From assembly GCF_007754425.1 (NCBI RefSeq), contig NZ_CP037452.1, positions 1,583,501 to 1,647,500 on the forward strand: DNA of 64,000 bases, written 5' to 3'. The notes beneath the pieces are model-generated. The model saw only the letters and a program-made list of their open reading frames with translations. It made no database searches and was not told the DNA's origin. Positions 1 through 64,000 of this stretch are shown here, piece after piece; positions within the stretch are counted from its first letter, which is position 1, and the number at the start of each line of letters is the position of its first letter. The position numbers and the translations under genes are program-made. Source of the stretch: Gimesia fumaroli. GTDB taxonomy: Bacteria > Planctomycetota > Planctomycetia > Planctomycetales > Planctomycetaceae.

Positions 1-405
1 TATCAGACGAAGACAAAAATGCGCGATATTACAGATGGAACGTCAAACACAATGATGTTGAGTGAAGGGGTACAGCGTGTGGCTGTGCCGACCGGTTTTT
101 CCTGGGGATGTGCAGGGTGTTATTGGATTGGTGGTGCTCATGGTGAAGTGACATTCTCTGCCTTTGAGACTCCCAATACTTCAGCGGCAGACCAGAATTA
201 TCTTTGTAAAAGTACAACTGATATAAATGCTCCCTGTGTTGTAAATCAGACGGATAAATGGAACTATGCCCGCAGTCAGCATGTCGGAGGTGTGCATGCG
301 GGTATGGCCGATGGTGCCGTGCGGTTTATTTCAGAAAACATTGACCGCGGTACATTCCGGGCAATCGCGACTACCTCTGGTGATGAAGTCGTTGGTGAAT
401 TTTAA
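1..405 (+). CDS. DUF1559 family pseudopilin-like protein, C-terminal part
   Basis: The reading frame is open from base 1, so the gene is cut by the window edge and only the last 134 codons are present. The visible part carries DUF1559 C-terminal hallmarks: an ITDGTSNTMMLSE segment, then a HVGGVHAGMADGAVRFISENID stretch (the 'H-X-G-G-X-H-X-X-X-X-D-G-S-V-X-F' signature) and a short VVGEF ending shared with the two complete family members here. Family members have a type IV pilin-like N-terminus and are strongly expanded in planctomycetes; their function is unknown. A small lipoprotein gene follows after 83 bases, the same pairing seen at 32071-33555 and 41201-42714. The family call is secure; the role is not. 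Confidence 0.92.
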   Translation, partial: YQTKTKMRDITDGTSNTMMLSEGVQRVAVPTGFSWGCAGCYWIGGAHGEVTFSAFETPNTSAADQNYLCKSTTDINAPCVVNQTDKWNYARSQHVGGVHAGMADGAVRFISENIDRGTFRAIATTSGDEVVGEF

Positions 406-438
406 GTTGTTGAATACGTAGAATTATCGATCTTCCAT

Positions 439-464
439 CACCCCCGGTATCTTTGCCGGGGGTG
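439..464 (+). other. Strong hairpin between DUF1559 gene and lipoprotein gene
   Basis: A perfect 9-bp inverted repeat (439-447 with 456-464, CACCCCCGG/CCGGGGGTG) encloses an 8-base loop, 34 bases after the DUF1559 stop. No T-run follows, so it is a poor intrinsic terminator. It may stabilise or process the mRNA between the two genes or reduce read-through. This is inferred from sequence only. Confidence 0.5.
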
Positions 465-488
465 GTCTGATCCCATAGGAAAGATTCA

Positions 489-908
489 ATGAAAACACTC
501 TCTTTTTGTTTGATTTTAATGTGTACTGCCGGAATGCTTGTTGGTTGTGGTGGTGCCAGTGATGCACCAGTAACATATCCTGTTTCCGGTAATGTGACAC
601 TGGACGGCGAGCCCCTGGCGGAAGGAAATATTATTTTTCGTGATGCCGCTGGAAAAGCAGCAAGCGCTGCTGGGAAAATCGAGAATGGTGAATTCTCATT
701 TGAGGCGGTTGCCGGTAAAAAAGCAGTTGTGATTACCGCGACACGTGAAGTTCCAGGAAAAACTGCTGTGGGTGGCGCTCCAGATGAGCCGCCGGTGCCT
801 GCGATTGAGCAGTATATTCCAGATACCTACAATGAAAAGACGACTCTGGAAGCTGGTGTCAGTGATTCGGGAGCAAATGAATTCACATTCGATTTGAAGA
901 GCAAATAG
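489..908 (+). CDS. Small secreted lipoprotein, carboxypeptidase-regulatory-like
   Basis: This 139-residue protein starts with a hydrophobic signal ending in a lipobox-like LVGC (Cys about residue 20), so it should be lipid-anchored outside the cytoplasm. The body (VSGNVTLDGEPLAEGNIIF) resembles the beta-sandwich start of transthyretin/carboxypeptidase-regulatory-like domains, which is common in short planctomycete lipoproteins. The ATG is preceded by AGGAAAG. It lies downstream of a DUF1559 gene and just ahead of a terminator, so the two are probably one transcription unit. Its function is unknown; a structural or cell-surface role is only a guess. Confidence 0.85.
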   Translation: MKTLSFCLILMCTAGMLVGCGGASDAPVTYPVSGNVTLDGEPLAEGNIIFRDAAGKAASAAGKIENGEFSFEAVAGKKAVVITATREVPGKTAVGGAPDEPPVPAIEQYIPDTYNEKTTLEAGVSDSGANEFTFDLKSK

Positions 909-930
909 AATTCTTGAGAGGCATTACAAA

Positions 931-965
931 ACAAGCCGGGTCCAAATGAACCCGGCTTGTTTTTT
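931..965 (+). terminator. Intrinsic terminator after lipoprotein gene
   Basis: A 10-bp inverted repeat (931-940 with 951-960, ACAAGCCGGG/CCCGGCTTGT) is followed directly by a T-run at 960-965. It lies 22 bases after the lipoprotein stop codon and fits a rho-independent terminator. Confidence 0.9.
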
Positions 966-1049
966 ACTTTTGCAACTTCTAGCTGGTACTGTGTCGCGTC
1001 TCAACCTGTAGTTCTGAGAGGCGTTTCGAAGCAATCTTTATATTTGCTG

Positions 1050-1262
1050 TTATTGTTTTTGAATGCATTCGCGTGCCAGGATGCGTGCCTGCTTGAATGC
1101 ATGCTTTACTGTAAATGCCCGGGCTTCAACCTGCTCTTCGGTGTAGTACTTGCCATGGTCGCTTTCGGGTAGCCCTGCCAGTGATAAGGTAAGAGGCAGA
1201 AGGTCGAGAAACTCACGGTACCGTCGCTGAATATCACTGCTGGCGTTGGCTGAATCGTTCAC
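1050..1262 (-). CDS. Small conserved-looking hypothetical protein
   Basis: This is a 70-residue soluble protein with an amphipathic, charged sequence (IQRRYREFLDLLPLTLSLAGL, then YYTEEQVEARAFTVKHAFKQAR) and no signal peptide or membrane segment. It starts with GTG, preceded by a good ribosome site (GAGGGAGA) about ten bases upstream, which supports translation. The composition looks like a folded helical protein rather than a shadow frame. I do not recognise a named family. It stands alone, convergent with the upstream lipoprotein unit. Confidence 0.7.
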   Translation of the reverse strand: MNDSANASSDIQRRYREFLDLLPLTLSLAGLPESDHGKYYTEEQVEARAFTVKHAFKQARILARECIQKQ

Positions 1263-1466
1263 TGAAAGCGTCTCCCTCTTTTTCTTGCATCATAGTTACG
1301 TAAAATGAAACTGAAATTTGATGGTAGGTTTGAGTTGGTATCGACTGTTATCCGTGACTGAATTCGGCCCGCGGACTCCATAGATCAAACCTTGTTGCTC
1401 TCGCTACTTCTACCTTGATTCTCTCAAAGGCAATTCAGAAAAGCAATGGGAACTAAGGAGATTGCC
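1263..1466. other. Intergenic stretch upstream of a possible micro-ORF
   Basis: These 204 bases contain the promoter region for the small minus-strand gene and lead up to the micro-ORF at 1467. I see no convincing -35/-10 pair, repeat or RNA gene. Confidence 0.4.
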
Positions 1467-1607
1467 ATGAGCAATGTCTGGATTCGGTCCTTTTCAAAAC
1501 CAGCAAACAAATCTTATGACAGAGTAAGGCACTCCGACTCATGTAAACCGATGCAGGCAGTGAGCGGCGTGTTCGAAGCCAGAGCCAGAGTTATTCTTTG
1601 TTTTTGA
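1467..1607 (+). CDS. Possible 46-residue micro-ORF with strong ribosome site
   Basis: An ATG at 1467 is preceded by TAAGGAG with ideal spacing and opens a 46-codon frame (MSNVWIRSFSKPANKSYDRV...) ending at TGA 1605-1607. It is basic, with two cysteines, and its last bases overlap the 3' end of the convergent FHA gene. No family is recognised and coding character cannot be measured here. The call rests on the ribosome site alone, and the ORF could be spurious. Confidence 0.3.
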   Translation: MSNVWIRSFSKPANKSYDRVRHSDSCKPMQAVSGVFEARARVILCF

Positions 1608-2430
1608 GGCCCGTTTCTCCAGGCGGTGGCAGAGTTACTGGTGGCAACTCTGGAGCCGCAGAGTTGCCTTGTTCGTTTTGCTGTTCTGGTTGCGGCTGTG
1701 GGGGCTGCTGAGGATAACCCTGTGGCGGCATCTGGTATTGTTGTGGATACGCTGGCATTGGCTGCTGTGGATATCCCTGTTGCGGATAGTATTGTGGTGG
1801 CATCGGATAAGGGTATTGCTGTCCTGGCTGCATCTGTTGGGGAGGATAGCCGTATTGCTGCGGTGGATAACCAGCTTGCTGTGCGGCCTGATCATAAGCT
1901 TGCTGTGCTGCCTGTTGCTGTTCGGCAGACAGAATCTGGGTATCTCCTTCATAGACTTCGGGCGCGACAGGGGCTGGTGTTTCCGGAGCAGGTGCCGTTT
2001 CGGCTGCTGCAGACTCTTCTGGTTTGTGAACGGGAATATCAAACACGGTATCCGATCCGGTAAGAATTTCACCACTAGGGGCTGCTTCCGCGGCTGCTTC
2101 TGGTGCAGAAGCGGCCTGTTCTGCGTTCGCACTATGCGAAATCACTATTTCAAAATCGAGTTTACCGACCTGAATTTTATCTCCATGTGAGAGTTGGACT
2201 TCACCTTTGATACGTTTGTCATTCACGAGCGTACCATTTGTGCTTCCGAAATCGCGCAAACGTACGCTGTATTCATCGACGGTGAAGACGCAATGATGCC
2301 GGCTGACCATGTCGCTGTTAGGGCGCAGGTGACAATCTTCTTCCCGGCCGATTAAAAACTTTTTGCCTTTGATAGGAATTTGTTTTCCATCATGACGACC
2401 GCCTATTACCTTCAACGAAAGCTGCAACAT
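1591..2430 (-). CDS. FHA domain protein with proline/glutamine-rich tail
   Basis: The N-terminal ~100 residues form a forkhead-associated domain with the phosphothreonine-binding motifs visible: GRE at about 28-30, SRHHC at about 43-47 and the GSTNGT turn at about 62-67. A linker rich in Ala/Glu/Pro follows, then a long low-complexity C-terminus dominated by QQ, YPPQQ and YPQQ units (roughly 165-255). FHA domains bind phosphothreonine in Ser/Thr kinase signalling; the flexible tail may be a protein-interaction or low-complexity scaffold. The gene stands alone; the ATG at 2430 is the natural start directly before the domain. The dense opposing ORFs are artefacts of the repetitive tail. Confidence 0.93.
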   Translation of the reverse strand: MLQLSLKVIGGRHDGKQIPIKGKKFLIGREEDCHLRPNSDMVSRHHCVFTVDEYSVRLRDFGSTNGTLVNDKRIKGEVQLSHGDKIQVGKLDFEIVISHSANAEQAASAPEAAAEAAPSGEILTGSDTVFDIPVHKPEESAAAETAPAPETPAPVAPEVYEGDTQILSAEQQQAAQQAYDQAAQQAGYPPQQYGYPPQQMQPGQQYPYPMPPQYYPQQGYPQQPMPAYPQQYQMPPQGYPQQPPQPQPEQQNEQGNSAAPELPPVTLPPPGETGLKNKE

Positions 2431-2866
2431 AAATCGTTCACTCCATAGGTTTCATACAGAACACGCCAAAAGTTCTGGAACATGGTATGGCTGAGTATTC
2501 TCGCCATCCTATTTCCGGTGACTTGTTTTCATTTGGTCAGTAGATTGGAAGAAAGAAGCGTAAAATGAACAAGAAACAGAAATGAGTGAAATAACTTCTC
2601 GTCATTGAATGAATGGAGCAAATTACAATGCTCTTATGGCCCGCATTGTGTGGTTTGACTCACTTCACTGTAAGTAAAAATCCACTACTATTTTCCGTAA
2701 CACTTAATAAATCTAGAATAAAAACAGATTATCTATAGATAACGCTATCAGGCAGATGACACGATGTCAATAAGGATAAAAGATACATCCGTTGTGTAAA
2801 TGATTTATTAATAAATCGATAAAATTTACTTGATTTTGATAACTCCTGATCCACTAACCAATAAGC
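2431..2866. other. AT-rich intergenic region
   Basis: These 436 bases lie upstream of the FHA gene and downstream of the lipoate-ligase-like gene. The part from about 2680 to 2840 is strikingly AT-rich. I found no ORF with a ribosome site, no RNA gene and no clear terminator. It presumably holds the FHA promoter. Confidence 0.5.
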
Positions 2867-3670
2867 TTATTTTTGGCGCGAAGTCCAGGACGCACGCGAG
2901 TATTTTTCCGTTTCCAGCTGGCGGGCAATTTGAATTTCTTCGTCAGTCAGTTTTTGAGACTCCAAAGGCAGTTGAATCTCCTGGCTAATGGCTTGTGAGA
3001 ATTCTTCCGCCAATTGGGTCAGAAATTGTGCCTGGTAGATGCTGGTTTGTTCAACCTGATTCAGCAATCCCGGAAAATGAGGTGCATATTCAGAGGTCAG
3101 CAGTAGCAGGCTGCCATGCTGAACTATTGCACCACGCCTTCTCCGTTGTGCGCTTCCGAGAACCTTGTTTCCCTCATAAACCAGGTCCCGTTCATCGCCC
3201 CGTCCAAAGCAAAGAAACGGTTCATTTTGCGATTTGAACGAGACTCCGCGAAACGCAACCTGCAGGCCATGTGAGGCCAAAACATCAATCAGTGGTTGAT
3301 GAATTGTCAGGTATAGATCAGGGGGTGATTTTGAGAGGGGGTGACTGGCTGGTACCGCGAAGGAGTAGGTTAATTCATGGTGGTGTAAGATAGCACCTCC
3401 GCCTGACAGGCGACGTACACGAGGTAATCCTTTCCAGGATTCATTTTGTTCTTCGTTTTCATTTTTCTGAAAATAGCCGAGGGAGATCGTAGGCTGATCC
3501 CAGCGATACCAGCGTAACGAACAGAGATTGTTTTCCGCGGCTGACTCAAGCAGGGCTTCGTCAACAGCCATATTCCAGCTGCCCGTTAATGGCGCTGGTT
3601 CAATGATCAGTCTGAAGTGATCCGGTATTGAAGATTGAGTCATGCCAGGAACCAGATTAGAGAATGACAC
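2867..3670 (-). CDS. Lipoate-protein ligase A family protein
   Basis: The 267-residue protein has the biotin/lipoate ligase fold signature: NMAVDEALLE near the N-terminus, a WYRWDQPTISLGYFQ strand and an RRLSGGGAILHHHELTYSF segment, matching the lipoate-binding RRxSGGGAVxHD loop, followed by GNKVLGSAQRR near residue 175. Members attach lipoate or octanoate to carrier lysines, as in GcvH. It lies 24 bases downstream of gcvPB, so modifying the GcvH encoded in the same cluster is the obvious role. The open frame begins with GTG; an ATG ten codons in (3643) is an equally plausible start, and neither has a clear ribosome site. Ligase versus octanoyltransferase (LipM-like) activity cannot be settled from sequence. 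Confidence 0.88.
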   Translation of the reverse strand: MSFSNLVPGMTQSSIPDHFRLIIEPAPLTGSWNMAVDEALLESAAENNLCSLRWYRWDQPTISLGYFQKNENEEQNESWKGLPRVRRLSGGGAILHHHELTYSFAVPASHPLSKSPPDLYLTIHQPLIDVLASHGLQVAFRGVSFKSQNEPFLCFGRGDERDLVYEGNKVLGSAQRRRRGAIVQHGSLLLLTSEYAPHFPGLLNQVEQTSIYQAQFLTQLAEEFSQAISQEIQLPLESQKLTDEEIQIARQLETEKYSRASWTSRQK

Positions 3671-3694
3671 AGGCCAGAAAGTGTGCGGGTCGCC

Positions 3695-5167
3695 CTATTG
3701 GGGTTCGCAACACTGGAGAATCGGATGACGTGCCGCCACAACTTCATCCGGTCTGCTGATCGCGGTGCTATGCGGCGCCTGGTGTAAATATTCCGGATCT
3801 TCCTGAAGGATTTTCCGAATCGTTTCGGCAAACGCGTCCAATGTTTCTTTCGATTCTGTTTCCGTTGGTTCGACCATGATGGCTTCAGGTACTACCAGTG
3901 GAAAATAAACGGTGGGGGCATGGAAACCAAAGTCGAGTAGACGCTTGGCGATATCCATTGCCGTGACCCCATTTTCGGCTTTGATTTTTGACGCTGACGC
4001 GACGAACTCATGCATGCACAGGTCGCCGTTAGGAACAGGTAGCACATCCTTCAAAATTGCCTTGAGGTAGTTGGCATTCAGAACCGCGTTTTCTGAGACA
4101 GCTTTCAAGCCTTTAGCTCCCAGCGTTCTCAGATAACAGTAGCCTCGTACCACAATTCCAATATTGCCGTAAAAGGTGCGGACGCGTCCAATGGATTTGG
4201 GAGGGTTTTCCAGCGTGTATTGGTCTCCATTTTCCCCCGCATTTTCATTGCGTTTGATGACGGGACCAGGCAGGAAGTCAGACAGAAAATCACGCACAGC
4301 GATGGGGCCTGAACCGGGGCCGCCGGCACCATGTGGACCGGTGAAGGTTTTATGAACGTTGTAATGCATCATGTCGCCGCCAAAATCACCGGGGCGCGTA
4401 TAGCCGAGAATAGCGTTCATGTTTGCGCCGTCGATATAAACGAGTCCGCCGACTTCGTGAACCATGTCTGCGATTTGTTTAATGTCTTTTTCGAACAGTC
4501 CCAGTGTATTGGGGTTTGTGACCATGAAGACGGCGGTCTGGTCATCCAGGTTGGCTTTGAGGTCTTCCAGGTCGACGAGTCCGGCTTTACTGCTTGCCAG
4601 TTGCACACAGTCGAATCCGGCAATCGCGGCACTGGCGGGGTTTGTTCCATGTGCACTGTTAGGGAATAGAACTTTGGTCCGTTTTTCGCCTCGATCTTCA
4701 AAGTAGGCTTTGGCCGTCAAGAGTGCTGTAAATTCACCTTGGGCACCAGCGGCAGGTTGTAGTGACACCGCAGGCAGGCCTGAAATTTCCGCCAGCATTT
4801 CCTGTGTCTCATAAAGCAACGCCAGCATACCTTGCAGGTCAGACGGATTTTGATAAGGATGCAAGTCGACAATTCCCGGCAGGCTCGCCAGCCGCTCGTG
4901 CCGTTTGGGATTGTACTTCATCGTACAGCTTCCCAGCGGGTAAAAGTGGGTATCGACACACATGTTTAATGTCGACAGATTGACGAAATGCCGGATGATG
5001 TCAGGTTCGGTAACTTCGGGAAGTCCCGTGGGTTCTATCGCCAGCGCAGCTGTGGGAAGCAGTTCATTCAGCGGTTTGACAGGGACGTCCGCTTCGGGAA
5101 GCTCGGCACCGCGCCGGCCGGGTTGAGAGAGAGCAAACAATGATTCGGTGGCCAATTGATTTCGCAT
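3695..5167 (-). CDS. gcvPB: Glycine dehydrogenase (decarboxylating) subunit 2
   Basis: This is the C-terminal half of the split P-protein of the glycine cleavage system, which decarboxylates glycine with PLP and passes the aminomethyl group to lipoyl-GcvH. The 490 residues include the SLQPAAGAQGE stretch (~135-145), PNSAHGTNPASA (~169-180) and the PLP-lysine motif NVHKTFTGPHG with Lys273. Length fits the bacterial subunit 2. It lies 66 bases downstream of gcvPA and upstream of the lipoate-ligase gene on the same strand. The PLP lysine and the glycine-rich loop (GAGGPGSG) are both intact. Confidence 0.97.
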   Translation of the reverse strand: MRNQLATESLFALSQPGRRGAELPEADVPVKPLNELLPTAALAIEPTGLPEVTEPDIIRHFVNLSTLNMCVDTHFYPLGSCTMKYNPKRHERLASLPGIVDLHPYQNPSDLQGMLALLYETQEMLAEISGLPAVSLQPAAGAQGEFTALLTAKAYFEDRGEKRTKVLFPNSAHGTNPASAAIAGFDCVQLASSKAGLVDLEDLKANLDDQTAVFMVTNPNTLGLFEKDIKQIADMVHEVGGLVYIDGANMNAILGYTRPGDFGGDMMHYNVHKTFTGPHGAGGPGSGPIAVRDFLSDFLPGPVIKRNENAGENGDQYTLENPPKSIGRVRTFYGNIGIVVRGYCYLRTLGAKGLKAVSENAVLNANYLKAILKDVLPVPNGDLCMHEFVASASKIKAENGVTAMDIAKRLLDFGFHAPTVYFPLVVPEAIMVEPTETESKETLDAFAETIRKILQEDPEYLHQAPHSTAISRPDEVVAARHPILQCCEPQ

Positions 5168-5233
5168 GGTATTGGTTGTTGCTTCGAAATATCTGGACTA
5201 AGTGAAACGCATTAAGGTATTTAAAAAGCGGAG

Positions 5234-6589
5234 CTACGCTTTGAGGGCCGTCACCAGACGGTCGATTTCTTCCCTTGTTCTTTGTTCTGTGATCGCGACA
5301 AGGACACCGGTCTGGTCAGCGCCAGAGCCGTCTGTCCATTCAAAGCGTGAGAGTTCCGGTCCCAGGTCAAAGCCGGCCTGACGTGCCTTGCGGAGCAGGT
5401 AATCCGCTCCCTCTGAACAGCTTAAAACAAATTCTTTGAAGAAGGCACGTTCCGGGAAGGGGAGTTGGAGGCCTTCGATCTGAGCAAGTTGTTCGGCTGC
5501 ATAGTGCGCTTTCTGACAGCAAAGCTCTGCAACTTCACGAATGCCCTGCTTTCCGAGCAGAGCGAGATAAACGGCGGCGCGAATCGCGATCAGTCCCTGA
5601 TTACTGCAGATATTACTGGTGGCTTTATCGCGACGAATATGTTGTTCGCGAGCCTGCAGATTTAATACATAACAGCGTTTTCCATTGCGGTCGACCGTTT
5701 GACCGATCAGACGACCGGGCATTCTGCGGACAAACTTTTCACTGCAGGAAAACAGTCCGAGATACGGGCCGCCAAATTGCAGAGGGGTTCCCAGAGATTG
5801 CCCTTCCGCGATGGCGATGTCAGCACCATAATCACCGGGACGTTTTAAAATTCCGAGACTGATCGGATCATAGGACACAACAGACAAGGCGCCATATTTG
5901 TGTGCAATTTCCGTCAGTTGTTCTGCTTCTTCCAGAGTCCCAAAGAAGTTGGGGTGCTGGATGACGAGGCATGCAGTCTGATCGTTCATCGCCGCATCAA
6001 CGTCGGCCGGATCGACTGATCCATTGACACAGGGAACCACGACCACTTCACAGTTTAAGTGTTTCAAATAGGTTTCTACGACCTGTCTGTATTCCGGATG
6101 CAGCGACCCGAGTAATACAACTCGATCGTGACGATTGGTGACCCGCATCGCCATGAAGGCGGCTTCGCTGACGCAGGTGCCTCCTTCGTACAGGCTGGCA
6201 TTGGAAACATCCATGCCGGTTAACTGGCAGATTAGCGATTGGAATTCGAAGAAGGTCTGCAGGCTGCCTTGGCTGGCTTCCGCCTGATACGGTGTGTAGG
6301 CGGTATAAAATTCGCCTCTACGGGCAATTTCATCGACAGCAGCCGGAATGAAGTGATCATAAGCTCCGCCGCCCAGCATACAAACACGAGAGCCCGGTCC
6401 GACATTGTCTGCTGCCAGCTTCGAGACGTGTGCCTGCAGCTCCATTTCGGTTAAGGCAGGGGGGACATTCAGTGGGCGATCCAGACGCAGCTCTTGTGGG
6501 ATGTTAGAAAATAAATCTTCCGTAGAGTCAACGCCGATGGCTTGCAGCATTTCCTGCTGCTGTTCTGATGTGTTAAAGAGGTAAGGCAC
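5234..6589 (-). CDS. gcvPA: Glycine dehydrogenase (decarboxylating) subunit 1
   Basis: This 451-residue protein is the N-terminal half of the split P-protein. Typical features are the opening PYLFNTSEQQQEMLQAIGV, the GGGAYDHFIPA motif (~74-84), YTPYQAEASQGSLQ (~95-108) and the SNICSNQGL segment (~325-333). Together with subunit 2 it forms the PLP-dependent glycine decarboxylase. The start is GTG at 6589, the family-typical N-terminus. It sits between gcvH (166 bases upstream) and gcvPB (66 bases downstream), consistent with an operon. No gcvT is present in the window. Confidence 0.97.
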   Translation of the reverse strand: MPYLFNTSEQQQEMLQAIGVDSTEDLFSNIPQELRLDRPLNVPPALTEMELQAHVSKLAADNVGPGSRVCMLGGGAYDHFIPAAVDEIARRGEFYTAYTPYQAEASQGSLQTFFEFQSLICQLTGMDVSNASLYEGGTCVSEAAFMAMRVTNRHDRVVLLGSLHPEYRQVVETYLKHLNCEVVVVPCVNGSVDPADVDAAMNDQTACLVIQHPNFFGTLEEAEQLTEIAHKYGALSVVSYDPISLGILKRPGDYGADIAIAEGQSLGTPLQFGGPYLGLFSCSEKFVRRMPGRLIGQTVDRNGKRCYVLNLQAREQHIRRDKATSNICSNQGLIAIRAAVYLALLGKQGIREVAELCCQKAHYAAEQLAQIEGLQLPFPERAFFKEFVLSCSEGADYLLRKARQAGFDLGPELSRFEWTDGSGADQTGVLVAITEQRTREEIDRLVTALKA

Positions 6590-6755
6590 GGTTCACTCGC
6601 TAATAAGCGTGATATTGAGGACGTTGTGATTCAACTGTTTTGATTATAGTCACGGGAGAGACGTTGGAACTCTCTTTTTACCGTTATTTCGAACGCAGCA
6701 GGAATTTATCGCATGCCGCAGTCTGAACACCCGAAAATCTTGAGCCGGGCTTCAT

Positions 6756-7142
6756 TTAGTGGGCTTCCGACTCACAGAATTTCTGGTACTCGTCAGCATT
6801 CATAAACTGATCTAACTCTGATGGATTTGACATTTTGACTTTTGTGATCCAACCAGCGCCGAAGGGATCGTCTGAAAGTGGTGCCTGATCATCAACAAGT
6901 GCCGCATTAACTTCAGCAATTTCTCCGCTGACCGGAGAATATAAATCACTAACGGCTTTCACACTTTCTACTTCGCCGAACACTTTGCCGGCTTCGCAGT
7001 TCGAGCCAACTTCTGGAAGTTCAATGTAAACCAGATCGGTTAATTGATTGACGGCAAAATCGGTGATCCCCACGGTTGCCGTCTCGCCATCAACGTTGAC
7101 CCATTCGTGAGTTTTGGTGAATTTTAAGTTGCCCTGATCCAT
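6756..7142 (-). CDS. gcvH: Glycine cleavage system H protein
   Basis: At 128 residues this matches GcvH. The lipoylation motif GEVESVKAVSDLYSP (about residues 55-69) contains the Lys that carries lipoate, and the N-terminus (FTKTHEWVNVDGETATVGIT) is typical. GcvH shuttles the aminomethyl intermediate between P-, T- and L-proteins. It heads the gcvH-gcvPA-gcvPB-ligase set, so carrier, decarboxylase and a probable lipoylating enzyme are encoded together. The 297 bases upstream probably hold its promoter. Confidence 0.97.
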   Translation of the reverse strand: MDQGNLKFTKTHEWVNVDGETATVGITDFAVNQLTDLVYIELPEVGSNCEAGKVFGEVESVKAVSDLYSPVSGEIAEVNAALVDDQAPLSDDPFGAGWITKVKMSNPSELDQFMNADEYQKFCESEAH

Positions 7143-7439
7143 GTTTGCAAAACCCTCTGTTCTATTTCTTTGCTCAAAGGTCGTGAACAGCTTCTACCTT
7201 GAGAAAAGATGTCAAAAAATCCCTGATTCCTCTTGGTTGACGATACAGAGATTTGTTCGGTTTGAAAAGGAATCGGTGAGGGAAATTCCATGACTACCGC
7301 GGTATATCTTATCGATCCCGCTCCAGGGCGCAGTTGCAGTAGGGCCGGGTAGGGGAGTCGTGGTAGAGAGGGCGCTCGCTGGTTTCTTGGCGACAAAGAG
7401 AAGGGAAGATCCGTTTAGACTCACAGGCGGTGACGTAAC

Positions 7440-7895
7440 CTAGTGAGGTGGCATGTTTTCTTCTTCGACTTTGTTCAATTTTTCCAGTCGGCGGGCGTGT
7501 CTGCCACCTTCAAACTCTTCTTTCAGCCAGATTTCAATCATCCGATTGACGAGTCGATCGCCGAGCAGGTCCGCAGACAGGCAGAGCACATTCGAATTAT
7601 TATGCAGGCGGCTCATTTGTGCGGTGATATCGTCATGGCAGGGAGTTGCTCGCACGCCGGGGAACTTGTTGGCGACAATACACATTCCCATTCCGGTACC
7701 ACAAATCAGAATACCGCGGTCGATGGATTTATCAGTGATGGCTTTCGCCACTTTGATTGCATAGTCCGGGTAATCCACACTTTCTCCGTCTTCAGGACCG
7801 TAATCAAACGCTTCATGTCCCAATTGTTTTAAAAGTGTGAGGATTTTGACCTTGGTTGCAAACCCTCGGTGATCACTGGCAACTGCAATTTTCAT
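7440..7895 (-). CDS. rpiB: Ribose-5-phosphate isomerase B
   Basis: The 151-residue product begins MKIAVASDHRGF and contains DYPDYA, GILICGTGMGMCIVANKFPGVRA (the catalytic-Cys loop) and HNNSNVLCLSADL, all characteristic of RpiB/LacAB isomerases. The enzyme interconverts ribose-5-phosphate and ribulose-5-phosphate in the pentose phosphate pathway. The frame is open 31 codons upstream, but the ATG at 7895 gives the family N-terminus and is preferred. It follows the YrdC-like/phosphatase fusion on the same strand, the same neighbourhood as ywlC-ywlE-ywlF in Bacillus. Confidence 0.95.
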   Translation of the reverse strand: MKIAVASDHRGFATKVKILTLLKQLGHEAFDYGPEDGESVDYPDYAIKVAKAITDKSIDRGILICGTGMGMCIVANKFPGVRATPCHDDITAQMSRLHNNSNVLCLSADLLGDRLVNRMIEIWLKEEFEGGRHARRLEKLNKVEEENMPPH

Positions 7896-8206
7896 CGAAA
7901 CTCTTTTGTATAGATAGTTAGATCGAAATTGGAATCTAAAGACTTTGAGCCCTGTGCTCAATAATTGTCTGATATTTTCAGGCCTCATCCCCCATCGCGA
8001 TGGCTTCAGCTCTGCGGTGTAGCGCTGCTGGTAAGGTTTCTGCTACACACATTTCCCGTTCAAGTGAGAGAGGGGGTTAACAGTTTCTTCATATTCGTAA
8101 AGAGTAATGGTTTACAGACTATTATAGCAAGTGTGCTCTTATAGCAGATAGCGATTTTTTTGTTTGAAAAAACAATTTGTTCAGTCAGAAGGACAAAAAC
8201 AGGCTG

Positions 8207-9316
8207 CTATTTCCCGGGAACATTGATCTGAGAAATAATCGTCTTCAGATATTTCTCAATTTCTTTTTTGCATTCAACATAGCATTGAAAGCCTCCCCCG
8301 ATCGGATCCGAAACGTCTTTTCCTTCGGGAGAAAGCAGCCTTACGGACGACTCCAGATCGGGGCGTTCCGCCAGAATGGCAGCACGGTGGCCTTGGGTCA
8401 TTATATAAAGATAGTCTGCCTGCTCAAGTAAACGTTCTGTGAGAGGCTGACTTTCGTGGGCCTGAATATCAATTCCCTGTTCAGCAAGGATGGTCACGCC
8501 TTCTGGGCTGGGGGGAGCCCCCATAGCTGCTGCCAGGCCCGCAGAACCAACAATAAAACCGTGATCTGATAATTCATCTTCCTGACAGCCAAGCTTATTA
8601 GAAAGCATTTTGCGGAATAAGCCTTCGGCCATGGGACTGCGGCAGGTGTTACCTGTGCAGACAAACATATAGATTTCGCTGGATAGTCTTTTCAAGGTAG
8701 TTTCCGTTACGACGCCTGGTTGAAGGATGCTCCATTGATTGTCGGTAATAGAGATAATGGTAGATTGATCGCCAAACCGGGAAGGGCCATCGTCAATAAT
8801 CAGTGCGACCTGGTCCTCAAAATCTTCCATGAGGGCATCTGCGGTCTGATATTTTGATTGTTCATTCAGCAGGACCAGCGGTGAAGGCGAGAGCCGTAAA
8901 GTCTGGTAAATGATTTCATGCGCGGGGGCCCGTAGACGGATACGATCTCCCGGACAAATCAGCGATTGCACTTCTTCTGGTAATTGAGAGAACAGACTGT
9001 CCGGACCGGGGCGATCCATATCCATGACAACAGGACCCGGCCAACAGCGTTTTGCCAGTTTTCGCCCGATAGGGGGCATATCCGGCAGATAATCCAGTGC
9101 TTCATCAAAGCCTTTAACACACAGGACCAATGGTTCATCCGTCTGGGAAAACGCACGCAGACTCGACATAGCCGAGGTACTAAGAGACTGACCTGCAATC
9201 ACATACGCTGTAGCGGTCGGAAAAGCGACTAACCCGCCTTTTGCCAGGTATTGCACTGCCAGGTGAATCACATCGCGGATATCGTCAGTCTGTTTTAGAT
9301 TGATCCGTTCGGTCAT
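8207..9316 (-). CDS. YrdC/Sua5-like domain fused to LMW protein phosphatase
   Basis: The 369-residue protein has two parts. Residues ~8-205 resemble YrdC/Sua5 (GGLVAFPTATAY, RCWPGPV, PGDRIRLRAP, DDGPS). Several hallmark positions differ: the FPTETVYGLG loop reads FPTATAYVIA, the KGRPxxxPL segment reads FSQTDEPLVL, and the SAN(x)SG loop reads LLNEQSKYQT. This half may therefore not make threonylcarbamoyl-AMP. Residues ~214-365 form a low-molecular-weight phosphatase with the P-loop CTGNTCRS (Cys220, Arg226) and the general-acid DP at Asp337. Thr224 matches the residue that gives Bacillus YwlE its phosphoarginine preference. The ATG at 9316 is chosen; the frame is open 18 codons further. rpiB follows. 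Confidence 0.9.
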   Translation of the reverse strand: MTERINLKQTDDIRDVIHLAVQYLAKGGLVAFPTATAYVIAGQSLSTSAMSSLRAFSQTDEPLVLCVKGFDEALDYLPDMPPIGRKLAKRCWPGPVVMDMDRPGPDSLFSQLPEEVQSLICPGDRIRLRAPAHEIIYQTLRLSPSPLVLLNEQSKYQTADALMEDFEDQVALIIDDGPSRFGDQSTIISITDNQWSILQPGVVTETTLKRLSSEIYMFVCTGNTCRSPMAEGLFRKMLSNKLGCQEDELSDHGFIVGSAGLAAAMGAPPSPEGVTILAEQGIDIQAHESQPLTERLLEQADYLYIMTQGHRAAILAERPDLESSVRLLSPEGKDVSDPIGGGFQCYVECKKEIEKYLKTIISQINVPGK

Positions 9317-9700
9317 GAACAATTTGAGCCTTAAATTTCTTGCAGAAATTGTGTATCTGGCGCAATTCAACGGTCAAAAAGATAAGATTTTCAGGCCCGC
9401 AACGAATCACGATAAAGGTGTAACAGCTTGGGAACGACTGATTTAAAAATGTCTCAATATGAGTGATCATAACCGGCGAATTTGCATTGTTCAAGCTGCT
9501 GGAATAATACCCCCTCTTAAGTTATTATGATTGGAGCATTTATGATGCTTATGAAGAATGTGTTCTTTAGCGATTTTTAAGAATTCGGGAAATCATCACG
9601 ATTTTTGGTGACCCGTTGGTTAAGATGATCTCGATTTGATTTTCGAAATTCATTTTTATTCGACAAAATTTTTCTCCAGGTTTCACAAGTATCACGAACT
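9317..9700. other. Divergent intergenic region
   Basis: The 384 bases separate the minus-strand YrdC/phosphatase gene and the plus-strand methyltransferase gene and must hold both promoters. AT-rich blocks occur around 9500-9560 and 9640-9680. I could not assign a confident -35/-10 pair and see no RNA gene. Confidence 0.4.
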
Positions 9701-10459
9701 ATGGCTCCATTAAGTTCTCCTGAAAAACCCAATCCCAAACGGTTACGCTTAAAAAAATCTTTGCGATCTCTGATTGAGTTTGGTGGTGGAGATCAAATTG
9801 ATCAAAACCAGTTTCAATCAACCACGCGAAAACTTTATGATGGTCCCGCGGGAGCTGTGTTATATCTGGCGAGTAAATTATCGCTACACGATCCGCTGGT
9901 TGGCCGCATTATCAAAACCCGTCGATTTGATGTTACAGAATTTCGCAGCATCCTGGATATCGGGTCTGGGGCTGGCCAGATTCTCGGACACTTACTACGT
10001 GAAACTCATCCTGAGGCACGCCTGGTTGCCTGTGATTTGTCGCACCAGATGCTGAAACGTGCGCGAAATCGAATGGATAGTGCGCGACCGAACTATCTTT
10101 CAGCCGATCTGACCAAGCTGCCGTTTCGTGATGAATCTTTTGATTGTGTAACATGTGGTTGGGTGCTGGAATACGTTTCCGATCCTCGCGATGGGCTCTC
10201 CGAGATCTATCGTGTTTTGCAACCGGGAGGCAGTCTGTTTCTGCTGGCGACTGAAGATAAATTCTCAGGCATGTTAAATAGTCGAACCTGGAAATGCCGT
10301 ACTTACAATCGGGTTGAACTGAAGCAGGCATTTGAAGATTCAGGATTGCCCTGGAAAGAGCAGCACTGGTTTACGCCAATCCATCAGTTCCTCAGGCTGG
10401 GCGGCATCATTGTTGAAGCTACCAAGCCTCTGGAGGCAGAAGCCATTCAATCTTTGTAA
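9701..10459 (+). CDS. Class I SAM-dependent methyltransferase
   Basis: The 252-residue protein has the Methyltransf_11-type core: motif I ILDIGSGAGQILGHLL (~85-100), the acidic loop ACDLSHQMLKRAR (~110-122), LPFRDESFDCVTCGWVLEYV (~141-160) and LQPGGSL. This fits a small-molecule or quinone/lipid methyltransferase; the substrate cannot be deduced. The N-terminal ~45 residues are basic and probably precede the fold. Its 3' end overlaps the convergent phosphatase gene by 13 bases, so no terminator lies between them. Confidence 0.9.
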   Translation: MAPLSSPEKPNPKRLRLKKSLRSLIEFGGGDQIDQNQFQSTTRKLYDGPAGAVLYLASKLSLHDPLVGRIIKTRRFDVTEFRSILDIGSGAGQILGHLLRETHPEARLVACDLSHQMLKRARNRMDSARPNYLSADLTKLPFRDESFDCVTCGWVLEYVSDPRDGLSEIYRVLQPGGSLFLLATEDKFSGMLNSRTWKCRTYNRVELKQAFEDSGLPWKEQHWFTPIHQFLRLGGIIVEATKPLEAEAIQSL

Positions 10460-11367
10460 CGAACCGGGCTCCAGTCTTTTGCCAGTTCACAGAGTGTTTT
10501 CAACGTTTGTGGGTTCGCACTACAGGCGGTGATCCCCGGCAGCCGTAACATGTCGGCCCGCTCATCCAGCCAGTGTTCGTGGAAATTTACTGGTTCCCCA
10601 TTATGTACCCAGACGGCGTCGCCTCCCAGAATACGGGCGATGTGCAACGAAACGGGGAAGTCGTAAACGTTGGGAGTATGAATCAATGAGCCACCAAATG
10701 CGCCGGTTGCCAGATGATCGTAAATGCTCCCCGGCATTTCTTCCGGGGGGACTCCCTTCAGACCGGCTTCTGTCACAAGCTGCGCGTTGGAAGTATCTTC
10801 GTCTTGAAATCCGATCAGATAGATCTGAGAAGAATCGGGGCGTGATTTGGGATCGATCGCAGGCATTGCATCCAGTACGTCACGGGCGGGGCGGCTGAAA
10901 TCATCCGGACCACAGACCACGCGCTGATGAACGGCTTCGACCCAGGTTCCCTGTTCGCCGGTTTCTGGAATATAAACGAGTGAATAATGAACGGTTTCAC
11001 TGTCACGCAGGTGAATCATCACGCAGTAGCCATCCGCTGTTTTGTCGCGATACTGTTTTGTGCCATCAATCGGATCAATCGAGAGTACATAAGGCGCGTC
11101 TTCTGAAAACCGATTGAGGTCTCCGGTCTTTTCTTCAGCTTCGATTCGGCATTGCAGAAAGATCGGATCACGGTCACGTAGTGCAGCTACGATTAATTCC
11201 TGCAGCGTCAGGTCAGCCAAGGTAAGTGCATCGGTCAACGCACTTCCCGACGTTTTGTTTTCGACGGCGATATTGAAGTGTCGCAGACGTTTGGCGATGG
11301 CACCGGACCAGCGGAGGATCTCGGGCAGATGTGTTTGCAGGGCGGTTAACAGTGCGTTTAATTCCAT
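10447..11367 (-). CDS. Inositol monophosphatase family phosphatase
   Basis: The 306-residue protein carries the metal-binding signatures of the IMPase/CysQ/FBPase superfamily: EAEEKTGD (~79-86) and the DPIDGTKQYRD loop (~97-107). The usual C-terminal WDxAA motif is replaced by VYDFPVSLHIARILGGD, with an acidic residue retained. The substrate could be 3'-phosphoadenosine-5'-phosphate, an inositol phosphate or a sugar phosphate; the sequence does not decide. It is last in a minus-strand run with the ATP-grasp and mch genes (35-base gap) and overlaps the methyltransferase 3' end. Confidence 0.88.
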   Translation of the reverse strand: MELNALLTALQTHLPEILRWSGAIAKRLRHFNIAVENKTSGSALTDALTLADLTLQELIVAALRDRDPIFLQCRIEAEEKTGDLNRFSEDAPYVLSIDPIDGTKQYRDKTADGYCVMIHLRDSETVHYSLVYIPETGEQGTWVEAVHQRVVCGPDDFSRPARDVLDAMPAIDPKSRPDSSQIYLIGFQDEDTSNAQLVTEAGLKGVPPEEMPGSIYDHLATGAFGGSLIHTPNVYDFPVSLHIARILGGDAVWVHNGEPVNFHEHWLDERADMLRLPGITACSANPQTLKTLCELAKDWSPVRYKD

Positions 11368-11402
11368 GTCGTTGGTCTTTTCAGAATACTCAAAATTGAT
11401 GG

Positions 11403-12320
11403 TTATACAGTAGGCCTATTGTTTCGTTTCTGCTCCAGATATTCAATCACCAGCGCAGCGACATCGATATTTGTCGCAGATTGAAAGCCGCGCCAGCCCG
11501 GGACTGCGTTGACTTCCAGCAAAGACAGATTTTCAGGAGCATCGGCTGGACAAAGCAGGTCGACGCCGGCAAATGTCGCCTGAGTCAACTCCGCAGCGCG
11601 GACGGCCAGTTCCACTTCCTGGTCAGAAGGCTGGTAAGATTCTGCCTGTCCCTGACGCGAAATGTTGGTACGAAAATCATTCATGCCGTGCCGCCGAATG
11701 GCGCCAATTATGTTGCCGTTCAGAATCAAAATTCGCAGATCGTAGCCAGGATGCGGGATATACTTTTGGAGATAAATGACGGCCTGCGTGCGTTCGAGGG
11801 TTCGGAAAGAACGATAGGCCAGATCGGGATCACTGATGCGAAAGATGCCTCGTCCTTCCGAGCCGAACAGCGGTTTGACGACGACGTCGCCTCCCAAAGT
11901 CTCGAAGTGCTGCATCGCAGCTTCAGATGATTCACAAACGGCGGTCGCCGGTACAGGTAAGCCCGCAGCAGCCAGGCGGGATGTGGTCAGATACTTGTCA
12001 ACCGCGCACTCGATGGCGCGGGGCGAATTGAAAATGGTGACGCCTGCCTGTTCCAGTCGGCCCAACAGATCCATACGAAAGACAACTTGCTCCAATGAGC
12101 CGGGGGGCATCGTGCGGATAATCAGACAATCAAATTGGTTCAATTCGATCTGGTTCTGGGCGGCGTCATAACTGAAGCACTGCTCCGGCGCAGTTCCCGA
12201 AATCAAAGAAGCCAGGTCGCGGAATTCGATTTTGCGTGCATCATGTCCACGCGAATGGGCGGCTTGACTCAGTTGTTCGCAGTACCAGCTTTCCTGATTT
12301 CCCAGAATGGCAATCCGCAC
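11403..12320 (-). CDS. RimK/MptN-type ATP-grasp ligase
   Basis: The 305-residue product has ATP-grasp features: DKYLTTSRLAAAGLPVP, VVKPLFGSEGRGIFRI (phosphate-binding loop), a YIPHPGYDLRILILNGN strand and the metal-binding LLEVNAVPGWRGF near the C-terminus. It resembles RimK-type glutamate ligases. Its position 35 bases after mch suggests the planctomycete/methylotroph ligase that is clustered with H4MPT genes and thought to add glutamate to the pterin cofactor or a related molecule. It starts with GTG. The exact acceptor is inferred from context only. Confidence 0.85.
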   Translation of the reverse strand: MRIAILGNQESWYCEQLSQAAHSRGHDARKIEFRDLASLISGTAPEQCFSYDAAQNQIELNQFDCLIIRTMPPGSLEQVVFRMDLLGRLEQAGVTIFNSPRAIECAVDKYLTTSRLAAAGLPVPATAVCESSEAAMQHFETLGGDVVVKPLFGSEGRGIFRISDPDLAYRSFRTLERTQAVIYLQKYIPHPGYDLRILILNGNIIGAIRRHGMNDFRTNISRQGQAESYQPSDQEVELAVRAAELTQATFAGVDLLCPADAPENLSLLEVNAVPGWRGFQSATNIDVAALVIEYLEQKRNNRPTV

Positions 12321-12355
12321 GAAACTGTTCCGCCAAAAAGAGGTCTGCAGAAAAA

Positions 12356-13306
12356 TTAGAAACCGAAACTGTGCTGTAAGAGTTTGGTATTCATTTGCCC
12401 GAACTGAAAGATATTCCCCGTATCGAGATTCTGAAAATTCACGATTGCCGGACTGAAAAAACTGGGATCGATTTCATAGAAATCGTGATTGGCTTCTTCG
12501 AAAACCTCCAGAAATGGTTTACCGAAACAGGCAGCCGAGTTAGAAGGGATCGTCGGCCCGATTTCCTGCAGTGATGCATCATCGCCGGTCACCCAGAGCG
12601 TGACCGCACTACCATAAAGAATGGAATCATTGGTGCGCCCGATGCCAGTCAGATGATCTTTCGCGACGGGGGCCAATGGTGCTGTTCCGAACCCGGCTTG
12701 AACTCGGTGCACATCAAACTTGCACTCGAACAACTTATGCATGGCGGTCTCTACCGAACGCGAGATCACCTGAATATTACCGGCGATACTCGACGTGGGG
12801 GCTACAAGCAAAACGATATTGCGGGGTTCGATCCCCGTTGCTTTCGAGATTTTTTCGACTACTGCCACGCCGGGAAGTGTATTCGCTTCGAGCACGCCAA
12901 CCGTTTTTTTCGGTGACTCACCGAATGCGAGGATGCGATACAGGTCTTCCACTTCCGCGGCTGCCCGCATCGGCCCGGATCCCATGGCGAAAAATTTCTC
13001 GACATCGATTTTCCAGCCGGCATACTGGCTCAGCAGGCAGGCTTCGACTGCATGGTCTGTCTGTACTTGTAGATAAGGCAGCGGTTGTCCTTCCAGTGTG
13101 CCGGGAACCAGTTGAATCTGACCGAGGTCGGCCATACAGATTCGAGACAGGATTAGACCGGCCTGAATTCCTGCAGGAGTTTCAATTCCACAATCGACTA
13201 CGATTGCGCCATTCTCCAATGCATGCGGAATGACTTTCAGTTCACCCGCTTTCGCCAGCAGGTGTTCTGTAAGTTGGCACGCTCGTTCGTTTAAAACTCC
13301 GCTCAT
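12356..13306 (-). CDS. mch: Methenyltetrahydromethanopterin cyclohydrolase
   Basis: The 316-residue protein matches Mch: CGIETPAGIQAGLILSRICMADLG (~39-62), the family motif GSGPMRA (109-115), VLEANTLPGVAVVEKI and VQAGFGTAPLAPVAKDHLTGIGRTND. The enzyme interconverts methenyl- and formyl-tetrahydromethanopterin in the archaeal-type C1 pathway, which is also used by methylotrophs and planctomycetes for formaldehyde oxidation. It lies between a DapA-like gene and an ATP-grasp ligase gene on the same strand. Other pathway genes (fae, mtd, fhc) are not in the window. Confidence 0.96.
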   Translation of the reverse strand: MSGVLNERACQLTEHLLAKAGELKVIPHALENGAIVVDCGIETPAGIQAGLILSRICMADLGQIQLVPGTLEGQPLPYLQVQTDHAVEACLLSQYAGWKIDVEKFFAMGSGPMRAAAEVEDLYRILAFGESPKKTVGVLEANTLPGVAVVEKISKATGIEPRNIVLLVAPTSSIAGNIQVISRSVETAMHKLFECKFDVHRVQAGFGTAPLAPVAKDHLTGIGRTNDSILYGSAVTLWVTGDDASLQEIGPTIPSNSAACFGKPFLEVFEEANHDFYEIDPSFFSPAIVNFQNLDTGNIFQFGQMNTKLLQHSFGF

Positions 13307-13367
13307 GATTTTTAATTCAATTCAACAGTTCAGGGAGTGAAAGTGTGCGATGCACCGGTTCGATCTG

Positions 13368-14288
13368 TTACAGGCAGCCTACTTCTTGCATGATGCTTTG
13401 GGTACGCGCAATCAATTCAGGCGTGCAGGCCGGGAACGGATGGAACAGTGTATCGTGCTCAATTACGCCACGCAGTCGCAAGGCCGTTTTCATCGCGCCA
13501 ATAATATAGCCCACATTCATGGTGCCATCAGGGCAGACAAAAACTTCAAACAGACGCACGATGGCTTCCTGCTGTCGCACTGCTTCTTCGTGATTGTTTT
13601 CAGCGGCTGCTTCATACAGTTTGACAAACAGTTCGGGACCGACATTTGCCAGGCCGGGAACGGTTCCGTCTGCACCAGCCAGTACGACTGCATGCACCAG
13701 CATTTCCGCTCCGGTAAACAGTTTCATTCCCGGCGGCTTGCTGGCGACCAGTCGATGAAAACTGACAGCGTCGCCGCTGGAGTCTTTGACGCCGATGATG
13801 GTGCCTTCTTTTCCCAGCGTCATTAACGTGTCCATTTCGATTTTGACTTTTGTCATCACGGGAATATCGTACGCAAAAATCGGGATGTCGACTGATTCGC
13901 GAATCGTGCGGTAATGGACGAGCATGTCTTTCTGACTTGCCGGGTAATAGAAGGGAGGGCAGACAACGATGGCGTCGGCTCCCTGTTCTTTGGCGACCTT
14001 GGCCTGTTCAATAATCTGCTCTGTACCTGGGGCAATCACTCCGACCAGGAGTGGGACAGAACCATCGATGACCTTAACGGCGATATCTGTTGCCTGTTGC
14101 CGATCGTCTTCTCGAAGCAGAGGACCTTCGCCCGAAGTTCCGAACAGAAAAATCCCATGGGCACCCTGTTTCAGCATAAAACGATACACCGATTCTGCTG
14201 AGACGGGATCAAGTCTGCGTTCGGGGGTTAGTGGAGTGATAACGGGAGGGAGAACACCCTTTAATTGTTCGGAGAGATTGACTGCCAT
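13368..14288 (-). CDS. DHDPS/N-acetylneuraminate lyase family aldolase
   Basis: The 306-residue TIM-barrel protein shows GVLPPVITPL at the start, FLFGTSGEGPLL (GTTGE-type loop, ~47-58), the Tyr-containing YDIPV strand (~136-140) and the Schiff-base lysine in IGVKDSSGD (~167). The family contains DapA, NanA and various 2-keto-acid aldolases. The YDIPV and C-terminal sequence do not single out DapA, so the substrate is open. It is the first gene of a minus-strand run with mch (61-base gap). A link to H4MPT chemistry is not established. Confidence 0.88.
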   Translation of the reverse strand: MAVNLSEQLKGVLPPVITPLTPERRLDPVSAESVYRFMLKQGAHGIFLFGTSGEGPLLREDDRQQATDIAVKVIDGSVPLLVGVIAPGTEQIIEQAKVAKEQGADAIVVCPPFYYPASQKDMLVHYRTIRESVDIPIFAYDIPVMTKVKIEMDTLMTLGKEGTIIGVKDSSGDAVSFHRLVASKPPGMKLFTGAEMLVHAVVLAGADGTVPGLANVGPELFVKLYEAAAENNHEEAVRQQEAIVRLFEVFVCPDGTMNVGYIIGAMKTALRLRGVIEHDTLFHPFPACTPELIARTQSIMQEVGCL

Positions 14289-14627
14289 GAATCGTGTACC
14301 AGAGTCTGTATTTCAAAAAGTGAGGAACGAGCGATTTTTCTAACACAACAAGCAACTTGAAGTCAGATCATATTTTATACCAAACTGGTTTCCAGGATGC
14401 GATGATTCAAGGGGCCCGACTACAGGAATCGGGCCGTGTTGCCTCTCAACTCGGATGGAATCATGACATTTAGAGGGGTTTTACGGCCTGAAAGGAATGC
14501 AGGGGTTTCGAAGCTTACGGGAAATTCTGAAAAAGGTGGGGCTCTCGCTCGGTTTCCGTAAATTCCAGAGCGAGAAACAAAAAATAAGCTGGAGGGGAGT
14601 CTCCTCCACCGGATATAATTGTTACGT
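14289..14627. other. Divergent intergenic region
   Basis: These 339 bases lie between the DapA-like gene (minus) and the small zinc-ribbon-like gene (plus) and should contain both promoters. A short inverted GGAGGGGAGTCTCCTCC at about 14591-14607 lies just upstream of the plus-strand start. I see no other structure. Confidence 0.4.
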
Positions 14628-14915
14628 ATGAGCAATGAACCTAAGAAGACAATTTGTTTGGAGCACCAGTGTGCTGAAGATCAAGCCACTCCTTTTGGGA
14701 TGGTTTGTCCGCAGTGCAAACGACGTCTTTATACGAATCCGCCGCAGGGAAACCTGATGAGCTTCTGGGAAAGTCAGCCTGTTGCCTTCACTCTCGATCG
14801 TGAGCCTTGTTTTGCTTATTCCCTGATGTGGGAAGACTATCGCGTCCGTTCGATTCATTTACCTGATCAGGAAGCGACTGCCAGAGAATCATCCGAGATC
14901 GAATCGCATTCGTGA
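14628..14915 (+). CDS. Small zinc-ribbon-like hypothetical protein
   Basis: This 95-residue protein has CLEHQC near the N-terminus and CPQCKRR around residue 28, so a zinc-binding ribbon is plausible. The rest (FWESQPVAFTLDREPCFAYSLMWEDYRVRSIHLPD) matches no family I know. An in-frame TTG lies three codons upstream; the ATG at 14628 is preferred. The function is unknown. It is convergent with the DUF1445 gene. Confidence 0.6.
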   Translation: MSNEPKKTICLEHQCAEDQATPFGMVCPQCKRRLYTNPPQGNLMSFWESQPVAFTLDREPCFAYSLMWEDYRVRSIHLPDQEATARESSEIESHS

Positions 14916-14936
14916 GTTGATTCTTCTGATCTATAA

Positions 14937-15734
14937 TCAGGCGATCGCCAGATCTTTGTCTTTAAGGTCTGAGACGAACATGCATCCCGGGCTATGCGTA
15001 ATTGCGAATTCCGGTTTGGCTTGCATCAATACTGCCTGAGGAGTCACGCCACAAGCCCAGAAGACGGGGAGTTCTCCCGGTTCAACGGGGACCGCGTCGC
15101 CAAAATCGGGCTGCTCCAGATTGGTAATTCCCAGTTGTTCGGGAAATCCCAGATGGATGGGAGCACCATGTACGGCAGGGAAACGGCCGGTGATCTGCAC
15201 GGCTCGAATCGCATCGGCTGGCTTAAGGGGACGCATGGAAACAACCAGTGGTCCAGAAAACATGCCCACCGATTCACAATCGATGGTCGTGCGATACATG
15301 GGCACATTGACGCCGAGGTCAACATGTTTGACAGATAGTCCCGCTTCGATCAACGCGGATTCAAACGTGAACGAACAACCAATGAGAAACGAGACCAGGT
15401 CGTCCCGCCAGAGGTGGTTGATGTCAGTCGGTTCTTCTACGAGCTCTCCCTGTTTCCAGACACGATAGCGGGGCAGGTCCGTGCGAAGATCGGCACTTTC
15501 TGCCAGGTTGTGAGGACTAGGATCGCCGACTTCCGTGACTTCCAGCAGTGGGCACGGTTTGGGATTTTTCTGACAGAAGCGGAGAAACGGGAAGGCATCC
15601 TGTTCGCGGAGGATCACGAGATTCGCCTGAGCAAAGCCGGGGGCAAGCCCCGACGTTTGCCCGGTGATGGTTCCTTCACGACATGCCCGTCGCACAAGTG
15701 CGCCTGTGTGTAGAGAAGAACGAATGTCATTCAT
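14937..15734 (-). CDS. DUF1445/YcsI family putative hydro-lyase (D-glutamate cyclase-like)
   Basis: The 265 residues match the YcsI/DUF1445 family: ARREGxxTGxTSGLAPGxxQANLVILP-like opening, [23 protein letters not shown] (~50-72), DIPRYRVWxxGE-type segment, [18 protein letters not shown] and a C-terminal [33 protein letters not shown] mammalian relative converts D-glutamate to 5-oxo-D-proline, and Bacillus ycsI lies with 5-oxoprolinase genes. Here a 5-oxoprolinase-like gene lies one gene upstream on the same strand, which supports this role. The cyclophilin gene ends just before its start, 5 bases away. Confidence 0.92.
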
Positions 15735-15739
15735 CGTGT

Positions 15740-16276
15740 TTACTTTTCAGTCGCGATGACCTCAGATGAGATGATTTTCACATCTTCCAGCGGACGATCG
15801 CTGTGATTGGTTTCGACGTTTCCAATTTCCAGGACGACGGCTTCGCTATCCGCATCGCTGGTCTTTCCGAAGACCGTGTAAGAATTATCCAGATGAGGCA
15901 CACGACCCAGGCAGATGAAGAATTGTGAACCGGCCGAATTGGGATCGTTTGTCCGGGCCATCGACAACACGCCGGTTTCGTGGGGAATATTGTTGAACTC
16001 GGCATCAATAGTATAACCCGGTCCGCCGGTTCCGGTTCCCTCAGGACAGCCGACCTGAACGACGAAATCGGGAATCACGCGATGGAAGATGATTCCATCA
16101 TAAAAGCCGATCTTGGTCAGGCCGATAATATTGCGGCAGTGTTCCGGTGCGACATCGGGATACAAGTCCATCTTGATCGTTCCCTTTGAAGTTTCGAAGA
16201 CGACCTGGTAATTGAATTTGTCGAAATCAACATCGGCCAACGCGGCATCGACTTCTGCGCGACGGTTTTCAGACAC
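15740..16276 (-). CDS. Cyclophilin-type peptidyl-prolyl isomerase
   Basis: The 178-residue protein is a single cyclophilin domain preceded by ~20 charged residues. The active-site strand [31 protein letters not shown], the [10 protein letters not shown] motif and the DNSYTVFGK loop are intact. No signal peptide is seen, so it is probably cytoplasmic. It starts with GTG behind AAGGAAC. It lies 5 bases before the DUF1445 gene and 210 bases after the oxoprolinase gene; co-transcription with DUF1445 is likely, a functional link is not. Confidence 0.95.
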
Positions 16277-16486
16277 AGTACTGTTCCTTCTTTGGATTAT
16301 TAATATAAACGGTTAGTAATTTGTTTTACAACGATCAATGTCACCTTACCGCCTGTCAGCGAAAATCACAAAGCTGATCAGGACAATAATGTCTCGAACC
16401 ACATAATTCACAACCCCAATTCCGAGTCTCGTCGATCTGATCCGGTGAACAAATTGTTGAACCCGCCAGGGGCAAGTGCCCGCAAT

Positions 16487-19400
16487 TTATTCCGGATTTC
16501 CAAACCCGCCGCCGCCGGGCGTTTTAATCGTCAGTGTATCACCGGCTTCCACTGAGAGCGAGAACTTGCCACCCAGAGATTCCTGGGACGTTTCGTTCGC
16601 TTTCTGCAGCAGATTTTCTCCAATCTGTCCAGGCAAGCCGCCTTCCAGGCCAAAGGGAGGATATTCACCGCGTCGCTCAGAGATCAGCGAGATTTTTAAA
16701 GGCTTGAGGAATTCAATCCGACGAATGATGCCATCGCCGCCATGATGGTGTCCTGCACCTCCTGAGTTTTTGCGAATCGAAAATTCGTGCAGCCGGACCG
16801 GATAACGGCGTTCGATGATTTCCGCATCGGTGAGCCGGGTATTGGTCATATGAGTGTGTACCGCATCGGTGCCATCATGATCTGCCGTTGCGCCACTGCC
16901 GCCGCAAATCGTTTCATAATAGCCGAAGGTCTCGTCGCCGAACGTCAGGTTATTCATCGTACCCTGGCTGGCGGCTGCTTTGTTCAAGGCACCCAGTAAA
17001 GTATCGACCGTTCGTTGTGAAGTTTCCACGTTACCGCCGACCATCGCTGCACATTCCGCCGGCGTCTCTCGTTCAGGGGGATTCAGAAAACACTCAGGCA
17101 GAATAATTTTGATGGGCGCCAACACGCCGCTATTGAGGGGAATGTCTTCCTGAATCAGGCAACGAAACACATACAGCACCGCTGCATTCACAATCGCCCG
17201 GTTTGCATTCAGATTGGTTTCGAGTACGGGACCCGTTCCGGTAAAGTCGACAGTAGCGGATGTCCCCTGGATTGTGATGTTTACTGAGAGCGGGGCGCCG
17301 TTATCCAGATGATCGGTAAAGGAATAAACGCCGTCTTCAATCTGATCGAGGGCCAGTTGCATCTTTTGTGTTGCCGCCTGTTGGATATGAATCATATAGG
17401 CCTGTACGACCGGCAGAGAATAGCGGCGAACCAGATCGTTCAGCAGAGTGACGCCGCAATTATTAGCGGCGACCTGTGCGGAGACGTCAGCCAGATTGTC
17501 TGCGATCGAGCGGGACGGGTGCTCGCCGGACTGAAGTAATGCACGTAGTTCGTCTTCTCGCGAAACACCCTGATCGACGAGTTTGAAATTGCGAATCAAC
17601 ACCCCTTCATCAGCCAGTGTTTTTGAGAACGGGGGCATACTGCCGGGCACGATGCCCCCGATTTCCGCGTGATGGGCGCGGCTGGCTGTAAAGAATAATA
17701 ACTCGCTGGTTTCCGGATGATGCACGGGAGTAATAACGGTTACGTCAGGCAGATGCGACCCGCCGCGATAGGGATCGTTGGTGACGAAGACATCGCCGGT
17801 CGCAAGATCCGGGTTATCGGCGATGATGCGTTTCACGGTTTCACTCATCGCGCCCAGATGCACGGGAATGTGCGGGGCATTCACGACCAGATCGCCATTC
17901 GATGAGAAGACGGCGCAACTGAAATCGAGTCGTTCTTTTACGTTGGTGGAGATTGAGGTTTTCTGAAGTGTGATCCCCATTTGTTCGGCGATCGAAGCGA
18001 ACAGATTATTGAAAATCTCCAGCATCACCGGGTCGGCTTCGGTGCTGATGTCGTGATGCGTGCCTGTGTTTTGAGAGGTCTCACGAATCAGCGTTTCGCC
18101 GCGTGCTAAAATTTCGGCATCAAAGCCGGGGTCGATGATCACAGTCGAAATCGCCTCGCAAATGATGGCAGGTCCGGAGATCTGGTCGCCCGGTTGCAAT
18201 TCATCTCGCAGATAGACGGCCGATTGCTGGAGTGTTCCCTGAAAACAGGTCTCCACTGTTTCCAGTGGAGTTGGAACCCGCGAAATCAGTTCCGCAGCAG
18301 GCAGGTTCGGCTCTTCCATCTGTCCCACAATTTCGGTTCGCAGTGCGGTGACTTCAACGGCGCGACTTTTGTGAATGTAGCCATAGAGCCGCTGGTGTTC
18401 CTGCTCGAAGGCCGTCAATTCATCCGCGTCTGCCTGACAGCGAATCTGAATCGTGGCGTCGGTGCCCAGGTAACGCATTTCGAGCGAATGTTCTGGTTCG
18501 TTGATGCGTTCGGGGGGAATTCCTTCGACGCGGACTTCTTCGTGCACGCTTTGATCAAGTGTGTCAAAGCGGGCCTTCAGTTCCTGCTTGAGTTCAGCCG
18601 ACCAGAGCTTCAGGACCGACTGTTGGCCGAACCGTCGCACGTCGGCTTGTCCAATTCCAAAAGCGCTTAAAATTCCTGAATAGGGGTGAATCAGAACTTC
18701 ATGGATTCCCAGTGCCCGGGCAATCGCACAGGCGTGTTGAGAGCCAGCACCGCCGAAGCTGACCAGCACATAGTCAGCCGGATCATAGCCGCGGGCCACG
18801 GAGATATTCCGAATGGCGCGAACCATATTGGCGTTGGCGATTTGCAGAAAACCCTCGGCCAGTTCGAGGGGCGTGTAGGTTTTCCCCATGGGGGACGCAG
18901 CGATTTCCTCACAAAGCTGTGTGAGTCGCTGTTCGACGGCACTGCGATCCAGGGCAAAAGGAAACCGGGCGGGGATAATTTTGCCGAGATACAGATTCAG
19001 GTCGGTTACGGTAAGCGGCCCGCCTCGTCCATAACAGGCCGGTCCCGGATTTGCACCCGCACTGTCGGGGCCGACGTGCAGTTTGATGCCGTCGAAGCCA
19101 CAGATGCTTCCGCCGCCCGCGGCGACAGTTTCGATGCTCAACATCGGAGCTACGATACGCACACCCGCTTTACGGGTTTCAAATTCGCGCTCGTATGTGC
19201 CGTCGAAACGCGAGACATCGGTGCTGGTGCCTCCCATGTCAAAGCCGATCGATTTTGGAAACCCGGCGATTTCTGCCACGCGGGAGTATCCAATCACCCC
19301 CCCCGCAGGGCCGGAGAGAATACTGTCTTTGCCAACGAAATGTGCGGCATCAACCAGACCACCGGCGGAGGTCATCAGTTTGAGATCGCAGTTCTGAAGT

Positions 19401-20353
19401 GGCGCACGGAGTTTTTTGATGTAGTCTTTGAGGATCGGATTCAGATAAGCGTCCATGACCGTCGTATCGCCGCGGGAGACGATTTTAATCAGCGGGGAGA
19501 GACGGCTGGAAACACTGATTTCCTCAAAGCCGATATCTTCTGCAATGCGGGCAACCAGTTCTTCGTGGTCGGGGTTGGCGAAGGAATGCAAGAGGCAGAT
19601 TGCCAGTGATTCTACTTCCGTTGCTTTGAGATCCTGAAGTTGTTGACGAATTTGTTCAGGATTGGGGGCGTGAAGCACAGTGCCTTCCGCGTCAATGCGT
19701 TCCTCGATTTCCACTGAAGTTTCGAACAAAGGCTCCGGTTTCTGAATGACAAGATCAAACAGACGGGGGCGGTCTTGATTACCGATTAACAGGACATCGG
19801 CAAAACCCTTTGTGGTGATGAATGCGGTGCGGGCGCCATTGCGGGTGAGCAGGGCATTGGTGCCGCGCGTGGTTCCCAGTTTGACACTGACATGGGAGAT
19901 CGTGTCTGACTTTTTCAGGCCGAGAATCCAGCGAATTGCCAGGACCGGAGCTTCTTCGCCTGACGAGAGTTCGTAGCCGGCGTATTCTTTGACTGTCGCA
20001 GGCAGGGGGGCAGTCAACGCGAGAGTGCCGGTTGTGGTGTCAAAGGTCGTCACTTGTGCCGAATGAATGGGTTGTCCCTCTTCATTCAGAAATTCGATTT
20101 GATAGTCTTGCCAGAACTCTGCCGGGTCTCCGGTGCGGGAGGGGTCGACAATTGTAGTCGGATCGCAGATTTGTTGAATTCGCCCTTTGGTAATGCCCGA
20201 ACTAAGAGTCTTAAAGGGAGTGAACTCATTTTCCGGAGACCGGGCGATACAGTCCGTAAATGTCCCGCCCACATCGATCCAGAATTCCCACTTTTGGTTG
20301 CTTTTTCTTGAATTTAAATCGTTCATTTCATCAAAAATTTCGTAAGCTTTCAC
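16487..20353 (-). CDS. Fused 5-oxoprolinase / hydantoinase A-B protein
   Basis: At 1288 residues this is a single-chain fusion of HyuA and HyuB. The N-terminal half has the ASKHA-type motifs WIDVGGTFTDC (~23-33), GTTRGTNALLTRNG, SGPAGGVIG and FDMGGTSTDVSRF. The HyuB half begins near residue 730 (EIFNNLFASIAEQMGITLQKTSIS) and holds NAPHIPVHLGAMSETV, FVTNDPYRGGSHLPD and a C-terminal TPGGGGFG. Fused proteins of this length include eukaryotic ATP-dependent 5-oxoprolinase; hydantoinases are the alternative. The open frame starts with GTG; an ATG at 20326 is also possible. A DUF1445 gene downstream favours 5-oxoproline as substrate. Confidence 0.93.
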   Translation of the reverse strand: MKAYEIFDEMNDLNSRKSNQKWEFWIDVGGTFTDCIARSPENEFTPFKTLSSGITKGRIQQICDPTTIVDPSRTGDPAEFWQDYQIEFLNEEGQPIHSAQVTTFDTTTGTLALTAPLPATVKEYAGYELSSGEEAPVLAIRWILGLKKSDTISHVSVKLGTTRGTNALLTRNGARTAFITTKGFADVLLIGNQDRPRLFDLVIQKPEPLFETSVEIEERIDAEGTVLHAPNPEQIRQQLQDLKATEVESLAICLLHSFANPDHEELVARIAEDIGFEEISVSSRLSPLIKIVSRGDTTVMDAYLNPILKDYIKKLRAPLQNCDLKLMTSAGGLVDAAHFVGKDSILSGPAGGVIGYSRVAEIAGFPKSIGFDMGGTSTDVSRFDGTYEREFETRKAGVRIVAPMLSIETVAAGGGSICGFDGIKLHVGPDSAGANPGPACYGRGGPLTVTDLNLYLGKIIPARFPFALDRSAVEQRLTQLCEEIAASPMGKTYTPLELAEGFLQIANANMVRAIRNISVARGYDPADYVLVSFGGAGSQHACAIARALGIHEVLIHPYSGILSAFGIGQADVRRFGQQSVLKLWSAELKQELKARFDTLDQSVHEEVRVEGIPPERINEPEHSLEMRYLGTDATIQIRCQADADELTAFEQEHQRLYGYIHKSRAVEVTALRTEIVGQMEEPNLPAAELISRVPTPLETVETCFQGTLQQSAVYLRDELQPGDQISGPAIICEAISTVIIDPGFDAEILARGETLIRETSQNTGTHHDISTEADPVMLEIFNNLFASIAEQMGITLQKTSISTNVKERLDFSCAVFSSNGDLVVNAPHIPVHLGAMSETVKRIIADNPDLATGDVFVTNDPYRGGSHLPDVTVITPVHHPETSELLFFTASRAHHAEIGGIVPGSMPPFSKTLADEGVLIRNFKLVDQGVSREDELRALLQSGEHPSRSIADNLADVSAQVAANNCGVTLLNDLVRRYSLPVVQAYMIHIQQAATQKMQLALDQIEDGVYSFTDHLDNGAPLSVNITIQGTSATVDFTGTGPVLETNLNANRAIVNAAVLYVFRCLIQEDIPLNSGVLAPIKIILPECFLNPPERETPAECAAMVGGNVETSQRTVDTLLGALNKAAASQGTMNNLTFGDETFGYYETICGGSGATADHDGTDAVHTHMTNTRLTDAEIIERRYPVRLHEFSIRKNSGGAGHHHGGDGIIRRIEFLKPLKISLISERRGEYPPFGLEGGLPGQIGENLLQKANETSQESLGGKFSLSVEAGDTLTIKTPGGGGFGNPE

Positions 20354-20398
20354 ACGATTTTTCTAGAATTCGTTGGAATCTCTGACGTAGACTATTGT

Positions 20399-20494
20399 AT
20401 GACATACCAGAACTTGCAGGCAGGCACAACAAACCCACAGGTTGCTCCGGCGGGAGTGTCAGTCGCACTGGAAACTGCAAAACAGCTTAAGTAA
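20399..20494 (+). CDS. Possible 31-residue ORF, doubtful
   Basis: An ATG at 20399 opens a 31-codon frame (MTYQNLQAGTTNPQVAPAGV...) ending with TAA at 20492-20494. There is no ribosome site, but the amino-acid make-up is protein-like. It ends just before the promoter-like sequence for the Bax inhibitor gene. It may be chance or a small peptide; I give it little weight. Confidence 0.15.
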   Translation: MTYQNLQAGTTNPQVAPAGVSVALETAKQLK

Positions 20495-20506
20495 ATCAGC
20501 TGGTGC

Positions 20507-20534
20507 TTGAATTATGTGCACCGCGACCTATAAT
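20507..20534 (+). promoter_or_regulatory. Sigma70-type promoter candidate for the Bax inhibitor-1 gene
   Basis: TTGAAT (20507-20512) and a perfect TATAAT (20529-20534) are separated by 16 bases. A second TATAAT occurs at 20583-20588 without a well-placed -35. Both point toward the gene starting at 20651, 117 bases downstream. This is a match to the general bacterial consensus only. Confidence 0.5.
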
Positions 20535-20650
20535 TGTCGTGCCTCGCGGAAACTGCTTGTATGCAGCTGTTGAGCGCGACACTATAATATTTGATGACCA
20601 AACTGTGTTCGTCTGGAACATCCCATCTCACATACTGGAGAAGACTGTCA

Positions 20651-21388
20651 ATGAATAACTACAATCCTGATTATTACGACCAGGACACAACGGCGGGCGG
20701 CGGCATGTTTGCCATTGACGCAATTGCTTCCGAACGCGCCACATTTATCCGTAAGACCTACATGCACCTGGCAGGGGCGATTCTGGCCTTTATGGGGCTG
20801 GAATTTGTGATCCTTAATACGCCTGCCTTAGTGCAGCCCATTATGGGACTGTTCAGTGTTAGTCCATGGATGATTCTAATCGCCTTCTTGGGGGCCAGTT
20901 GGCTTGCCAGTTCGATGGCTTCGAGTGCCAAATCACTGGGCACTCAATATGCTGGTCTGGGGCTGTATATTTTTGTGGAAGCGATCATTTTTGTACCGAT
21001 CCTACTGATCGCAAGTCAATTTAACCCTGAGGCCCATGTTATTCCGGTAGCGGCAGTCGTGACTCTCTGTATCTTCGGTGGACTGACTGCCTATGTATTT
21101 GTGACAGGAGCAGATTTCTCCTTCATGGGCGGTTTTCTGACGATCGCTATGTTTGCCGCAATTGGAATTGCCATCGGCAGTGCTTTTTTCGGCTTCTCAT
21201 TGGGACTCTTCTTTACCGGTGCGATGATCCTTCTGATGAGTGGTTTCATTCTGTATGACACATCGAACATTCTGCATCACTACTCAACCAATCAATACGT
21301 GTCGGCCTCATTGGCTTTGTTTGCTGCTGTTGCGACACTCTTCTGGTATGTGCTGCGGCTTGTGATGATGTTCTCATCAAACGACTAA
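20651..21388 (+). CDS. Bax inhibitor-1/YccA family membrane protein
   Basis: The 245-residue protein has a ~35-residue soluble N-terminus and about seven hydrophobic spans (AGAILAFMGLEFVIL, WMILIAFLGASWLASS, LGLYIFVEAIIFVPILLIA, and so on), with the GFILYDTSNILHH segment and charged C-terminus of the UPF0005/BI-1 group. Members are inner-membrane proteins linked to calcium leak or to FtsH regulation. The ATG at 20651 follows GGAGAAG and is chosen over the longer frame. It is flanked by a promoter candidate upstream and a strong terminator downstream, so it is probably monocistronic. Confidence 0.93.
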   Translation: MNNYNPDYYDQDTTAGGGMFAIDAIASERATFIRKTYMHLAGAILAFMGLEFVILNTPALVQPIMGLFSVSPWMILIAFLGASWLASSMASSAKSLGTQYAGLGLYIFVEAIIFVPILLIASQFNPEAHVIPVAAVVTLCIFGGLTAYVFVTGADFSFMGGFLTIAMFAAIGIAIGSAFFGFSLGLFFTGAMILLMSGFILYDTSNILHHYSTNQYVSASLALFAAVATLFWYVLRLVMMFSSND

Positions 21389-21426
21389 GCCAGTTGTCGT
21401 CGGCTGATGGCAATTTAAAAAACGAT

Positions 21427-21465
21427 CAAAGCCGGGAGGAGAATTTTTCCTCCCCGGCTTTTTTA
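21427..21465 (+). terminator. Intrinsic terminator after Bax inhibitor-1 gene
   Basis: AAAGCCGGGAGGA and TCCTCCCCGGCTT form a long GC-rich stem around a short AT loop, followed by TTTTTT. It starts about 40 bases after the stop codon, a classic rho-independent terminator. Confidence 0.92.
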
Positions 21466-21500
21466 GTGCGCGATGTTGATTAATGGCCATTTATTTAATG

Positions 21501-21530
21501 TAGGGGTCGCCCTGTGTGGCGACCCGCGGT
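21501..21530. repeat. REP-like palindromic element
   Basis: TAGGGGTCGCC-CTGTGT-GGCGACCCGC contains a perfect 8-bp stem (21504-21511 with 21518-21525) and a six-base loop. A diverged copy occurs at 31804-31830 with the same TAGGG...CT(G/A)TGTGG...CCCGC frame. Two similar elements in intergenic DNA suggest a dispersed REP-type repeat family. Confidence 0.55.
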
Positions 21531-21699
21531 ATCGACGTTGAAAGCGAAATGACGTGCGAAGTTTTCGCCGGTCCCATGACAAGAACCATAACAACAGCAA
21601 CTCACCAGGCGGGCAAGCACACAGGCACCTCTCCTACGACGATTTGTTTCGTTCGCGAGTGATGAAAGAACTCTTTATTACTTAGATTTCCAAGCTGTT

Positions 21700-22707
21700 T
21701 TAGCTGTTATACAGCCCGCCAACATATTCGCCGTAGCCGTTATAGATCTTGGTGTCATAGCGTTTTTCGGTTCCCAGCATCCATTCGGTGCGCTGGCTCC
21801 AGCGGGGGTGGGATACGTCGGGGTTTACATTGGCGACAAACCCGTATTCATTAGGATTGATGGTGTTCCAGAACGTCTTCGGCTGCTCGGAAGTCAGTTT
21901 GATTTTCACGATTGATTTGCCGGACTTGAAGCCGTATTTCCAGGGAACGACCAGTCGAATGGGAGCCCCGTTTTGTTTCAGGAGCGGTTTTCCATACAGG
22001 CCGGTCGCGATAAATGTGAGGTCGTTCATCGCTTCTTCAATACTTAACCCCTCGGTGTAAGGCCAGGGCCAGGTACCAGTGCCGCTGGATTCCATGTAAG
22101 GGGCCTGTTTAGGTTTGTCGAAGGTTTCAAAGGCAACGAATTTTGCCGTTGTCTTGGGCTCGACCAGTTTTAATAAACTTGCCAGGGGAAAGCCGGTCCA
22201 GGGAACACACATGGCCCAGGTTTCTACGCAGCGATGGCGGTAATCCCGCTCTTCGAATTTCATCTCTTTATACAGATCATCGATGTCAAACGTGCGCGGC
22301 TTGGCGCATTCTCCTTCGATCGTGACCGCCCAGGGAGAGGTTTCGAACTTCCCGACGTATTTCCAGGATTCCTTGGACGTTGGCCCTGTGAATTCATAAA
22401 AGTTAGTGAACTCGACGGCTTCGATTTCTTTGGTTTCGGGACGTCCATATTTGAAGGCTTCATTGCGCGGAGCCGGATAGACTCCTTGCAGCGCATCTGG
22501 CAGTGGCTCAACGGCGCCCGCTTTTTCGATTTCTTCCTGCGTGGCCTGTTCACAACCAGAGAGCAGGTCGGCAAAACCAGCGATGCCCAATCCATATCCC
22601 ATGAGTTTCAAGAATTCACGACGATGTGCTTTGCGATTCTGAAAGACCGCTTCAGGTGTGTGTTCGTTTTCTGGTACATCCCAGATCTTACGGTTCAGAT
22701 GGTTCAT
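21700..22707 (-). CDS. msrP: MsrP/YedY-type molybdopterin oxidoreductase catalytic subunit
   Basis: The 335-residue protein matches the periplasmic methionine-sulfoxide reductase catalytic subunit. A Tat-type RREFLKLMG motif is followed by a hydrophobic span (~30-50). The molybdenum-ligating Cys lies in YRHRCVETWAMCVPWTGF, and PIRLVVPWKYGFKSGKSIV is typical of the sulfite-oxidase fold. MsrP repairs oxidised periplasmic proteins. A second in-frame start lies 20 codons upstream, but the ATG at 22707 follows AAGGGA and gives the usual length. The haem partner msrQ is not adjacent, so the electron donor is unclear. Confidence 0.93.
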   Translation of the reverse strand: MNHLNRKIWDVPENEHTPEAVFQNRKAHRREFLKLMGYGLGIAGFADLLSGCEQATQEEIEKAGAVEPLPDALQGVYPAPRNEAFKYGRPETKEIEAVEFTNFYEFTGPTSKESWKYVGKFETSPWAVTIEGECAKPRTFDIDDLYKEMKFEERDYRHRCVETWAMCVPWTGFPLASLLKLVEPKTTAKFVAFETFDKPKQAPYMESSGTGTWPWPYTEGLSIEEAMNDLTFIATGLYGKPLLKQNGAPIRLVVPWKYGFKSGKSIVKIKLTSEQPKTFWNTINPNEYGFVANVNPDVSHPRWSQRTEWMLGTEKRYDTKIYNGYGEYVGGLYNS

Positions 22708-23025
22708 CAGCAGTTCCCTTTGCAGGTCATCATAACGCGGAACAGTATTCAGGCCAGACAGGAGCACTCGTTGTTCCTGACGGGAGGAATTTCCCCGTTA
22801 GTGAGGTGTTTCCTTGAGCGAGACAATCAGTATAACCGTCAACACATACGCAAAATAGCTTGTTTCAAGGATTGCTTCAATCTTTATATCTTCTCTAAGC
22901 AATCCGAGGGACGAAGAAAGAGTAGGTTGATTACACGGAAAAGTCTACTCAGACTTCTTGGATTAACATTATGGTGAAACGATCTGATGTTGAAGAATTA
23001 AATCGGTCACATAGAGATTGGTGCT
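22708..23025. other. Divergent promoter region
   Basis: These 318 bases lie between msrP (minus) and the transhydrogenase gene (plus). AT-rich blocks suit two promoters, but no confident -35/-10 pair was found. No RNA or repeat was seen. Confidence 0.4.
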
Positions 23026-24522
23026 ATGAAATACGACATTGTGATAATTGGAAGTGGTCCCGCTGGGCATAAAGCTGCGATTGCCGCCTCAAAACTTGGC
23101 AAGCGGGTTGCGATTATTGAACGCAACTTTCGTGGAATGGGTGGTGTCTGCCTGCACAAAGGTACGATCCCGTCGAAAACGATGCGAGAAGCCATTCTGT
23201 ACCTGACCGGGTATCGTCATCGCGATGTGTACAGCAAGTGGTATCGCCGAAAACGCCGCATCACAATGCAGGACCTGCGTCTAAAGCTGGCTGATGTTGC
23301 CGAACATGAACTGGAAATTATCCATGATCAGCTGGAACGAAACGGCGTGGAAATCTTCATTGGTGAGGCCCAATTCGTCAGTCCGCATGAAGTAGCCGTG
23401 GATGGCGAAACAGGACGCAAAATTTTGTATGGGGATCATATTCTGGTAGCGACCGGAACGAAGCCTTCCCGTCCTCCTCACATTCCCTTTGATGGTAAAA
23501 CAATCTTCGATTCCGACGAAATCATCGATCTGAAAGAAATCCCCAGATCGATGATTGTCGTCGGCGGCGGTGTGATTGGTATCGAATACGCAATTATGTT
23601 TGCGACACTGGGAGTCGAAGTAACGGTTCTGGATGGACGAGAACATTTACTGGAATTCTGCGATCGTGAAATTATTGATGCCCTGATTCACCATGCCCGT
23701 TCTCTGGGGATGGTCTTCCGGATGGGAGAAGAAGTGGTGGGGATCGAACGTTTTTCTGATACGATGGCAGCCGTTCAGACGGAGAGCGGTAAGAGACTGG
23801 TTGCTGATTCGGTATTATATACCGTTGGTCGTGTCGGTGATGCGGACGAATTAAACTTTCAGGCCGCAGGTCTGGAACCCGATGAGCGTGGCCGACTGTG
23901 GTGCAACGAAGAGCATCAGACCTGGGTTCCTCACATCTACGGTGCCGGTGACATTGTCGGTTTCCCGGCTCTGGCGAGTGTGTCGATGGAACAGGGTCGG
24001 CGCGTGGTCTGCAATGCCTTTAATGAACCATTTGAAGCATTTGACCTGATGCCTTACGGCTTATTTACGATCCCTGAAATTTCAATGGTCGGAAAAACAG
24101 AACAGCAGTTAACCGAGGAGCATATCCCCTATGAAGTGGGAGCGGCCCGTTATCGCGAAATCGCGCGGGGACAGATTTCCGGCGACCGTGACGGGATGTT
24201 GAAAATTTTGTTCCATCGGGAAACGTTAAAAATTCTGGGAATCCATGCCATCGGTGAATCGGCAACAGAGATCGTACACATCGGACAGACTGTGATGTCG
24301 CTGGATGGGACAATCGAGTATTTCCGGAATGCTGTGTTCAATTATCCGACGATGGCAGAATGTTATAAGGTCGCTGCCTTTGATGCGTTTGAAAAAATGA
24401 GCCTGGATCGTCTATTTGAAGAGTCTCAACTTACTAAAGCAAATACAGACTCACCCGCTGAGACAGAAGCTGAAGAGGTAAATCAGGCCGAACTGGATGA
24501 GCCGGAAGCCGTAGAAGTATAG
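23026..24522 (+). CDS. sthA: Soluble NAD(P) transhydrogenase (SthA-like flavoprotein)
   Basis: The 498-residue flavoprotein belongs to the dihydrolipoamide dehydrogenase superfamily: N-terminal FAD motif IIGSGPAGHKAAIAASKLG, NAD-binding VVGGGVIGIEYA (~174-185) and the distal IYGAGDIVGFPALAS. The disulfide region reads GGVCLHKGTIPSKT, with the second redox cysteine replaced by Thr as in Si-specific transhydrogenases, so a dithiol reaction is unlikely. The enzyme would balance NADPH and NADH. The last ~35 residues form an acidic tail (ETEAEEVNQAELDEPEAVEV) absent from typical SthA. It appears monocistronic. Confidence 0.9.
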   Translation: MKYDIVIIGSGPAGHKAAIAASKLGKRVAIIERNFRGMGGVCLHKGTIPSKTMREAILYLTGYRHRDVYSKWYRRKRRITMQDLRLKLADVAEHELEIIHDQLERNGVEIFIGEAQFVSPHEVAVDGETGRKILYGDHILVATGTKPSRPPHIPFDGKTIFDSDEIIDLKEIPRSMIVVGGGVIGIEYAIMFATLGVEVTVLDGREHLLEFCDREIIDALIHHARSLGMVFRMGEEVVGIERFSDTMAAVQTESGKRLVADSVLYTVGRVGDADELNFQAAGLEPDERGRLWCNEEHQTWVPHIYGAGDIVGFPALASVSMEQGRRVVCNAFNEPFEAFDLMPYGLFTIPEISMVGKTEQQLTEEHIPYEVGAARYREIARGQISGDRDGMLKILFHRETLKILGIHAIGESATEIVHIGQTVMSLDGTIEYFRNAVFNYPTMAECYKVAAFDAFEKMSLDRLFEESQLTKANTDSPAETEAEEVNQAELDEPEAVEV

Positions 24523-24607
24523 TTTGAAGTCGGACTGTTGTTAGCTTCTCGAAGGCCATGCAGACCGAGTATGTTTGATTTTGATGATTACATATTCGCT
24601 GAACGTG

Positions 24608-25552
24608 TCAGGTATTCCGTAGCCGTTCGAGTGCCTGATGGAAATCATCAGGTGCTCCTGCAGCTATTTTCATCCGCAGACCAGTGACCGGATGGGCGAA
24701 CTCAATCTGTTCGGCGTGCAGCGCCTGTCTGTTGATCAGATTCAGGTCTGCGAGCAGCCGTTCATCGTTGCCATAAAAGTCATCGGAAATAATCGGAAAT
24801 CCGAGATCAGCCAAATGTACGCGAATCTGATGCAGCCGACCCGTTTGGGGAAACGCCCGTACGAGCGCGTGATCTTGAAATCGTTCCAGCACTTCAAATC
24901 GGGTGAACGCGGTTTTGGCACGTAGTGCCTGCGGGTGTGTTGACATGCAGACGCCGGTTTGTGTGGGGTGTTCGCCGATGGCGGCACCGTTTTCAAATGA
25001 GTCCTGTTTTGGGTTGTGACGCACAATGGCCAGATAGGCTTTGCTGATTTGATTTTTCTGAAATTGAATCGACAGGCCGCGATGCGCCAAGTGCTCTTTG
25101 GCGACGATCAGAATACCACTGGTAAATTGATCAAGCCGATGGACGATGCCCGGACGTAACAGGCTGCGCAGACCGGTCTGCTGATCCAGATAATATTGAA
25201 GTGCATTGGCGACGGTACCTGAGAGAATATTTCCTGCAGGGTGCGCGATCATACCGGGAGGCTTGTTGACGATGATCAGCCACGCATCTTCAAACAGAAT
25301 TTCGAGCGGCAGATGTTCGGGCTCATAAGTTTTATCGGGAGGTTCGGCCAGAACAATATTGACTTGTTGTCCGCGAAAGACGCGTTGCAGCGGGCCAGCC
25401 GGCGTGCCGTTGACTTTGGCAAAACCGGCCTGCACGATGCGCTGCAGACGCTGCGTCGAATAATTTCTGAAATGGCGGCTGAGAAACCGATCGATGCGGG
25501 AACCATCCAGATATTCCTCAACAATCAAATCGGTTTCGTATGCAGATTCCAT
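24608..25552 (-). CDS. RluA family pseudouridine synthase
   Basis: The 314-residue protein has an N-terminal S4 RNA-binding domain (RIDRFLSRHFRNYSTQRLQRIVQAGFAKVNG, ~15-45) and the RluA catalytic core with HRLDQFTSGILIVAKE (~135-150), where the Asp is the catalytic residue. The common K in HRLDKxTSG is Q here. RluC/RluD-type enzymes convert uridines in 23S rRNA. The ATG at 25552 is preferred over the TTG one codon upstream. It starts 11 bases after the aconitase stop, suggesting co-transcription. Confidence 0.94.
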   Translation of the reverse strand: MESAYETDLIVEEYLDGSRIDRFLSRHFRNYSTQRLQRIVQAGFAKVNGTPAGPLQRVFRGQQVNIVLAEPPDKTYEPEHLPLEILFEDAWLIIVNKPPGMIAHPAGNILSGTVANALQYYLDQQTGLRSLLRPGIVHRLDQFTSGILIVAKEHLAHRGLSIQFQKNQISKAYLAIVRHNPKQDSFENGAAIGEHPTQTGVCMSTHPQALRAKTAFTRFEVLERFQDHALVRAFPQTGRLHQIRVHLADLGFPIISDDFYGNDERLLADLNLINRQALHAEQIEFAHPVTGLRMKIAAGAPDDFHQALERLRNT

Positions 25553-25563
25553 CAATTCGATGA

Positions 25564-28239
25564 TCAGGCTTGTGCCAGATCGCGAAGGACTTTATGCAGG
25601 ATGCCGCCGTTGCGATAGTATTCGACTTCGACAGGGGTATCCACGCGACATTGTGCTGTGAACAGAACCTGCGTGCCGTCTTCTTTGGTGGCGGTCACAC
25701 GAATGGCCTGACCTGGTTTCAGGTTGTCGTCCAGCTCAATGTCATAAGTTTCTGTACCGTCGAGTCCTAGTTCTTCGCGGCTTTCTCCGTCACGGAACTG
25801 CAAAGGCAGCACGCCCATGCCGACCAGATTCGAGCGGTGAATACGCTCGAAGGAAGTGGCAATCACGGCTTTGATGCCGAGCAGGAACGTTCCTTTCGCA
25901 GCCCAGTCGCGAGATGAGCCCATGCCGTAATCGCCGCCAGCTAGTACGACCAGGGGTGTACCGGCTTCTTTGTATTTGAGCGATGCTTCGTAAATCGAAG
26001 TCTGATCGCCGGTCGGCAGATAGGTGGTGACACCGCCGCTGGTTCCGGGAGCCAGCAGATTACTGAGACGAATGTTTGCAAAAGTTCCCCGCGTCATCAC
26101 CCGGTCATTACCGCGGCGGCTGCCGTAACTGTTGAAGTTTTCGGGAGTGATACCATGCTCCTGCAGATATTTCCCGGCTGGGGAATCGGCTTTGATAGCA
26201 CCGGCGGGAGAAATATGGTCGGTTGTTACCGAATCACCGACGGAGACCAGCACGCGGGCTCCGTTGATGGAACTGATGGGCGCGGGAGTCTCGGGCATGT
26301 CGACGAAGAACGGCGGCTCCTGGATGTAGGTGCTTTTTTCATCCCACTCGAAGATGTCGCCGTCGCCACCGTTGATGGCCTGCCATTCAGGAGAACCTTC
26401 GGTCGCTTTACCATACTCGTCACGGAACATTTCGGGATTGATGGCCGATTCCATTGTTTCGTTGACTTCAGCTTGAGAAGGCCAGACATCTTTCAGGAAA
26501 ACATCGTTGCCGTCTTGATCCTGACCCAGGGGTTCAGTGCTGAGATCAATATCGGTGGTGCCTGCCAGAGCGTATGCGACGACCAGCGGCGGGCTGGCCA
26601 AGTAGTTGGCTCGCACATCGGGGCTGATACGACCTTCGAAGTTCCGGTTACCGGAGAGGACGGCGGCTGCGACGATATCATTGTCGTTAATGGCTTTGGA
26701 AATCGGTGCGGGCAGGGGACCACTGTTGCCGATACAGGTTGTACAGCCGTAGCCGACCAAGTTGAAGCCGAGTTGATCGAGGTAAGGAGTCAGACCGGCT
26801 TTTTCCAGGTAATCTGTAACAACGCGGCTTCCGGGAGCCAGACTGGTTTTAACCCACGGTTTGCGTGTAAGCCCTTTTTCAGCAGCTTTTTTCGCCAGGA
26901 GTCCCGCACCCAGCATTACGGAGGGGTTACTGGTATTGGTACAACTGGTAATCGCAGCGATGACAACGGAACCGTCTTTCAGATTGAAATTCTGATCATT
27001 GTATTCGACGGCGACACTGACTGGAGAAGGGTCCTCTTTGCCAAACGTCTTACTGAGATCACTGTGCCAGTGTGATTTCATATCGGTCAGAGCAATGCGG
27101 TCCTGCGGACGTTTGGGGCCGGCGAGGGAAACTTCGATGGTGGAAATATCAAGCTGCAGCTGACTGGTGAAGCTCGGTTCGGGCGAACTGTCAGTACGGA
27201 ACATGCCTTGTTCTTTGTAATAGCGTTCGACCAGATCGACCTCGGCATCGGTCCGTCCGGTACGACGCATGTAATTCAACGTTTCGTCGTCGACGGGGAA
27301 GAAGCCGATGGTGGCTCCGTACTCAGGAGCCATATTGGCGATCGTGGCTCGGTCTGCCAGACTCATGTTCGATAGGCCGGGACCGAAGAACTCGACGAAT
27401 TTACCAACGACGCCATGCTCTCGCAGCATTTGCACGATACGCAGCACCAGGTCGGTCGCAGTCGCACCTTCGGGAAGTTTTCCACTGAGTTTGAAACCAA
27501 CGACTTCCGGGGTCAGCATGTAAATCGGTTGTCCGAGCATGACGGCTTCAGCTTCGATGCCGCCGACTCCCCAGCCAACGACGCCCAAGCCGTTGATCAT
27601 GGTAGTGTGGCTGTCGGTTCCGACCAGACTGTCGGGATAAGCGACGCCGTCTTTGGTGAGGACCGCTTTGGCCAGATATTCGAGGTTAACCTGATGCACA
27701 ATTCCAGTGGCGGGTGGCACGACGCCGAAGTTATTCAGTGCCTGCTGTCCCCAACGCAGGAACTGATATCGTTCCTGGTTGCGTTCGAACTCTTTTTCAA
27801 CGTTGTGCTGCAGCGAGAGTCTGGTTGCGAATTCGTCGACCTGTACCGAGTGGTCAATGACCAGGTCACAGCGTACGAGCGGATTGATTTTCTGAGGATC
27901 ACCGCCCAGACGGACCATGGCACTGCGGAGAGCGGCAAGGTCGACAACAGCGGGCACGCCGGTGAAGTCCTGCAGGACGACGCGACCGGGTTTGAAAGGG
28001 ACTTCTACCGGATTGGGAGATTCAGCACTCCAGTTGGCCAGGTTGTTGACGTCGGATTCATTAACTACGAAACCATCAACGTTTCGTAGACATGATTCGA
28101 GCAGCACACGAATCGAATAAGGTAGGGCTTCAATATTTCCAATGCCATCGTCGATGAGTTTCTGTAAACGGTAGTAAGTGAATTCACTACCAGCTGCCTT
28201 TAATTGACCTTCCGCGCCAAAAGGATTTCCGGAAGCCAT
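25564..28239 (-). CDS. acnA: Aconitate hydratase A
   Basis: The 891-residue enzyme matches AcnA/IRP-type aconitase in length and order: [54 protein letters not shown], the [4Fe-4S] ligands in [16 protein letters not shown] and [13 protein letters not shown], and the C-terminal swivel domain with [15 protein letters not shown]. It isomerises citrate to isocitrate in the TCA cycle. AGGAGAG lies seven bases before the ATG, a strong ribosome site. An RluA-type gene follows directly. Confidence 0.98.
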
Positions 28240-28464
28240 TAATCTCTCCTCAGTGCTACGTAAAATGGATAAATTTCAATTTCAGGTTGCCACAGGGAAC
28301 CTGTGTTTATTTAAGTTTCTTTGCAGATCTGAATATGCTGCATTCTAGAGAGTCGTATCCCGATCGACAAACGGCAGGGCCGTCAAAAACGCAAAACATC
28401 CCTAGAAGCTGGCGTTTGGCCGTAAAAGTCGGGACTGAAAAGGGGATTCTACCGCAGACCGGGT

Positions 28465-29889
28465 CTATTTTCCATTGCGGACCTTTTTGACCTGCCGCCG
28501 GGCACTTTCGACAATTTTGTCCTCAATTTCATCGGACCAGCGATTGGCAGGCAAACCATAGACGGCCATCGATGTGTTTCCTTCATAACCCCAGCGAGAT
28601 GATTTACGGGGCGGAACGTCTTCTTCGAGGACTCGTAGTGAAGGGGTGTAAGCCATCACATCATTACAGTAGCCGGTGACCCAGGTGGAATTGCCAAACT
28701 CTTTTTTCATTCCCAGTGCATAATCCACGACGACTTCGCCACCGATGGTGATCCAGAGTTGTGTCTTTCCCAATCGCCAGACCTGGACGGGAAACGGGTA
28801 TGAAGTCATGAACGGTTTGCCAGAGTTGAGCTGTTTCAGCAGCCGAGATCCCCAGCGGGTTCGGTAGGAACTGGGATTACCGGCGGCAAGCTTTTCCAGT
28901 TCTTCTTTTGTAGGGGCATCACCCAGCTTGATATCGATGATTTCAATTTCCGTTTTCAATTCCGGGTCCAGTTCGACCATGGGCAGGCGAACGGTGTCGG
29001 CAACCGCATGCGCCAGGCGTGAGCCGTAGGATTCAGCCAGTTCCTGTGTGCGGCGGGGGAGCGGGTTCTGGTCGGCTCCGCAGCCCATGTAGAACATAGC
29101 GGTCACGCCGGGGAACATCGCTTCCAGGTCGTATTGAGCGAAACCGGCATAGTCGCCGCACCATTTCTGGATTCCCAGTGTGGTATTGTGGCAGGCATAG
29201 CCGAAGACGATGGTTTTTAATTTACCGTCTTTATCTTTGACGGCCAGAATGGGCACGCTATGGTCGATAGGGCCTTTGAGATCATCTGCTTTTCTGAGTT
29301 TGGGAACGTCCGGTTCCATGTTGTTGCGGCGATTGACAGCGAAGCTGGTAAAGCCTTCTCCCGACCAGAGCGTGGCCGGTTCCAGTTTGCTGATTGCCGT
29401 TCCGACGGCATCGACCAACTGTTGTTCGAGCTTATCGGAATAAGCGCCGATCTTTTTAATCTGGTCTGGAGAGAGCGGATAAATGTCATGTAGTGCACCG
29501 CGTAACACAGGGCCGCAGTGAGTGTGAGAACTGTTGAGCATGATCTGGCTGCGGTCGAGGTTGAATTTTTTCTTCAGCGCCGCACAGACGTTATTGTAAA
29601 TCGACTGGGGAATTCCGAGTGTGTCCGTGGAAACGATGACACCGCGATGCCCGTCGCGGGCTTCGATCACGAGAACCTTCATCCACAGATCATGAATTTT
29701 GCCATCCGCGGGGGCTTTGCGGCCGCCATAACCGGCCATCCAGAGGTTTTCTTCAGGGGTGATCACCACACTCGCAGAACCGGCTTTCCAGAGTGCTTCC
29801 TCAGCAAAAGACTGTTCTGGCTGTAAGAAAGCGGCACTGGAAATCAGAAACAGTAGAAAACCGACTCGAATCTGCGTTAGATATTTCAT
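28465..29889 (-). CDS. Secreted neutral/alkaline ceramidase-like protein
   Basis: The 474-residue protein has an N-terminal signal peptide with probable cleavage near SFAEEA (~28-31). It then matches the N-terminal catalytic domain of neutral/alkaline non-lysosomal ceramidases: GSASVVITPEENLWMAGYGGR, VIVSTDTLG, NSSHTHCGP, YACHNTTLG and GCGADQNP. The histidines of NSSHTHCGP and YACHNTT are in the zinc-binding positions of the family. The C-terminal Ig-like domain of true ceramidases is missing, as is usual for planctomycete homologues, so the substrate may differ. It seems monocistronic. Confidence 0.9.
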   Translation of the reverse strand: MKYLTQIRVGFLLFLISSAAFLQPEQSFAEEALWKAGSASVVITPEENLWMAGYGGRKAPADGKIHDLWMKVLVIEARDGHRGVIVSTDTLGIPQSIYNNVCAALKKKFNLDRSQIMLNSSHTHCGPVLRGALHDIYPLSPDQIKKIGAYSDKLEQQLVDAVGTAISKLEPATLWSGEGFTSFAVNRRNNMEPDVPKLRKADDLKGPIDHSVPILAVKDKDGKLKTIVFGYACHNTTLGIQKWCGDYAGFAQYDLEAMFPGVTAMFYMGCGADQNPLPRRTQELAESYGSRLAHAVADTVRLPMVELDPELKTEIEIIDIKLGDAPTKEELEKLAAGNPSSYRTRWGSRLLKQLNSGKPFMTSYPFPVQVWRLGKTQLWITIGGEVVVDYALGMKKEFGNSTWVTGYCNDVMAYTPSLRVLEEDVPPRKSSRWGYEGNTSMAVYGLPANRWSDEIEDKIVESARRQVKKVRNGK

Positions 29890-30127
29890 AGAGAAAACCT
29901 CTTACTCTTGTGCAAAGGGCAAATAAAATAAACCTTCTTTATAAACGGTTTCGTTTCAGAGTAAAGGGGGAGAGCAGACATATCAAGCGTTTAGGATGCG
30001 TTCTTGCCTGTTTCGGGTAGCAATTTCTTTTGCCTGAAAGGCTTGTTAAGATAGAATCAGGCTTCTTTCAAGAGGTTTTCAGTAAATCACAAGGTCGGGC
30101 TGAATCAAGTAGTAAGGATGATCGTTT

Positions 30128-31405
30128 GTGGATCTGGTTGAAACATTGAAGAGAAGACGAATCGCCGGGGCTTTGATCGTTGTGCTTTGCTTGACGACAG
30201 CTTTTGTCGAAAGTTTAGCTGCACAGGGAAAACGAAACAGGACCGGAAAGAACGCTTCAGAGCAGTTGGCTCCCGCTGATTACCGTTCGAAAAATTTTCT
30301 GATTCATACCGACTTGCCTCCTGACGAAGCGCGGGATCTGCTGGAACGCCTGGAAAAGATGCTGGTCATCATTTCGACATACTGGGGCAGTCCGAATCGC
30401 CGGGTGATTGAGTGTTATGTGGTAAAAGATCTGGCCAACTGGCCTCCCGGCAGCTTGCATCCGGCCGGGTTTCGCTCGATAGCGGGCGGCGGTGGCGTGA
30501 CGATGAGCCAGACCACCTATCGAGGTCGGCAGATTGTCGCCGCCAAATCGATTGTGTATGCGACCGCTAGTCGAGGGACGCCGCAGCATGAAGCAGTACA
30601 TGCTTACTGTGCGCAGAATTTCGGTCGAACAGGCCCCGTCTGGTACAGCGAAGGCATGGCCGAGATGGGAAACAACTGGAAAGTCGTTCCGAAAAAAGGT
30701 CAGCCTCTCTCGGTGAGCTGTGAACGTTATGTGATTGATTACATCAAGCGCAGCGAGCCCAAAAGCCTGAATGAGATTGTCAATTCCAGAGAAACGACCG
30801 GCGACTCCTGGCAGAATTATTGCTGGCGGTGGGCCTTGTGCCATCTGCTGGCGACCAACCCGAATTATGCGCCCCGGTTCCGTCCTTTAGGACTGGGGCT
30901 GTTGATGAATAAACCGGCTTCGTTCAATAAAACCTATGGATCAATGGCTCGGGAAATATCGTTTGAGTATCTGTTTTTCCTGAAGCATTTTGACCAGGGC
31001 TATCGTTGTGACCTCTGTCAATGGGACTGGAAAACGAAATTTCGCAAGCCGAATTCTGTTCGTCCGCTGACGTCGAAAATCGAAGCCAATCAAGGCTGGC
31101 AGGCTTCTCGAACGCTGGTAGAAGCAGGGATCGAATATCAGTTTTCCGCAGATGGAGAATGGAAAACCAGCAGCGATGCCGAACGGGTTACTGCGAATGG
31201 CGATGATGCCGGGCAGGGAACGCTGGTCGGCGTTATACTGCTGGAAAACGAGAACGACGAGTACGAACTCAGCGACGAGTTTGAATTGGGAGAGACGGGC
31301 CGTTTTCAGGCGCCCGCCACTGGGAAACTGTTTCTAAGGTGCCGCGATGACTGGCATGAATTGGCTGACAATAGCGGCAAGATTTCGGTGAAAATTTCGG
31401 AGTAA
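30128..31405 (+). CDS. DUF1570-type putative secreted metallopeptidase
   Basis: The 425-residue protein starts with GTG behind AAGGATG and has an N-terminal signal anchor (RRRIAGALIVVLCLTTAFVESLAA). The zinc-site motif is PQHEAVHAYC (HExxH, ~156-165), with a downstream glutamate in WYSEGMAEM (~177-185), the arrangement expected for a gluzincin-like peptidase. Family members are common in planctomycetes and uncharacterised. The C-terminal ~100 residues form an acidic beta-rich domain (GTLVGVILLENENDEYELSDEF). No neighbouring operon gene was found. Confidence 0.85.
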   Translation: MDLVETLKRRRIAGALIVVLCLTTAFVESLAAQGKRNRTGKNASEQLAPADYRSKNFLIHTDLPPDEARDLLERLEKMLVIISTYWGSPNRRVIECYVVKDLANWPPGSLHPAGFRSIAGGGGVTMSQTTYRGRQIVAAKSIVYATASRGTPQHEAVHAYCAQNFGRTGPVWYSEGMAEMGNNWKVVPKKGQPLSVSCERYVIDYIKRSEPKSLNEIVNSRETTGDSWQNYCWRWALCHLLATNPNYAPRFRPLGLGLLMNKPASFNKTYGSMAREISFEYLFFLKHFDQGYRCDLCQWDWKTKFRKPNSVRPLTSKIEANQGWQASRTLVEAGIEYQFSADGEWKTSSDAERVTANGDDAGQGTLVGVILLENENDEYELSDEFELGETGRFQAPATGKLFLRCRDDWHELADNSGKISVKISE

Positions 31406-32070
31406 CCCGATCTCCTTTATGGTTCAATATTCTCACTGCTGAAATTTCAGATCGTCCAGCTGAATAAATCCGTCTTGACCGTATCACGGCAGTCGGCATG
31501 ATCATGCGGAGATAAAGTCGGGCGCGCGAGTGAGCACTACGGGTTCAGTTGACGTTTCCGAATCACTGAGAAAATCAGTACTACAAAACCCGCTTATTTC
31601 AGCCATATTTTCCGAAGCACTGCTCCCATGCACCATTGTTATCAAACGACATCGCAAGACTTCACTTTGCAATCCCAGAACTTCATTAAGCCATCCCGGG
31701 AGATCACATGACGTTCCCAGAGAAAATTGGCAATGCTCCCTTGACCCTCCCACGCCGTTAACGAAGATCTGTTTCACAAACACGAATTCATCCTCAAAAA
31801 ATTAGGGTCCGGCCCTATGTGGCCGCCCGCAGAAACTTTCGAATGCAATGAGATTGCTCCAAAACAATCACCATCCCAATCAGTGAGCCGATCGGCACTA
31901 CCCGTCGGTTTTTACACGAGCGAGATACCAAACCACCGGCACACCAATCCTACCACATACCACGAACGGCACCGCAGATGAACATTCAGCAGGACTGGTG
32001 AATAAAATGCCGATGACTTTCACGCGATCATCAGGATCAGGCAATTTTCTCGAGGAAACTCTCGATCAAT
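31406..32070. other. Gene-poor tract with REP-like element
   Basis: This 665-base region has no ORF with a ribosome site or recognisable family. Opposite frames at 31502-31783 (minus) and 31530-31805 (plus) are open for about 90 codons but look like chance frames or decayed sequence. The only structure is the repeat at 31804-31830. Confidence 0.5.
31804..31830. repeat. REP-like palindromic element, diverged copy
   Basis: AGGGTCCGGCC-CTATGT-GGCCGCCCGC pairs as GGG/CCC plus CGGCC/GGCCG around a six-base loop, with a small internal bulge. It shares its flanks and loop pattern with the element at 21501-21530. Confidence 0.45.
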
Positions 32071-32487
32071 TTACCCTTTCTTGAAGACGATCGTGGGAGT
32101 ATTTTCTCCTTCTTTGACGGTTACCTTGAGATCGCTGGTTGCCTCGTTCCAGTATTTATCCGGCATTGAGGTATCCATGGTGACTCCTGTCGGCTGCATT
32201 TCAGGATCGTCTGGTGCCTGTGGTTTCGGCGCGAGATAAACGGTATAGGTTCCGACTCGGACCTTTTCTTCGACAGTAAACTTTCCATCCGTTTCGACCG
32301 GAGCGGTATAGGCTTGTCCGGATGTGTTATCCAGAAACATCAACACTGCGTCGGCGTCAAAAGGACGGTCGTCGATCTTTGCCGTTCCGGCTAAGGTCCC
32401 GGTTTTGAATACTGGCCCGGAAGCCCCGCAGCCGCAGACGAAGGCGGCGACAAACAGCAGTGCAGTCAGAGCTTTATATTTTCTCAT
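32071..32487 (-). CDS. Small secreted lipoprotein paired with DUF1559 gene
   Basis: The 138-residue protein has a hydrophobic signal ending FVCGCGASG, with the lipid-modified Cys at about 18-20. The body (GTLAGTAKIDDRPFDADAVLMFLD ... VRVGTYTVYLAPKPQAPDDPE) resembles a carboxypeptidase-regulatory/transthyretin-like beta fold. AAGGAAG precedes the ATG. It starts 90 bases downstream of the DUF1559 stop and so forms the second such pair in the window. The function is unknown. Confidence 0.85.
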   Translation of the reverse strand: MRKYKALTALLFVAAFVCGCGASGPVFKTGTLAGTAKIDDRPFDADAVLMFLDNTSGQAYTAPVETDGKFTVEEKVRVGTYTVYLAPKPQAPDDPEMQPTGVTMDTSMPDKYWNEATSDLKVTVKEGENTPTIVFKKG

Positions 32488-32577
32488 GGTGGTTTCTTCC
32501 TTGGTAGAAATTAAATAATTTCATGTAATACGCAGAAGCGATTGAACGCGGGTCAGAGTATGCCGAAGGCGGACAAC

Positions 32578-33555
32578 TTAGAACTCTCCGACGGGAACTC
32601 CGTCATATCGCACACAGAGTTGCTTGAGCGTAGTGAAGTCGACATTTTCGGAGAGAAAATGAATGCTTCCGTCCCCCAGTAAGATATGGATTCCGCCGGT
32701 GTGCTGTGAATTGATCACGGTGTTATTGCGATATTTTCGGTCGGTCGCACCGGTCTGAATGATATTCGAGTTCGGGGCAAACCGGACGCAGGTCGTGCCG
32801 GCCGACCACAAGTCGGAACAACTGGAACCACTGACCCGGGAATCATTCCGCGCGCCATGCCAGCCCCCGTAATAATTGGCAGTCAGGTTTTGTCCGTTCA
32901 CTTCGCCGGACTGTTCCGCGACTATGATCGTGTTCGAAGATCCGTCGACGATTTTGGCAAGCGTGACACATTCATTCGAGAAAAACGTTCCATTGTCGCA
33001 TGACCAGCCATGATTACAGTCACGCGTTCCTTTATCAGGGTTGGAGCCGGGGATGGGCCGTGCAGCGCCCTGAATTCCCACGTAATGGTGGTTGAGGCCC
33101 CCCGCCGTGTTATTACTGACTCCCGAATTATCGAAGGGATCGAGAACACTGGAAGGACACAGGAAGACGGGGACTTTCAAGCCAATCAGGACTTCATTGC
33201 CCGTGTAGGTCAATCCGTTGAAGGTTGCGTTCACATCATCAAATGTCAGTTGGTTATAAACCGTCGCCTGATCGATATAAGGCAGGATCATCGTTCGCCA
33301 GTTTGTCCCATCACGTAAAGGCCATTGATTGTTGGTCATGCCGTAGTTTCCTTGCGGGAACGTGCGATGCGTGTCATGGTAGTTGTGCAGCGCTACCCCG
33401 ATTTGCTTCAGATTGTTTTTGCAGGTACTCCGCCGGGCTGCCTCGCGGGCCTGTTGTACAGCCGGTAAGAGCAGGGCGATGAGAATTGCAATAATCGCAA
33501 TCACTACCAGTAGTTCAATCAATGTGAATCCAGTTTGTCGTGTCCTGTTCCTCAT
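32578..33555 (-). CDS. DUF1559 family pseudopilin-like protein
   Basis: This 325-residue protein begins with a type IV prepilin-like leader (RQTGFTLIELLVVIAIIAIL..., cleavage expected after Gly10) leading into AVQQAREAARRSTCKNNLKQIGVALHNYHD, the core N-terminal signature of DUF1559. The C-terminus has the SQHTGGIHILLGDGSIHFLSENVD motif and ends VPVGEF. The frame is open 35 codons further, but the ATG at 33555 follows CTGGAG with good spacing. The paired lipoprotein gene lies directly downstream. The protein is probably inner-membrane anchored with an extracytoplasmic C-terminal domain. Confidence 0.96.
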   Translation of the reverse strand: MRNRTRQTGFTLIELLVVIAIIAILIALLLPAVQQAREAARRSTCKNNLKQIGVALHNYHDTHRTFPQGNYGMTNNQWPLRDGTNWRTMILPYIDQATVYNQLTFDDVNATFNGLTYTGNEVLIGLKVPVFLCPSSVLDPFDNSGVSNNTAGGLNHHYVGIQGAARPIPGSNPDKGTRDCNHGWSCDNGTFFSNECVTLAKIVDGSSNTIIVAEQSGEVNGQNLTANYYGGWHGARNDSRVSGSSCSDLWSAGTTCVRFAPNSNIIQTGATDRKYRNNTVINSQHTGGIHILLGDGSIHFLSENVDFTTLKQLCVRYDGVPVGEF

Positions 33556-33873
33556 AATCCACTCCAGATAAAATAAGATTAAATAAATCGAGGCGATTTT
33601 ATACGCGAGTATATTAATATACTTATGATTACAGATAAGTCTATAAGGCTTTACACTCAATATGGTTCTTTTCTAAAGTAAAGTTTCTGGTCAGCCGGCA
33701 AGCTTCCCTCTGAATAAACAGAATCTTTGCCATGAATGAGTAATCTGGAGTCAGGCTTCGACTAAAACTGTAAACTGTTCCTGATCAGAGACTTCGGGGT
33801 TGGACTTTTATACAATTGTTAACTAGGATGCGGTTGTGCTTTTAGTTCTTACCAAGTCTGCCGGGAGCAATGG
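33556..33873. other. Divergent promoter region
   Basis: These 318 bases separate the DUF1559 gene (minus) from the SUMF1-like gene (plus). The part near 33580-33660 is AT-rich and probably drives the minus-strand pair. No confident promoter pair or RNA gene was identified. Confidence 0.4.
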
Positions 33874-35409
33874 ATGAGTGGTGCTTTTAATCCCTATCAT
33901 AAATGGTTAGGCATTCCTGCGGAGAAGTGTCCGCCGACCTATTATGACCTGCTGCGTATTTCAGTTGGTGAACAGAGTCGCGATGTTATTCAAATGGCGG
34001 TTGAGCGACAGAAATCACACCTCGAACAATTTCGGGTGGGCAAGCATGCCAGGCAAGTTGCCAAGATCATCTATGAACTGGAAGAAGCCGAACTGACGTT
34101 ACTGAATCGGGAGCTGCGCCAGGAATACGACGAACGGGTCGTTTCTGTTCGAGAACGAAAAAACAAAAAAGCCGGTTCCCTGCCGAGCGTTGATGGAAAT
34201 CAGGAGACAGCGGGTGAGGGTTCGGGGTTGTTGAGCCAATACCTGGGGATTGTTTCGATCCTGGCAGTCAGTTTTTCGGTCATGGCGGCCTCTGTTTATT
34301 TCATCCCCTGGAAAAAAATAGGAAACGACGGGGCAGGAGTTGCGGAACAAAGAGCCCCTCAGGAAGAGGCGATGCCGGCAGGCGGGGAGCAGGACGCTAA
34401 TTCCCAACCACAGGCAGCACCAGATGATTCGGACCGGCCTGCGTTATTGGTCAGTCCCTTCAGTCAACAGGATGCAGCGGCCCGTCGGCAGGAATGGGCG
34501 CAGTACCTCAAGCAAACTTCCGAAGAAACCAACAGCCTGGGACTGAAGCTGGTTCTGATTCCTGCGGGCGAGTTCCAGATGGGAAATACTCAGGCGGAAG
34601 TCGATCTGGTTATCGCTGCGATGCAGGCTCAGAATATTAATGTTACTGACAGTCACGCTGCCAGGGTCAACAGCGCCATGCCGCAGCATCAGGTGGTCAT
34701 CAATCAGCCGTTTATGATGAGTCAGCAGGAAATCACGCAATCGATGTTTCGGGCGTTTATCAACGAAACGGGCTACCAGACGGACGCGCAGAAAGACGGG
34801 AAAGGGGGCTATGCTTATGAGGATGATGAGCTGGTACAATCTCCCGATTATCTATGGAATACGAATTATGGCCTGGATCAGCCGGAGATGGCTCCTGTGG
34901 TGAATGTGTCCTGGAATGATGCGTCAGAATTTTGCAAATGGCTCTCTCAGAAAGAGGGAAAAAAATATCGACTGCCAACCGAAGCGGAATGGGAATACGC
35001 GTGTCGCGCCGGGACGACGACCATGTTCAGCTTCGGAAATGCGTTAACGGAACCGGAAACGGAGACGGCCAAAGAGTATGCCTGGTTTATCAATAATACT
35101 TCGCAGGTCGGCGAGTTCTATCCTCAGGCGGTGATGACCAGAAAACCAAATCCGTTTGGATTATTTGATATGCATGGAAATGTGTATGAATGGTGTCAGG
35201 ACTGGTATAACGAAACATATTATCGCACTCTGGCCGGTCAAAAGGCCGTTGATCCTACAGGGCCCGCGACGGATCAGTCGGTGCGTGTCATTCGTGGTGG
35301 TTCCTGGTTTCGCGGCGTGTTAGATATTCGGGCCGCGTATCGTGACCGCATCGTCTCTGAGAATCGCAATCTGAATGTGGGGTTTCGTGTCGTCTGTGAG
35401 GTACAGTGA
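33874..35409 (+). CDS. SUMF1/FGE-fold protein with planctomycete N-terminal domain and TM
   Basis: The 511-residue protein has three parts. Residues 1-~95 (NPYHKWLGIPAEKCPPTYYDLLRI ... LRQEYDERV) form a J-domain-like module often placed ahead of planctomycete kinases and enzymes. A single membrane span lies at ~115-146. Residues ~225-511 form a formylglycine-generating-enzyme (SUMF1/EgtB/PvdO) fold: GLKLVLIPAGEFQMGN, VVNVSWNDASEFCKWLS, RLPTEAEWEYACRAG, FGLFDMHGNVYEWCQDWY and RGGSWFRG. The catalytic cysteine pair of true FGE is not seen in the C-terminal segment, so sulfatase activation is unlikely; the role is open. Confidence 0.9.
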   Translation: MSGAFNPYHKWLGIPAEKCPPTYYDLLRISVGEQSRDVIQMAVERQKSHLEQFRVGKHARQVAKIIYELEEAELTLLNRELRQEYDERVVSVRERKNKKAGSLPSVDGNQETAGEGSGLLSQYLGIVSILAVSFSVMAASVYFIPWKKIGNDGAGVAEQRAPQEEAMPAGGEQDANSQPQAAPDDSDRPALLVSPFSQQDAAARRQEWAQYLKQTSEETNSLGLKLVLIPAGEFQMGNTQAEVDLVIAAMQAQNINVTDSHAARVNSAMPQHQVVINQPFMMSQQEITQSMFRAFINETGYQTDAQKDGKGGYAYEDDELVQSPDYLWNTNYGLDQPEMAPVVNVSWNDASEFCKWLSQKEGKKYRLPTEAEWEYACRAGTTTMFSFGNALTEPETETAKEYAWFINNTSQVGEFYPQAVMTRKPNPFGLFDMHGNVYEWCQDWYNETYYRTLAGQKAVDPTGPATDQSVRVIRGGSWFRGVLDIRAAYRDRIVSENRNLNVGFRVVCEVQ

Positions 35410-35530
35410 TCCTGCGATGATTGGCGAGAACAAATCGGTGGCTTTTTAGTCTCTTCCAGATCTAGTTGCATTCAACTATTCTCTTCAGTAGAACAGACTC
35501 ATTCCAGCAGGGATCACTGAGGAGCAAGTT

Positions 35531-36562
35531 TTGAATCCGTATCATTTACCGGTTGATGATTCTTCGCCTTATTACAATGCGCTGGCGCAGTGTGTTGATC
35601 ACTGGGGACTCGTTCCCGATAAGACAGAGTTGATCCGTGATGGCGTCAATCATGTGTTTGCGACGGAGCGTCGGGATGGTGAGCCGGTCATCATTCGCAT
35701 CAGCGATGATGCGGTGCGCGGGCGGGACGAAGTGCTGGGAGAATTGATCTGGCTGGAACACCTGATTCGTCATGGCTGCACGGTGACGACGCCAATTCCT
35801 TCGCGCGGCGGCGAACTACTGGAAACTGTCGGCGTGGATGAAGGGGCCATGCATGTCTCCTGTTTCCAGCGTTTCCGAGGGCGACAGCTTAACCCGGCGA
35901 CCGATGCCGAGTGGAATGATGAACTCTTCCGGAAACTGGGACGCGAGATCGGCCGCATTCATCGTGCTTCGGATCAAATGCAGTTGCCGGCCGACCACGA
36001 TCGTCTGCGCTGGTACGAGATTAATCTCGGGCAGTTTCCCGATCCGCTACCCGAAATCTTCAATCCGCAAGTCGTCGAGTCGATGCGCGTTTTCACAGAC
36101 GATTGGATCGGGCGGTCCACAACTTCTGGTCACTATGGTTTGGTCCATCGTGATCTGCATGCTGGGAATTTTCTGGTCGAGGAGGGGCGGATCGAGGTGA
36201 TCGACTTCGATCTGGGCTGTTATGGCTGGCGGACGATGGATCTGGGCGTGTTGCTGTTCGTGTATTACTTTTATCCCAGTCTGCAGGTGCCGGATGCCAG
36301 CCCCGAATTAGCGGGCCATGTTCTGGCGCGACTGGTCGAGGGCTACCGCGAAGAATATACGCTCGACCGCGAACAGTTAGAGACGGTGGGAGACATGATC
36401 ATGCTGAATACCGTTTCCAATTATTTCCTCATGCTGCCGAACCCGGAACACTGGCAAATCGCGATGGGCAATCCACAAATACCCGTCACCGAAAGTCTGG
36501 CATGGATTGAGCGGCTCTGGCTGAACGGCGAGAAGCTGCAAGTTGACCTTAAACAGTTGTAG
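35531..36562 (+). CDS. APH-type phosphotransferase (SrkA-like kinase fold)
   Basis: The 343-residue protein has the aminoglycoside-phosphotransferase kinase fold: EPVIIRISDD (Lys replaced by Arg in the ATP-lysine strand), catalytic HRDLHAGNFLV (~209-219) and metal-binding IDFDLGCYG (~228-236). It resembles the stress-response kinase A (SrkA/RdoA) and homoserine-kinase-II-type proteins, but the substrate is unknown. It begins with TTG directly preceded by GAGGAG, which fixes the start. It is convergent with osmC, with a perfect hairpin between them. Confidence 0.88.
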   Translation: MNPYHLPVDDSSPYYNALAQCVDHWGLVPDKTELIRDGVNHVFATERRDGEPVIIRISDDAVRGRDEVLGELIWLEHLIRHGCTVTTPIPSRGGELLETVGVDEGAMHVSCFQRFRGRQLNPATDAEWNDELFRKLGREIGRIHRASDQMQLPADHDRLRWYEINLGQFPDPLPEIFNPQVVESMRVFTDDWIGRSTTSGHYGLVHRDLHAGNFLVEEGRIEVIDFDLGCYGWRTMDLGVLLFVYYFYPSLQVPDASPELAGHVLARLVEGYREEYTLDREQLETVGDMIMLNTVSNYFLMLPNPEHWQIAMGNPQIPVTESLAWIERLWLNGEKLQVDLKQL

Positions 36563-36583
36563 ACGAGTGGAGAAAAGAAACTC

Positions 36584-36630
36584 AGAGCCTCAGCATCAAA
36601 TACTAAAATGTAGTTCGATGCTGAGGCTCT
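36584..36630 (-). terminator. Terminator hairpin between convergent kinase and osmC genes
   Basis: A perfect 14-bp inverted repeat (36584-36597 with 36617-36630, AGAGCCTCAGCATC/GATGCTGAGGCTCT) encloses a 19-base loop. On the minus strand the stem is followed by a T-rich run (GAGTTTCTTTTC), so it can terminate the osmC transcript. On the plus strand no T-run follows. Confidence 0.75.
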
Positions 36631-36652
36631 GGTAAATTCCAATATCTCGTTG

Positions 36653-37084
36653 TTAGTCGGCCAGCGTCACGTCCAGGGTGATGTCGGCGTTGAACAATTT
36701 TGAGACGGGACAGCCGGCTTTGGCCATGCCGGCCAATTCATTCAGTTTGTCTGCATCGGCGCCCGGGACGCTGGCTTTCAATGTCAAATGAATGGCATTA
36801 ATCGCAAACCCGTCATCAACCTGATTGAGAGAGACCTCGGCAGAGGTCTCCAGCTTCTCAGCCGTCAAACCGGCGTCGCCTAGAATCTTTGAGAGTGCCA
36901 TCGAGAAACAACCGGCGTGTGCCGCGCCCAGCAATTCTTCGGGATTGGTTCCCTGCTGATCTTCAAAGCGGCTGGAAAAGCCATAGGATAAATCGGTTAA
37001 CGCACCACTCTCGGTCGAGACCGTTCCTTTGCCGTCTTTCAAGCCACCCTGCCAGACTGCAGATCCTGTTCGTTTAATCGTCAT
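36653..37084 (-). CDS. osmC: OsmC family peroxiredoxin
   Basis: The 143-residue protein matches OsmC: start MTIKRTGSAVWQGGLKDGKGTVST, the peroxidatic cysteine in GAAHAGCFSMAL (~58) and the resolving cysteine in KAGCPVSKLF near the C-terminus. OsmC reduces organic hydroperoxides as a thiol peroxidase. The longer open frame starts 10 codons upstream, but the ATG at 37084 is preceded by AAAGGAG at six bases and is clearly right. Confidence 0.95.
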   Translation of the reverse strand: MTIKRTGSAVWQGGLKDGKGTVSTESGALTDLSYGFSSRFEDQQGTNPEELLGAAHAGCFSMALSKILGDAGLTAEKLETSAEVSLNQVDDGFAINAIHLTLKASVPGADADKLNELAGMAKAGCPVSKLFNADITLDVTLAD

Positions 37085-37279
37085 AGCATACTCCTTTATT
37101 TTTAGTAGAAACAATTGGTAACACAGAACTTGTCAGCTTAGTGGATGACGTGCATGATGTCACGCAATAGTCGGGAACTGTGTGAATCTTTGTATTTCTG
37201 GATTGATAAATTGAATAAGTGTGTCAGATAAGGTAGCCTGATATTTTCGTTCTAAGTGACTTCCAAAGACCTCCTGCAA

Positions 37280-38362
37280 ATGATTGAAAAAATCATGTTG
37301 TTGAAATCCAGGCTCCTGTCGAATTGCTCTCGTTGTATTCTCACCATTGCTGTGGTTGGTTTTACCTCGTCCGTTGTTTTTTCTGCCGAGAAATATACGG
37401 AGAACCCGGGCAAACAAGGCAACGGGAATTTTGTTGTTGGTCCCGAGTATCAAATCGATCCTGATCTGACCGATCAGGGCAATCCCAAAGGGAAGAGTTT
37501 TGAATTCTCGATGCCTTTAGCAGACAGCAAAATCTTTCCCGGCGATGATAAGACCCTCGATCCCAAAAAGCCCGTGCGCGAAACGCGTAAAATTTTCGTT
37601 TACGTACCTGCTGCCTACAAGGACGGCACCAAGGCACCGATTCTGGTCACCCATGACGGACCAAGTCGCATGGATCTGGTCCGTAATGCCTTGGATAATT
37701 TGACGATCTCGAAGGACCCGCAGCGCAAGCTGCCGGCATTTATCGTGATCGGGGTTCAAAATGGCGGTAACGACGGCAAGGGAAGTGAACGCGGTCTGGA
37801 ATATGATACGATGTCGGACCGCTTCGCTCGGTTTATCAATGATGAAGTTTTGCCGGCCGTACTGAAGAACAAAAAGATACGAGCCGCTTATCCCAATATT
37901 GCTTTTACTGACAATCCCTGGGGCCGCGCCGCGATGGGTTGCAGTTCCGGCGGGGCGGCAGCGCTCACCATGGGTTGGTTTCGTCCGGACCTGTTTCGGC
38001 GATTGATTACCTACTCCGGCACGTTCGTCGATCAGCAGGATGATGATGCACCCGAAGAAGCCAAGTATCCGCTGGGTGCGTGGGAATATCATTCCAGTAT
38101 GAAGCTGATCGAAAATAGCGATAAGAAGCCACTGCGGATTTTCACCCATGTCGCTGAAAATGACCTGCGTGCCAACGATCCGGAAGAGACCTATCACAAC
38201 TGGGTGATGGCTAACGAGCGCACGGCGGCAGCGCTCAAGGCGAAGGGGTATGACTACCGCTACGTATTCAGCAAAGGGACCCGGCACTGTGACCGCAAAG
38301 TCTTTGAACAGACACTGGCCGATACACTCGTCTGGATGTGGCGCGGTTATCAACCGGAGTGA
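37280..38362 (+). CDS. Secreted alpha/beta-hydrolase esterase (enterochelin esterase/CE1-like)
   Basis: The 360-residue protein begins with a signal peptide (CILTIAVVGFTSSVVFSA, cleavage near residue 36) and an alpha/beta-hydrolase of the esterase D/ferric-enterobactin esterase group. The nucleophile elbow GCSSGGAAA (~225), VTHDGPSRMD oxyanion region, HVAENDLRANDP (acid) and GTRHCDRK (catalytic His) are visible. The substrate could be a polysaccharide acyl or feruloyl ester. The open frame begins at a GTG 8 codons upstream; ATGs at 37280 and 37295 are both possible and none has a good ribosome site. Confidence 0.86.
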   Translation: MIEKIMLLKSRLLSNCSRCILTIAVVGFTSSVVFSAEKYTENPGKQGNGNFVVGPEYQIDPDLTDQGNPKGKSFEFSMPLADSKIFPGDDKTLDPKKPVRETRKIFVYVPAAYKDGTKAPILVTHDGPSRMDLVRNALDNLTISKDPQRKLPAFIVIGVQNGGNDGKGSERGLEYDTMSDRFARFINDEVLPAVLKNKKIRAAYPNIAFTDNPWGRAAMGCSSGGAAALTMGWFRPDLFRRLITYSGTFVDQQDDDAPEEAKYPLGAWEYHSSMKLIENSDKKPLRIFTHVAENDLRANDPEETYHNWVMANERTAAALKAKGYDYRYVFSKGTRHCDRKVFEQTLADTLVWMWRGYQPE

Positions 38363-38413
38363 GAATTGGAGCAGGGGGGCACGTGCTGTTAAGTAGAACC
38401 ATTGATTTTGTGA

Positions 38414-39871
38414 TCAGTCTTCGTTCATTTCCAGTAACAGAATGGTTACATCATCCTGTTGTGGATTGCCGTTGCGGAAGTGTGACAGGCGTTCCTGAAG
38501 TTTCAGTTTGGTCTGCTCAATCGTTAGCTGCTGGCACTCTTGAAACAAAGCAGTCAGGCGTTTGCGACCGAACATTTCGCCGTCGGGGTTATGGGTTTCG
38601 CTGACGCCATCGGTCACCATCAGCAACCGATATCCCTTCGATAGCTGGAGTGTCATGTTGCACCAGACGGCGTCTTCATCAATGCCCAGCAGCAGTCCTG
38701 TTGTTTCTGAGTCAGATGCTTTTCCTTCCGGCGATAGAAAACACGCAAGTTCGTGCCCTGCGCTCGCGTATTCCAGCAGGTGCGTCTGAGGCACCACGCG
38801 CAAAATTTGCATGGAAACAAATTCGCCAACGGGGCTGACGACCGTGAAGCGGCGGTTGATGAAATCTAAGATTTCCGCAGGCGAGCAGGTGTGCTCGGTG
38901 GCTTGGATCAACAGGGTTTTCAATACTGCAGCGCTCATCGCAGCGGAAATGCCGTGCCCGGTAATGTCGGCGATGCAGAACAGCCATGTGCCGTCACTCA
39001 AAGGGATGATATCATAATAGTCGCCTCCTACTTCGTCAGCAGGCTGAAAAAACGCGGCCACATTGAGTCCCGGGATGTTGAATTCTTGAGGTAAGAGATT
39101 TTCCTGTATCTTACGGGCTTTGGCCATTTGGAGTCTGCGAAGATTTTCCGCAGCAGCCAGTGAGGTACTCATTTCGTTGATTTCGTGCGTCAGATAGTTC
39201 AGTTCAGCACAGTGAAAAGTTTCAGACTGGGCTCCGAGCTGCCCCTGTCCAATCTCCTGGACCGTCTGGACCAGATGATGCAGTGGACGCGTTACAATTG
39301 TGGTGAGAGCAATATTGATCACAATGCCAGTGATCAGCGAGAGCACGATAAAACCGGTGAGATTATTCAGGACTTCAGCAAACACTGATCCATAGAGGTT
39401 GTCCAGAGTTTCAGAGACATAAACGGTGATGCCACTCTGTGAATACGTTCCGACAACAATTTCAGAATTTCCAAAACGGGAAGCATGCCGGGGGGATTTT
39501 GTTGCCTGCTGAATGACTTCAACTAATTCGGCAGAGGCACCCTGTTCGGAAAGCAACTTGAAGGGACCGTTTTGGAATCGAACAACAATATGATGGACGG
39601 GGGCATGGATTTCCTGCATTTGTGAGCAGACGGTTTCAAGATACTGCTGAACGGCTTCTTTACCCTGATCCTGCATCTGTAAAAGAGAGGGGAGTAATGT
39701 CGCTGCTTCTTCATCGAGGGCGATCCGTTTCTCTGCCAGTCGCTCGGCCAGATTGCGCTGATAGGAAAAGATGAGAAACAGCACTACAAAGACAGCCAGC
39801 ACGACATTCACCACCAGGAGCAACTGGAAGCGAATGGATCTCTGGGCACGTTTTTGCTTTAAGGCATCCAT
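38414..39871 (-). CDS. Membrane RsbU/SpoIIE-type PP2C phosphatase with HAMP domain
   Basis: The 485-residue protein has an N-terminal membrane span (~16-36), an extracytoplasmic sensor region, a second span (~170-195), a HAMP-like linker (RPLHHLVQTVQEIGQGQLG) and a SpoIIE/PP2C domain. Metal-site motifs are FFQPADEVGGDYYDI (~267-281), CIADITGHGISAAM, MVTDGVSETHNPDGE and NPQQDDVTILL. Such proteins dephosphorylate anti-anti-sigma factors in partner-switching signalling. No RsbV/RsbW-type partner is adjacent. Confidence 0.94.
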   Translation of the reverse strand: MDALKQKRAQRSIRFQLLLVVNVVLAVFVVLFLIFSYQRNLAERLAEKRIALDEEAATLLPSLLQMQDQGKEAVQQYLETVCSQMQEIHAPVHHIVVRFQNGPFKLLSEQGASAELVEVIQQATKSPRHASRFGNSEIVVGTYSQSGITVYVSETLDNLYGSVFAEVLNNLTGFIVLSLITGIVINIALTTIVTRPLHHLVQTVQEIGQGQLGAQSETFHCAELNYLTHEINEMSTSLAAAENLRRLQMAKARKIQENLLPQEFNIPGLNVAAFFQPADEVGGDYYDIIPLSDGTWLFCIADITGHGISAAMSAAVLKTLLIQATEHTCSPAEILDFINRRFTVVSPVGEFVSMQILRVVPQTHLLEYASAGHELACFLSPEGKASDSETTGLLLGIDEDAVWCNMTLQLSKGYRLLMVTDGVSETHNPDGEMFGRKRLTALFQECQQLTIEQTKLKLQERLSHFRNGNPQQDDVTILLLEMNED

Positions 39872-40094
39872 TTTGGTATGAGGGTTACCACTCAGGTTTG
39901 GGGAGGGAGCATCTGTAAAGGCGGGTGTATAGTATCTTTTTTAGTCTTGGGGAGTAGAAAAAACAACCGATCCAGAAGTCCATGTGAAAAATCAGGGGCC
40001 GTGGTATTGGGAGATTCATTGGACGGGGAAGTGATGGAATCGTCGTTTCTGTTTCAGCAGAGAAGGGGAATTGATCGTGTTAATTCTGCTGAAG

Positions 40095-40352
40095 CTATGC
40101 AATGAAGTAGACTTCGTCCGGAATGGTATGCGACGTTTTGTGCGTTTTTCGAATTTTGTGAATCAGTGCGAAAACGGATCTTTCCGCTTGAGGATGGTCA
40201 ACGGTGTGGGTGATCTCGAAGGACCCGTCATTGATGTTGAAGCAGAACTCTCCCCAAAGTGTGTCGTTTCCAACGAAGTCGGGAAAGAACTGAAACCAGT
40301 AATTTGGTTCATCCTGCTTGAGCAGAATTGCTTTGTGATGAAAGACACTCAT
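40095..40352 (-). CDS. Small hypothetical protein in a pair
   Basis: This is an 85-residue soluble protein (MSVFHHKAILLKQDEPNYWF ... FEITHTVDHPQAERSVFALIHKIRKTHKT). It looks like a folded alpha/beta protein, not a shadow frame. It starts 15 bases after the stop of the secreted hypothetical gene on the same strand, so the two are probably co-transcribed. I do not recognise the family, and the ribosome site is weak. Confidence 0.55.
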   Translation of the reverse strand: MSVFHHKAILLKQDEPNYWFQFFPDFVGNDTLWGEFCFNINDGSFEITHTVDHPQAERSVFALIHKIRKTHKTSHTIPDEVYFIA

Positions 40353-40367
40353 GGGATTCGGAACAGC

Positions 40368-40868
40368 CTACTGTTTCTTTTCTTCGGTAGGTGCCTGTTC
40401 TCCGGTAGTCAGATTGACCCCCGACCAGGCCTTGGCGTCTTCGCCGAAGACATAGATCCAGGTTTTTGTTTTGGTTTTGACATATGCCGTGATCAGGTTG
40501 TCGCTGATCGAATAGCTGATTTTGGACTCATGCGGTAGTGGTAATCTCAGTTTTGCCCAGAGCCCTGTCTTGGCAGAATACGCGTGAAGTTCCTGACCTA
40601 GCTGGCAGGCAGCCAGAGTATTCCCGACGGTCGGTTGAATCTTGAGTAAGGGGATTGAAGATTCCTCGATTGCAATTTCTGTGTGACTCCAGGAATTCGT
40701 TACAGTGCTATAGGCCATGAGTTTGTCCCGGGATTGTGGGACGACGAAAATCAAACCCTGGCTTTGGATCAGAATGGGTTCGATCTGAGGAGGCTCTTGT
40801 GCCGACGTGATTGAGAGACTGGTACTGAAGAAGGCAATTATCAATAGGCATGTTGCGAAAGCTTGCAT
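40368..40868 (-). CDS. Secreted hypothetical protein
   Basis: The 166-residue protein has a clear signal peptide (AFATCLLIIAFFSTSLSITSAQE, cleavage near residue 24). The body alternates YSxxTxxW segments (MAYSTVTNSWSHTEI, AYSAKTGLWAKLRL, AYVKTKTKTWIYVF) that look like beta-propeller or Kelch-like blades, followed by GEDAKAWSGVNL. About three blades are visible, too few for a full propeller. No family name can be given. A small gene follows at 15 bases. Confidence 0.75.
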   Translation of the reverse strand: MQAFATCLLIIAFFSTSLSITSAQEPPQIEPILIQSQGLIFVVPQSRDKLMAYSTVTNSWSHTEIAIEESSIPLLKIQPTVGNTLAACQLGQELHAYSAKTGLWAKLRLPLPHESKISYSISDNLITAYVKTKTKTWIYVFGEDAKAWSGVNLTTGEQAPTEEKKQ

Positions 40869-41200
40869 GGTCTGAATCCTTATCTGTCAAGAATTGACGA
40901 CGTCGAACGAACGAGATTCTGAATCTGCCTGCAGTGTAACGCGTTTCAGAGTGTCTGCAAAATCTCAGTGAAAAGAGAAAATAAAAACGGTGCAATCGGA
41001 AAAATATTTCTTGCTATTTCAATTTAAGGTTTAGATACTAAGAGTATCTCAGCTTAATGAAGTCTTAACATTATGTCGCGCTCTGCAACGAAGAAGACGT
41101 TTTCCTCATTTCTTTTGGATCTAAGCGATTTTGCCCGTTTCTCCAATCATGTGTTGCAGTGTTTTTGGCTGCGCATTTTCTGATTTCTGAAAGGAAAACC
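40869..41200. other. Divergent promoter region
   Basis: These 332 bases separate the secreted hypothetical (minus) from the lipoprotein/DUF1559 pair (plus). The plus-strand promoter candidate at 41011-41039 lies here; nothing else is supported. Confidence 0.4.
41011..41039 (+). promoter_or_regulatory. Sigma70-type promoter candidate for lipoprotein/DUF1559 pair
   Basis: TTGCTA (41011-41016) and GATACT (41034-41039) are 17 bases apart, each matching four of six consensus positions. The pair lies 162 bases upstream of the lipoprotein start in AT-rich DNA. Confidence 0.35.
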
Positions 41201-41587
41201 ATGGCAAGGATGATGTCAGTAGCAGCTCTTGCGGCGATGGTGAGCATTGTCTTTGGTTGCAGTGATCGTGCCCCTGATATGCCCGAGCTGGGGCAGGTTC
41301 ACGGAACAGTCAAGCTGGACGGCAAGCCCCTCTCTGGTGTGAGTATCTTATTCGAACCTGAAAAGGGACGTACCTCAAGGGCCAAATCGAATACTGAGGG
41401 AGTTTACGAAGCGTCTTATCTGATTGATGAAACGGGAGTCAAGCTTGGACCGTGCAGTGTGCGGGTTGAATGGGGGATTGATGAATCAGGACCTGTGATT
41501 CCTGCAAAGTATGGTTCCAAAAGCGAGTTGAAACTGGATGTGAAACCAGGTGATAACACATTTGATATCGAGATGAAGTCCAAGTAA
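41201..41587 (+). CDS. Small secreted lipoprotein paired with DUF1559 gene
   Basis: The 128-residue protein has a short signal ending SIVFGCSDRA, with Cys at about residue 20 as the lipid anchor. The mature part (GQVHGTVKLDGKPLSGVSILFEPE ... GVYEASYLIDETGVKLGPCSVRVEW) is a carboxypeptidase-regulatory-like beta domain. The ATG at 41201 follows GAAAGGA and is chosen over the GTG-initiated longer frame. Here the lipoprotein precedes the DUF1559 gene, unlike the other two pairs. Confidence 0.87.
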   Translation: MARMMSVAALAAMVSIVFGCSDRAPDMPELGQVHGTVKLDGKPLSGVSILFEPEKGRTSRAKSNTEGVYEASYLIDETGVKLGPCSVRVEWGIDESGPVIPAKYGSKSELKLDVKPGDNTFDIEMKSK

Positions 41588-41670
41588 AGAACTCAGGGAC
41601 GAGCCTGCGTCTCTATGTAGTATGCGCTTCGAATTTCTGTTTTGTGATTTATCTTTTCAGGAGACTTGGT

Positions 41671-42714
41671 GTGAAAAAGATTAGAATAAAACAAACGCGA
41701 GGATTTACACTGATTGAGTTATTGGTTGTGATTGCGATTATTGCCATTCTGATTGCGCTGCTGTTGCCTGCCGTGCAACAGGCACGCGAGGCTGCCCGGC
41801 GGTCGCAGTGTAAAAATAACATGAAGCAAATCGGCTTGGCAATGCATAACTATCATGACGCCTACAACACGTTTCCACCGGGTTATATCACCAAAACTCC
41901 GTGCAGTTCTGCAGGGGTCTGGTCTGGTTGTAATCAGGGGGAACTCGGGGTTTACGGCTGGGCGACATCCGTGCTGCCTTACATTGATCAGGCTCCTCTC
42001 TACAATTTACTCAATTCGGGAAGAGTGACGCTGGATCAAAATCTGGCGAATGCAACGGTACGTCAGGCGTTACAATCTCCGATCCCCGTTTTTCTCTGTC
42101 CGTCTGATCCGGGACCCAACCTCAATGATTATACGTCGGCTTCCAATAATTATAATTTCAATGTGACAGACGGAACCAACTCCTACCAGATTGCTCGTTC
42201 GGATTATGTGATGATGGCAAACGCCTGGGACAGTACCACACCTCCCGTGTATGCGACTCAATATGGTCCCGCTCATGGGGTTGGTTTTGCAAATTCGAGC
42301 GTCAAGTTTCGTGATATCATCGATGGAAGCAGTAACACAATTCTGGTTGGCGAAAGAGCGTATGTCTACAAATCATCGAACAGGATTGGTGGCGCTAACG
42401 TCATCGGGTTTTCGGGATCCAATAATACGCAGAGCAGCAGTTATGCCAGGAAGGGAAATGGGATGGCGGTTGTGGGGCTGACTTATAATGGGATCAATGC
42501 GGTTGCAGGAGCCGAGCATGACGTGCGCGGTTTCAGCAGCAACCATGTTGGCGGTGCCCATTTTGTGTTCTGCGATGGCTCAGTCCATTTCCTCAGCGAA
42601 AACATCGACTACAAGAAAGGAACCGTTTCCGTGGCGACTCATGTTCAAGACATCAATTCGACGTTTCAACGGCTCGCCGTGCGTGATGATGGACAGGTTG
42701 TGGGAGAATACTAA
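41671..42714 (+). CDS. DUF1559 family pseudopilin-like protein
   Basis: The 347-residue protein has a prepilin-like leader (KQTRGFTLIELLVVIAIIAIL) and AVQQAREAARRSQCKNNMKQIGLAMHNYHD, then the DUF1559 body. The C-terminal HVGGAHFVFCDGSVHFLSENID motif and the ending GQVVGEY fit the family. The start is the GTG at 41671 after AGGAGA; a longer frame from 41644 lacks a ribosome site. It lies 83 bases after its lipoprotein gene. The N-terminal span anchors it in a membrane. Confidence 0.96.
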   Translation: MKKIRIKQTRGFTLIELLVVIAIIAILIALLLPAVQQAREAARRSQCKNNMKQIGLAMHNYHDAYNTFPPGYITKTPCSSAGVWSGCNQGELGVYGWATSVLPYIDQAPLYNLLNSGRVTLDQNLANATVRQALQSPIPVFLCPSDPGPNLNDYTSASNNYNFNVTDGTNSYQIARSDYVMMANAWDSTTPPVYATQYGPAHGVGFANSSVKFRDIIDGSSNTILVGERAYVYKSSNRIGGANVIGFSGSNNTQSSSYARKGNGMAVVGLTYNGINAVAGAEHDVRGFSSNHVGGAHFVFCDGSVHFLSENIDYKKGTVSVATHVQDINSTFQRLAVRDDGQVVGEY

Positions 42715-42730
42715 AAACGGCGTGGCGCTC

Positions 42731-42783
42731 GCTCGAAGTAGCTCTGTTCGAGCCCGTCTTCCAGCCATCGGGTTGGAAGACGG
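42731..42783 (+). other. Tandem hairpins after DUF1559 gene
   Basis: Two adjacent inverted repeats follow the stop codon by 16 bases: a 7-bp stem at 42731-42737 / 42747-42753 and a perfect 10-bp stem at 42754-42763 / 42774-42783. No T-run follows, so this is not a classic terminator; it may stabilise the transcript end or act in rho-independent pausing. Confidence 0.5.
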
Positions 42784-42942
42784 TGGCTGGCTGATTAGGA
42801 GAGGGGCGCTGGTGGACGCGATCATTGAGTACGGACCGCTGGCACTTTATTACTTATAGTGGGACGCTCTATCCGCTGTTGGCACTCAAGAAGTGCGATG
42901 TCTTGCCTCCCTTGAAGCAGACCACAGCGAAGTAGCAGTCGA

Positions 42943-44196
42943 CTATTTAGGGCTGGCTGGCGGCTGGATGGCCTGCCACTTTTTGAACTGAGGAGACGCC
43001 GTGAACGCTTCGAAGTTATCCAGTTCGCTGAGATCGAGGTCTGCGTATTCAAAGCCGAATTTGGTTTTTAATGTGTCCAGATGTTTGATCGTATCATCGA
43101 AGTTTTTCTGCATCACCGAAATATTGATCAGGTGCAGATAAGGTTGTAGCAGATCCGGTTCAATTTCAGATGCCTTGCCGGCGTATTTTCCGGCTAAGTT
43201 AATATCTCCCATTTCGATCAGGATGCCTGCGCGGACCGAATAGAGATAGGGATCGACGGTTTTGATGGCAGCCGTCAGACGGTCCAGGCTTTCCAATGCC
43301 TGTTTATAATCTTCGGTCAGGGCAAAATACTCGACGCTCAAAAGTTCTGCCGCCGGATCATTGGGGTGATATTTCCGGTAAGCACCGAGGACAGACTGAT
43401 ATTTTTTCGGGTTCTCTTTCTGGATCGTATCTTGCGCCAGGAAGAGCAGGACGGTTTTTTCCCCTTTAAATTCGTTGGGCAGTTGCTGATAGGCCTGGAA
43501 CGGGTCGGTGTTTTCCTCGCTGGGTGTGAGGAAGTCGTAGCGTTTTTTCTGGTTGATAATTCGACTTTTTTCCTGGTCGTTCAGTTTATCTTTCACCGTG
43601 AGGTGTGCTTTATAGATTTCCGGCAGATAGAGCCTTTGCAGAGATTGCGAAATGTGCTCGCCTGTGGAGAGGCTGTCGATGTCGATAATTTTCAATTCGC
43701 CGGACTGCTGTTTTTCCACAATCAGGGCCTGGTAGTTCAGGGTCCAGTCGGGGCGGAGAAACCGGAAGATGACTTTGTACTGGTCCTGTTCTTTCCGCAT
43801 GGCAAGGAATCGGTAATCGGCACCATTGCCGACTTCTGCCAGGATTTCCGTGTCGATCCCCTGGTTATTTTCGGTGTAAGCCGTTTCGAGTTGCTTTCGG
43901 ACGGGCTGAATCGCCTGCTTGACGGCTGGATTTTGTTCGTATTCTGCCAAAACGCGGTCGATGAATGATTTCCAGTCGAACAGGGCGCGGAATTTCGCTG
44001 CATCCTGCGAATTGGCGGTTGCCTGGATCTGTTTGCCAAACGCCTGGAGTTCCTGAGGCGTCATCTTTTGAGGGGCCGCTACGGCGAGGGAACTGGTGCC
44101 CAGGAGAGAGCCGATAGTGGGGATGGCAAAAGGAAGGCTGGCGAAATTACGCAAAAAATGCCGACGAACAGGGGATTTGAGACGATGATCCATCAT
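42943..44196 (-). CDS. Exported TPR-like repeat protein
   Basis: The 417-residue protein starts with RRHFLRNFASLPFAIPTIG, a Tat-like or signal-anchor sequence, ending AVAAPQ. The C-terminal half has helical repeats resembling TPRs (ALESLDRLTAAIKTVDPYLYSVRAGILIEMGDINLAGKYAG). The middle part (LTVKDKLNDQEKSRIINQKKRYDFL) is not assigned. The frame is open to 44265, but the Met pair at 44193-44196 precedes the signal sequence and is preferred. The function is unknown. Confidence 0.8.
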   Translation of the reverse strand: MMDHRLKSPVRRHFLRNFASLPFAIPTIGSLLGTSSLAVAAPQKMTPQELQAFGKQIQATANSQDAAKFRALFDWKSFIDRVLAEYEQNPAVKQAIQPVRKQLETAYTENNQGIDTEILAEVGNGADYRFLAMRKEQDQYKVIFRFLRPDWTLNYQALIVEKQQSGELKIIDIDSLSTGEHISQSLQRLYLPEIYKAHLTVKDKLNDQEKSRIINQKKRYDFLTPSEENTDPFQAYQQLPNEFKGEKTVLLFLAQDTIQKENPKKYQSVLGAYRKYHPNDPAAELLSVEYFALTEDYKQALESLDRLTAAIKTVDPYLYSVRAGILIEMGDINLAGKYAGKASEIEPDLLQPYLHLINISVMQKNFDDTIKHLDTLKTKFGFEYADLDLSELDNFEAFTASPQFKKWQAIQPPASPK

Positions 44197-44400
44197 GGCG
44201 ATTCTCGATTTCCGGAGTATTTTACAATCGAACGTGTGTACTGATGTATTTTTCTGTGGGAACAATAAGAAAATATCATTTTTGATATCGTCTGTTCTGT
44301 GCCCTGTAGCTTGACAGTTGTTTTGAAAATTGCATAGTATGTTCGATTCCTGTCAGAAAAGCCGGTGAAAGTGCTCTCCGTGCGCTCACAGGATGACAAG

Positions 44401-44429
44401 TTAACGCTAAGTTGTGTTTTTGGTATAGT
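44401..44429 (+). promoter_or_regulatory. Sigma70-type promoter candidate for rpmF-plsX-fabD
   Basis: TTAACG (44401-44406) and TATAGT (44424-44429) are separated by 17 bases, matching four and five of six consensus positions. It lies 36 bases upstream of the rpmF start, a sensible distance. Confidence 0.5.
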
Positions 44430-44465
44430 TTAAGTTAAGTCAGGTGTTTTAAGGCGGTCTTTTTC

Positions 44466-44645
44466 ATGGCAGTTCCTAAAAGAAGGATGTCTAAATCCAA
44501 TTCTCGTAAGAGACGTAGTCACAATGGTGTCAAAGCGGCTAAGCCGACCTATTGCCCACAGTGTGGTACCGCGTCCCCTTCCCATGCCATTTGCCCTCAC
44601 TGTGGTTTCTATCAGGGGCGAACCATCGTTGATTCTGAGGACTAA
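44466..44645 (+). CDS. rpmF: 50S ribosomal protein L32
   Basis: This 59-residue gene is too short for many ORF filters. The N-terminus MAVPKRRMSKSNSRKRRSHNG is typical L32, followed by a zinc ribbon CPQCG...CPHCG and GFYQGRTIVDSED. L32 binds the large ribosomal subunit. It lies 6 bases upstream of plsX, the standard rpmF-plsX linkage, and a promoter candidate is just upstream. Confidence 0.97.
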   Translation: MAVPKRRMSKSNSRKRRSHNGVKAAKPTYCPQCGTASPSHAICPHCGFYQGRTIVDSED

Positions 44646-44651
44646 GCATCA

Positions 44652-45653
44652 ATGCGGATTGCACTGGATGCAATGGGGGGAGATTTTGCCCCCGAACCGA
44701 ACATAACAGGAGCCATTGCCGCATTGCAGGCAGACTCTGCGCTAAATGTAGTGCTGGTGGGTCCTCAAGATCAACTCGAATCTCAGATTGAAGCTTCCGG
44801 CTATTGTGGCGATCGATTATCGATCGTGCATGCGAGCCAGGTTGTTGGCATGGAGGAGAAACCGACGGACGCGATGCGTCAAAAGCCGGACAGCTCGATT
44901 TCGGTCTGCTGGAAATTAATGGCGGCTCGCGAAGTCGATGCTGTGGTGAGTGCAGGCAATACTGGCGCTGTCGTCGCATCGGGTTTGAAAACCCGGTTGT
45001 TTTTAAAAGACGTCAAGCGGCCTGGAATTGCAGTTACTTTGCCGACCCTTGCCGGCCATGCGGTTCTGATGGATGTCGGTGCGAATCCTTCGGCGCGTCC
45101 TTCGCACCTTTATCAGTATGCAGTGATGGGTGAAATTTATGCCCGCGAAGTGCTGCGTGTTGAGTCTCCCAAGATCGGGCTGATTAATATCGGCAGTGAA
45201 GACGTGAAGGGGAACGACCTCTATCGCGACACCTATCGACTGTTGACGGAAAGTCCTTTGAAAGACAGCTTCGTCGGAAATGTCGAAGGCCGAGGGCTCT
45301 ATCAAGGCGAGGCAGATGTCTTGATTTGTGAAGGGTTTGTCGGGAATGTCGTGTTGAAGGTCAGCGAGGGAATGGCTGATTTTCTGATGAAAGAGGCATC
45401 GAAACATATTATCGGCAATCTTGACGTCGAGCGGGATAAAGCCAAGCAGGCCTTTCAGGATCTGGGTAAACGGTTCCGGTATCATGAAACTGGTGGTGCC
45501 CCGCTGTTAGGCATTGATGGGATCTGTATCATTTGCCATGGATCGAGTGATGCACATTCAATTTCCAATGCTTTGAGGGGGAGTGCCATGTTCAAGGATC
45601 GTGGCATTAATTCTCAGATCGCCGAGCATCTGGCACAGAAGCCCGTCGCGTAA
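44652..45653 (+). CDS. plsX: Phosphate acyltransferase PlsX
   Basis: The 333-residue enzyme matches PlsX: MRIALDAMGGDFAPEPNITGAI at the start, VSAGNTGAVVASG (~97-109), the LMDVGANPSARPSHLYQYAVMGEIYA segment and a C-terminal LLGIDGICIICHGSSDAHSISNALR. It makes acyl-phosphate from acyl-ACP for phospholipid synthesis and for balancing fatty-acid supply. It is translated directly after rpmF and followed by fabD. Confidence 0.98.
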   Translation: MRIALDAMGGDFAPEPNITGAIAALQADSALNVVLVGPQDQLESQIEASGYCGDRLSIVHASQVVGMEEKPTDAMRQKPDSSISVCWKLMAAREVDAVVSAGNTGAVVASGLKTRLFLKDVKRPGIAVTLPTLAGHAVLMDVGANPSARPSHLYQYAVMGEIYAREVLRVESPKIGLINIGSEDVKGNDLYRDTYRLLTESPLKDSFVGNVEGRGLYQGEADVLICEGFVGNVVLKVSEGMADFLMKEASKHIIGNLDVERDKAKQAFQDLGKRFRYHETGGAPLLGIDGICIICHGSSDAHSISNALRGSAMFKDRGINSQIAEHLAQKPVA

Positions 45654-45701
45654 AACCCGAGATTATTCATTTCAGCGCAGAAAAAATAGAGGGATCGACC
45701 A

Positions 45702-46610
45702 GTGAGCAGAATCGCTTTTTTATTCCCCGGACAGGGTGCTCAGCATGTCGGCATGGGCAAAACCATTGTCGAAAAATATCCCGCTGCCCGGGAGCTGTTT
45801 GATCGTGCTGCTGAGATTCTGCAGTACGATTTAGCCAAGCTTTGTTTTGAAGGGCCCAGCGAAGAGCTGGATTCGACAGTAATCAGCCAGCCGGCGTTAT
45901 TTGTCACAAGTCTGGCTGCTCTAGAAATGCTGAGAGCAGATTCTCCCGATAAGGTTCTGGCGTGCGAAATGGCAGCTGGATTAAGTCTGGGCGAATATAC
46001 CGCGCTGGTATTTGCCGGCGCGATGAGCTTTGAAGATGGTCTGAGAGTTGTGCAGCGCCGCGGTGAAGCGATGCAGGCGGCAGCTGACGCCAATCCCTCA
46101 GGTATGGTTAGTATTCTATTGCTGGATCGCGAAAAAGTGGCTGAGATCTGTCAGGCCGCTGCTTCAGCCGGAAAAATCTGGATTGCGAACTATTTATGTC
46201 CCGGAAATATTGTCCTTTCAGGCGAAAATAGTGCTTGCGAACGGGCAGCGGAATTAGCTGAGCAGGAAGGTGGTCGTGCGATTCCTCTGGCGGTGGCCGG
46301 TGCCTTTCATACGGAAATCATGAAGCCCGCAGACAGTTCGCTGTCTGAAGCACTAGCCGGCGTGGGGCTGAAAAAACCGGAAATTCCAGTCGTTTCCAAC
46401 GTGGATGCGGAAATTCATGAAGATCCGGACGAAATCCGCGAACTACTGATACGACAGGTTATCAGCCCGGTTCTCTGGGAAGATTCCCTGCGGAAGATGC
46501 TTGATGACGGTTTCGATGAGTTTTACGAAATCGGCCCTGGCAAGGTTTTGAAAGGGTTGATGAAACGTGTGAATCGCAAAATTTCCTGCGAGACAGTCAA
46601 CGATTCCTGA
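45702..46610 (+). CDS. fabD: Malonyl-CoA:ACP transacylase FabD
   Basis: The 302-residue protein has IAFLFPGQGAQHVGMG at the start, the nucleophile motif GLSLGEYTAL (Ser~91) and a C-terminal GAFHTEIMKPA region with the His. It transfers malonyl from CoA to ACP to supply elongation. It starts with GTG behind GAGGGAT. It follows plsX with a 48-base gap and precedes acpP after a longer gap. Confidence 0.97.
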   Translation: MSRIAFLFPGQGAQHVGMGKTIVEKYPAARELFDRAAEILQYDLAKLCFEGPSEELDSTVISQPALFVTSLAALEMLRADSPDKVLACEMAAGLSLGEYTALVFAGAMSFEDGLRVVQRRGEAMQAAADANPSGMVSILLLDREKVAEICQAAASAGKIWIANYLCPGNIVLSGENSACERAAELAEQEGGRAIPLAVAGAFHTEIMKPADSSLSEALAGVGLKKPEIPVVSNVDAEIHEDPDEIRELLIRQVISPVLWEDSLRKMLDDGFDEFYEIGPGKVLKGLMKRVNRKISCETVNDS

Positions 46611-47000
46611 GTAAGGGGTTTCCGGGGGCTCTCGTTGCCCGGAGCTCACGAGCAGAAGACCAGTGGTGTGTTTTGGTGCATTTTGAGTATCCTGACCGGC
46701 CTTGATCAAATCTATCAACATGTGCTACAACAACTTACGATGGGTTGCTGAAGAAAATTCCCGGGAACTCAAATTCGTGTGTTCCGAGACTGGTAAACTC
46801 AGCCCAATCAAATTATGAGATAACTTTGGTGGAGTAGACAAGACTCATAATTCTTGTCTCATTTTAAGGTTTACATAAATAGGGAAACTGGATATATCTC
46901 GCTACCACTATTGGTAAATCTATCCAAGTTGGTTTGGCAAAGATGTTTCCAGCCATACAAAAGTAAAAATAAATCACTAAGACGGTGAAGGAGAAGAAGA
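46611..47000. other. Intergenic region upstream of acpP with hairpin
   Basis: The 390 bases hold a 7-bp stem (46836-46842 with 46853-46859, AGACAAG/CTTGTCT) followed by CATTTT, which could be a weak terminator or attenuator. The rest presumably contains the acpP promoter. No ORF or RNA gene was found. Confidence 0.4.
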
Positions 47001-47234
47001 GTGTCAATTGAAGAAAAAGTGGTTGGTATCGTTAGCGAGCAATTGGGCCACCCAAAAGAAGACATTACGCTGGAAAGTAAATTTATCGACGACTTAAAGG
47101 CCGACTCTCTCGACATCGTAGAGCTTGTCATGGAATTTGAAGACGAGTTCGATGTAACGATTCCCGATGATGATTATGACAAGATCAAAACTGTAGGCGA
47201 TGTAGTCGGTTATATTACCGAAAAAGCCAGCTAA
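47001..47234 (+). CDS. acpP: Acyl carrier protein
   Basis: The 77-residue protein is [52 protein letters not shown] with the phosphopantetheine serine at residue 36 and VGDVVGYI. It starts with GTG preceded by AAGGAG at seven bases. It carries acyl chains for the adjacent fatty-acid enzymes; fabF follows after 84 bases. Confidence 0.98.
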
Positions 47235-47318
47235 TTCGCGGCGGGCACTACTTCGTTGCTGTTTCCGATGTTTTGATTTCTTAGAGTCCTGTCTTTTCAT
47301 TGTAGGAAGTGTTCTCGA

Positions 47319-48566
47319 ATGCGCAGGCGAGTCGTCGTTACGGGGGTTTCTGTTGTAACGGCTCTGGGTTTAGATGTCTCAGAGTTTTGGGACAAATTAT
47401 GCGCTGGCAAAAGCGGTGTCGGTCCAGTCGAACGCTTTGATTGTTCCGACTACAAAGTCCGCTTTGGTGGGGAAATTAAAGATTTCAATGCCACCGAGTA
47501 TACCAATATTTCTGCCAGAGACCTGAAGCGCGTGGATCGCTTTGTTCAATTTGGTCTGGTGGGGGCACATATTGCCTATCGGCAGGCTCAATTGGAAGAC
47601 TTTGACGGCGATCCGTACCGCAGAGGCGTTCTGGTGGGAAGCGGAATTGGCGGCTTGAATGAAATCGAAAGCCAGCATGACCGCCTGTATAATCAGGGGC
47701 CGGCACGGGTTTCTCCCTTTATGATTCCCAAGCTGATGGTGAATGCGGCCAGCGGAAATATCTCGGTGACTTATGAGCTGAAAGGTCCAAACAGCGCTGT
47801 TGCGACTGCCTGTGCTTCTGCAACAAACGCGATTGGAGACGCCTTTAAGCTGATTCAAAATGACGTCGCTGATATTATGGTGACCGGTGGAAGTGAAGCC
47901 GCGCTGACTCCGATGGGGTTATCTGGCTTTGCTCGGATGAATGCGTTATCGACTCGCAATGATGACCCTCAGTCAGCAAGTCGTCCTTTTGATAAAGACC
48001 GCGATGGCTTTGTGATGGCAGAAGGTGCCGGCATCATTGTGCTGGAAGAGTATGAGCATGCTAAAAAACGGGGTGTTCCGATTCTGGCCGAAGTCATTGG
48101 ATACGGAATGTCTGCTGATGGAACACACATGACAGCCCCGGATCCGGAAGGCCGTGGAGCGGCACGTGCCATGCAGCATGCTTTAAAGGACGCTGGTATC
48201 AATCCTGAAGACATTGATTACATCAATACGCATGGGACGAGTACTCCTTTAGGAGATGTCGCCGAGACGGTGGCGATCAATTCTGTGTTTGGTTCTCATG
48301 TGAAAACAATGCCGGTTTCCAGTACGAAAGGTCACTTAGGCCATTTGCTGGGAGCTTCAGGCGGCGTTGAATTTGTGGTTGCGGTGAAAGCGCTTCTGGA
48401 ACAGGTAGGGCCTCCGACAATCAATCTGGATCAGCCGGACGAAAAATGTAATCTCGATTACATTCCCAATGAGCCACGCGATATGAAAATTGAGCGGGTT
48501 TTAAAGAACAGTTTCGGGTTTGGTGGGCACAACGCGTGTCTGGTTCTGCAAAAAGCGCCAGAGTAA
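47319..48566 (+). CDS. fabF: Beta-ketoacyl-ACP synthase II FabF
   Basis: The 415-residue enzyme has the complete ketosynthase triad: Cys165 in VATACASATN, the histidine of INTHGTSTPLGD and the histidine of GHLLGASGG. The opening RRRVVVTGVSVVTALGLDVSEFW is typical. It extends acyl-ACP chains with malonyl-ACP. It belongs to the acpP-fabF unit, and a degenerate paralogue follows. Confidence 0.98.
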   Translation: MRRRVVVTGVSVVTALGLDVSEFWDKLCAGKSGVGPVERFDCSDYKVRFGGEIKDFNATEYTNISARDLKRVDRFVQFGLVGAHIAYRQAQLEDFDGDPYRRGVLVGSGIGGLNEIESQHDRLYNQGPARVSPFMIPKLMVNAASGNISVTYELKGPNSAVATACASATNAIGDAFKLIQNDVADIMVTGGSEAALTPMGLSGFARMNALSTRNDDPQSASRPFDKDRDGFVMAEGAGIIVLEEYEHAKKRGVPILAEVIGYGMSADGTHMTAPDPEGRGAARAMQHALKDAGINPEDIDYINTHGTSTPLGDVAETVAINSVFGSHVKTMPVSSTKGHLGHLLGASGGVEFVVAVKALLEQVGPPTINLDQPDEKCNLDYIPNEPRDMKIERVLKNSFGFGGHNACLVLQKAPE

Positions 48567-48980
48567 GCGCTTGTGTTGAATCGGCTGTGTCACTCACTGA
48601 TCGCATGGCTATAGACGCGCCTTCTTTTGGGGTGGCATCGATTGTGGGGGAGTTTTCCCAAAGAATTCTTCATCTCGCACTTGCTTCAGGGTTGAAAATC
48701 GTGCCTCGATTGTCTTAGCTATCCCTTGTTGCAGGTGCCTGGATGGGTCTGGGTGGTGTATGTATGTTGCTGTTCGCTGTCAGGTTGGGTTCAAGCGAAT
48801 TGCAGTTGGTCGTTAGTGGCGTGCAAATTCTTCTTTTCCTATGATAAAGCCTGTGAGCAGGTTTTTAGCATGGAAGCGGGCAAGGGACTTGCCTGAGGCG
48901 AATATGTTTCTACGATGACAGTACATGATTCGAAGGCAGCTGTCGTAAGTAGGTAAGCGGGACTTTCTAAAGAGATTCAA
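48567..48980. other. Intergenic region between the two ketosynthase genes
   Basis: These 414 bases lack a supported ORF, RNA gene or terminator. The degenerate ketosynthase is therefore likely to have its own promoter, though TATGAT at 48840-48845 has no well-placed -35. Confidence 0.4.
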
Positions 48981-50282
48981 ATGAATACAGAATCACGGCG
49001 TCGTATCCTGATTACAGGGATGGGTATTCTCAGCCCGATCGGGATCGGTGTGGAAGAATTTCAAAATAGTTTGATGACAGGCAAATCGGGCATAAAGAAA
49101 TCGGAGCTCTACTCCTATCTGGCAGCACCTGATACATGTGTCGCAGAAGTTTCTGATTTTAATAGTACCACGATCAAGAAGCAGTATCTAAAGCAGCAGC
49201 GAAAGAGTCTTAAGGTCATGTGCCGTGAGATTCAGTTAGGTGTGGCTTCAGCAAATCTTGCGATGGAAGATTCGGCACTCGACCTGAATGCTGTCGATAG
49301 TGAGCGGTTTGGTATTGAGTTCGGTGCGAATCTCATGTTGAGTCCGCCGGAAGTGCTTTTTGGTGCCTGTGTCGCCTGCAGCGAAGGAACGGAATTCCAA
49401 TACGAACGCTGGGGGAATGAGGGGTTGGCCAAAATGGAACCTCTCTGGTTGTTGAAGTATCTGCCTAACATGCCTGCATGTCATATCGGCATCATTATTG
49501 ATGCACGGGGACCGAATAACTCGATTACACAAGCCGAAGCCTCCGGGAATTTGGTGTTGGGTGAAGCACAGCGCGTGATTGAACGAGGATGGGCTGACGT
49601 GATGGTCGCCGGCGTGACGGGGACCCGGGTGCATGAAGTAAAATCGATTCATGCGAAGTTCTGGGAAGAACTGGCGGATGCTCCCGAAGATTTTGCCAAG
49701 CGTGCCCGTCCTTTTGACAAGGCACGGACCGGTCAGGTGGTTGGCGAGGCAGCTTGCTCGTTGCTGCTGGAAGAGAAAACACACGCTGAAAATCGTGGTG
49801 CAAAAGTTTGGGGCGAAGTCCTGGGAACCGGCGCTTCTTGTGTCGTGAATCGAGATGGATCACCTGATGCCAGAGCGGCTATGGCAAATGCAATTAAAGC
49901 TGCGATGAAGCGAGCAGGCGTTGAGCCTGGGGACATCGGTCATATCAATGCCCACGGCCTGGGCGAACGGTTGTTTGATGTGCAGGAATATCAGGCGATC
50001 CAGGATGTCTTTGGCGAGAAGGCTTCTGAAGTTCCCGTGACAGCCTTGAAGAGCTATTTTGGTAATTCCGGTTCCGGTTGTGGGATTGTTGAGGCCAGTG
50101 GTTCTCTGGTTGCTTTGAAGCAGGGAGTGATTCCCGCGACATTGAATTATGAGACTCCTGATCCCGATTGTCCTTTGAATGTGGTTCGGAACGAGCCTCT
50201 GCCAACAGAGAACAAGTTGTTCCTGAAGATCAGCACGACAGGATTTGGTCAGGCCAGTGCGTCCGTCATCTGCGGCGTCTGA
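48981..50282 (+). CDS. Degenerate beta-ketoacyl synthase paralogue
   Basis: The 433-residue protein has the ketosynthase fold (RRRILITGMGILSPIGIGVEEFQNSLMTGKSGI at the start) and aligns along its length with the neighbouring FabF. The active-site cysteine position (TACAS in FabF) is Glu186 in ITQAEASGN, and the second catalytic histidine (GHLLGASG) is Asn362 in FGNSGSGCG. The first histidine (NAHGLGE, His325) remains. Loss of the nucleophile rules out normal condensation; chain-length-factor-like or decarboxylase-like roles, where Gln often replaces Cys, are precedents. AAAGAGATTCAA precedes the ATG, and a strong terminator ends the unit. Confidence 0.9.
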   Translation: MNTESRRRILITGMGILSPIGIGVEEFQNSLMTGKSGIKKSELYSYLAAPDTCVAEVSDFNSTTIKKQYLKQQRKSLKVMCREIQLGVASANLAMEDSALDLNAVDSERFGIEFGANLMLSPPEVLFGACVACSEGTEFQYERWGNEGLAKMEPLWLLKYLPNMPACHIGIIIDARGPNNSITQAEASGNLVLGEAQRVIERGWADVMVAGVTGTRVHEVKSIHAKFWEELADAPEDFAKRARPFDKARTGQVVGEAACSLLLEEKTHAENRGAKVWGEVLGTGASCVVNRDGSPDARAAMANAIKAAMKRAGVEPGDIGHINAHGLGERLFDVQEYQAIQDVFGEKASEVPVTALKSYFGNSGSGCGIVEASGSLVALKQGVIPATLNYETPDPDCPLNVVRNEPLPTENKLFLKISTTGFGQASASVICGV

Positions 50283-50305
50283 GTGGATCACACGAAATAA
50301 AGAAA

Positions 50306-50346
50306 ACAGCCTCGGAAAGATTGATTCTCTCCGGGGCTGTTTTTTT
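50306..50346 (+). terminator. Terminator between ketosynthase and TPR genes
   Basis: ACAGCCTCGG (50306-50315) pairs with CCGGGGCTGT (50331-50340) and is followed by a T-run (50341-50346). On the minus strand the stem is followed by TTTTCTTT, so it may act in both directions for the convergent genes. Confidence 0.85.
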
Positions 50347-50373
50347 GCGTGTTTTCAGATTAGTCTGCAAGTA

Positions 50374-51792
50374 TTAGAACTTCTTGAGTGCGTATTGTGC
50401 ACCGCGGTAAGCAGACAGGTTTCTCAGGTTGGTGTTGAGTGTCTGCTCGAAATTCTGGGTTGCTTTTGCTGAATCACCGGCCAGGCGTGCCTTTTCTCCG
50501 ATGAAGTAGTGTGCCTCGCAGGTTTGTGCTTTGGCGCGCTTTGGATCTTTCGGGTCAATCGATTTCATCAGGTCTGCTTCGGAGATCGCACCTAACAGAA
50601 ATGCGAGAATCGTATCGACCGAATCACGCGACTCTGGTTTCTGAGAAAGGGTCGATTGAAATTTGGCGTCGGCAGCAGGCTTCTGATTGCTGCGTACCAT
50701 GGCCATATAAATCCAGGGGTTGAGGACCTTCATCTGTTCTGGTGCCAGCTGGGCGGCCCGATTGAATTGGGCAAGTGCTTCCGGGAATTTCTGATTAAAG
50801 TAATAGGAGAAACCCAGGTCAGAATGCAGGGCTGCATTATTGGGGTCGAGTTGAACGGCCTGTTTCTGGTCTTCGATGGCTTGTGAAATTTTTCCTTGCA
50901 GGAGACGGGCTTCTCCCCGCATTCCCAGCACAAATGGCTGGTTCGGCGCGATGGATAAAGACTGGGTCAGGTCTGCCTCGGCGACTTGTGGTTTACCACC
51001 TTCCAGGTAAGCAAAGCCCCGGTTGGTAATGGCGTGGTGATATTGGGGATCAATCTGAATTGCGCGGGAGAAATCGTTGACTGCTTCCTGGAGTTTTCCC
51101 TGCTGCTGATAAAACATGGCGCGGTTATTATAAACGATAGGAGAGTTTGGTTGTTTCTGCACCACGTCATTGAAGCTGGCCAGTGCCATTTCGTTGTTGC
51201 CGGCTAACGCGTAGGCGTCTGGCAGTGCAAGTAGAGCGGCAAAGTGGTTAGGTTGCAGTTTAATTGTTTCGCTGAAGTCTTTTGCTGCATCTTGAGGTTT
51301 GTTCAATGGCAGATAGATCATTCCCCGCTGATAATGGAAGTTGGCACGTTCCTCTGCAGTCAGGTTCGGACGGGCAAGGATCTGATTGGCAACGTTGAGT
51401 GCTGTTTCCGCGTGGCTCTTTTTGTTTTCCATGACGGCCAGGTTCATCATGCCGTACAGGTAAGGCAGGTAGTAATTCACATTTTGGTTCTGGCTGAAGC
51501 GGATTGCTTCGCGGGCATCACCGACACCTTCTCGGATAATCTGTGTACTTCCCTTTTCTCTACCAGATTCGACGCGGGCACTGGCGCGGAGGTAGTAAGC
51601 GACATGGTCATCGGGTTTTTGCTGCAGGATCTGCGAGCTCAGTTCGATTGATTTTGCATAGTCACCTTGTTGCTGGGCCTGATCGGCCTGCATCTTTTGT
51701 TGGGCAAATGGGTCGTTGGGGTTAGGGGGTTGGGCAGCCGCAGTGGCTGGAATTCCAAGGCAGAGAATCAAAAGTGGGAGCAGGCGAAACAT
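50374..51792 (-). CDS. Secreted TPR-repeat protein
   Basis: The 472-residue protein has a signal peptide (FRLLPLLILCLGIPATAAAQ) and then a series of tetratricopeptide repeats from about residue 35 to 330 (such as AVNDFSRAIQIDPQYHHAITNRGFAYLEGG and EDQKQAVQLDPNNAALHSDLGFSYYFNQ), at least eight units. The C-terminal ~130 residues hold further, less regular helices. It is probably a periplasmic or surface protein-interaction scaffold. The ATG at 51792 gives the signal peptide and follows AAGGACA; a longer frame is open upstream. Confidence 0.9.
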   Translation of the reverse strand: MFRLLPLLILCLGIPATAAAQPPNPNDPFAQQKMQADQAQQQGDYAKSIELSSQILQQKPDDHVAYYLRASARVESGREKGSTQIIREGVGDAREAIRFSQNQNVNYYLPYLYGMMNLAVMENKKSHAETALNVANQILARPNLTAEERANFHYQRGMIYLPLNKPQDAAKDFSETIKLQPNHFAALLALPDAYALAGNNEMALASFNDVVQKQPNSPIVYNNRAMFYQQQGKLQEAVNDFSRAIQIDPQYHHAITNRGFAYLEGGKPQVAEADLTQSLSIAPNQPFVLGMRGEARLLQGKISQAIEDQKQAVQLDPNNAALHSDLGFSYYFNQKFPEALAQFNRAAQLAPEQMKVLNPWIYMAMVRSNQKPAADAKFQSTLSQKPESRDSVDTILAFLLGAISEADLMKSIDPKDPKRAKAQTCEAHYFIGEKARLAGDSAKATQNFEQTLNTNLRNLSAYRGAQYALKKF

Positions 51793-52087
51793 TACAGAGT
51801 GTCCTTCAAAACAGGATGATTTGTTGTTCAAATTCACAAACCCGGATCACGACTTGAGGGAATCGCTAAAACCGGGATTTCTCTTAAATACTATAGAAGT
51901 TTCCTGTTTTGATGGAGATCAATCTCTCAACATCATCAAGAAACTGGCTAAATGGTCAATTTCAACGACTTTTCTGCATTCATGGCATCCGTATGATGGT
52001 GTCTGTAAATGCTATCAGTAGTCGCGCTTCTGCGTCAATTCTACAATCTATGAGGTAAGTCGTTGTGAAATAGTTGCCTGCGGTGCT

Positions 52088-52116
52088 TGACATCTGAACG
52101 CGCGGAGATTAATTTC
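52088..52116 (+). promoter_or_regulatory. Sigma70-type promoter candidate in nusA leader
   Basis: A perfect consensus -35 TTGACA (52088-52093) is followed after 17 bases by TAATTT (52111-52116), matching three of six -10 positions. It would start a transcript about 440 bases upstream of nusA, with the terminator at 52398 between them. Confidence 0.4.
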
Positions 52117-52397
52117 ACTTGATAATAAAGTATTCATAGTAGGGATACTTTCATGCGCAATTGTTTTGCATACTGGTGTTCAGTAGGCATTGCGCTTGCA
52201 AGGGGTAGTAAGCCATCAAGGCTGTCTGTTTCTTTGTGATGAATCGGCATTCGTAAACTCGAATGGAGTCCTCTGATATGTAGGCTGGTTGGAACGCGAG
52301 CATCCGCTCACCAATCCGATTGTCGTGATTTGTTGTATTGTATATGCCAATCGCGGCTCTGCCTGACTGCCGTTTTGCGGTAGTGTGGGTAGTCATA

Positions 52398-52423
52398 AAG
52401 TGGGCATGTTCCCGCTTTTTTTT
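52398..52423 (+). terminator. Terminator hairpin in nusA leader
   Basis: AAGTGGG (52398-52404) pairs with CCCGCTT (52411-52417), with one G-T pair, around a six-base loop, and is followed by eight T (52416-52423). It lies 139 bases upstream of the nusA start. It could end a short upstream RNA or act as an attenuator controlling nusA. Confidence 0.7.
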
Positions 52424-52562
52424 GTTAAATAGTGATACCTGAGAGGCTCGTCGATGTGGCAGCTTCAATTGTGATAGATAAAGATTTGACCGGTTCAGGT
52501 CTTGTTTGAGTAGTTTTCGAGTCAGTTGATCTGATCGACTGTCGAATGAAGGAAACACAATT

Positions 52563-54050
52563 ATGGACGGTAAGGAAGTTCTCCGGATTGTTGATGCCAT
52601 TCAACGCGATAAGAGTATCGATAAAGAAATCGTGTTTGGTGGAATTGAACAGGCTATCCTGTCAGCTGCGCGCCGACACTTTGGAGATGATCACGAACTT
52701 TCTGTAGATATTGACCGTGAATCGGGCGAGCCAACCGTTTATTGTGATAGTGAAAAGTTGGCTCAGGATATTCTGGGTGAGATTCTGGGGCGTGTTGCTG
52801 CTCAAACAGCGAAGCAGGTGATGATTCAGAAGATTCGTGAAGCCGAACGCGACACGGTCTTTGATGAATATATGGAGATGCAGCACCAGTCGGTTTCGGG
52901 AACAGTATCCCGGGTCGAAGGGGGCGCTGTTCTGATTAACCTGGGGAAAATTGAAGGCATTCTTCCCCGAGGCGAACAGATTCCCGGTGAATCATTTCGT
53001 GTCGGTGATCGTGTGCGGGCAATCGTCCTGGATGTGCGAAAGGCCGGGAGTCGCGTCAAAGTGATTCTGTCTCGGACCCATCCTGATATGGTCCGCCGCT
53101 TGTTTGAACTTGAGATTCCAGAAGTTGCCGATCGAATTATTGATGTGCGGTCACTGGCGCGAGAAGCCGGTTATCGTTCGAAAGTAGCAGTCTCCTGTAT
53201 TGACAGCAGTATTGACTGTGTCGGAGCCTGTGTGGGTATGCGGGGCGCCCGAATTAAAAATATTGTTGATGAACTTGCCGGCGAGCGAATTGATATTGTT
53301 CGCTGGAATGATTCGCTTCAGGTTCTGGTGCCGAATTCACTGCAGCCTGCTGAAGTAGAAGATGTGATTTTGTGTCCGATGTTGGGGCGTGTGATTGTAC
53401 TGGTACGCGATGATCAACTGCCGCTGGCAATTGGCAGAAAAGGGCAGAATGTGCGTCTGGCATCCAAACTGGTTGGTTGGGACATCGAGGTGATGACTCA
53501 AACCGAGCTGGACGAACAGCTGGATAAAACTGTTGAGGCCTTTTCTTCTATTCCCGGCGTTTCTGAAGAACTCGCAGAGAGTTTAGTCTCTCAAGGATTC
53601 TTCAGTTACTATGACCTGTCTGTCATTGAGCCGGATCAGTTGGCAGAGTTGGGCGGTTTGACTGCCGAGCAGTGTGAGCAGATTGTTGACGTTGCTGACC
53701 AGGAGAGTGAACGTGTTGAAGCAGAAGAAGAGGCGATGCGTGCTGCCAAGAAAAATCAGCCAGCTGGTTCAGTGGCAAAGCCGGAAACGCCGGTTCAGGA
53801 ACCAGCATCACAGGTAGAAGAAGCTGCTGTTACAGAAGAAGTGGCTGTTGAAGAAGAAGCCGCCTCAGTTGAAGAAGAGGCTGTCGCAGAAGAGGCTTCT
53901 CAGCCAGAGGCCGTTGCTTCTGAGGAAGAAGTGCCTGCGGCTGTGGTTGATTCAGAAGTAGAGACCGGTTCTGACGACGCTACAGGCTCTGGGGAAGAAC
54001 CGGTGAATGTGGATAACGCGGCGGAAGAATCGACGGAGAAGCAGGAATAG
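52563..54050 (+). CDS. nusA: Transcription termination/antitermination factor NusA
   Basis: The 495-residue protein has the NusA N-terminal domain (~1-125), an S1 domain ([17 protein letters not shown] ... [37 protein letters not shown]), and tandem KH domains ([54 protein letters not shown]). A helix-hairpin-helix-like segment (~350-385) and a long acidic Glu/Ala-rich tail (~400-495) follow. NusA modulates RNA polymerase pausing. AAGGAAAC precedes the ATG. infB follows, the conserved nusA-infB order; rimP is absent. Confidence 0.98.
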
Positions 54051-54162
54051 ATCGTTTTATTACGAGTAAGTGTTATGAGGTGTTTTCGCCTCATAGGGCA
54101 ATTCGTTTGAGTCTGAGTGGATTGGAAAACGTTTTGCAAATTTGTTCACGGGAGAAGGGCTG

Positions 54163-56964
54163 TTGAAGATTCGTATTTTTGCTCTTGCGAAAGAGTTGGG
54201 AATGGACAGCAAGGTGCTGATCGATGAATGTAACCAAGCGGGGGTGAAGTTAAAAAACTCCGCTTTGGCCAGCATCACGCCCGAAGAACGTGACATAGTC
54301 ATAGCGTATTTAAACAAGAAGGACCAGCCTTCTGAGGGGGCCGCGGAACCTGCCGACCAGGCAACTCTGGTGCCTCAGCGGGAACCGAAGAAGATGCGGA
54401 CCATTAAGGCGATGACGTCTCGGGCACAGACGTCTCGGTCAGCGCCTCCCAAACCCTCTTCGGAGTCTGAAGAATCTTCAGAGCCAGAAGAAGGTTCTGC
54501 TGGAGTCGCAGTAGAACAGGAAGACGAGGCAGAATCTGACGCAGTCACTGCGGAGAGTGCCCCCCCTGCAGAGGAAAAGACGGAAGCGCCAGCGGAACCC
54601 GTGGAGTCTCGCTCTGATTTACTGAAGCGTAAATCTGCGGAACAACCTGAAGAGGTGGAAAAGGACGAGTCAGATCAGGTTCTCAGTCGTGACGATTATG
54701 TGCCCGCCGGGGGGTCAATGAAAAGTTCCAGTATGCGTGAGATGAAACCACGGGGTTCGACTCGTTCTGGAAAGCAGCAATCAAAATCGAAAACCAAGTC
54801 CGCATTGCCTTCAGTCGCTGCACCTCCTGCCTACAAGCAGCCGGTGATTCCCAAGCCTAAGAAAAAAGAAGAGAAGGCTCAAAAGCCGGAAGTACGATTG
54901 ACGGCTGACATTCTGGAACAGAAGAGCCCGCTGGCCGCTCATCTGGCACAACATACAGAGCAGAAAAAGAAGGATAAAGACAAAGACTGTGAGTCACCGG
55001 ATGATGATTCAAAAGGTCGCCGCGGAAGTCTGAGTCTGGTTGAGGCGCGGAAACAGCGTCGCGAGCAGCGCAAAGAAGGTCGCCGGGTGTTTGCTCCGGA
55101 TGGAACAGAACAGCAGGATGTCGTTGGTCGCCGTCCCCGCCGTTCGAAGCGGAAACACGACACCGGACCGATTGTTCATAAAACAGAAGCCGAAGTCGAA
55201 GTTCCAATGACGGTGCGGAGTCTGTCCGAAGCGATGGGGCGTCCTGCGAAAGCTATTATGTCAATCTTGTTCAAAGAGTTTGGCGAGATGGTGACGATCA
55301 ATCAGATTATCGAAGAGGAGACTGCATTGGCAGTGGCACTGGAATTGGGTGTGGACCTGACCTTCAAACGACAAAAGGGAGCACAGGAAACGGTTACCGA
55401 GATTGTGGAGATGGAAGATGCTCCGGAAGATCTTGTAACCCGTCCGCCAATTATCACAGTCCTCGGGCACGTCGATCATGGAAAGACAACTTTGGTTGAT
55501 TCACTGCGCAACTCTAAGGTTGTCGAAGGGGAAGCGGGGGGAATTACTCAACATATCGCCGCTTATCAGATCGATTACAACGGTCACAAGCTGACGTTTG
55601 TTGATACACCCGGTCACGCCGCCTTCAGTGAAATGCGTTCGCGGGGAGCCAACGTGACTGATATGGTCGTGCTGGTTGTTGCCGCCGATGATGGTGTGAT
55701 GCCTCAAACCGCGGAAAGCATCAGCCACGTGAAGGCCTCAGGTGTCCCGATGGTTGTGGCCATGAACAAGATTGATTTGCCGGATGTCAACGAACAAAAG
55801 GTATTACAGGATCTGACAGCCCAGAATGTGCTTCCCTCCGAATGGGGTGGTGAAACAGATGTGGTCCGTGTCTCGGCTCTCAAAGGGACCGGGTTGGATG
55901 ATCTACTGGAAACCCTGTTGTTGACGGCTGAACTGCACGAACTCAAAGCAAACCCGAACCGGCCCGCGGTCGGCGTCTGTCTGGAAGGGTTCCGCGACGA
56001 AGGTCGTGGTTCTGTTGCCTGGTTGATTGTTCAAAAAGGAACTTTGCGAATTGGCGATGCCGTCATTTGTGGCAAATCTTATGGTTATATCCGTGCCATG
56101 TACGATGATATGGACCAGCAGATTGAAGAAGCACCGCCGGCAATGCCCGTCAAAGTGACTGGTTTGGATACGGTGCCTGGTGCGGGCGATCACTTCGTCG
56201 TTGTCGACGATATCGACCAGGCCAGAGCATTAGCCGAAGAACGGCGGCACGAAGGGCGTGCTGATGTACTGTCGCGACATAGTGGTGGCCCACGTACGCT
56301 GGAAGACATTCTGGGTTCTGCCCGGGAAGGTGCGATCCAGGATCTGCCGCTGATTATCAAGGCAGATACTCCCGGATCTCTGGAAGCCATTCGCAGCGAG
56401 ATCGGAAAGTTCGAGCATCCTGAAGTGCGCGTTAAAATTCTGCATGAAGGCATCGGCGGTGTGAACGAGAGCGATGTTTATCTGGCAAGTGCATCGAATG
56501 CCATCATTATCGCTTTTCATGTTGTTGCCGAAGACCGTGCTCAAAACCTGGCGTCACAGGAAGATGTGGAGATTCGTCGCTACAGCATTATTTATGAAGT
56601 GGTCGATGACATCAGGCAATCGCTGGAAGGCTTGTTGCGTCCCGAACTGGTGCAGGAACAAACAGGACGTGCGTTGGTGCTGCAGACATTTTCGATCAGC
56701 CGATTTGGTAAGATTGCCGGGTGTCGCGTTCTTAACGGAACCATTAATCGCAATGACCGGGTCCATCTGATTCGAGATCAGAAAATTCTGAACCAGTATC
56801 CGATTGCTTCGTTAAAGCGAGAAAAGGATGATGTCAAGGAAGTTCGCGAAGGCATGGAGTGTGGTATCTTGCTGTCAGGATTTAATGATATTAAAGAGGG
56901 TGACCTGTTAGAAGCATTCCGGATCAATGAAGTCAAACGAACACTCGATTCGAAATCGAGCTAA
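54163..56964 (+). CDS. infB: Translation initiation factor IF-2
   Basis: The 933-residue protein has the IF2 N-terminal module (KIRIFALAKELGMDSKVLIDE), a long charged, low-complexity linker to about residue 310, and the GTPase core with GHVDHGKTT (~435), DTPGHAAF, NKID and the C-terminal domains (LGSAREGAIQDLPLIIKADTPGSLEAI). It delivers initiator tRNA to the 30S subunit. The longest frame begins at TTG 54142, but the TTG at 54163 follows GGGAGAAGG with eight-base spacing and gives the family N-terminus, so it is preferred. Confidence 0.97.
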   Translation: MKIRIFALAKELGMDSKVLIDECNQAGVKLKNSALASITPEERDIVIAYLNKKDQPSEGAAEPADQATLVPQREPKKMRTIKAMTSRAQTSRSAPPKPSSESEESSEPEEGSAGVAVEQEDEAESDAVTAESAPPAEEKTEAPAEPVESRSDLLKRKSAEQPEEVEKDESDQVLSRDDYVPAGGSMKSSSMREMKPRGSTRSGKQQSKSKTKSALPSVAAPPAYKQPVIPKPKKKEEKAQKPEVRLTADILEQKSPLAAHLAQHTEQKKKDKDKDCESPDDDSKGRRGSLSLVEARKQRREQRKEGRRVFAPDGTEQQDVVGRRPRRSKRKHDTGPIVHKTEAEVEVPMTVRSLSEAMGRPAKAIMSILFKEFGEMVTINQIIEEETALAVALELGVDLTFKRQKGAQETVTEIVEMEDAPEDLVTRPPIITVLGHVDHGKTTLVDSLRNSKVVEGEAGGITQHIAAYQIDYNGHKLTFVDTPGHAAFSEMRSRGANVTDMVVLVVAADDGVMPQTAESISHVKASGVPMVVAMNKIDLPDVNEQKVLQDLTAQNVLPSEWGGETDVVRVSALKGTGLDDLLETLLLTAELHELKANPNRPAVGVCLEGFRDEGRGSVAWLIVQKGTLRIGDAVICGKSYGYIRAMYDDMDQQIEEAPPAMPVKVTGLDTVPGAGDHFVVVDDIDQARALAEERRHEGRADVLSRHSGGPRTLEDILGSAREGAIQDLPLIIKADTPGSLEAIRSEIGKFEHPEVRVKILHEGIGGVNESDVYLASASNAIIIAFHVVAEDRAQNLASQEDVEIRRYSIIYEVVDDIRQSLEGLLRPELVQEQTGRALVLQTFSISRFGKIAGCRVLNGTINRNDRVHLIRDQKILNQYPIASLKREKDDVKEVREGMECGILLSGFNDIKEGDLLEAFRINEVKRTLDSKSS

Positions 56965-56988
56965 ATAGTGAATGCTTGCGGGGACTGA

Positions 56989-57399
56989 ATGACATCACGT
57001 CGATTAGCAAAAATCGCTCAGGCGATATTAGAAACAGTGAGTACGACAATATTGTTGCATTTGCGCGATCCTCGGATCAGCAATGTAACGGTCTTGCATG
57101 TTGATGTCGCACCTGATGTGCAATCAGCCAAGATTTATATTTCGATCATGGGGGATGAAAAGGCAAAAGCACTTTGTATGCATGGTTTGGAGTCCGCTAA
57201 AGGATTTATTCAGTCCAAAATAGCAGACCGAATTCAAACCCGATATACACCTGTGATTAAATTTGTTCTGGATTCTTCTGTCAAAGAGACAACAGATGCA
57301 CTTCGTCTTCTGGATGAGTTGCAGGCCGAGAGAGAAACAGAAGAGTCAGCGAAAGAGCCTTCTTCAGTAGAGGAGCAGGGCACTGACGAGGAATCGTAG
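56989..57399 (+). CDS. rbfA: Ribosome-binding factor A
   Basis: The 136-residue protein has the RbfA KH-like core: LHLRDPRISNVTVLHVDVAPDVQSAKIYISIMGDE, LESAKGFIQSKIADRIQTRYTPVIKFVLDSSV. It binds the 30S subunit during maturation. It lies 24 bases after infB, the conserved order. The last ~25 residues form an acidic tail (ERETEESAKEPSSVEEQG). Confidence 0.95.
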   Translation: MTSRRLAKIAQAILETVSTTILLHLRDPRISNVTVLHVDVAPDVQSAKIYISIMGDEKAKALCMHGLESAKGFIQSKIADRIQTRYTPVIKFVLDSSVKETTDALRLLDELQAERETEESAKEPSSVEEQGTDEES

Positions 57400-57486
57400 C
57401 GGGGTTAGCTGGCAGTGTTTCCGTGAATGAAAGAGTTGTTTTCATTACAGTCCATTTGAAATATCTCAAATATTGCACAGACAGAT

Positions 57487-58422
57487 ATGGTTGCTAAAAA
57501 AATTTCAACATCCGATAAACAGGCTATCTGTAAGAAGCTGATTGCGTTACTCAAAAAACGGTATTCAGCAACATTACCCAAGTATGATCGTCCCGTTCTG
57601 GAGACCATTCTACACGCCATCTGTCTTGAAAATACGACAAATTCAGAAGCGGATGAAGTGTTTGATGCTCTGCTGGGTGGGTTTCATGATCTCAATGAAA
57701 TCCGGGTCAGCACAATCTCCGAACTGGAATCCATTTTTTCTGCTGTCGGTGATGCTGAATGGCGAGCGTATCGAATCCGATCTGTGTTACAGTATGTGTT
57801 TGACAAAGAATTCTGTTTCGATCTGGAGTTGATGAGAAAGAAAACACTGGAGCAGGCACAGAAGCAGTTAACCAGGATGAAGTCATTATCTCCCTTTGTG
57901 ATTAATCACACCCTGCAGGTGATTTTGGGGAGTCATCTTGTGCCGGCAGATGAGAAAATTCTGAATGCCAGTAAATGGCTGGGGCTGGTGTCTGCAGATG
58001 AGTCGATTGAAACCGCCAGCGATAGTCTGAAATCCACTGTGCGTAAGTCGGATGCTCCGTTGTTTAGTCATCTGTTGCGTTGTCTGGCGACCGACGAAGA
58101 GTTGGCAGCCGACTTTAATCTGGCGAAGAATCCTCTGCCGGAAGAAGGCGTCGATTTGATGCAGGCTCCCAGTCGGTTAGAGGGCATGTTTGCTAATCCG
58201 CTTTCAAAGCAGAAGAAAAAGACTGCAAAGAAGAAAAAGAAAGCGTCGAGTAAGACGACAAAAGCGGCTGCGAAAGTGAAAAAGAAGGTTCCAACAAAAG
58301 GAACCAAAAAAGCTGCTAAAAAGACACCTGCCAAAGCAGCCAAGAAAAAAGTGCCTGCGAAAAAGGCGGCGACGAAGAAAAAAGTACCTAAAAAGAAGAA
58401 ATCTTCTTCCAGCAAAAAATAG
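57487..58422 (+). CDS. HhH-GPD-like protein with histone-H1-like tail
   Basis: The 311-residue protein has an N-terminal helical domain (~1-185) resembling the endonuclease III/HhH-GPD glycosylase fold: PVLETILHAICLENTTNSEADEVFDALL, RAYRIRSVLQYVFDKEF and SPFVINHTLQVILGSHLVPADEKILNASKWLGL. The Asp in PADEKI lines up with the catalytic Asp of EndoIII, but the catalytic lysine and the Fe-S cysteines are absent. From about residue 235 it is a Lys/Ala-rich tail (KKKTAKKKKKASSKTTKAAA...) like bacterial H1 homologues. It probably binds DNA or RNA. It follows rbfA after 87 bases. Confidence 0.75.
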   Translation: MVAKKISTSDKQAICKKLIALLKKRYSATLPKYDRPVLETILHAICLENTTNSEADEVFDALLGGFHDLNEIRVSTISELESIFSAVGDAEWRAYRIRSVLQYVFDKEFCFDLELMRKKTLEQAQKQLTRMKSLSPFVINHTLQVILGSHLVPADEKILNASKWLGLVSADESIETASDSLKSTVRKSDAPLFSHLLRCLATDEELAADFNLAKNPLPEEGVDLMQAPSRLEGMFANPLSKQKKKTAKKKKKASSKTTKAAAKVKKKVPTKGTKKAAKKTPAKAAKKKVPAKKAATKKKVPKKKKSSSSKK

Positions 58423-58668
58423 GCTTGCAGAACGGATCGATGCGATCCAGCCTCTCAGAAGACTGCAAATCGCCTTCGTACGCCCTGTTCCATAAAGATT
58501 CTCCAGGTTCTCGGTACTAAAATAATAGATTCCGCAGAAAGCAGGCTTGGAGAAGGTGGTGAATAGAAGTTACAATAAATATTCTCTGTTACTGTGCTTG
58601 TAAACATAGTCGATAGTATCGGATAGAGAATAAATACCTGATCTCTGTTTCCACAATGGAGTTTGACG

Positions 58669-60942
58669 ATGAGTGGTTATCCCAAGACGGCGATCCTGTT
58701 AGCCTGTCAGTTTCTGTTGTTACCTGTATTAACGGTTTCAACGGGGCCGACATCTGTCTCAGCCAAGATGCCAGGCAAGAAGGGAAGCAAAAAGGACCCT
58801 CAGAAGCCGCCGGTACCTAAAGTGTTTTCTCTGGAAGAAGGGATCGCCGACGATGTCGTGCTACCCCTGGTTCCGGCAAAACCGCGTACTCCTGAAGAGC
58901 AGAAAAAAATCGACTCTGCCGCCTGGTATATGACCGGGCGTTTGCGCGAAGCACGAAACGATTTCATCGGCGCCTATGAAGCCTACAAGAAAGCGATGGA
59001 AAACAATCCCAATTCCGTCGAGATCTACCGAGTTCTAATCCGGCTCGCATCGGGGCTGGATAAAACAGAAGAAGCAATTGAATTTGCACAAAAGGCTGTC
59101 GAGCTCGATCCTGAAGATTATGAACTCATGCGTAAGCTGGGTTTACATATGGCAGGACAGGGGCGTTTTGAAGACGCAGTGATGTTTCTGAATAAGGCAT
59201 CCGATTCGCCGGCGATTAATAAAAAATCGGGCGTGTATGTCATCATCAAACACGACCAGGCAAATCTCTACGAGCGCTTAGGGAAGCAGGAAGAAGCGGC
59301 GCAATGCTGGGAAGTGGTATTTAATGCACTGACCAAGCCGGATGATTATACCTTTGAATTTACTACGCGATCTCAGCTGGAAGCAAAGCAGGCGAAATTA
59401 TATGAACGAATGGGGCAGTCGTTTTTAGAGACAGATCGTTTGAAGCTGGCTGTGGAAGCATTCAATAAAGCGGCAGAATCGCAAAAAGGCCGTCCTGGAA
59501 TTCTCAAGTATCATCTGGCACAGGTTTATTTTCGATCCAAGCAGTATCAACAGGCACTCGATTCACTACAGTCCTATTTCGATGAACAACTCCAGTCGAA
59601 AGGGCGTAAGGCCTATGAATTTCTGGGTGAAATCCTGGCTGCATTGAATCGGTCCGATGAGCTGATTCCAAAACTGCAAACGCTGGCAGAAAAAGATCGA
59701 TTCAATCGGACCCTGCATTACTATCTGGCCGAGCAGTATGGCGCTGCGGGACAGTTTGATAAAGCAGAAAAGACCTATCTGGATTCCATTGGCAATTCAT
59801 CCGACGTCGAAGGTCTGGCGGGGTTGATGTCGCTGTATAAGAAAAATCAGAAGTACGACAAGCTGATTGAGACCCTCTCTAAAATTGTGCAGACGGGAGA
59901 TGGGATTCAAAAAATTCAGCCAGATCTGCAGAAGATGTCGCAGGACAAAGAGTTTGTAAAGACGCTGGTTGCCGAGGCACAAAAACTGAAGGATAAAGAC
60001 CCTCCGGGTGTCGATGTGTTTTCCGGTTTTATCATTGCGAAACTGGCTGCCGAAGCGGGTGAGAAAAAAGCAGCGGGTGAATTCTATCAGTTTGCGATGA
60101 ATGCGGCTGAAAAGCATAAAAAACCACAGGTACGCGGCAACTGGACCCTGTTGATTCTGCAGGAGTACAGCGAACTCTTGCGAGAAGAAAATCAATATGG
60201 AGAGCTGGCCGAGTTCCTGCAGAAGGCTGTTAAGAATCCACTTTTGGCACCTCAGCGAATTAACCTGTTGTATTTTCTGGCGGACGCTCACGAGCGAAAT
60301 GGCGAAACAGAAGCTGCGATCAAGGTCAACCAGGAAGCACGACAGGCAGCCCCCCGGTTTCCCTTGCTCGATTACCAGCATGCCTGGATCTACTATCACA
60401 GTCGAGACTGGGACAAAGCGATTGTGCAGCTGAAGGAATTCATCAAAAAGTACCCGCGGCAGAAGGAGCGTGTCTACCAGGTGAAGATGATGCTTTCGAA
60501 TACCTATGTACAACAGGGAGACATTGCCAAGGGAGAAGCCGTTCTGGAAGAGTTGCTCGCCGATGATCCGGACAATCCTTCGATCAATAATGATCTGGGA
60601 TATCTCTACGCCGACCAGGGTAAGAATCTGGAACAGGCCGAAAAGATGATTCGAATTGCCTTGAAGTCAGAACCGAATAATATGGCATACCTCGACAGTA
60701 TGGGGTGGGTCCTGTTTAAGCGAGAGAAATATAAAGAGGCGCAGGAATACCTGGAACGCGCCAGTAAGTTGCCTGGAGGCGGCGATAGCACGATTCTGGA
60801 TCATCTGGCAGACTGCTACCACAAATTAGACAAGACAAAAGAAGCAACAGAGCTTTGGAAGAAGGCACTGGAAGATGCACTCAAGGCTACTCCCCCAGAC
60901 ACAAAATTGATTGAGCAGCTCCAGGAGAAACTCAATCAGTAA
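58669..60942 (+). CDS. Large secreted TPR-repeat protein
   Basis: The 757-residue protein has a signal peptide (AILLACQFLLLPVLTVSTGPTSVSA, cleavage ~32), a basic linker and TPRs across most of its length, including GAYEAYKKAMENNPNSVEIYRVLIRLA, EFAQKAVELDPEDYELMRKLGLHMA and, near the C-terminus, NNDLGYLYADQGKNLEQAEKMIRIALKSEPNN. It resembles outer-membrane or periplasmic TPR scaffolds (PEP-CTERM/BcsC-like), but no catalytic domain is seen. The ATG at 58669 follows GGAG at seven bases and is chosen over a TTG two codons upstream. Confidence 0.9.
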   Translation: MSGYPKTAILLACQFLLLPVLTVSTGPTSVSAKMPGKKGSKKDPQKPPVPKVFSLEEGIADDVVLPLVPAKPRTPEEQKKIDSAAWYMTGRLREARNDFIGAYEAYKKAMENNPNSVEIYRVLIRLASGLDKTEEAIEFAQKAVELDPEDYELMRKLGLHMAGQGRFEDAVMFLNKASDSPAINKKSGVYVIIKHDQANLYERLGKQEEAAQCWEVVFNALTKPDDYTFEFTTRSQLEAKQAKLYERMGQSFLETDRLKLAVEAFNKAAESQKGRPGILKYHLAQVYFRSKQYQQALDSLQSYFDEQLQSKGRKAYEFLGEILAALNRSDELIPKLQTLAEKDRFNRTLHYYLAEQYGAAGQFDKAEKTYLDSIGNSSDVEGLAGLMSLYKKNQKYDKLIETLSKIVQTGDGIQKIQPDLQKMSQDKEFVKTLVAEAQKLKDKDPPGVDVFSGFIIAKLAAEAGEKKAAGEFYQFAMNAAEKHKKPQVRGNWTLLILQEYSELLREENQYGELAEFLQKAVKNPLLAPQRINLLYFLADAHERNGETEAAIKVNQEARQAAPRFPLLDYQHAWIYYHSRDWDKAIVQLKEFIKKYPRQKERVYQVKMMLSNTYVQQGDIAKGEAVLEELLADDPDNPSINNDLGYLYADQGKNLEQAEKMIRIALKSEPNNMAYLDSMGWVLFKREKYKEAQEYLERASKLPGGGDSTILDHLADCYHKLDKTKEATELWKKALEDALKATPPDTKLIEQLQEKLNQ

Positions 60943-60992
60943 ACGATTTCTTTCCTTTCTGGTGTTTTGTAATATAGGTTAATTATTTTCTC

Positions 60993-61015
60993 ATCTGCGT
61001 CGTTCTGGCGCAGAT
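60993..61015 (+). other. Small hairpin between TPR gene and yebC
   Basis: ATCTGCG (60993-60999) pairs with CGCAGAT (61009-61015) around a nine-base loop; TTTCACTTTTTATTT follows. It may be a weak terminator for the TPR gene. Confidence 0.45.
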
Positions 61016-61052
61016 ATTTCACTTTTTATTTATTCAGTTGAGCGAACTATAA

Positions 61053-61805
61053 ATGGCAGGTCATTCACATTGGGCAAATATCGCCGCCAAGAAAGGGGTG
61101 ATTGATAAAAAGCGGGGTAAGCTGTTTGGTAAGTTGAGTCGTGCGATTATCGTGGCGGCACAACATGGCGGGGGCGACCCGGGTATGAATCTGGCATTGC
61201 GGTATGCCATTGATAAGGCTCGTAAAGCCAGTATGCCGAAGGAAAATATTGACCGTGCCGTGAAAAAAGGCTGCGGTGAATTATCGGGTGAAAACTTTGA
61301 AGAGCTGGTCTATGAAGGTTATGGAGCCGCGGGTGTGGCAGTATTGTGTGACATTCTGACAGAGAACCGGAATCGAACCGCCGGTGAAATTCGCAAGATC
61401 TTTGAAGTGCATGGCGGGAACCTGGGCAGTACCGGATGCGTGGCCTGGATGTTTGAACGCAAAGGGTTGTTTCTGGTCCCCTGCGAAAATGTCGAAGAAG
61501 ACGCGCTGTTTGAGATTGCACTGGAAGCGGGGGCAGATGACGTTTCTGCCAATGGAGATGTATACGAAGTCACCTGCAGTGTAGAGGCATTTCAACAGGT
61601 TGCAGATATATTCGAAGAAAAGAAAATTCCCACGAATCTGGCTGAGATTTCGCGCATTCCTGATACAACAGTCGATTTGGGAGTCGAAGACGGGAAGAAA
61701 GTGCTGAGGCTCATGGAGGCACTTGAGGATCATGATGATGTGCAAAGTGTAACTGCCAACTTTAATATTCCGGATGAGATCATGGCAGAAGTCACCGCCG
61801 ACTGA
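61053..61805 (+). CDS. yebC: YebC/PmpR family regulatory protein
   Basis: The 250-residue protein matches the YebC/TACO1 family: MAGHSHWANIAAKKGVIDKKRGKLFGKLSRAI at the start, ALRYAIDKARKASMPKENIDRAVKKG (~49-75), YEGYGAAGVAVLCDILTENRNRT and GNLGSTGCVAWMF. Members are DNA-binding regulators or translation factors. In E. coli yebC lies beside ruvC-ruvA-ruvB; here ruvB follows one gene later. Confidence 0.96.
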   Translation: MAGHSHWANIAAKKGVIDKKRGKLFGKLSRAIIVAAQHGGGDPGMNLALRYAIDKARKASMPKENIDRAVKKGCGELSGENFEELVYEGYGAAGVAVLCDILTENRNRTAGEIRKIFEVHGGNLGSTGCVAWMFERKGLFLVPCENVEEDALFEIALEAGADDVSANGDVYEVTCSVEAFQQVADIFEEKKIPTNLAEISRIPDTTVDLGVEDGKKVLRLMEALEDHDDVQSVTANFNIPDEIMAEVTAD

Positions 61806-61836
61806 TTCTCAAGCACCAGGTAATGGGGACAGAACG

Positions 61837-62928
61837 TTGACGATTGAATTCAGTTGCTCGCATTGTAATAAAGTTCTGAAGACGTCAGACGATAAAGCGG
61901 GCCGCAGAGCGAAGTGCCCCCAATGTGGCGAGCCAATTGATGTTCCCCAGCTGACTCAATCTGCTGCAGAGCCGGCAAGTGACGGCTTTGACGCATTCGA
62001 AGAAGTCGTTCCGGAACAAAAGAGCTTTCTTGCTGAGCAGACTGCGCCCGTTCGGGAAGAAGAGAGTTTTCTTTCCGCAGAAAGTATCGACTGTCCCATG
62101 TGTGGCGAGTCAATCCCTGCTGATGCGAAACGGTGCAGACACTGTGGTGAGGCGATTCAGGAAGAAGTATCTGGCCCCCGTAGCATCAAGGTGGGCGAGG
62201 TTTTTTCGCGCGCCTGGAATGTGTTTAAAGCAAACCTGGGGCAAGTCATCGGGATTCATGTATTAGCCTATATTCTCTGTGTTGTGGCGTCATTTGTTGT
62301 TTTATTTGTGATTTCCGCGATTGGCTTTGCCGGGTTGTTGGCGATCGCGGGAAAGCCGGATCCGGGCGTCATGGTTTTGTCTGTGGTTATCTTCTACATC
62401 GCCTTGATTTTGGTCAGTGGCGTCGTTCAGCTCTATTTTATGCTGGGAGTACTCTCGTTTTTGCTGAAACTGGTTCGAGGAGAGCAGCCGGGATTTAATC
62501 TCATCTTCAGTGGTGGTCCCTATTTAGGAAGGATGCTGCTCTGTAGCATCGTATTTTTTCTGGCGTACTTATTAGGCTACCTGTGTTTTGTCATTCCAGG
62601 ACTCATTATCGCACTCATGTTTTGGCCATATCCCTATTTGTTAATTGACCGCAATTTGCCAGGCATCGATGCCTTTACGGATTCGAGAAAGATCACTAAA
62701 GGCAATCTGATGAGCCTGTTCCTGATTTACCTTTCGTTAGTGGGACTCACTCTCGTGCCGTATGGCTTGATTTTGATTATTACCATCGGCATGGAGCAGA
62801 TGGCAGGGCAAATGGCTATTCTGGGAGTGTTGCTCGTTTTGGGATTTATGGCAGCAATTTACATCCTTCTGATTCCCTTTTTCATGTTGGTGGGGACCGT
62901 CAGTTACGCTGAGATGACCAATCAGTGA
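61837..62928 (+). CDS. Zinc-ribbon membrane protein
   Basis: The 363-residue protein begins with a zinc ribbon IEFSCSHCNKVLK...RAKCPQCG (~2-35) typical of planctomycetes, then a second one IDCPMCGESIPADAKRCRHCG (~85-105), and a C-terminal domain with about six hydrophobic spans (~135-355), similar to DUF4013/membrane-DUF proteins (FSRAWNVFKANLGQVIGIHVLAYILC; FPYLLIDRNLPGIDAFTDS-like). The frame is open upstream and overlaps yebC, but the TTG at 61837 with GGGG upstream gives the natural zinc-ribbon start. The function is unknown. Confidence 0.8.
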   Translation: MTIEFSCSHCNKVLKTSDDKAGRRAKCPQCGEPIDVPQLTQSAAEPASDGFDAFEEVVPEQKSFLAEQTAPVREEESFLSAESIDCPMCGESIPADAKRCRHCGEAIQEEVSGPRSIKVGEVFSRAWNVFKANLGQVIGIHVLAYILCVVASFVVLFVISAIGFAGLLAIAGKPDPGVMVLSVVIFYIALILVSGVVQLYFMLGVLSFLLKLVRGEQPGFNLIFSGGPYLGRMLLCSIVFFLAYLLGYLCFVIPGLIIALMFWPYPYLLIDRNLPGIDAFTDSRKITKGNLMSLFLIYLSLVGLTLVPYGLILIITIGMEQMAGQMAILGVLLVLGFMAAIYILLIPFFMLVGTVSYAEMTNQ

Positions 62929-62961
62929 ACGCAACCATTCTTTGAAACCGTTGCAATTCTT

Positions 62962-63004
62962 AAGAGCTCCCCTGTCTGGGTTTTACGGCTGGGGAGTTCT
63001 TTTG
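62962..63004 (+). terminator. Intrinsic terminator after zinc-ribbon membrane protein
   Basis: GAGCTCCCC pairs with GGGGAGTTC (one G-T pair) around a loop, followed by TTTT. It starts about 35 bases after the stop codon and separates this gene from ruvB. Confidence 0.8.
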
Positions 63005-63073
63005 CTATGATACCCGCCATTGGGCAGAGGCTGTGGCGCCTCTGGGCAGAGTACTTAGATTGTGGATGTGAAC

Positions 63074-64000
63074 ATGGTTCGTGAGCCTGTCATAAGAGGC
63101 GATGAGGAACCGGAAGATGATTTTTCCGGTGGCGGAGAGGGCTGGGATTCCAGCTATCTGGCCGATGATGCGGAGTACGATGATGCGCTCAGACCTCAGC
63201 GGCTCAGCGAAGTCGTCGGGCAACGTGCTGTAGTGGAACGGCTGGAAGTCTTTCTGGATGCCACCCGCAAACGGAACGAACCTTTGGGGCACCTGCTGCT
63301 GGATGGGCCTCCAGGATTAGGAAAAACGACGTTAGCCTCCGTTTTGCCTCGCGAATTGGGAACCGAATTACAGATTACTTCAGGACCTTCACTCAGTGCG
63401 CCCAAGGATCTACTGCCTTACCTGACGAATGCCAGTCATGGTTCGTTTTTGTTCATTGACGAAATTCATCGTATGCCGGCGACGGTGGAAGAATTTATCT
63501 ATCCCGCGATGGAAGACTTTCGGGTCGATATCACGCTGGGCGAAGGGCTGAACGCACGCACGGTGAATATGAAACTTCAGAAATTCACCGTGATCGGCGC
63601 CACCACGCGGAGCGGGATGCTGACCGCTCCCTTGCGCGATCGTTTTGTCCGCCGCGAACATCTGGATTTTTACGAAGATGTAGAACTGATCGAAATCGTC
63701 CGCCGCAACGCGAAAAAACTGAGGACGGAGATCACCGATGAGGCTGCTTTCGAAATCGCCCGCCGCAGTCGAGGTACTCCACGGAAAGCGAATAATCTGT
63801 TGCGCTGGGCTCGAGACTATGCGACCAGTAAGGCAGATGGTAATATTACCAATGACATCGTTGCCCGCGCCTTTGAAATGCTGGAAATCGATCAGATCGG
63901 TTTGGAGCGACAAGACAGGCGTTATCTGGAGACGTTGATTAAGACCTTTTCCGGAGGACCTGCAGGAGTTCAGGCACTCGGTCACAGCTTAAATATTCCG
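63074..64000 (+). CDS. ruvB: Holliday junction helicase RuvB, N-terminal part
   Basis: The frame is open from ATG 63074 to the window end (309 codons), so the 3' end is missing. After a ~36-residue acidic extension, the RuvB core begins: [23 protein letters not shown], Walker [13 protein letters not shown] (~79-90), Walker [11 protein letters not shown] (~126-135), sensor [16 protein letters not shown] (~176-191) and [16 protein letters not shown]. RuvB drives branch migration with RuvA. A short GTG start two codons upstream is possible; the acidic N-terminus is longer than in E. coli. Confidence 0.97.

Follow-up and report, generated by a model that had tools for sequence, protein, structure and literature searches.

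A TsaC-YwlE-type fusion protein in Gimesia and other Planctomycetota, with its TsaC site lost only in lineages that carry a stand-alone Sua5

An open reading frame of Gimesia fumaroli that joins a domain of the TsaC/Sua5 (TC-AMP synthase) family to a phosphatase resembling the arginine phosphatase YwlE raises the question of how two such proteins came to share a gene and what each half still does. The account that we consider likely as a whole is that neighbours of a tsaC-ywlE cluster were fused, that a separate Sua5 took over from a TsaC half that has since decayed in Gimesia, and that the other half would act as a phosphoarginine phosphatase.

The fused gene, its spread and its neighbours

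In the window, by which we mean the whole 64,000-nucleotide stretch that was analysed, the fused gene occupies 8207..9316 on the minus strand and encodes 369 amino acids between an ATG at 9316 and a stop at 8207. Five close relatives, three of which bear the name Gimesia, share the ATG and the TERI that follows it, which makes a TTG start that would extend the frame to 9370 the less likely one. The preliminary description read the frame as a YrdC domain fused to a phosphatase, and Pfam bears this out with two models that both exceed their cut-offs in the one frame: PF01300 for a YrdC/TsaC-like domain at residues 23-201 (8714..9250, minus strand, E 2.3e-21) and PF01451 for an LMWPc domain at residues 217-358 (8243..8668, minus strand, E 6.9e-24). 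Among solved structures, the N-terminal half is matched best by Sua5 chains and the C-terminal half by YwlE chains (E 2.5e-19). Structure prediction from six sequences, the fusion itself and the five close relatives, returned a useless model with a mean pLDDT of 39.7. Promoter-like and terminator-like sites near the gene were not clearly more frequent than in shuffled sequence (6 versus 3.5, sd 1.8, and 1 versus 2.1).

The spread of the fusion was followed in 149 Planctomycetota genomes, many of them incomplete assemblies. Matches to PF01451 were found in 139 of these genomes, to PF00217 (the arginine-kinase family) in 141, to PF01300 in 142 and to the window protein, whole or in part, in 131. 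Two-domain fusions, counted where the match runs from before residue 90 to past residue 330, are in hand for 98 of the 149, about two thirds, so that related genomes do hold both things that the earlier reading would expect of them, the fusion and the kinase family. Three more fusions, in G065, G134 and G090, are cut by contig ends and stand outside the 98; in G134, which has a Sua5-type match, the contig ends ahead of the SxN site. A contig scan with short patterns from the decayed protein confirmed five Gimesia-like loci.

Downstream of the fusion lies rpiB (ribose-5-phosphate isomerase B; 7440..7895, minus strand, PF02502 at 8.4e-54), whose probable ATG at 7895 is about 310 bases away on the same strand. 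This is the gene that the earlier description placed there, and the synteny is frequent in the family: at 63 of 101 fused loci (the 98 and the three cut by contig ends) rpiB is downstream on the same strand, at one it is downstream on the opposite strand and at one it is upstream; no rpiB was seen at 32 loci whose 3' flank is 1 kb or longer, nor at four where it is shorter. We take it that ywlC (Sua5), ywlE (arginine phosphatase) and ywlF (RpiB) adjoin in Bacillus. Of 110 matching records of a plasmid collection, three reach a query coverage of at least 80%, in every case split over two pieces, and in one of the three, from Acetoanaerobium (Bacillota), the pieces are separate adjoining genes within a run of three consecutive separate genes, sua5, ywlE and rpiB. 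This unfused order, together with the rpiB synteny, supports the view that adjoining genes of an old cluster were fused. Past rpiB, the minus strand of the window carries at 3695-7142 what are presumably the glycine cleavage P-protein subunits and the H-protein. A 432-aa ORF in another genome (L205, G126:C96), in which a TsaC domain is joined straight to RpiB with no phosphatase between them, is a different rearrangement of the sua5-ywlE-rpiB cluster.

Loss and retention of the TsaC site

The catalytic set given for Pa-Sua5 in the part of PMC10321239 used here consists of KxR and SxN for ATP and of T33, S181 and R195 for threonine. In the family alignment, the YrdC half of the window protein is missing KxR, carries N151/Q153 in the columns of S143/N145 and has R195 replaced by Q199, and it keeps the equivalents of T33 (T34) and S181 (S185). 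Pairwise alignment instead places N145 opposite an Asn and S143 opposite a gap, so SxN is broken under either alignment. The suggestion that this half had changed at its ATP and threonine sites is therefore upheld by an alignment in which three of those elements are gone and two remain. Against the TIGR00057 model the window fusion scores 84.9 bits, under the cut-off of 123.2. A second, intact Sua5, which the earlier description had proposed to look for, is present elsewhere in the genome with its SUA5 domain and 209.3 bits for TIGR00057, and a third YrdC-domain frame is a 788-aa open frame of HypF-like length.

Degeneracy does not extend to the family. The term holds for the window protein, but SxN is kept in 82 of the 98 fusions, and a blanket description of the YrdC half as degenerate was rejected in favour of decay confined to some lineages. 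The TsaC positions are intact in 93 (T34), 85 (S151), 83 (N153), 92 (S185) and 88 (R199) of the 98. Aligned SxN columns served as the measure of decay; a strict text match to KxR was dropped because it fails on shifted forms (17 of the 80 Sua5-less fusions) and, judged by eye, matches by accident in G048 and G069. By this measure SxN has been lost in 16 of the 98 fusions, and a stand-alone Sua5 is found in all 16 of those genomes. Conversely, SxN is retained in every one of the 80 fusion genomes in which the PF01300 matches listed and a re-search gave no ordinary second TsaC/Sua5. Only two of the 82 genomes that keep SxN, G115 and G031, have a Sua5 among the PF01300 matches listed. The fusion of G115 keeps SxN and failed the KxR text match, and its sister G146 has lost SxN; G031 has a Sua5 alongside an intact fusion.

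Stand-alone Sua5 status was read by hand among the PF01300 matches listed, and all 28 Sua5-less fusion genomes with more than one such match were re-searched in full. The other 52 of the 80 have a single PF01300 match among those listed. In 21 of the 28, a match of HypF length (756-947 aa) stands beside the fusion, with a weak 640-aa match as well in G019; of the remaining seven, six show no more than a weak match, in a frame of 600-690 aa, and G140 has a weak 243-aa match (E 2.8e-8). No Sua5 was found in these 80 genomes, which leaves the fusion as the sole ordinary candidate for t6A synthase found in them, in a sample with many incomplete assemblies. Of six SxN-bearing fusions scored with TIGR00057, five pass its cut-off (152.7-180.7 bits) and the sixth, from G066, scores 109.5; the decayed fusion of G054 scores 94.7 and that of G087 gives no match at E 1e-6. 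The fusion is thus probably the tRNA-t6A (TC-AMP) synthase of many planctomycetes, and in Gimesia-like bacteria the t6A job has probably passed from the fusion to Sua5.

How often this happened depends on the tree. A tree built from only the phosphatase half, many forks of which are poorly supported, requires at least seven changes for the loss of SxN. The well-supported branches yield four independent decay/Sua5 pairs, of which three agree, none goes against and one is a tie (p 0.25), so that the repeated pattern, once relatedness is allowed for, is suggestive and not formally significant. Close contrasts include the sisters G054 (Sua5, decayed) and G125 (no Sua5, intact), G052/G072 and G027, and the window's own family and G121 of the same class. 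In a tree of YrdC domains, from which G073 was left out for its missing N-terminus although it is counted in the 98, 20 of the 26 stand-alone TsaC/Sua5 proteins included form one starred clade, which takes in the Sua5 of the window genome and of all 18 Sua5-bearing fusion genomes. The window's YrdC half clusters with its own family and the intact G121 (96*), and this separate placement indicates that the fused domain was not copied from the resident Sua5. A stand-alone TsaC in a 265-aa frame of G061 (L204) falls within the branches of the fused domains at support 82, a place that would fit a former fusion that came apart or whose phosphatase disappeared.

If Sua5 now does the work, the decayed half could be a relic with no role beyond folding that is heading for loss. 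We regard this as an unlikely reading of some substance. YrdC-half branches in the decayed G052 and G072 are about 0.44-0.47 long versus 0.083 in their intact sister G027, with no such speed-up in the phosphatase halves of the three (0.18-0.25); the YrdC domain of G087 has fallen under its Pfam cut-off; and the replacements at the lost sites differ between decayed lineages. The TsaC half of Gimesia is also somewhat less constrained than the phosphatase half, with a median pN/pS within Gimesia of 0.18 versus 0.13. In addition, persistence of the N-terminal half is in part a product of how the set was chosen, since a fusion without it would fall outside the 98. What stands against a relic is that the YrdC profile of the family, built with the decayed fusions included, still recognises all 16 of them, and that dN/dS of the decayed half in Gimesia-like genomes is far below 1, at 0.04-0.13 where computable (0.03-0.15 in the phosphatase half), although silent sites are close to saturated in many pairs. 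For the decayed half, the pairs with the least saturation (L013/L014, L077/L078 and L012/L015) give 0.055, 0.104 and 0.077. The idea that this half is free of constraint in Gimesia was rejected on these values. The TsaC half of Gimesia is a pseudoenzyme domain under purifying selection, slightly less constrained than its partner.

The phosphatase half and the arginine-phosphorylation genes

The C-terminal half carries the P-loop CTGNTCRS at residues 220-227 (8636..8659, minus strand), which fits the pattern C(X)4CR(S/T), and Thr224, encoded at 8645..8647 on the minus strand, sits at the position called PX5. In the part of PMC8001253 used here, Thr at PX5 steers YwlE and PtpB to phosphoarginine and Ile steers to phosphotyrosine. 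The earlier reading of Thr224 at the arginine-phosphatase position follows directly from the protein, in which Cys220, Thr224, Arg226 and the general-acid loop Asp337-Pro338 (8303..8308, minus strand; common to all 98 fusions) are all present. The tyrosine-type signature of Ile at PX5 with a DPY loop is absent from the window fusion, which has Thr224 and DPI. On these grounds, phosphoarginine is probably the substrate.

An ordinary tyrosine or small-phosphate phosphatase in which Thr224 is incidental would be the competing reading. Across the 98 fusions the PX5 residue is Thr in 69, Ser in 14, Leu in six, Ile in five, Arg in three and Met in one, so the arginine-type signature is not uniform; the 15 fusions with Leu, Ile, Arg or Met mean that the site tolerates tyrosine-type residues, and four of the 69 with Thr have a tyrosine-type DPY loop. 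The window loop, however, is DPI, the best solved matches of this half are YwlE, and the 30 LMWPc loci with the highest scores, a choice that biases the contrast to classical members, include 25 unfused LMW phosphatases, which have Ile (24) or Leu (1) at PX5 and, in 22 cases, DPY. We therefore judge an ordinary phosphatase improbable and continue with phosphoarginine as the probable substrate.

The search of the genome for a McsB-type arginine kinase proposed in the preliminary description was successful. The only PF00217 match in the window genome is a 354-aa protein at C1:6022698-6023762, which scores 465.2 against a cut-off of 385 for the 'protein arginine kinase' model NF002194, misses a second and stricter NCBI model, NF053707 (396.9 versus 500), and aligns with solved McsB over residues 11-347. 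Near C1:3.16 Mb, a 189-aa ORF with CxxC motifs and a UVR motif is McsA-like, at 102.2 bits against a curated cut-off of 210 and aligned over nearly the whole McsA model, and near C1:7.42 Mb there is a ClpC-type ATPase in which the Clp_N repeat occurs twice, together with a UVR motif. Two other LMWPc genes, which we take to be arsC-like (one of 139 aa, the other interrupted by a stop), lie at C1:5450600-5454200 beside genes that we take to be arsR-like and arsenite-permease-like. Since these two sit in an arsenic-type cluster, no other evident candidate for a YwlE than the fusion is left in the genome; its own score against the ArsC equivalog TIGR02691 is 41.5 bits, below the cut-off of 174.3. 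The B. subtilis genome used as a control gave no PF00217 (McsB) or PF02861 (Clp_N) signal, although B. subtilis carries both mcsB and clpC, the genes worked with in PMC7546277; these two controls say little, as the region may be missing from the control copy or masked in it.

In the wider sample, the McsB models were applied to the protein of the window genome, and elsewhere the kinase stands for a PF00217 family match. Such a match occurs in 96 of the 98 fusion genomes versus 45 of the 51 others (p 0.02), a co-occurrence that discriminates weakly because 141 of the 149 genomes have one. All ten genomes with no LMWPc match still carry a PF00217 match. Three nearly complete genomes of family f43 (G070, G088 and G106) combine the McsB family and a stand-alone TsaC with no LMWPc match, that is, an arginine kinase with no evident phosphatase of the LMWPc fold. 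In family f11, members with CTGNTCRS and no TsaC domain were found in all six genomes examined. At three f11 loci, L181 (G009), L192 (G097) and L193 (G129), a YwlE-type CTGNTCRS phosphatase forms the N-terminus of ORFs of 344-369 aa, the remainder of which is DUF4202 in G009, and each of the three genomes has one PF01300 match among the matches listed, which is stand-alone.

A proposed role and comparison with known systems

The substrate, the place in a pathway and the function of the pseudo-domain are what we infer in the following scheme. An ancestral sua5/tsaC-ywlE-rpiB cluster would have had its tsaC and ywlE joined into one gene, so that in many planctomycetes one product would combine TC-AMP synthesis with YwlE-type dephosphorylation of protein arginines. 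In a Gimesia-like genome, the separate Sua5 would make TC-AMP, leaving a fused TsaC half that has no ATP site as a pseudoenzyme domain. McsB, with McsA, would mark protein arginines, ClpC would read the mark, and the C-terminal half would remove phosphoarginine and rescue proteins from ClpC-ClpP degradation. The chemistry would be the usual two steps of LMW phosphatases, with a phosphocysteine intermediate on Cys220 and Asp337 as the general acid. That the window's YrdC half instead continues to make TC-AMP, or serves some other catalytic purpose, is very improbable despite T34, S185 and purifying selection, given the absence of KxR, SxN and R195 equivalents, which mutational work in yeast Sua5 found to be required (cited in PMC10321239, in the part used here), the sub-threshold TIGR00057 score and the full Sua5 elsewhere in the genome.

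A more specific role for the fusion is suggested by analogy. TsaD is the next enzyme of t6A synthesis after TsaC and is encoded in the window genome (413.5 bits). The TsaD of B. subtilis carries a phosphorylated arginine, R282, and is stabilised against ClpCP by YwlE, according to the part of PMC7546277 used here. The fusion might therefore couple arginine dephosphorylation to t6A physically, with the TsaC or pseudo-TsaC half docking and the YwlE half protecting TsaD, a speculation that we rate as rather doubtful. A phosphatase borne on TsaC would sit where TsaD protection is needed and would strip McsB phosphoarginine from TsaD, shielding tRNA modification from ClpC-ClpP; the pseudo-TsaC half would have been retained as a docking or regulatory module after Sua5 took over catalysis. 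The TsaD of the window genome presumably has an Arg at the place of R282, within a widely conserved motif.

A search of the open-access literature found no description of a TsaC-YwlE fusion, which is weak evidence of absence. The part of PMC4395418 used here has McsB in its reference list only and Planctomycetes in a list of taxon abbreviations only, and the literature on protein-arginine phosphorylation, in the portions used here, concerns mainly Gram-positive bacteria. The 141 of 149 sampled genomes suggest that a non-Gram-positive phylum carries the arginine-kinase family. That the TsaC site has been lost solely in the presence of a second Sua5 offers a natural experiment on the origin of pseudoenzymes. 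For annotation, a 'TC-AMP synthase' or 'tyrosine phosphatase' label may be wrong for one half of such a fusion. A connection of arginine phosphorylation with tRNA modification, as proposed here, is directly testable in cultivable Gimesia and relatives.

The component parts are already known, and what appears to be new is the fusion, its spread and its repeated decay. YwlE and PtpB of Bacillota share with the window fusion CTGNTCRS, Thr at PX5 and an Asp-Pro loop, but they do not stand behind a TsaC-like domain and their loop reads DPFG rather than DPIG. The TsaC/Sua5 synthases are homologous through PF01300, and most other fusions keep their catalytic residues, whereas the window protein has lost KxR, SxN and the threonine-site Arg and has a phosphatase in place of the SUA5 domain. 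The McsA-McsB-ClpC system has its McsB, McsA-like and ClpC genes in the window genome, but they are dispersed. The TsaC paralogue YciO, like the TsaC-like domain here, is thought to have a role distinct from t6A synthesis; unlike that domain, which has lost its active-site residues and is fused, YciO keeps them, as described in the part of PMC12506659 used here.
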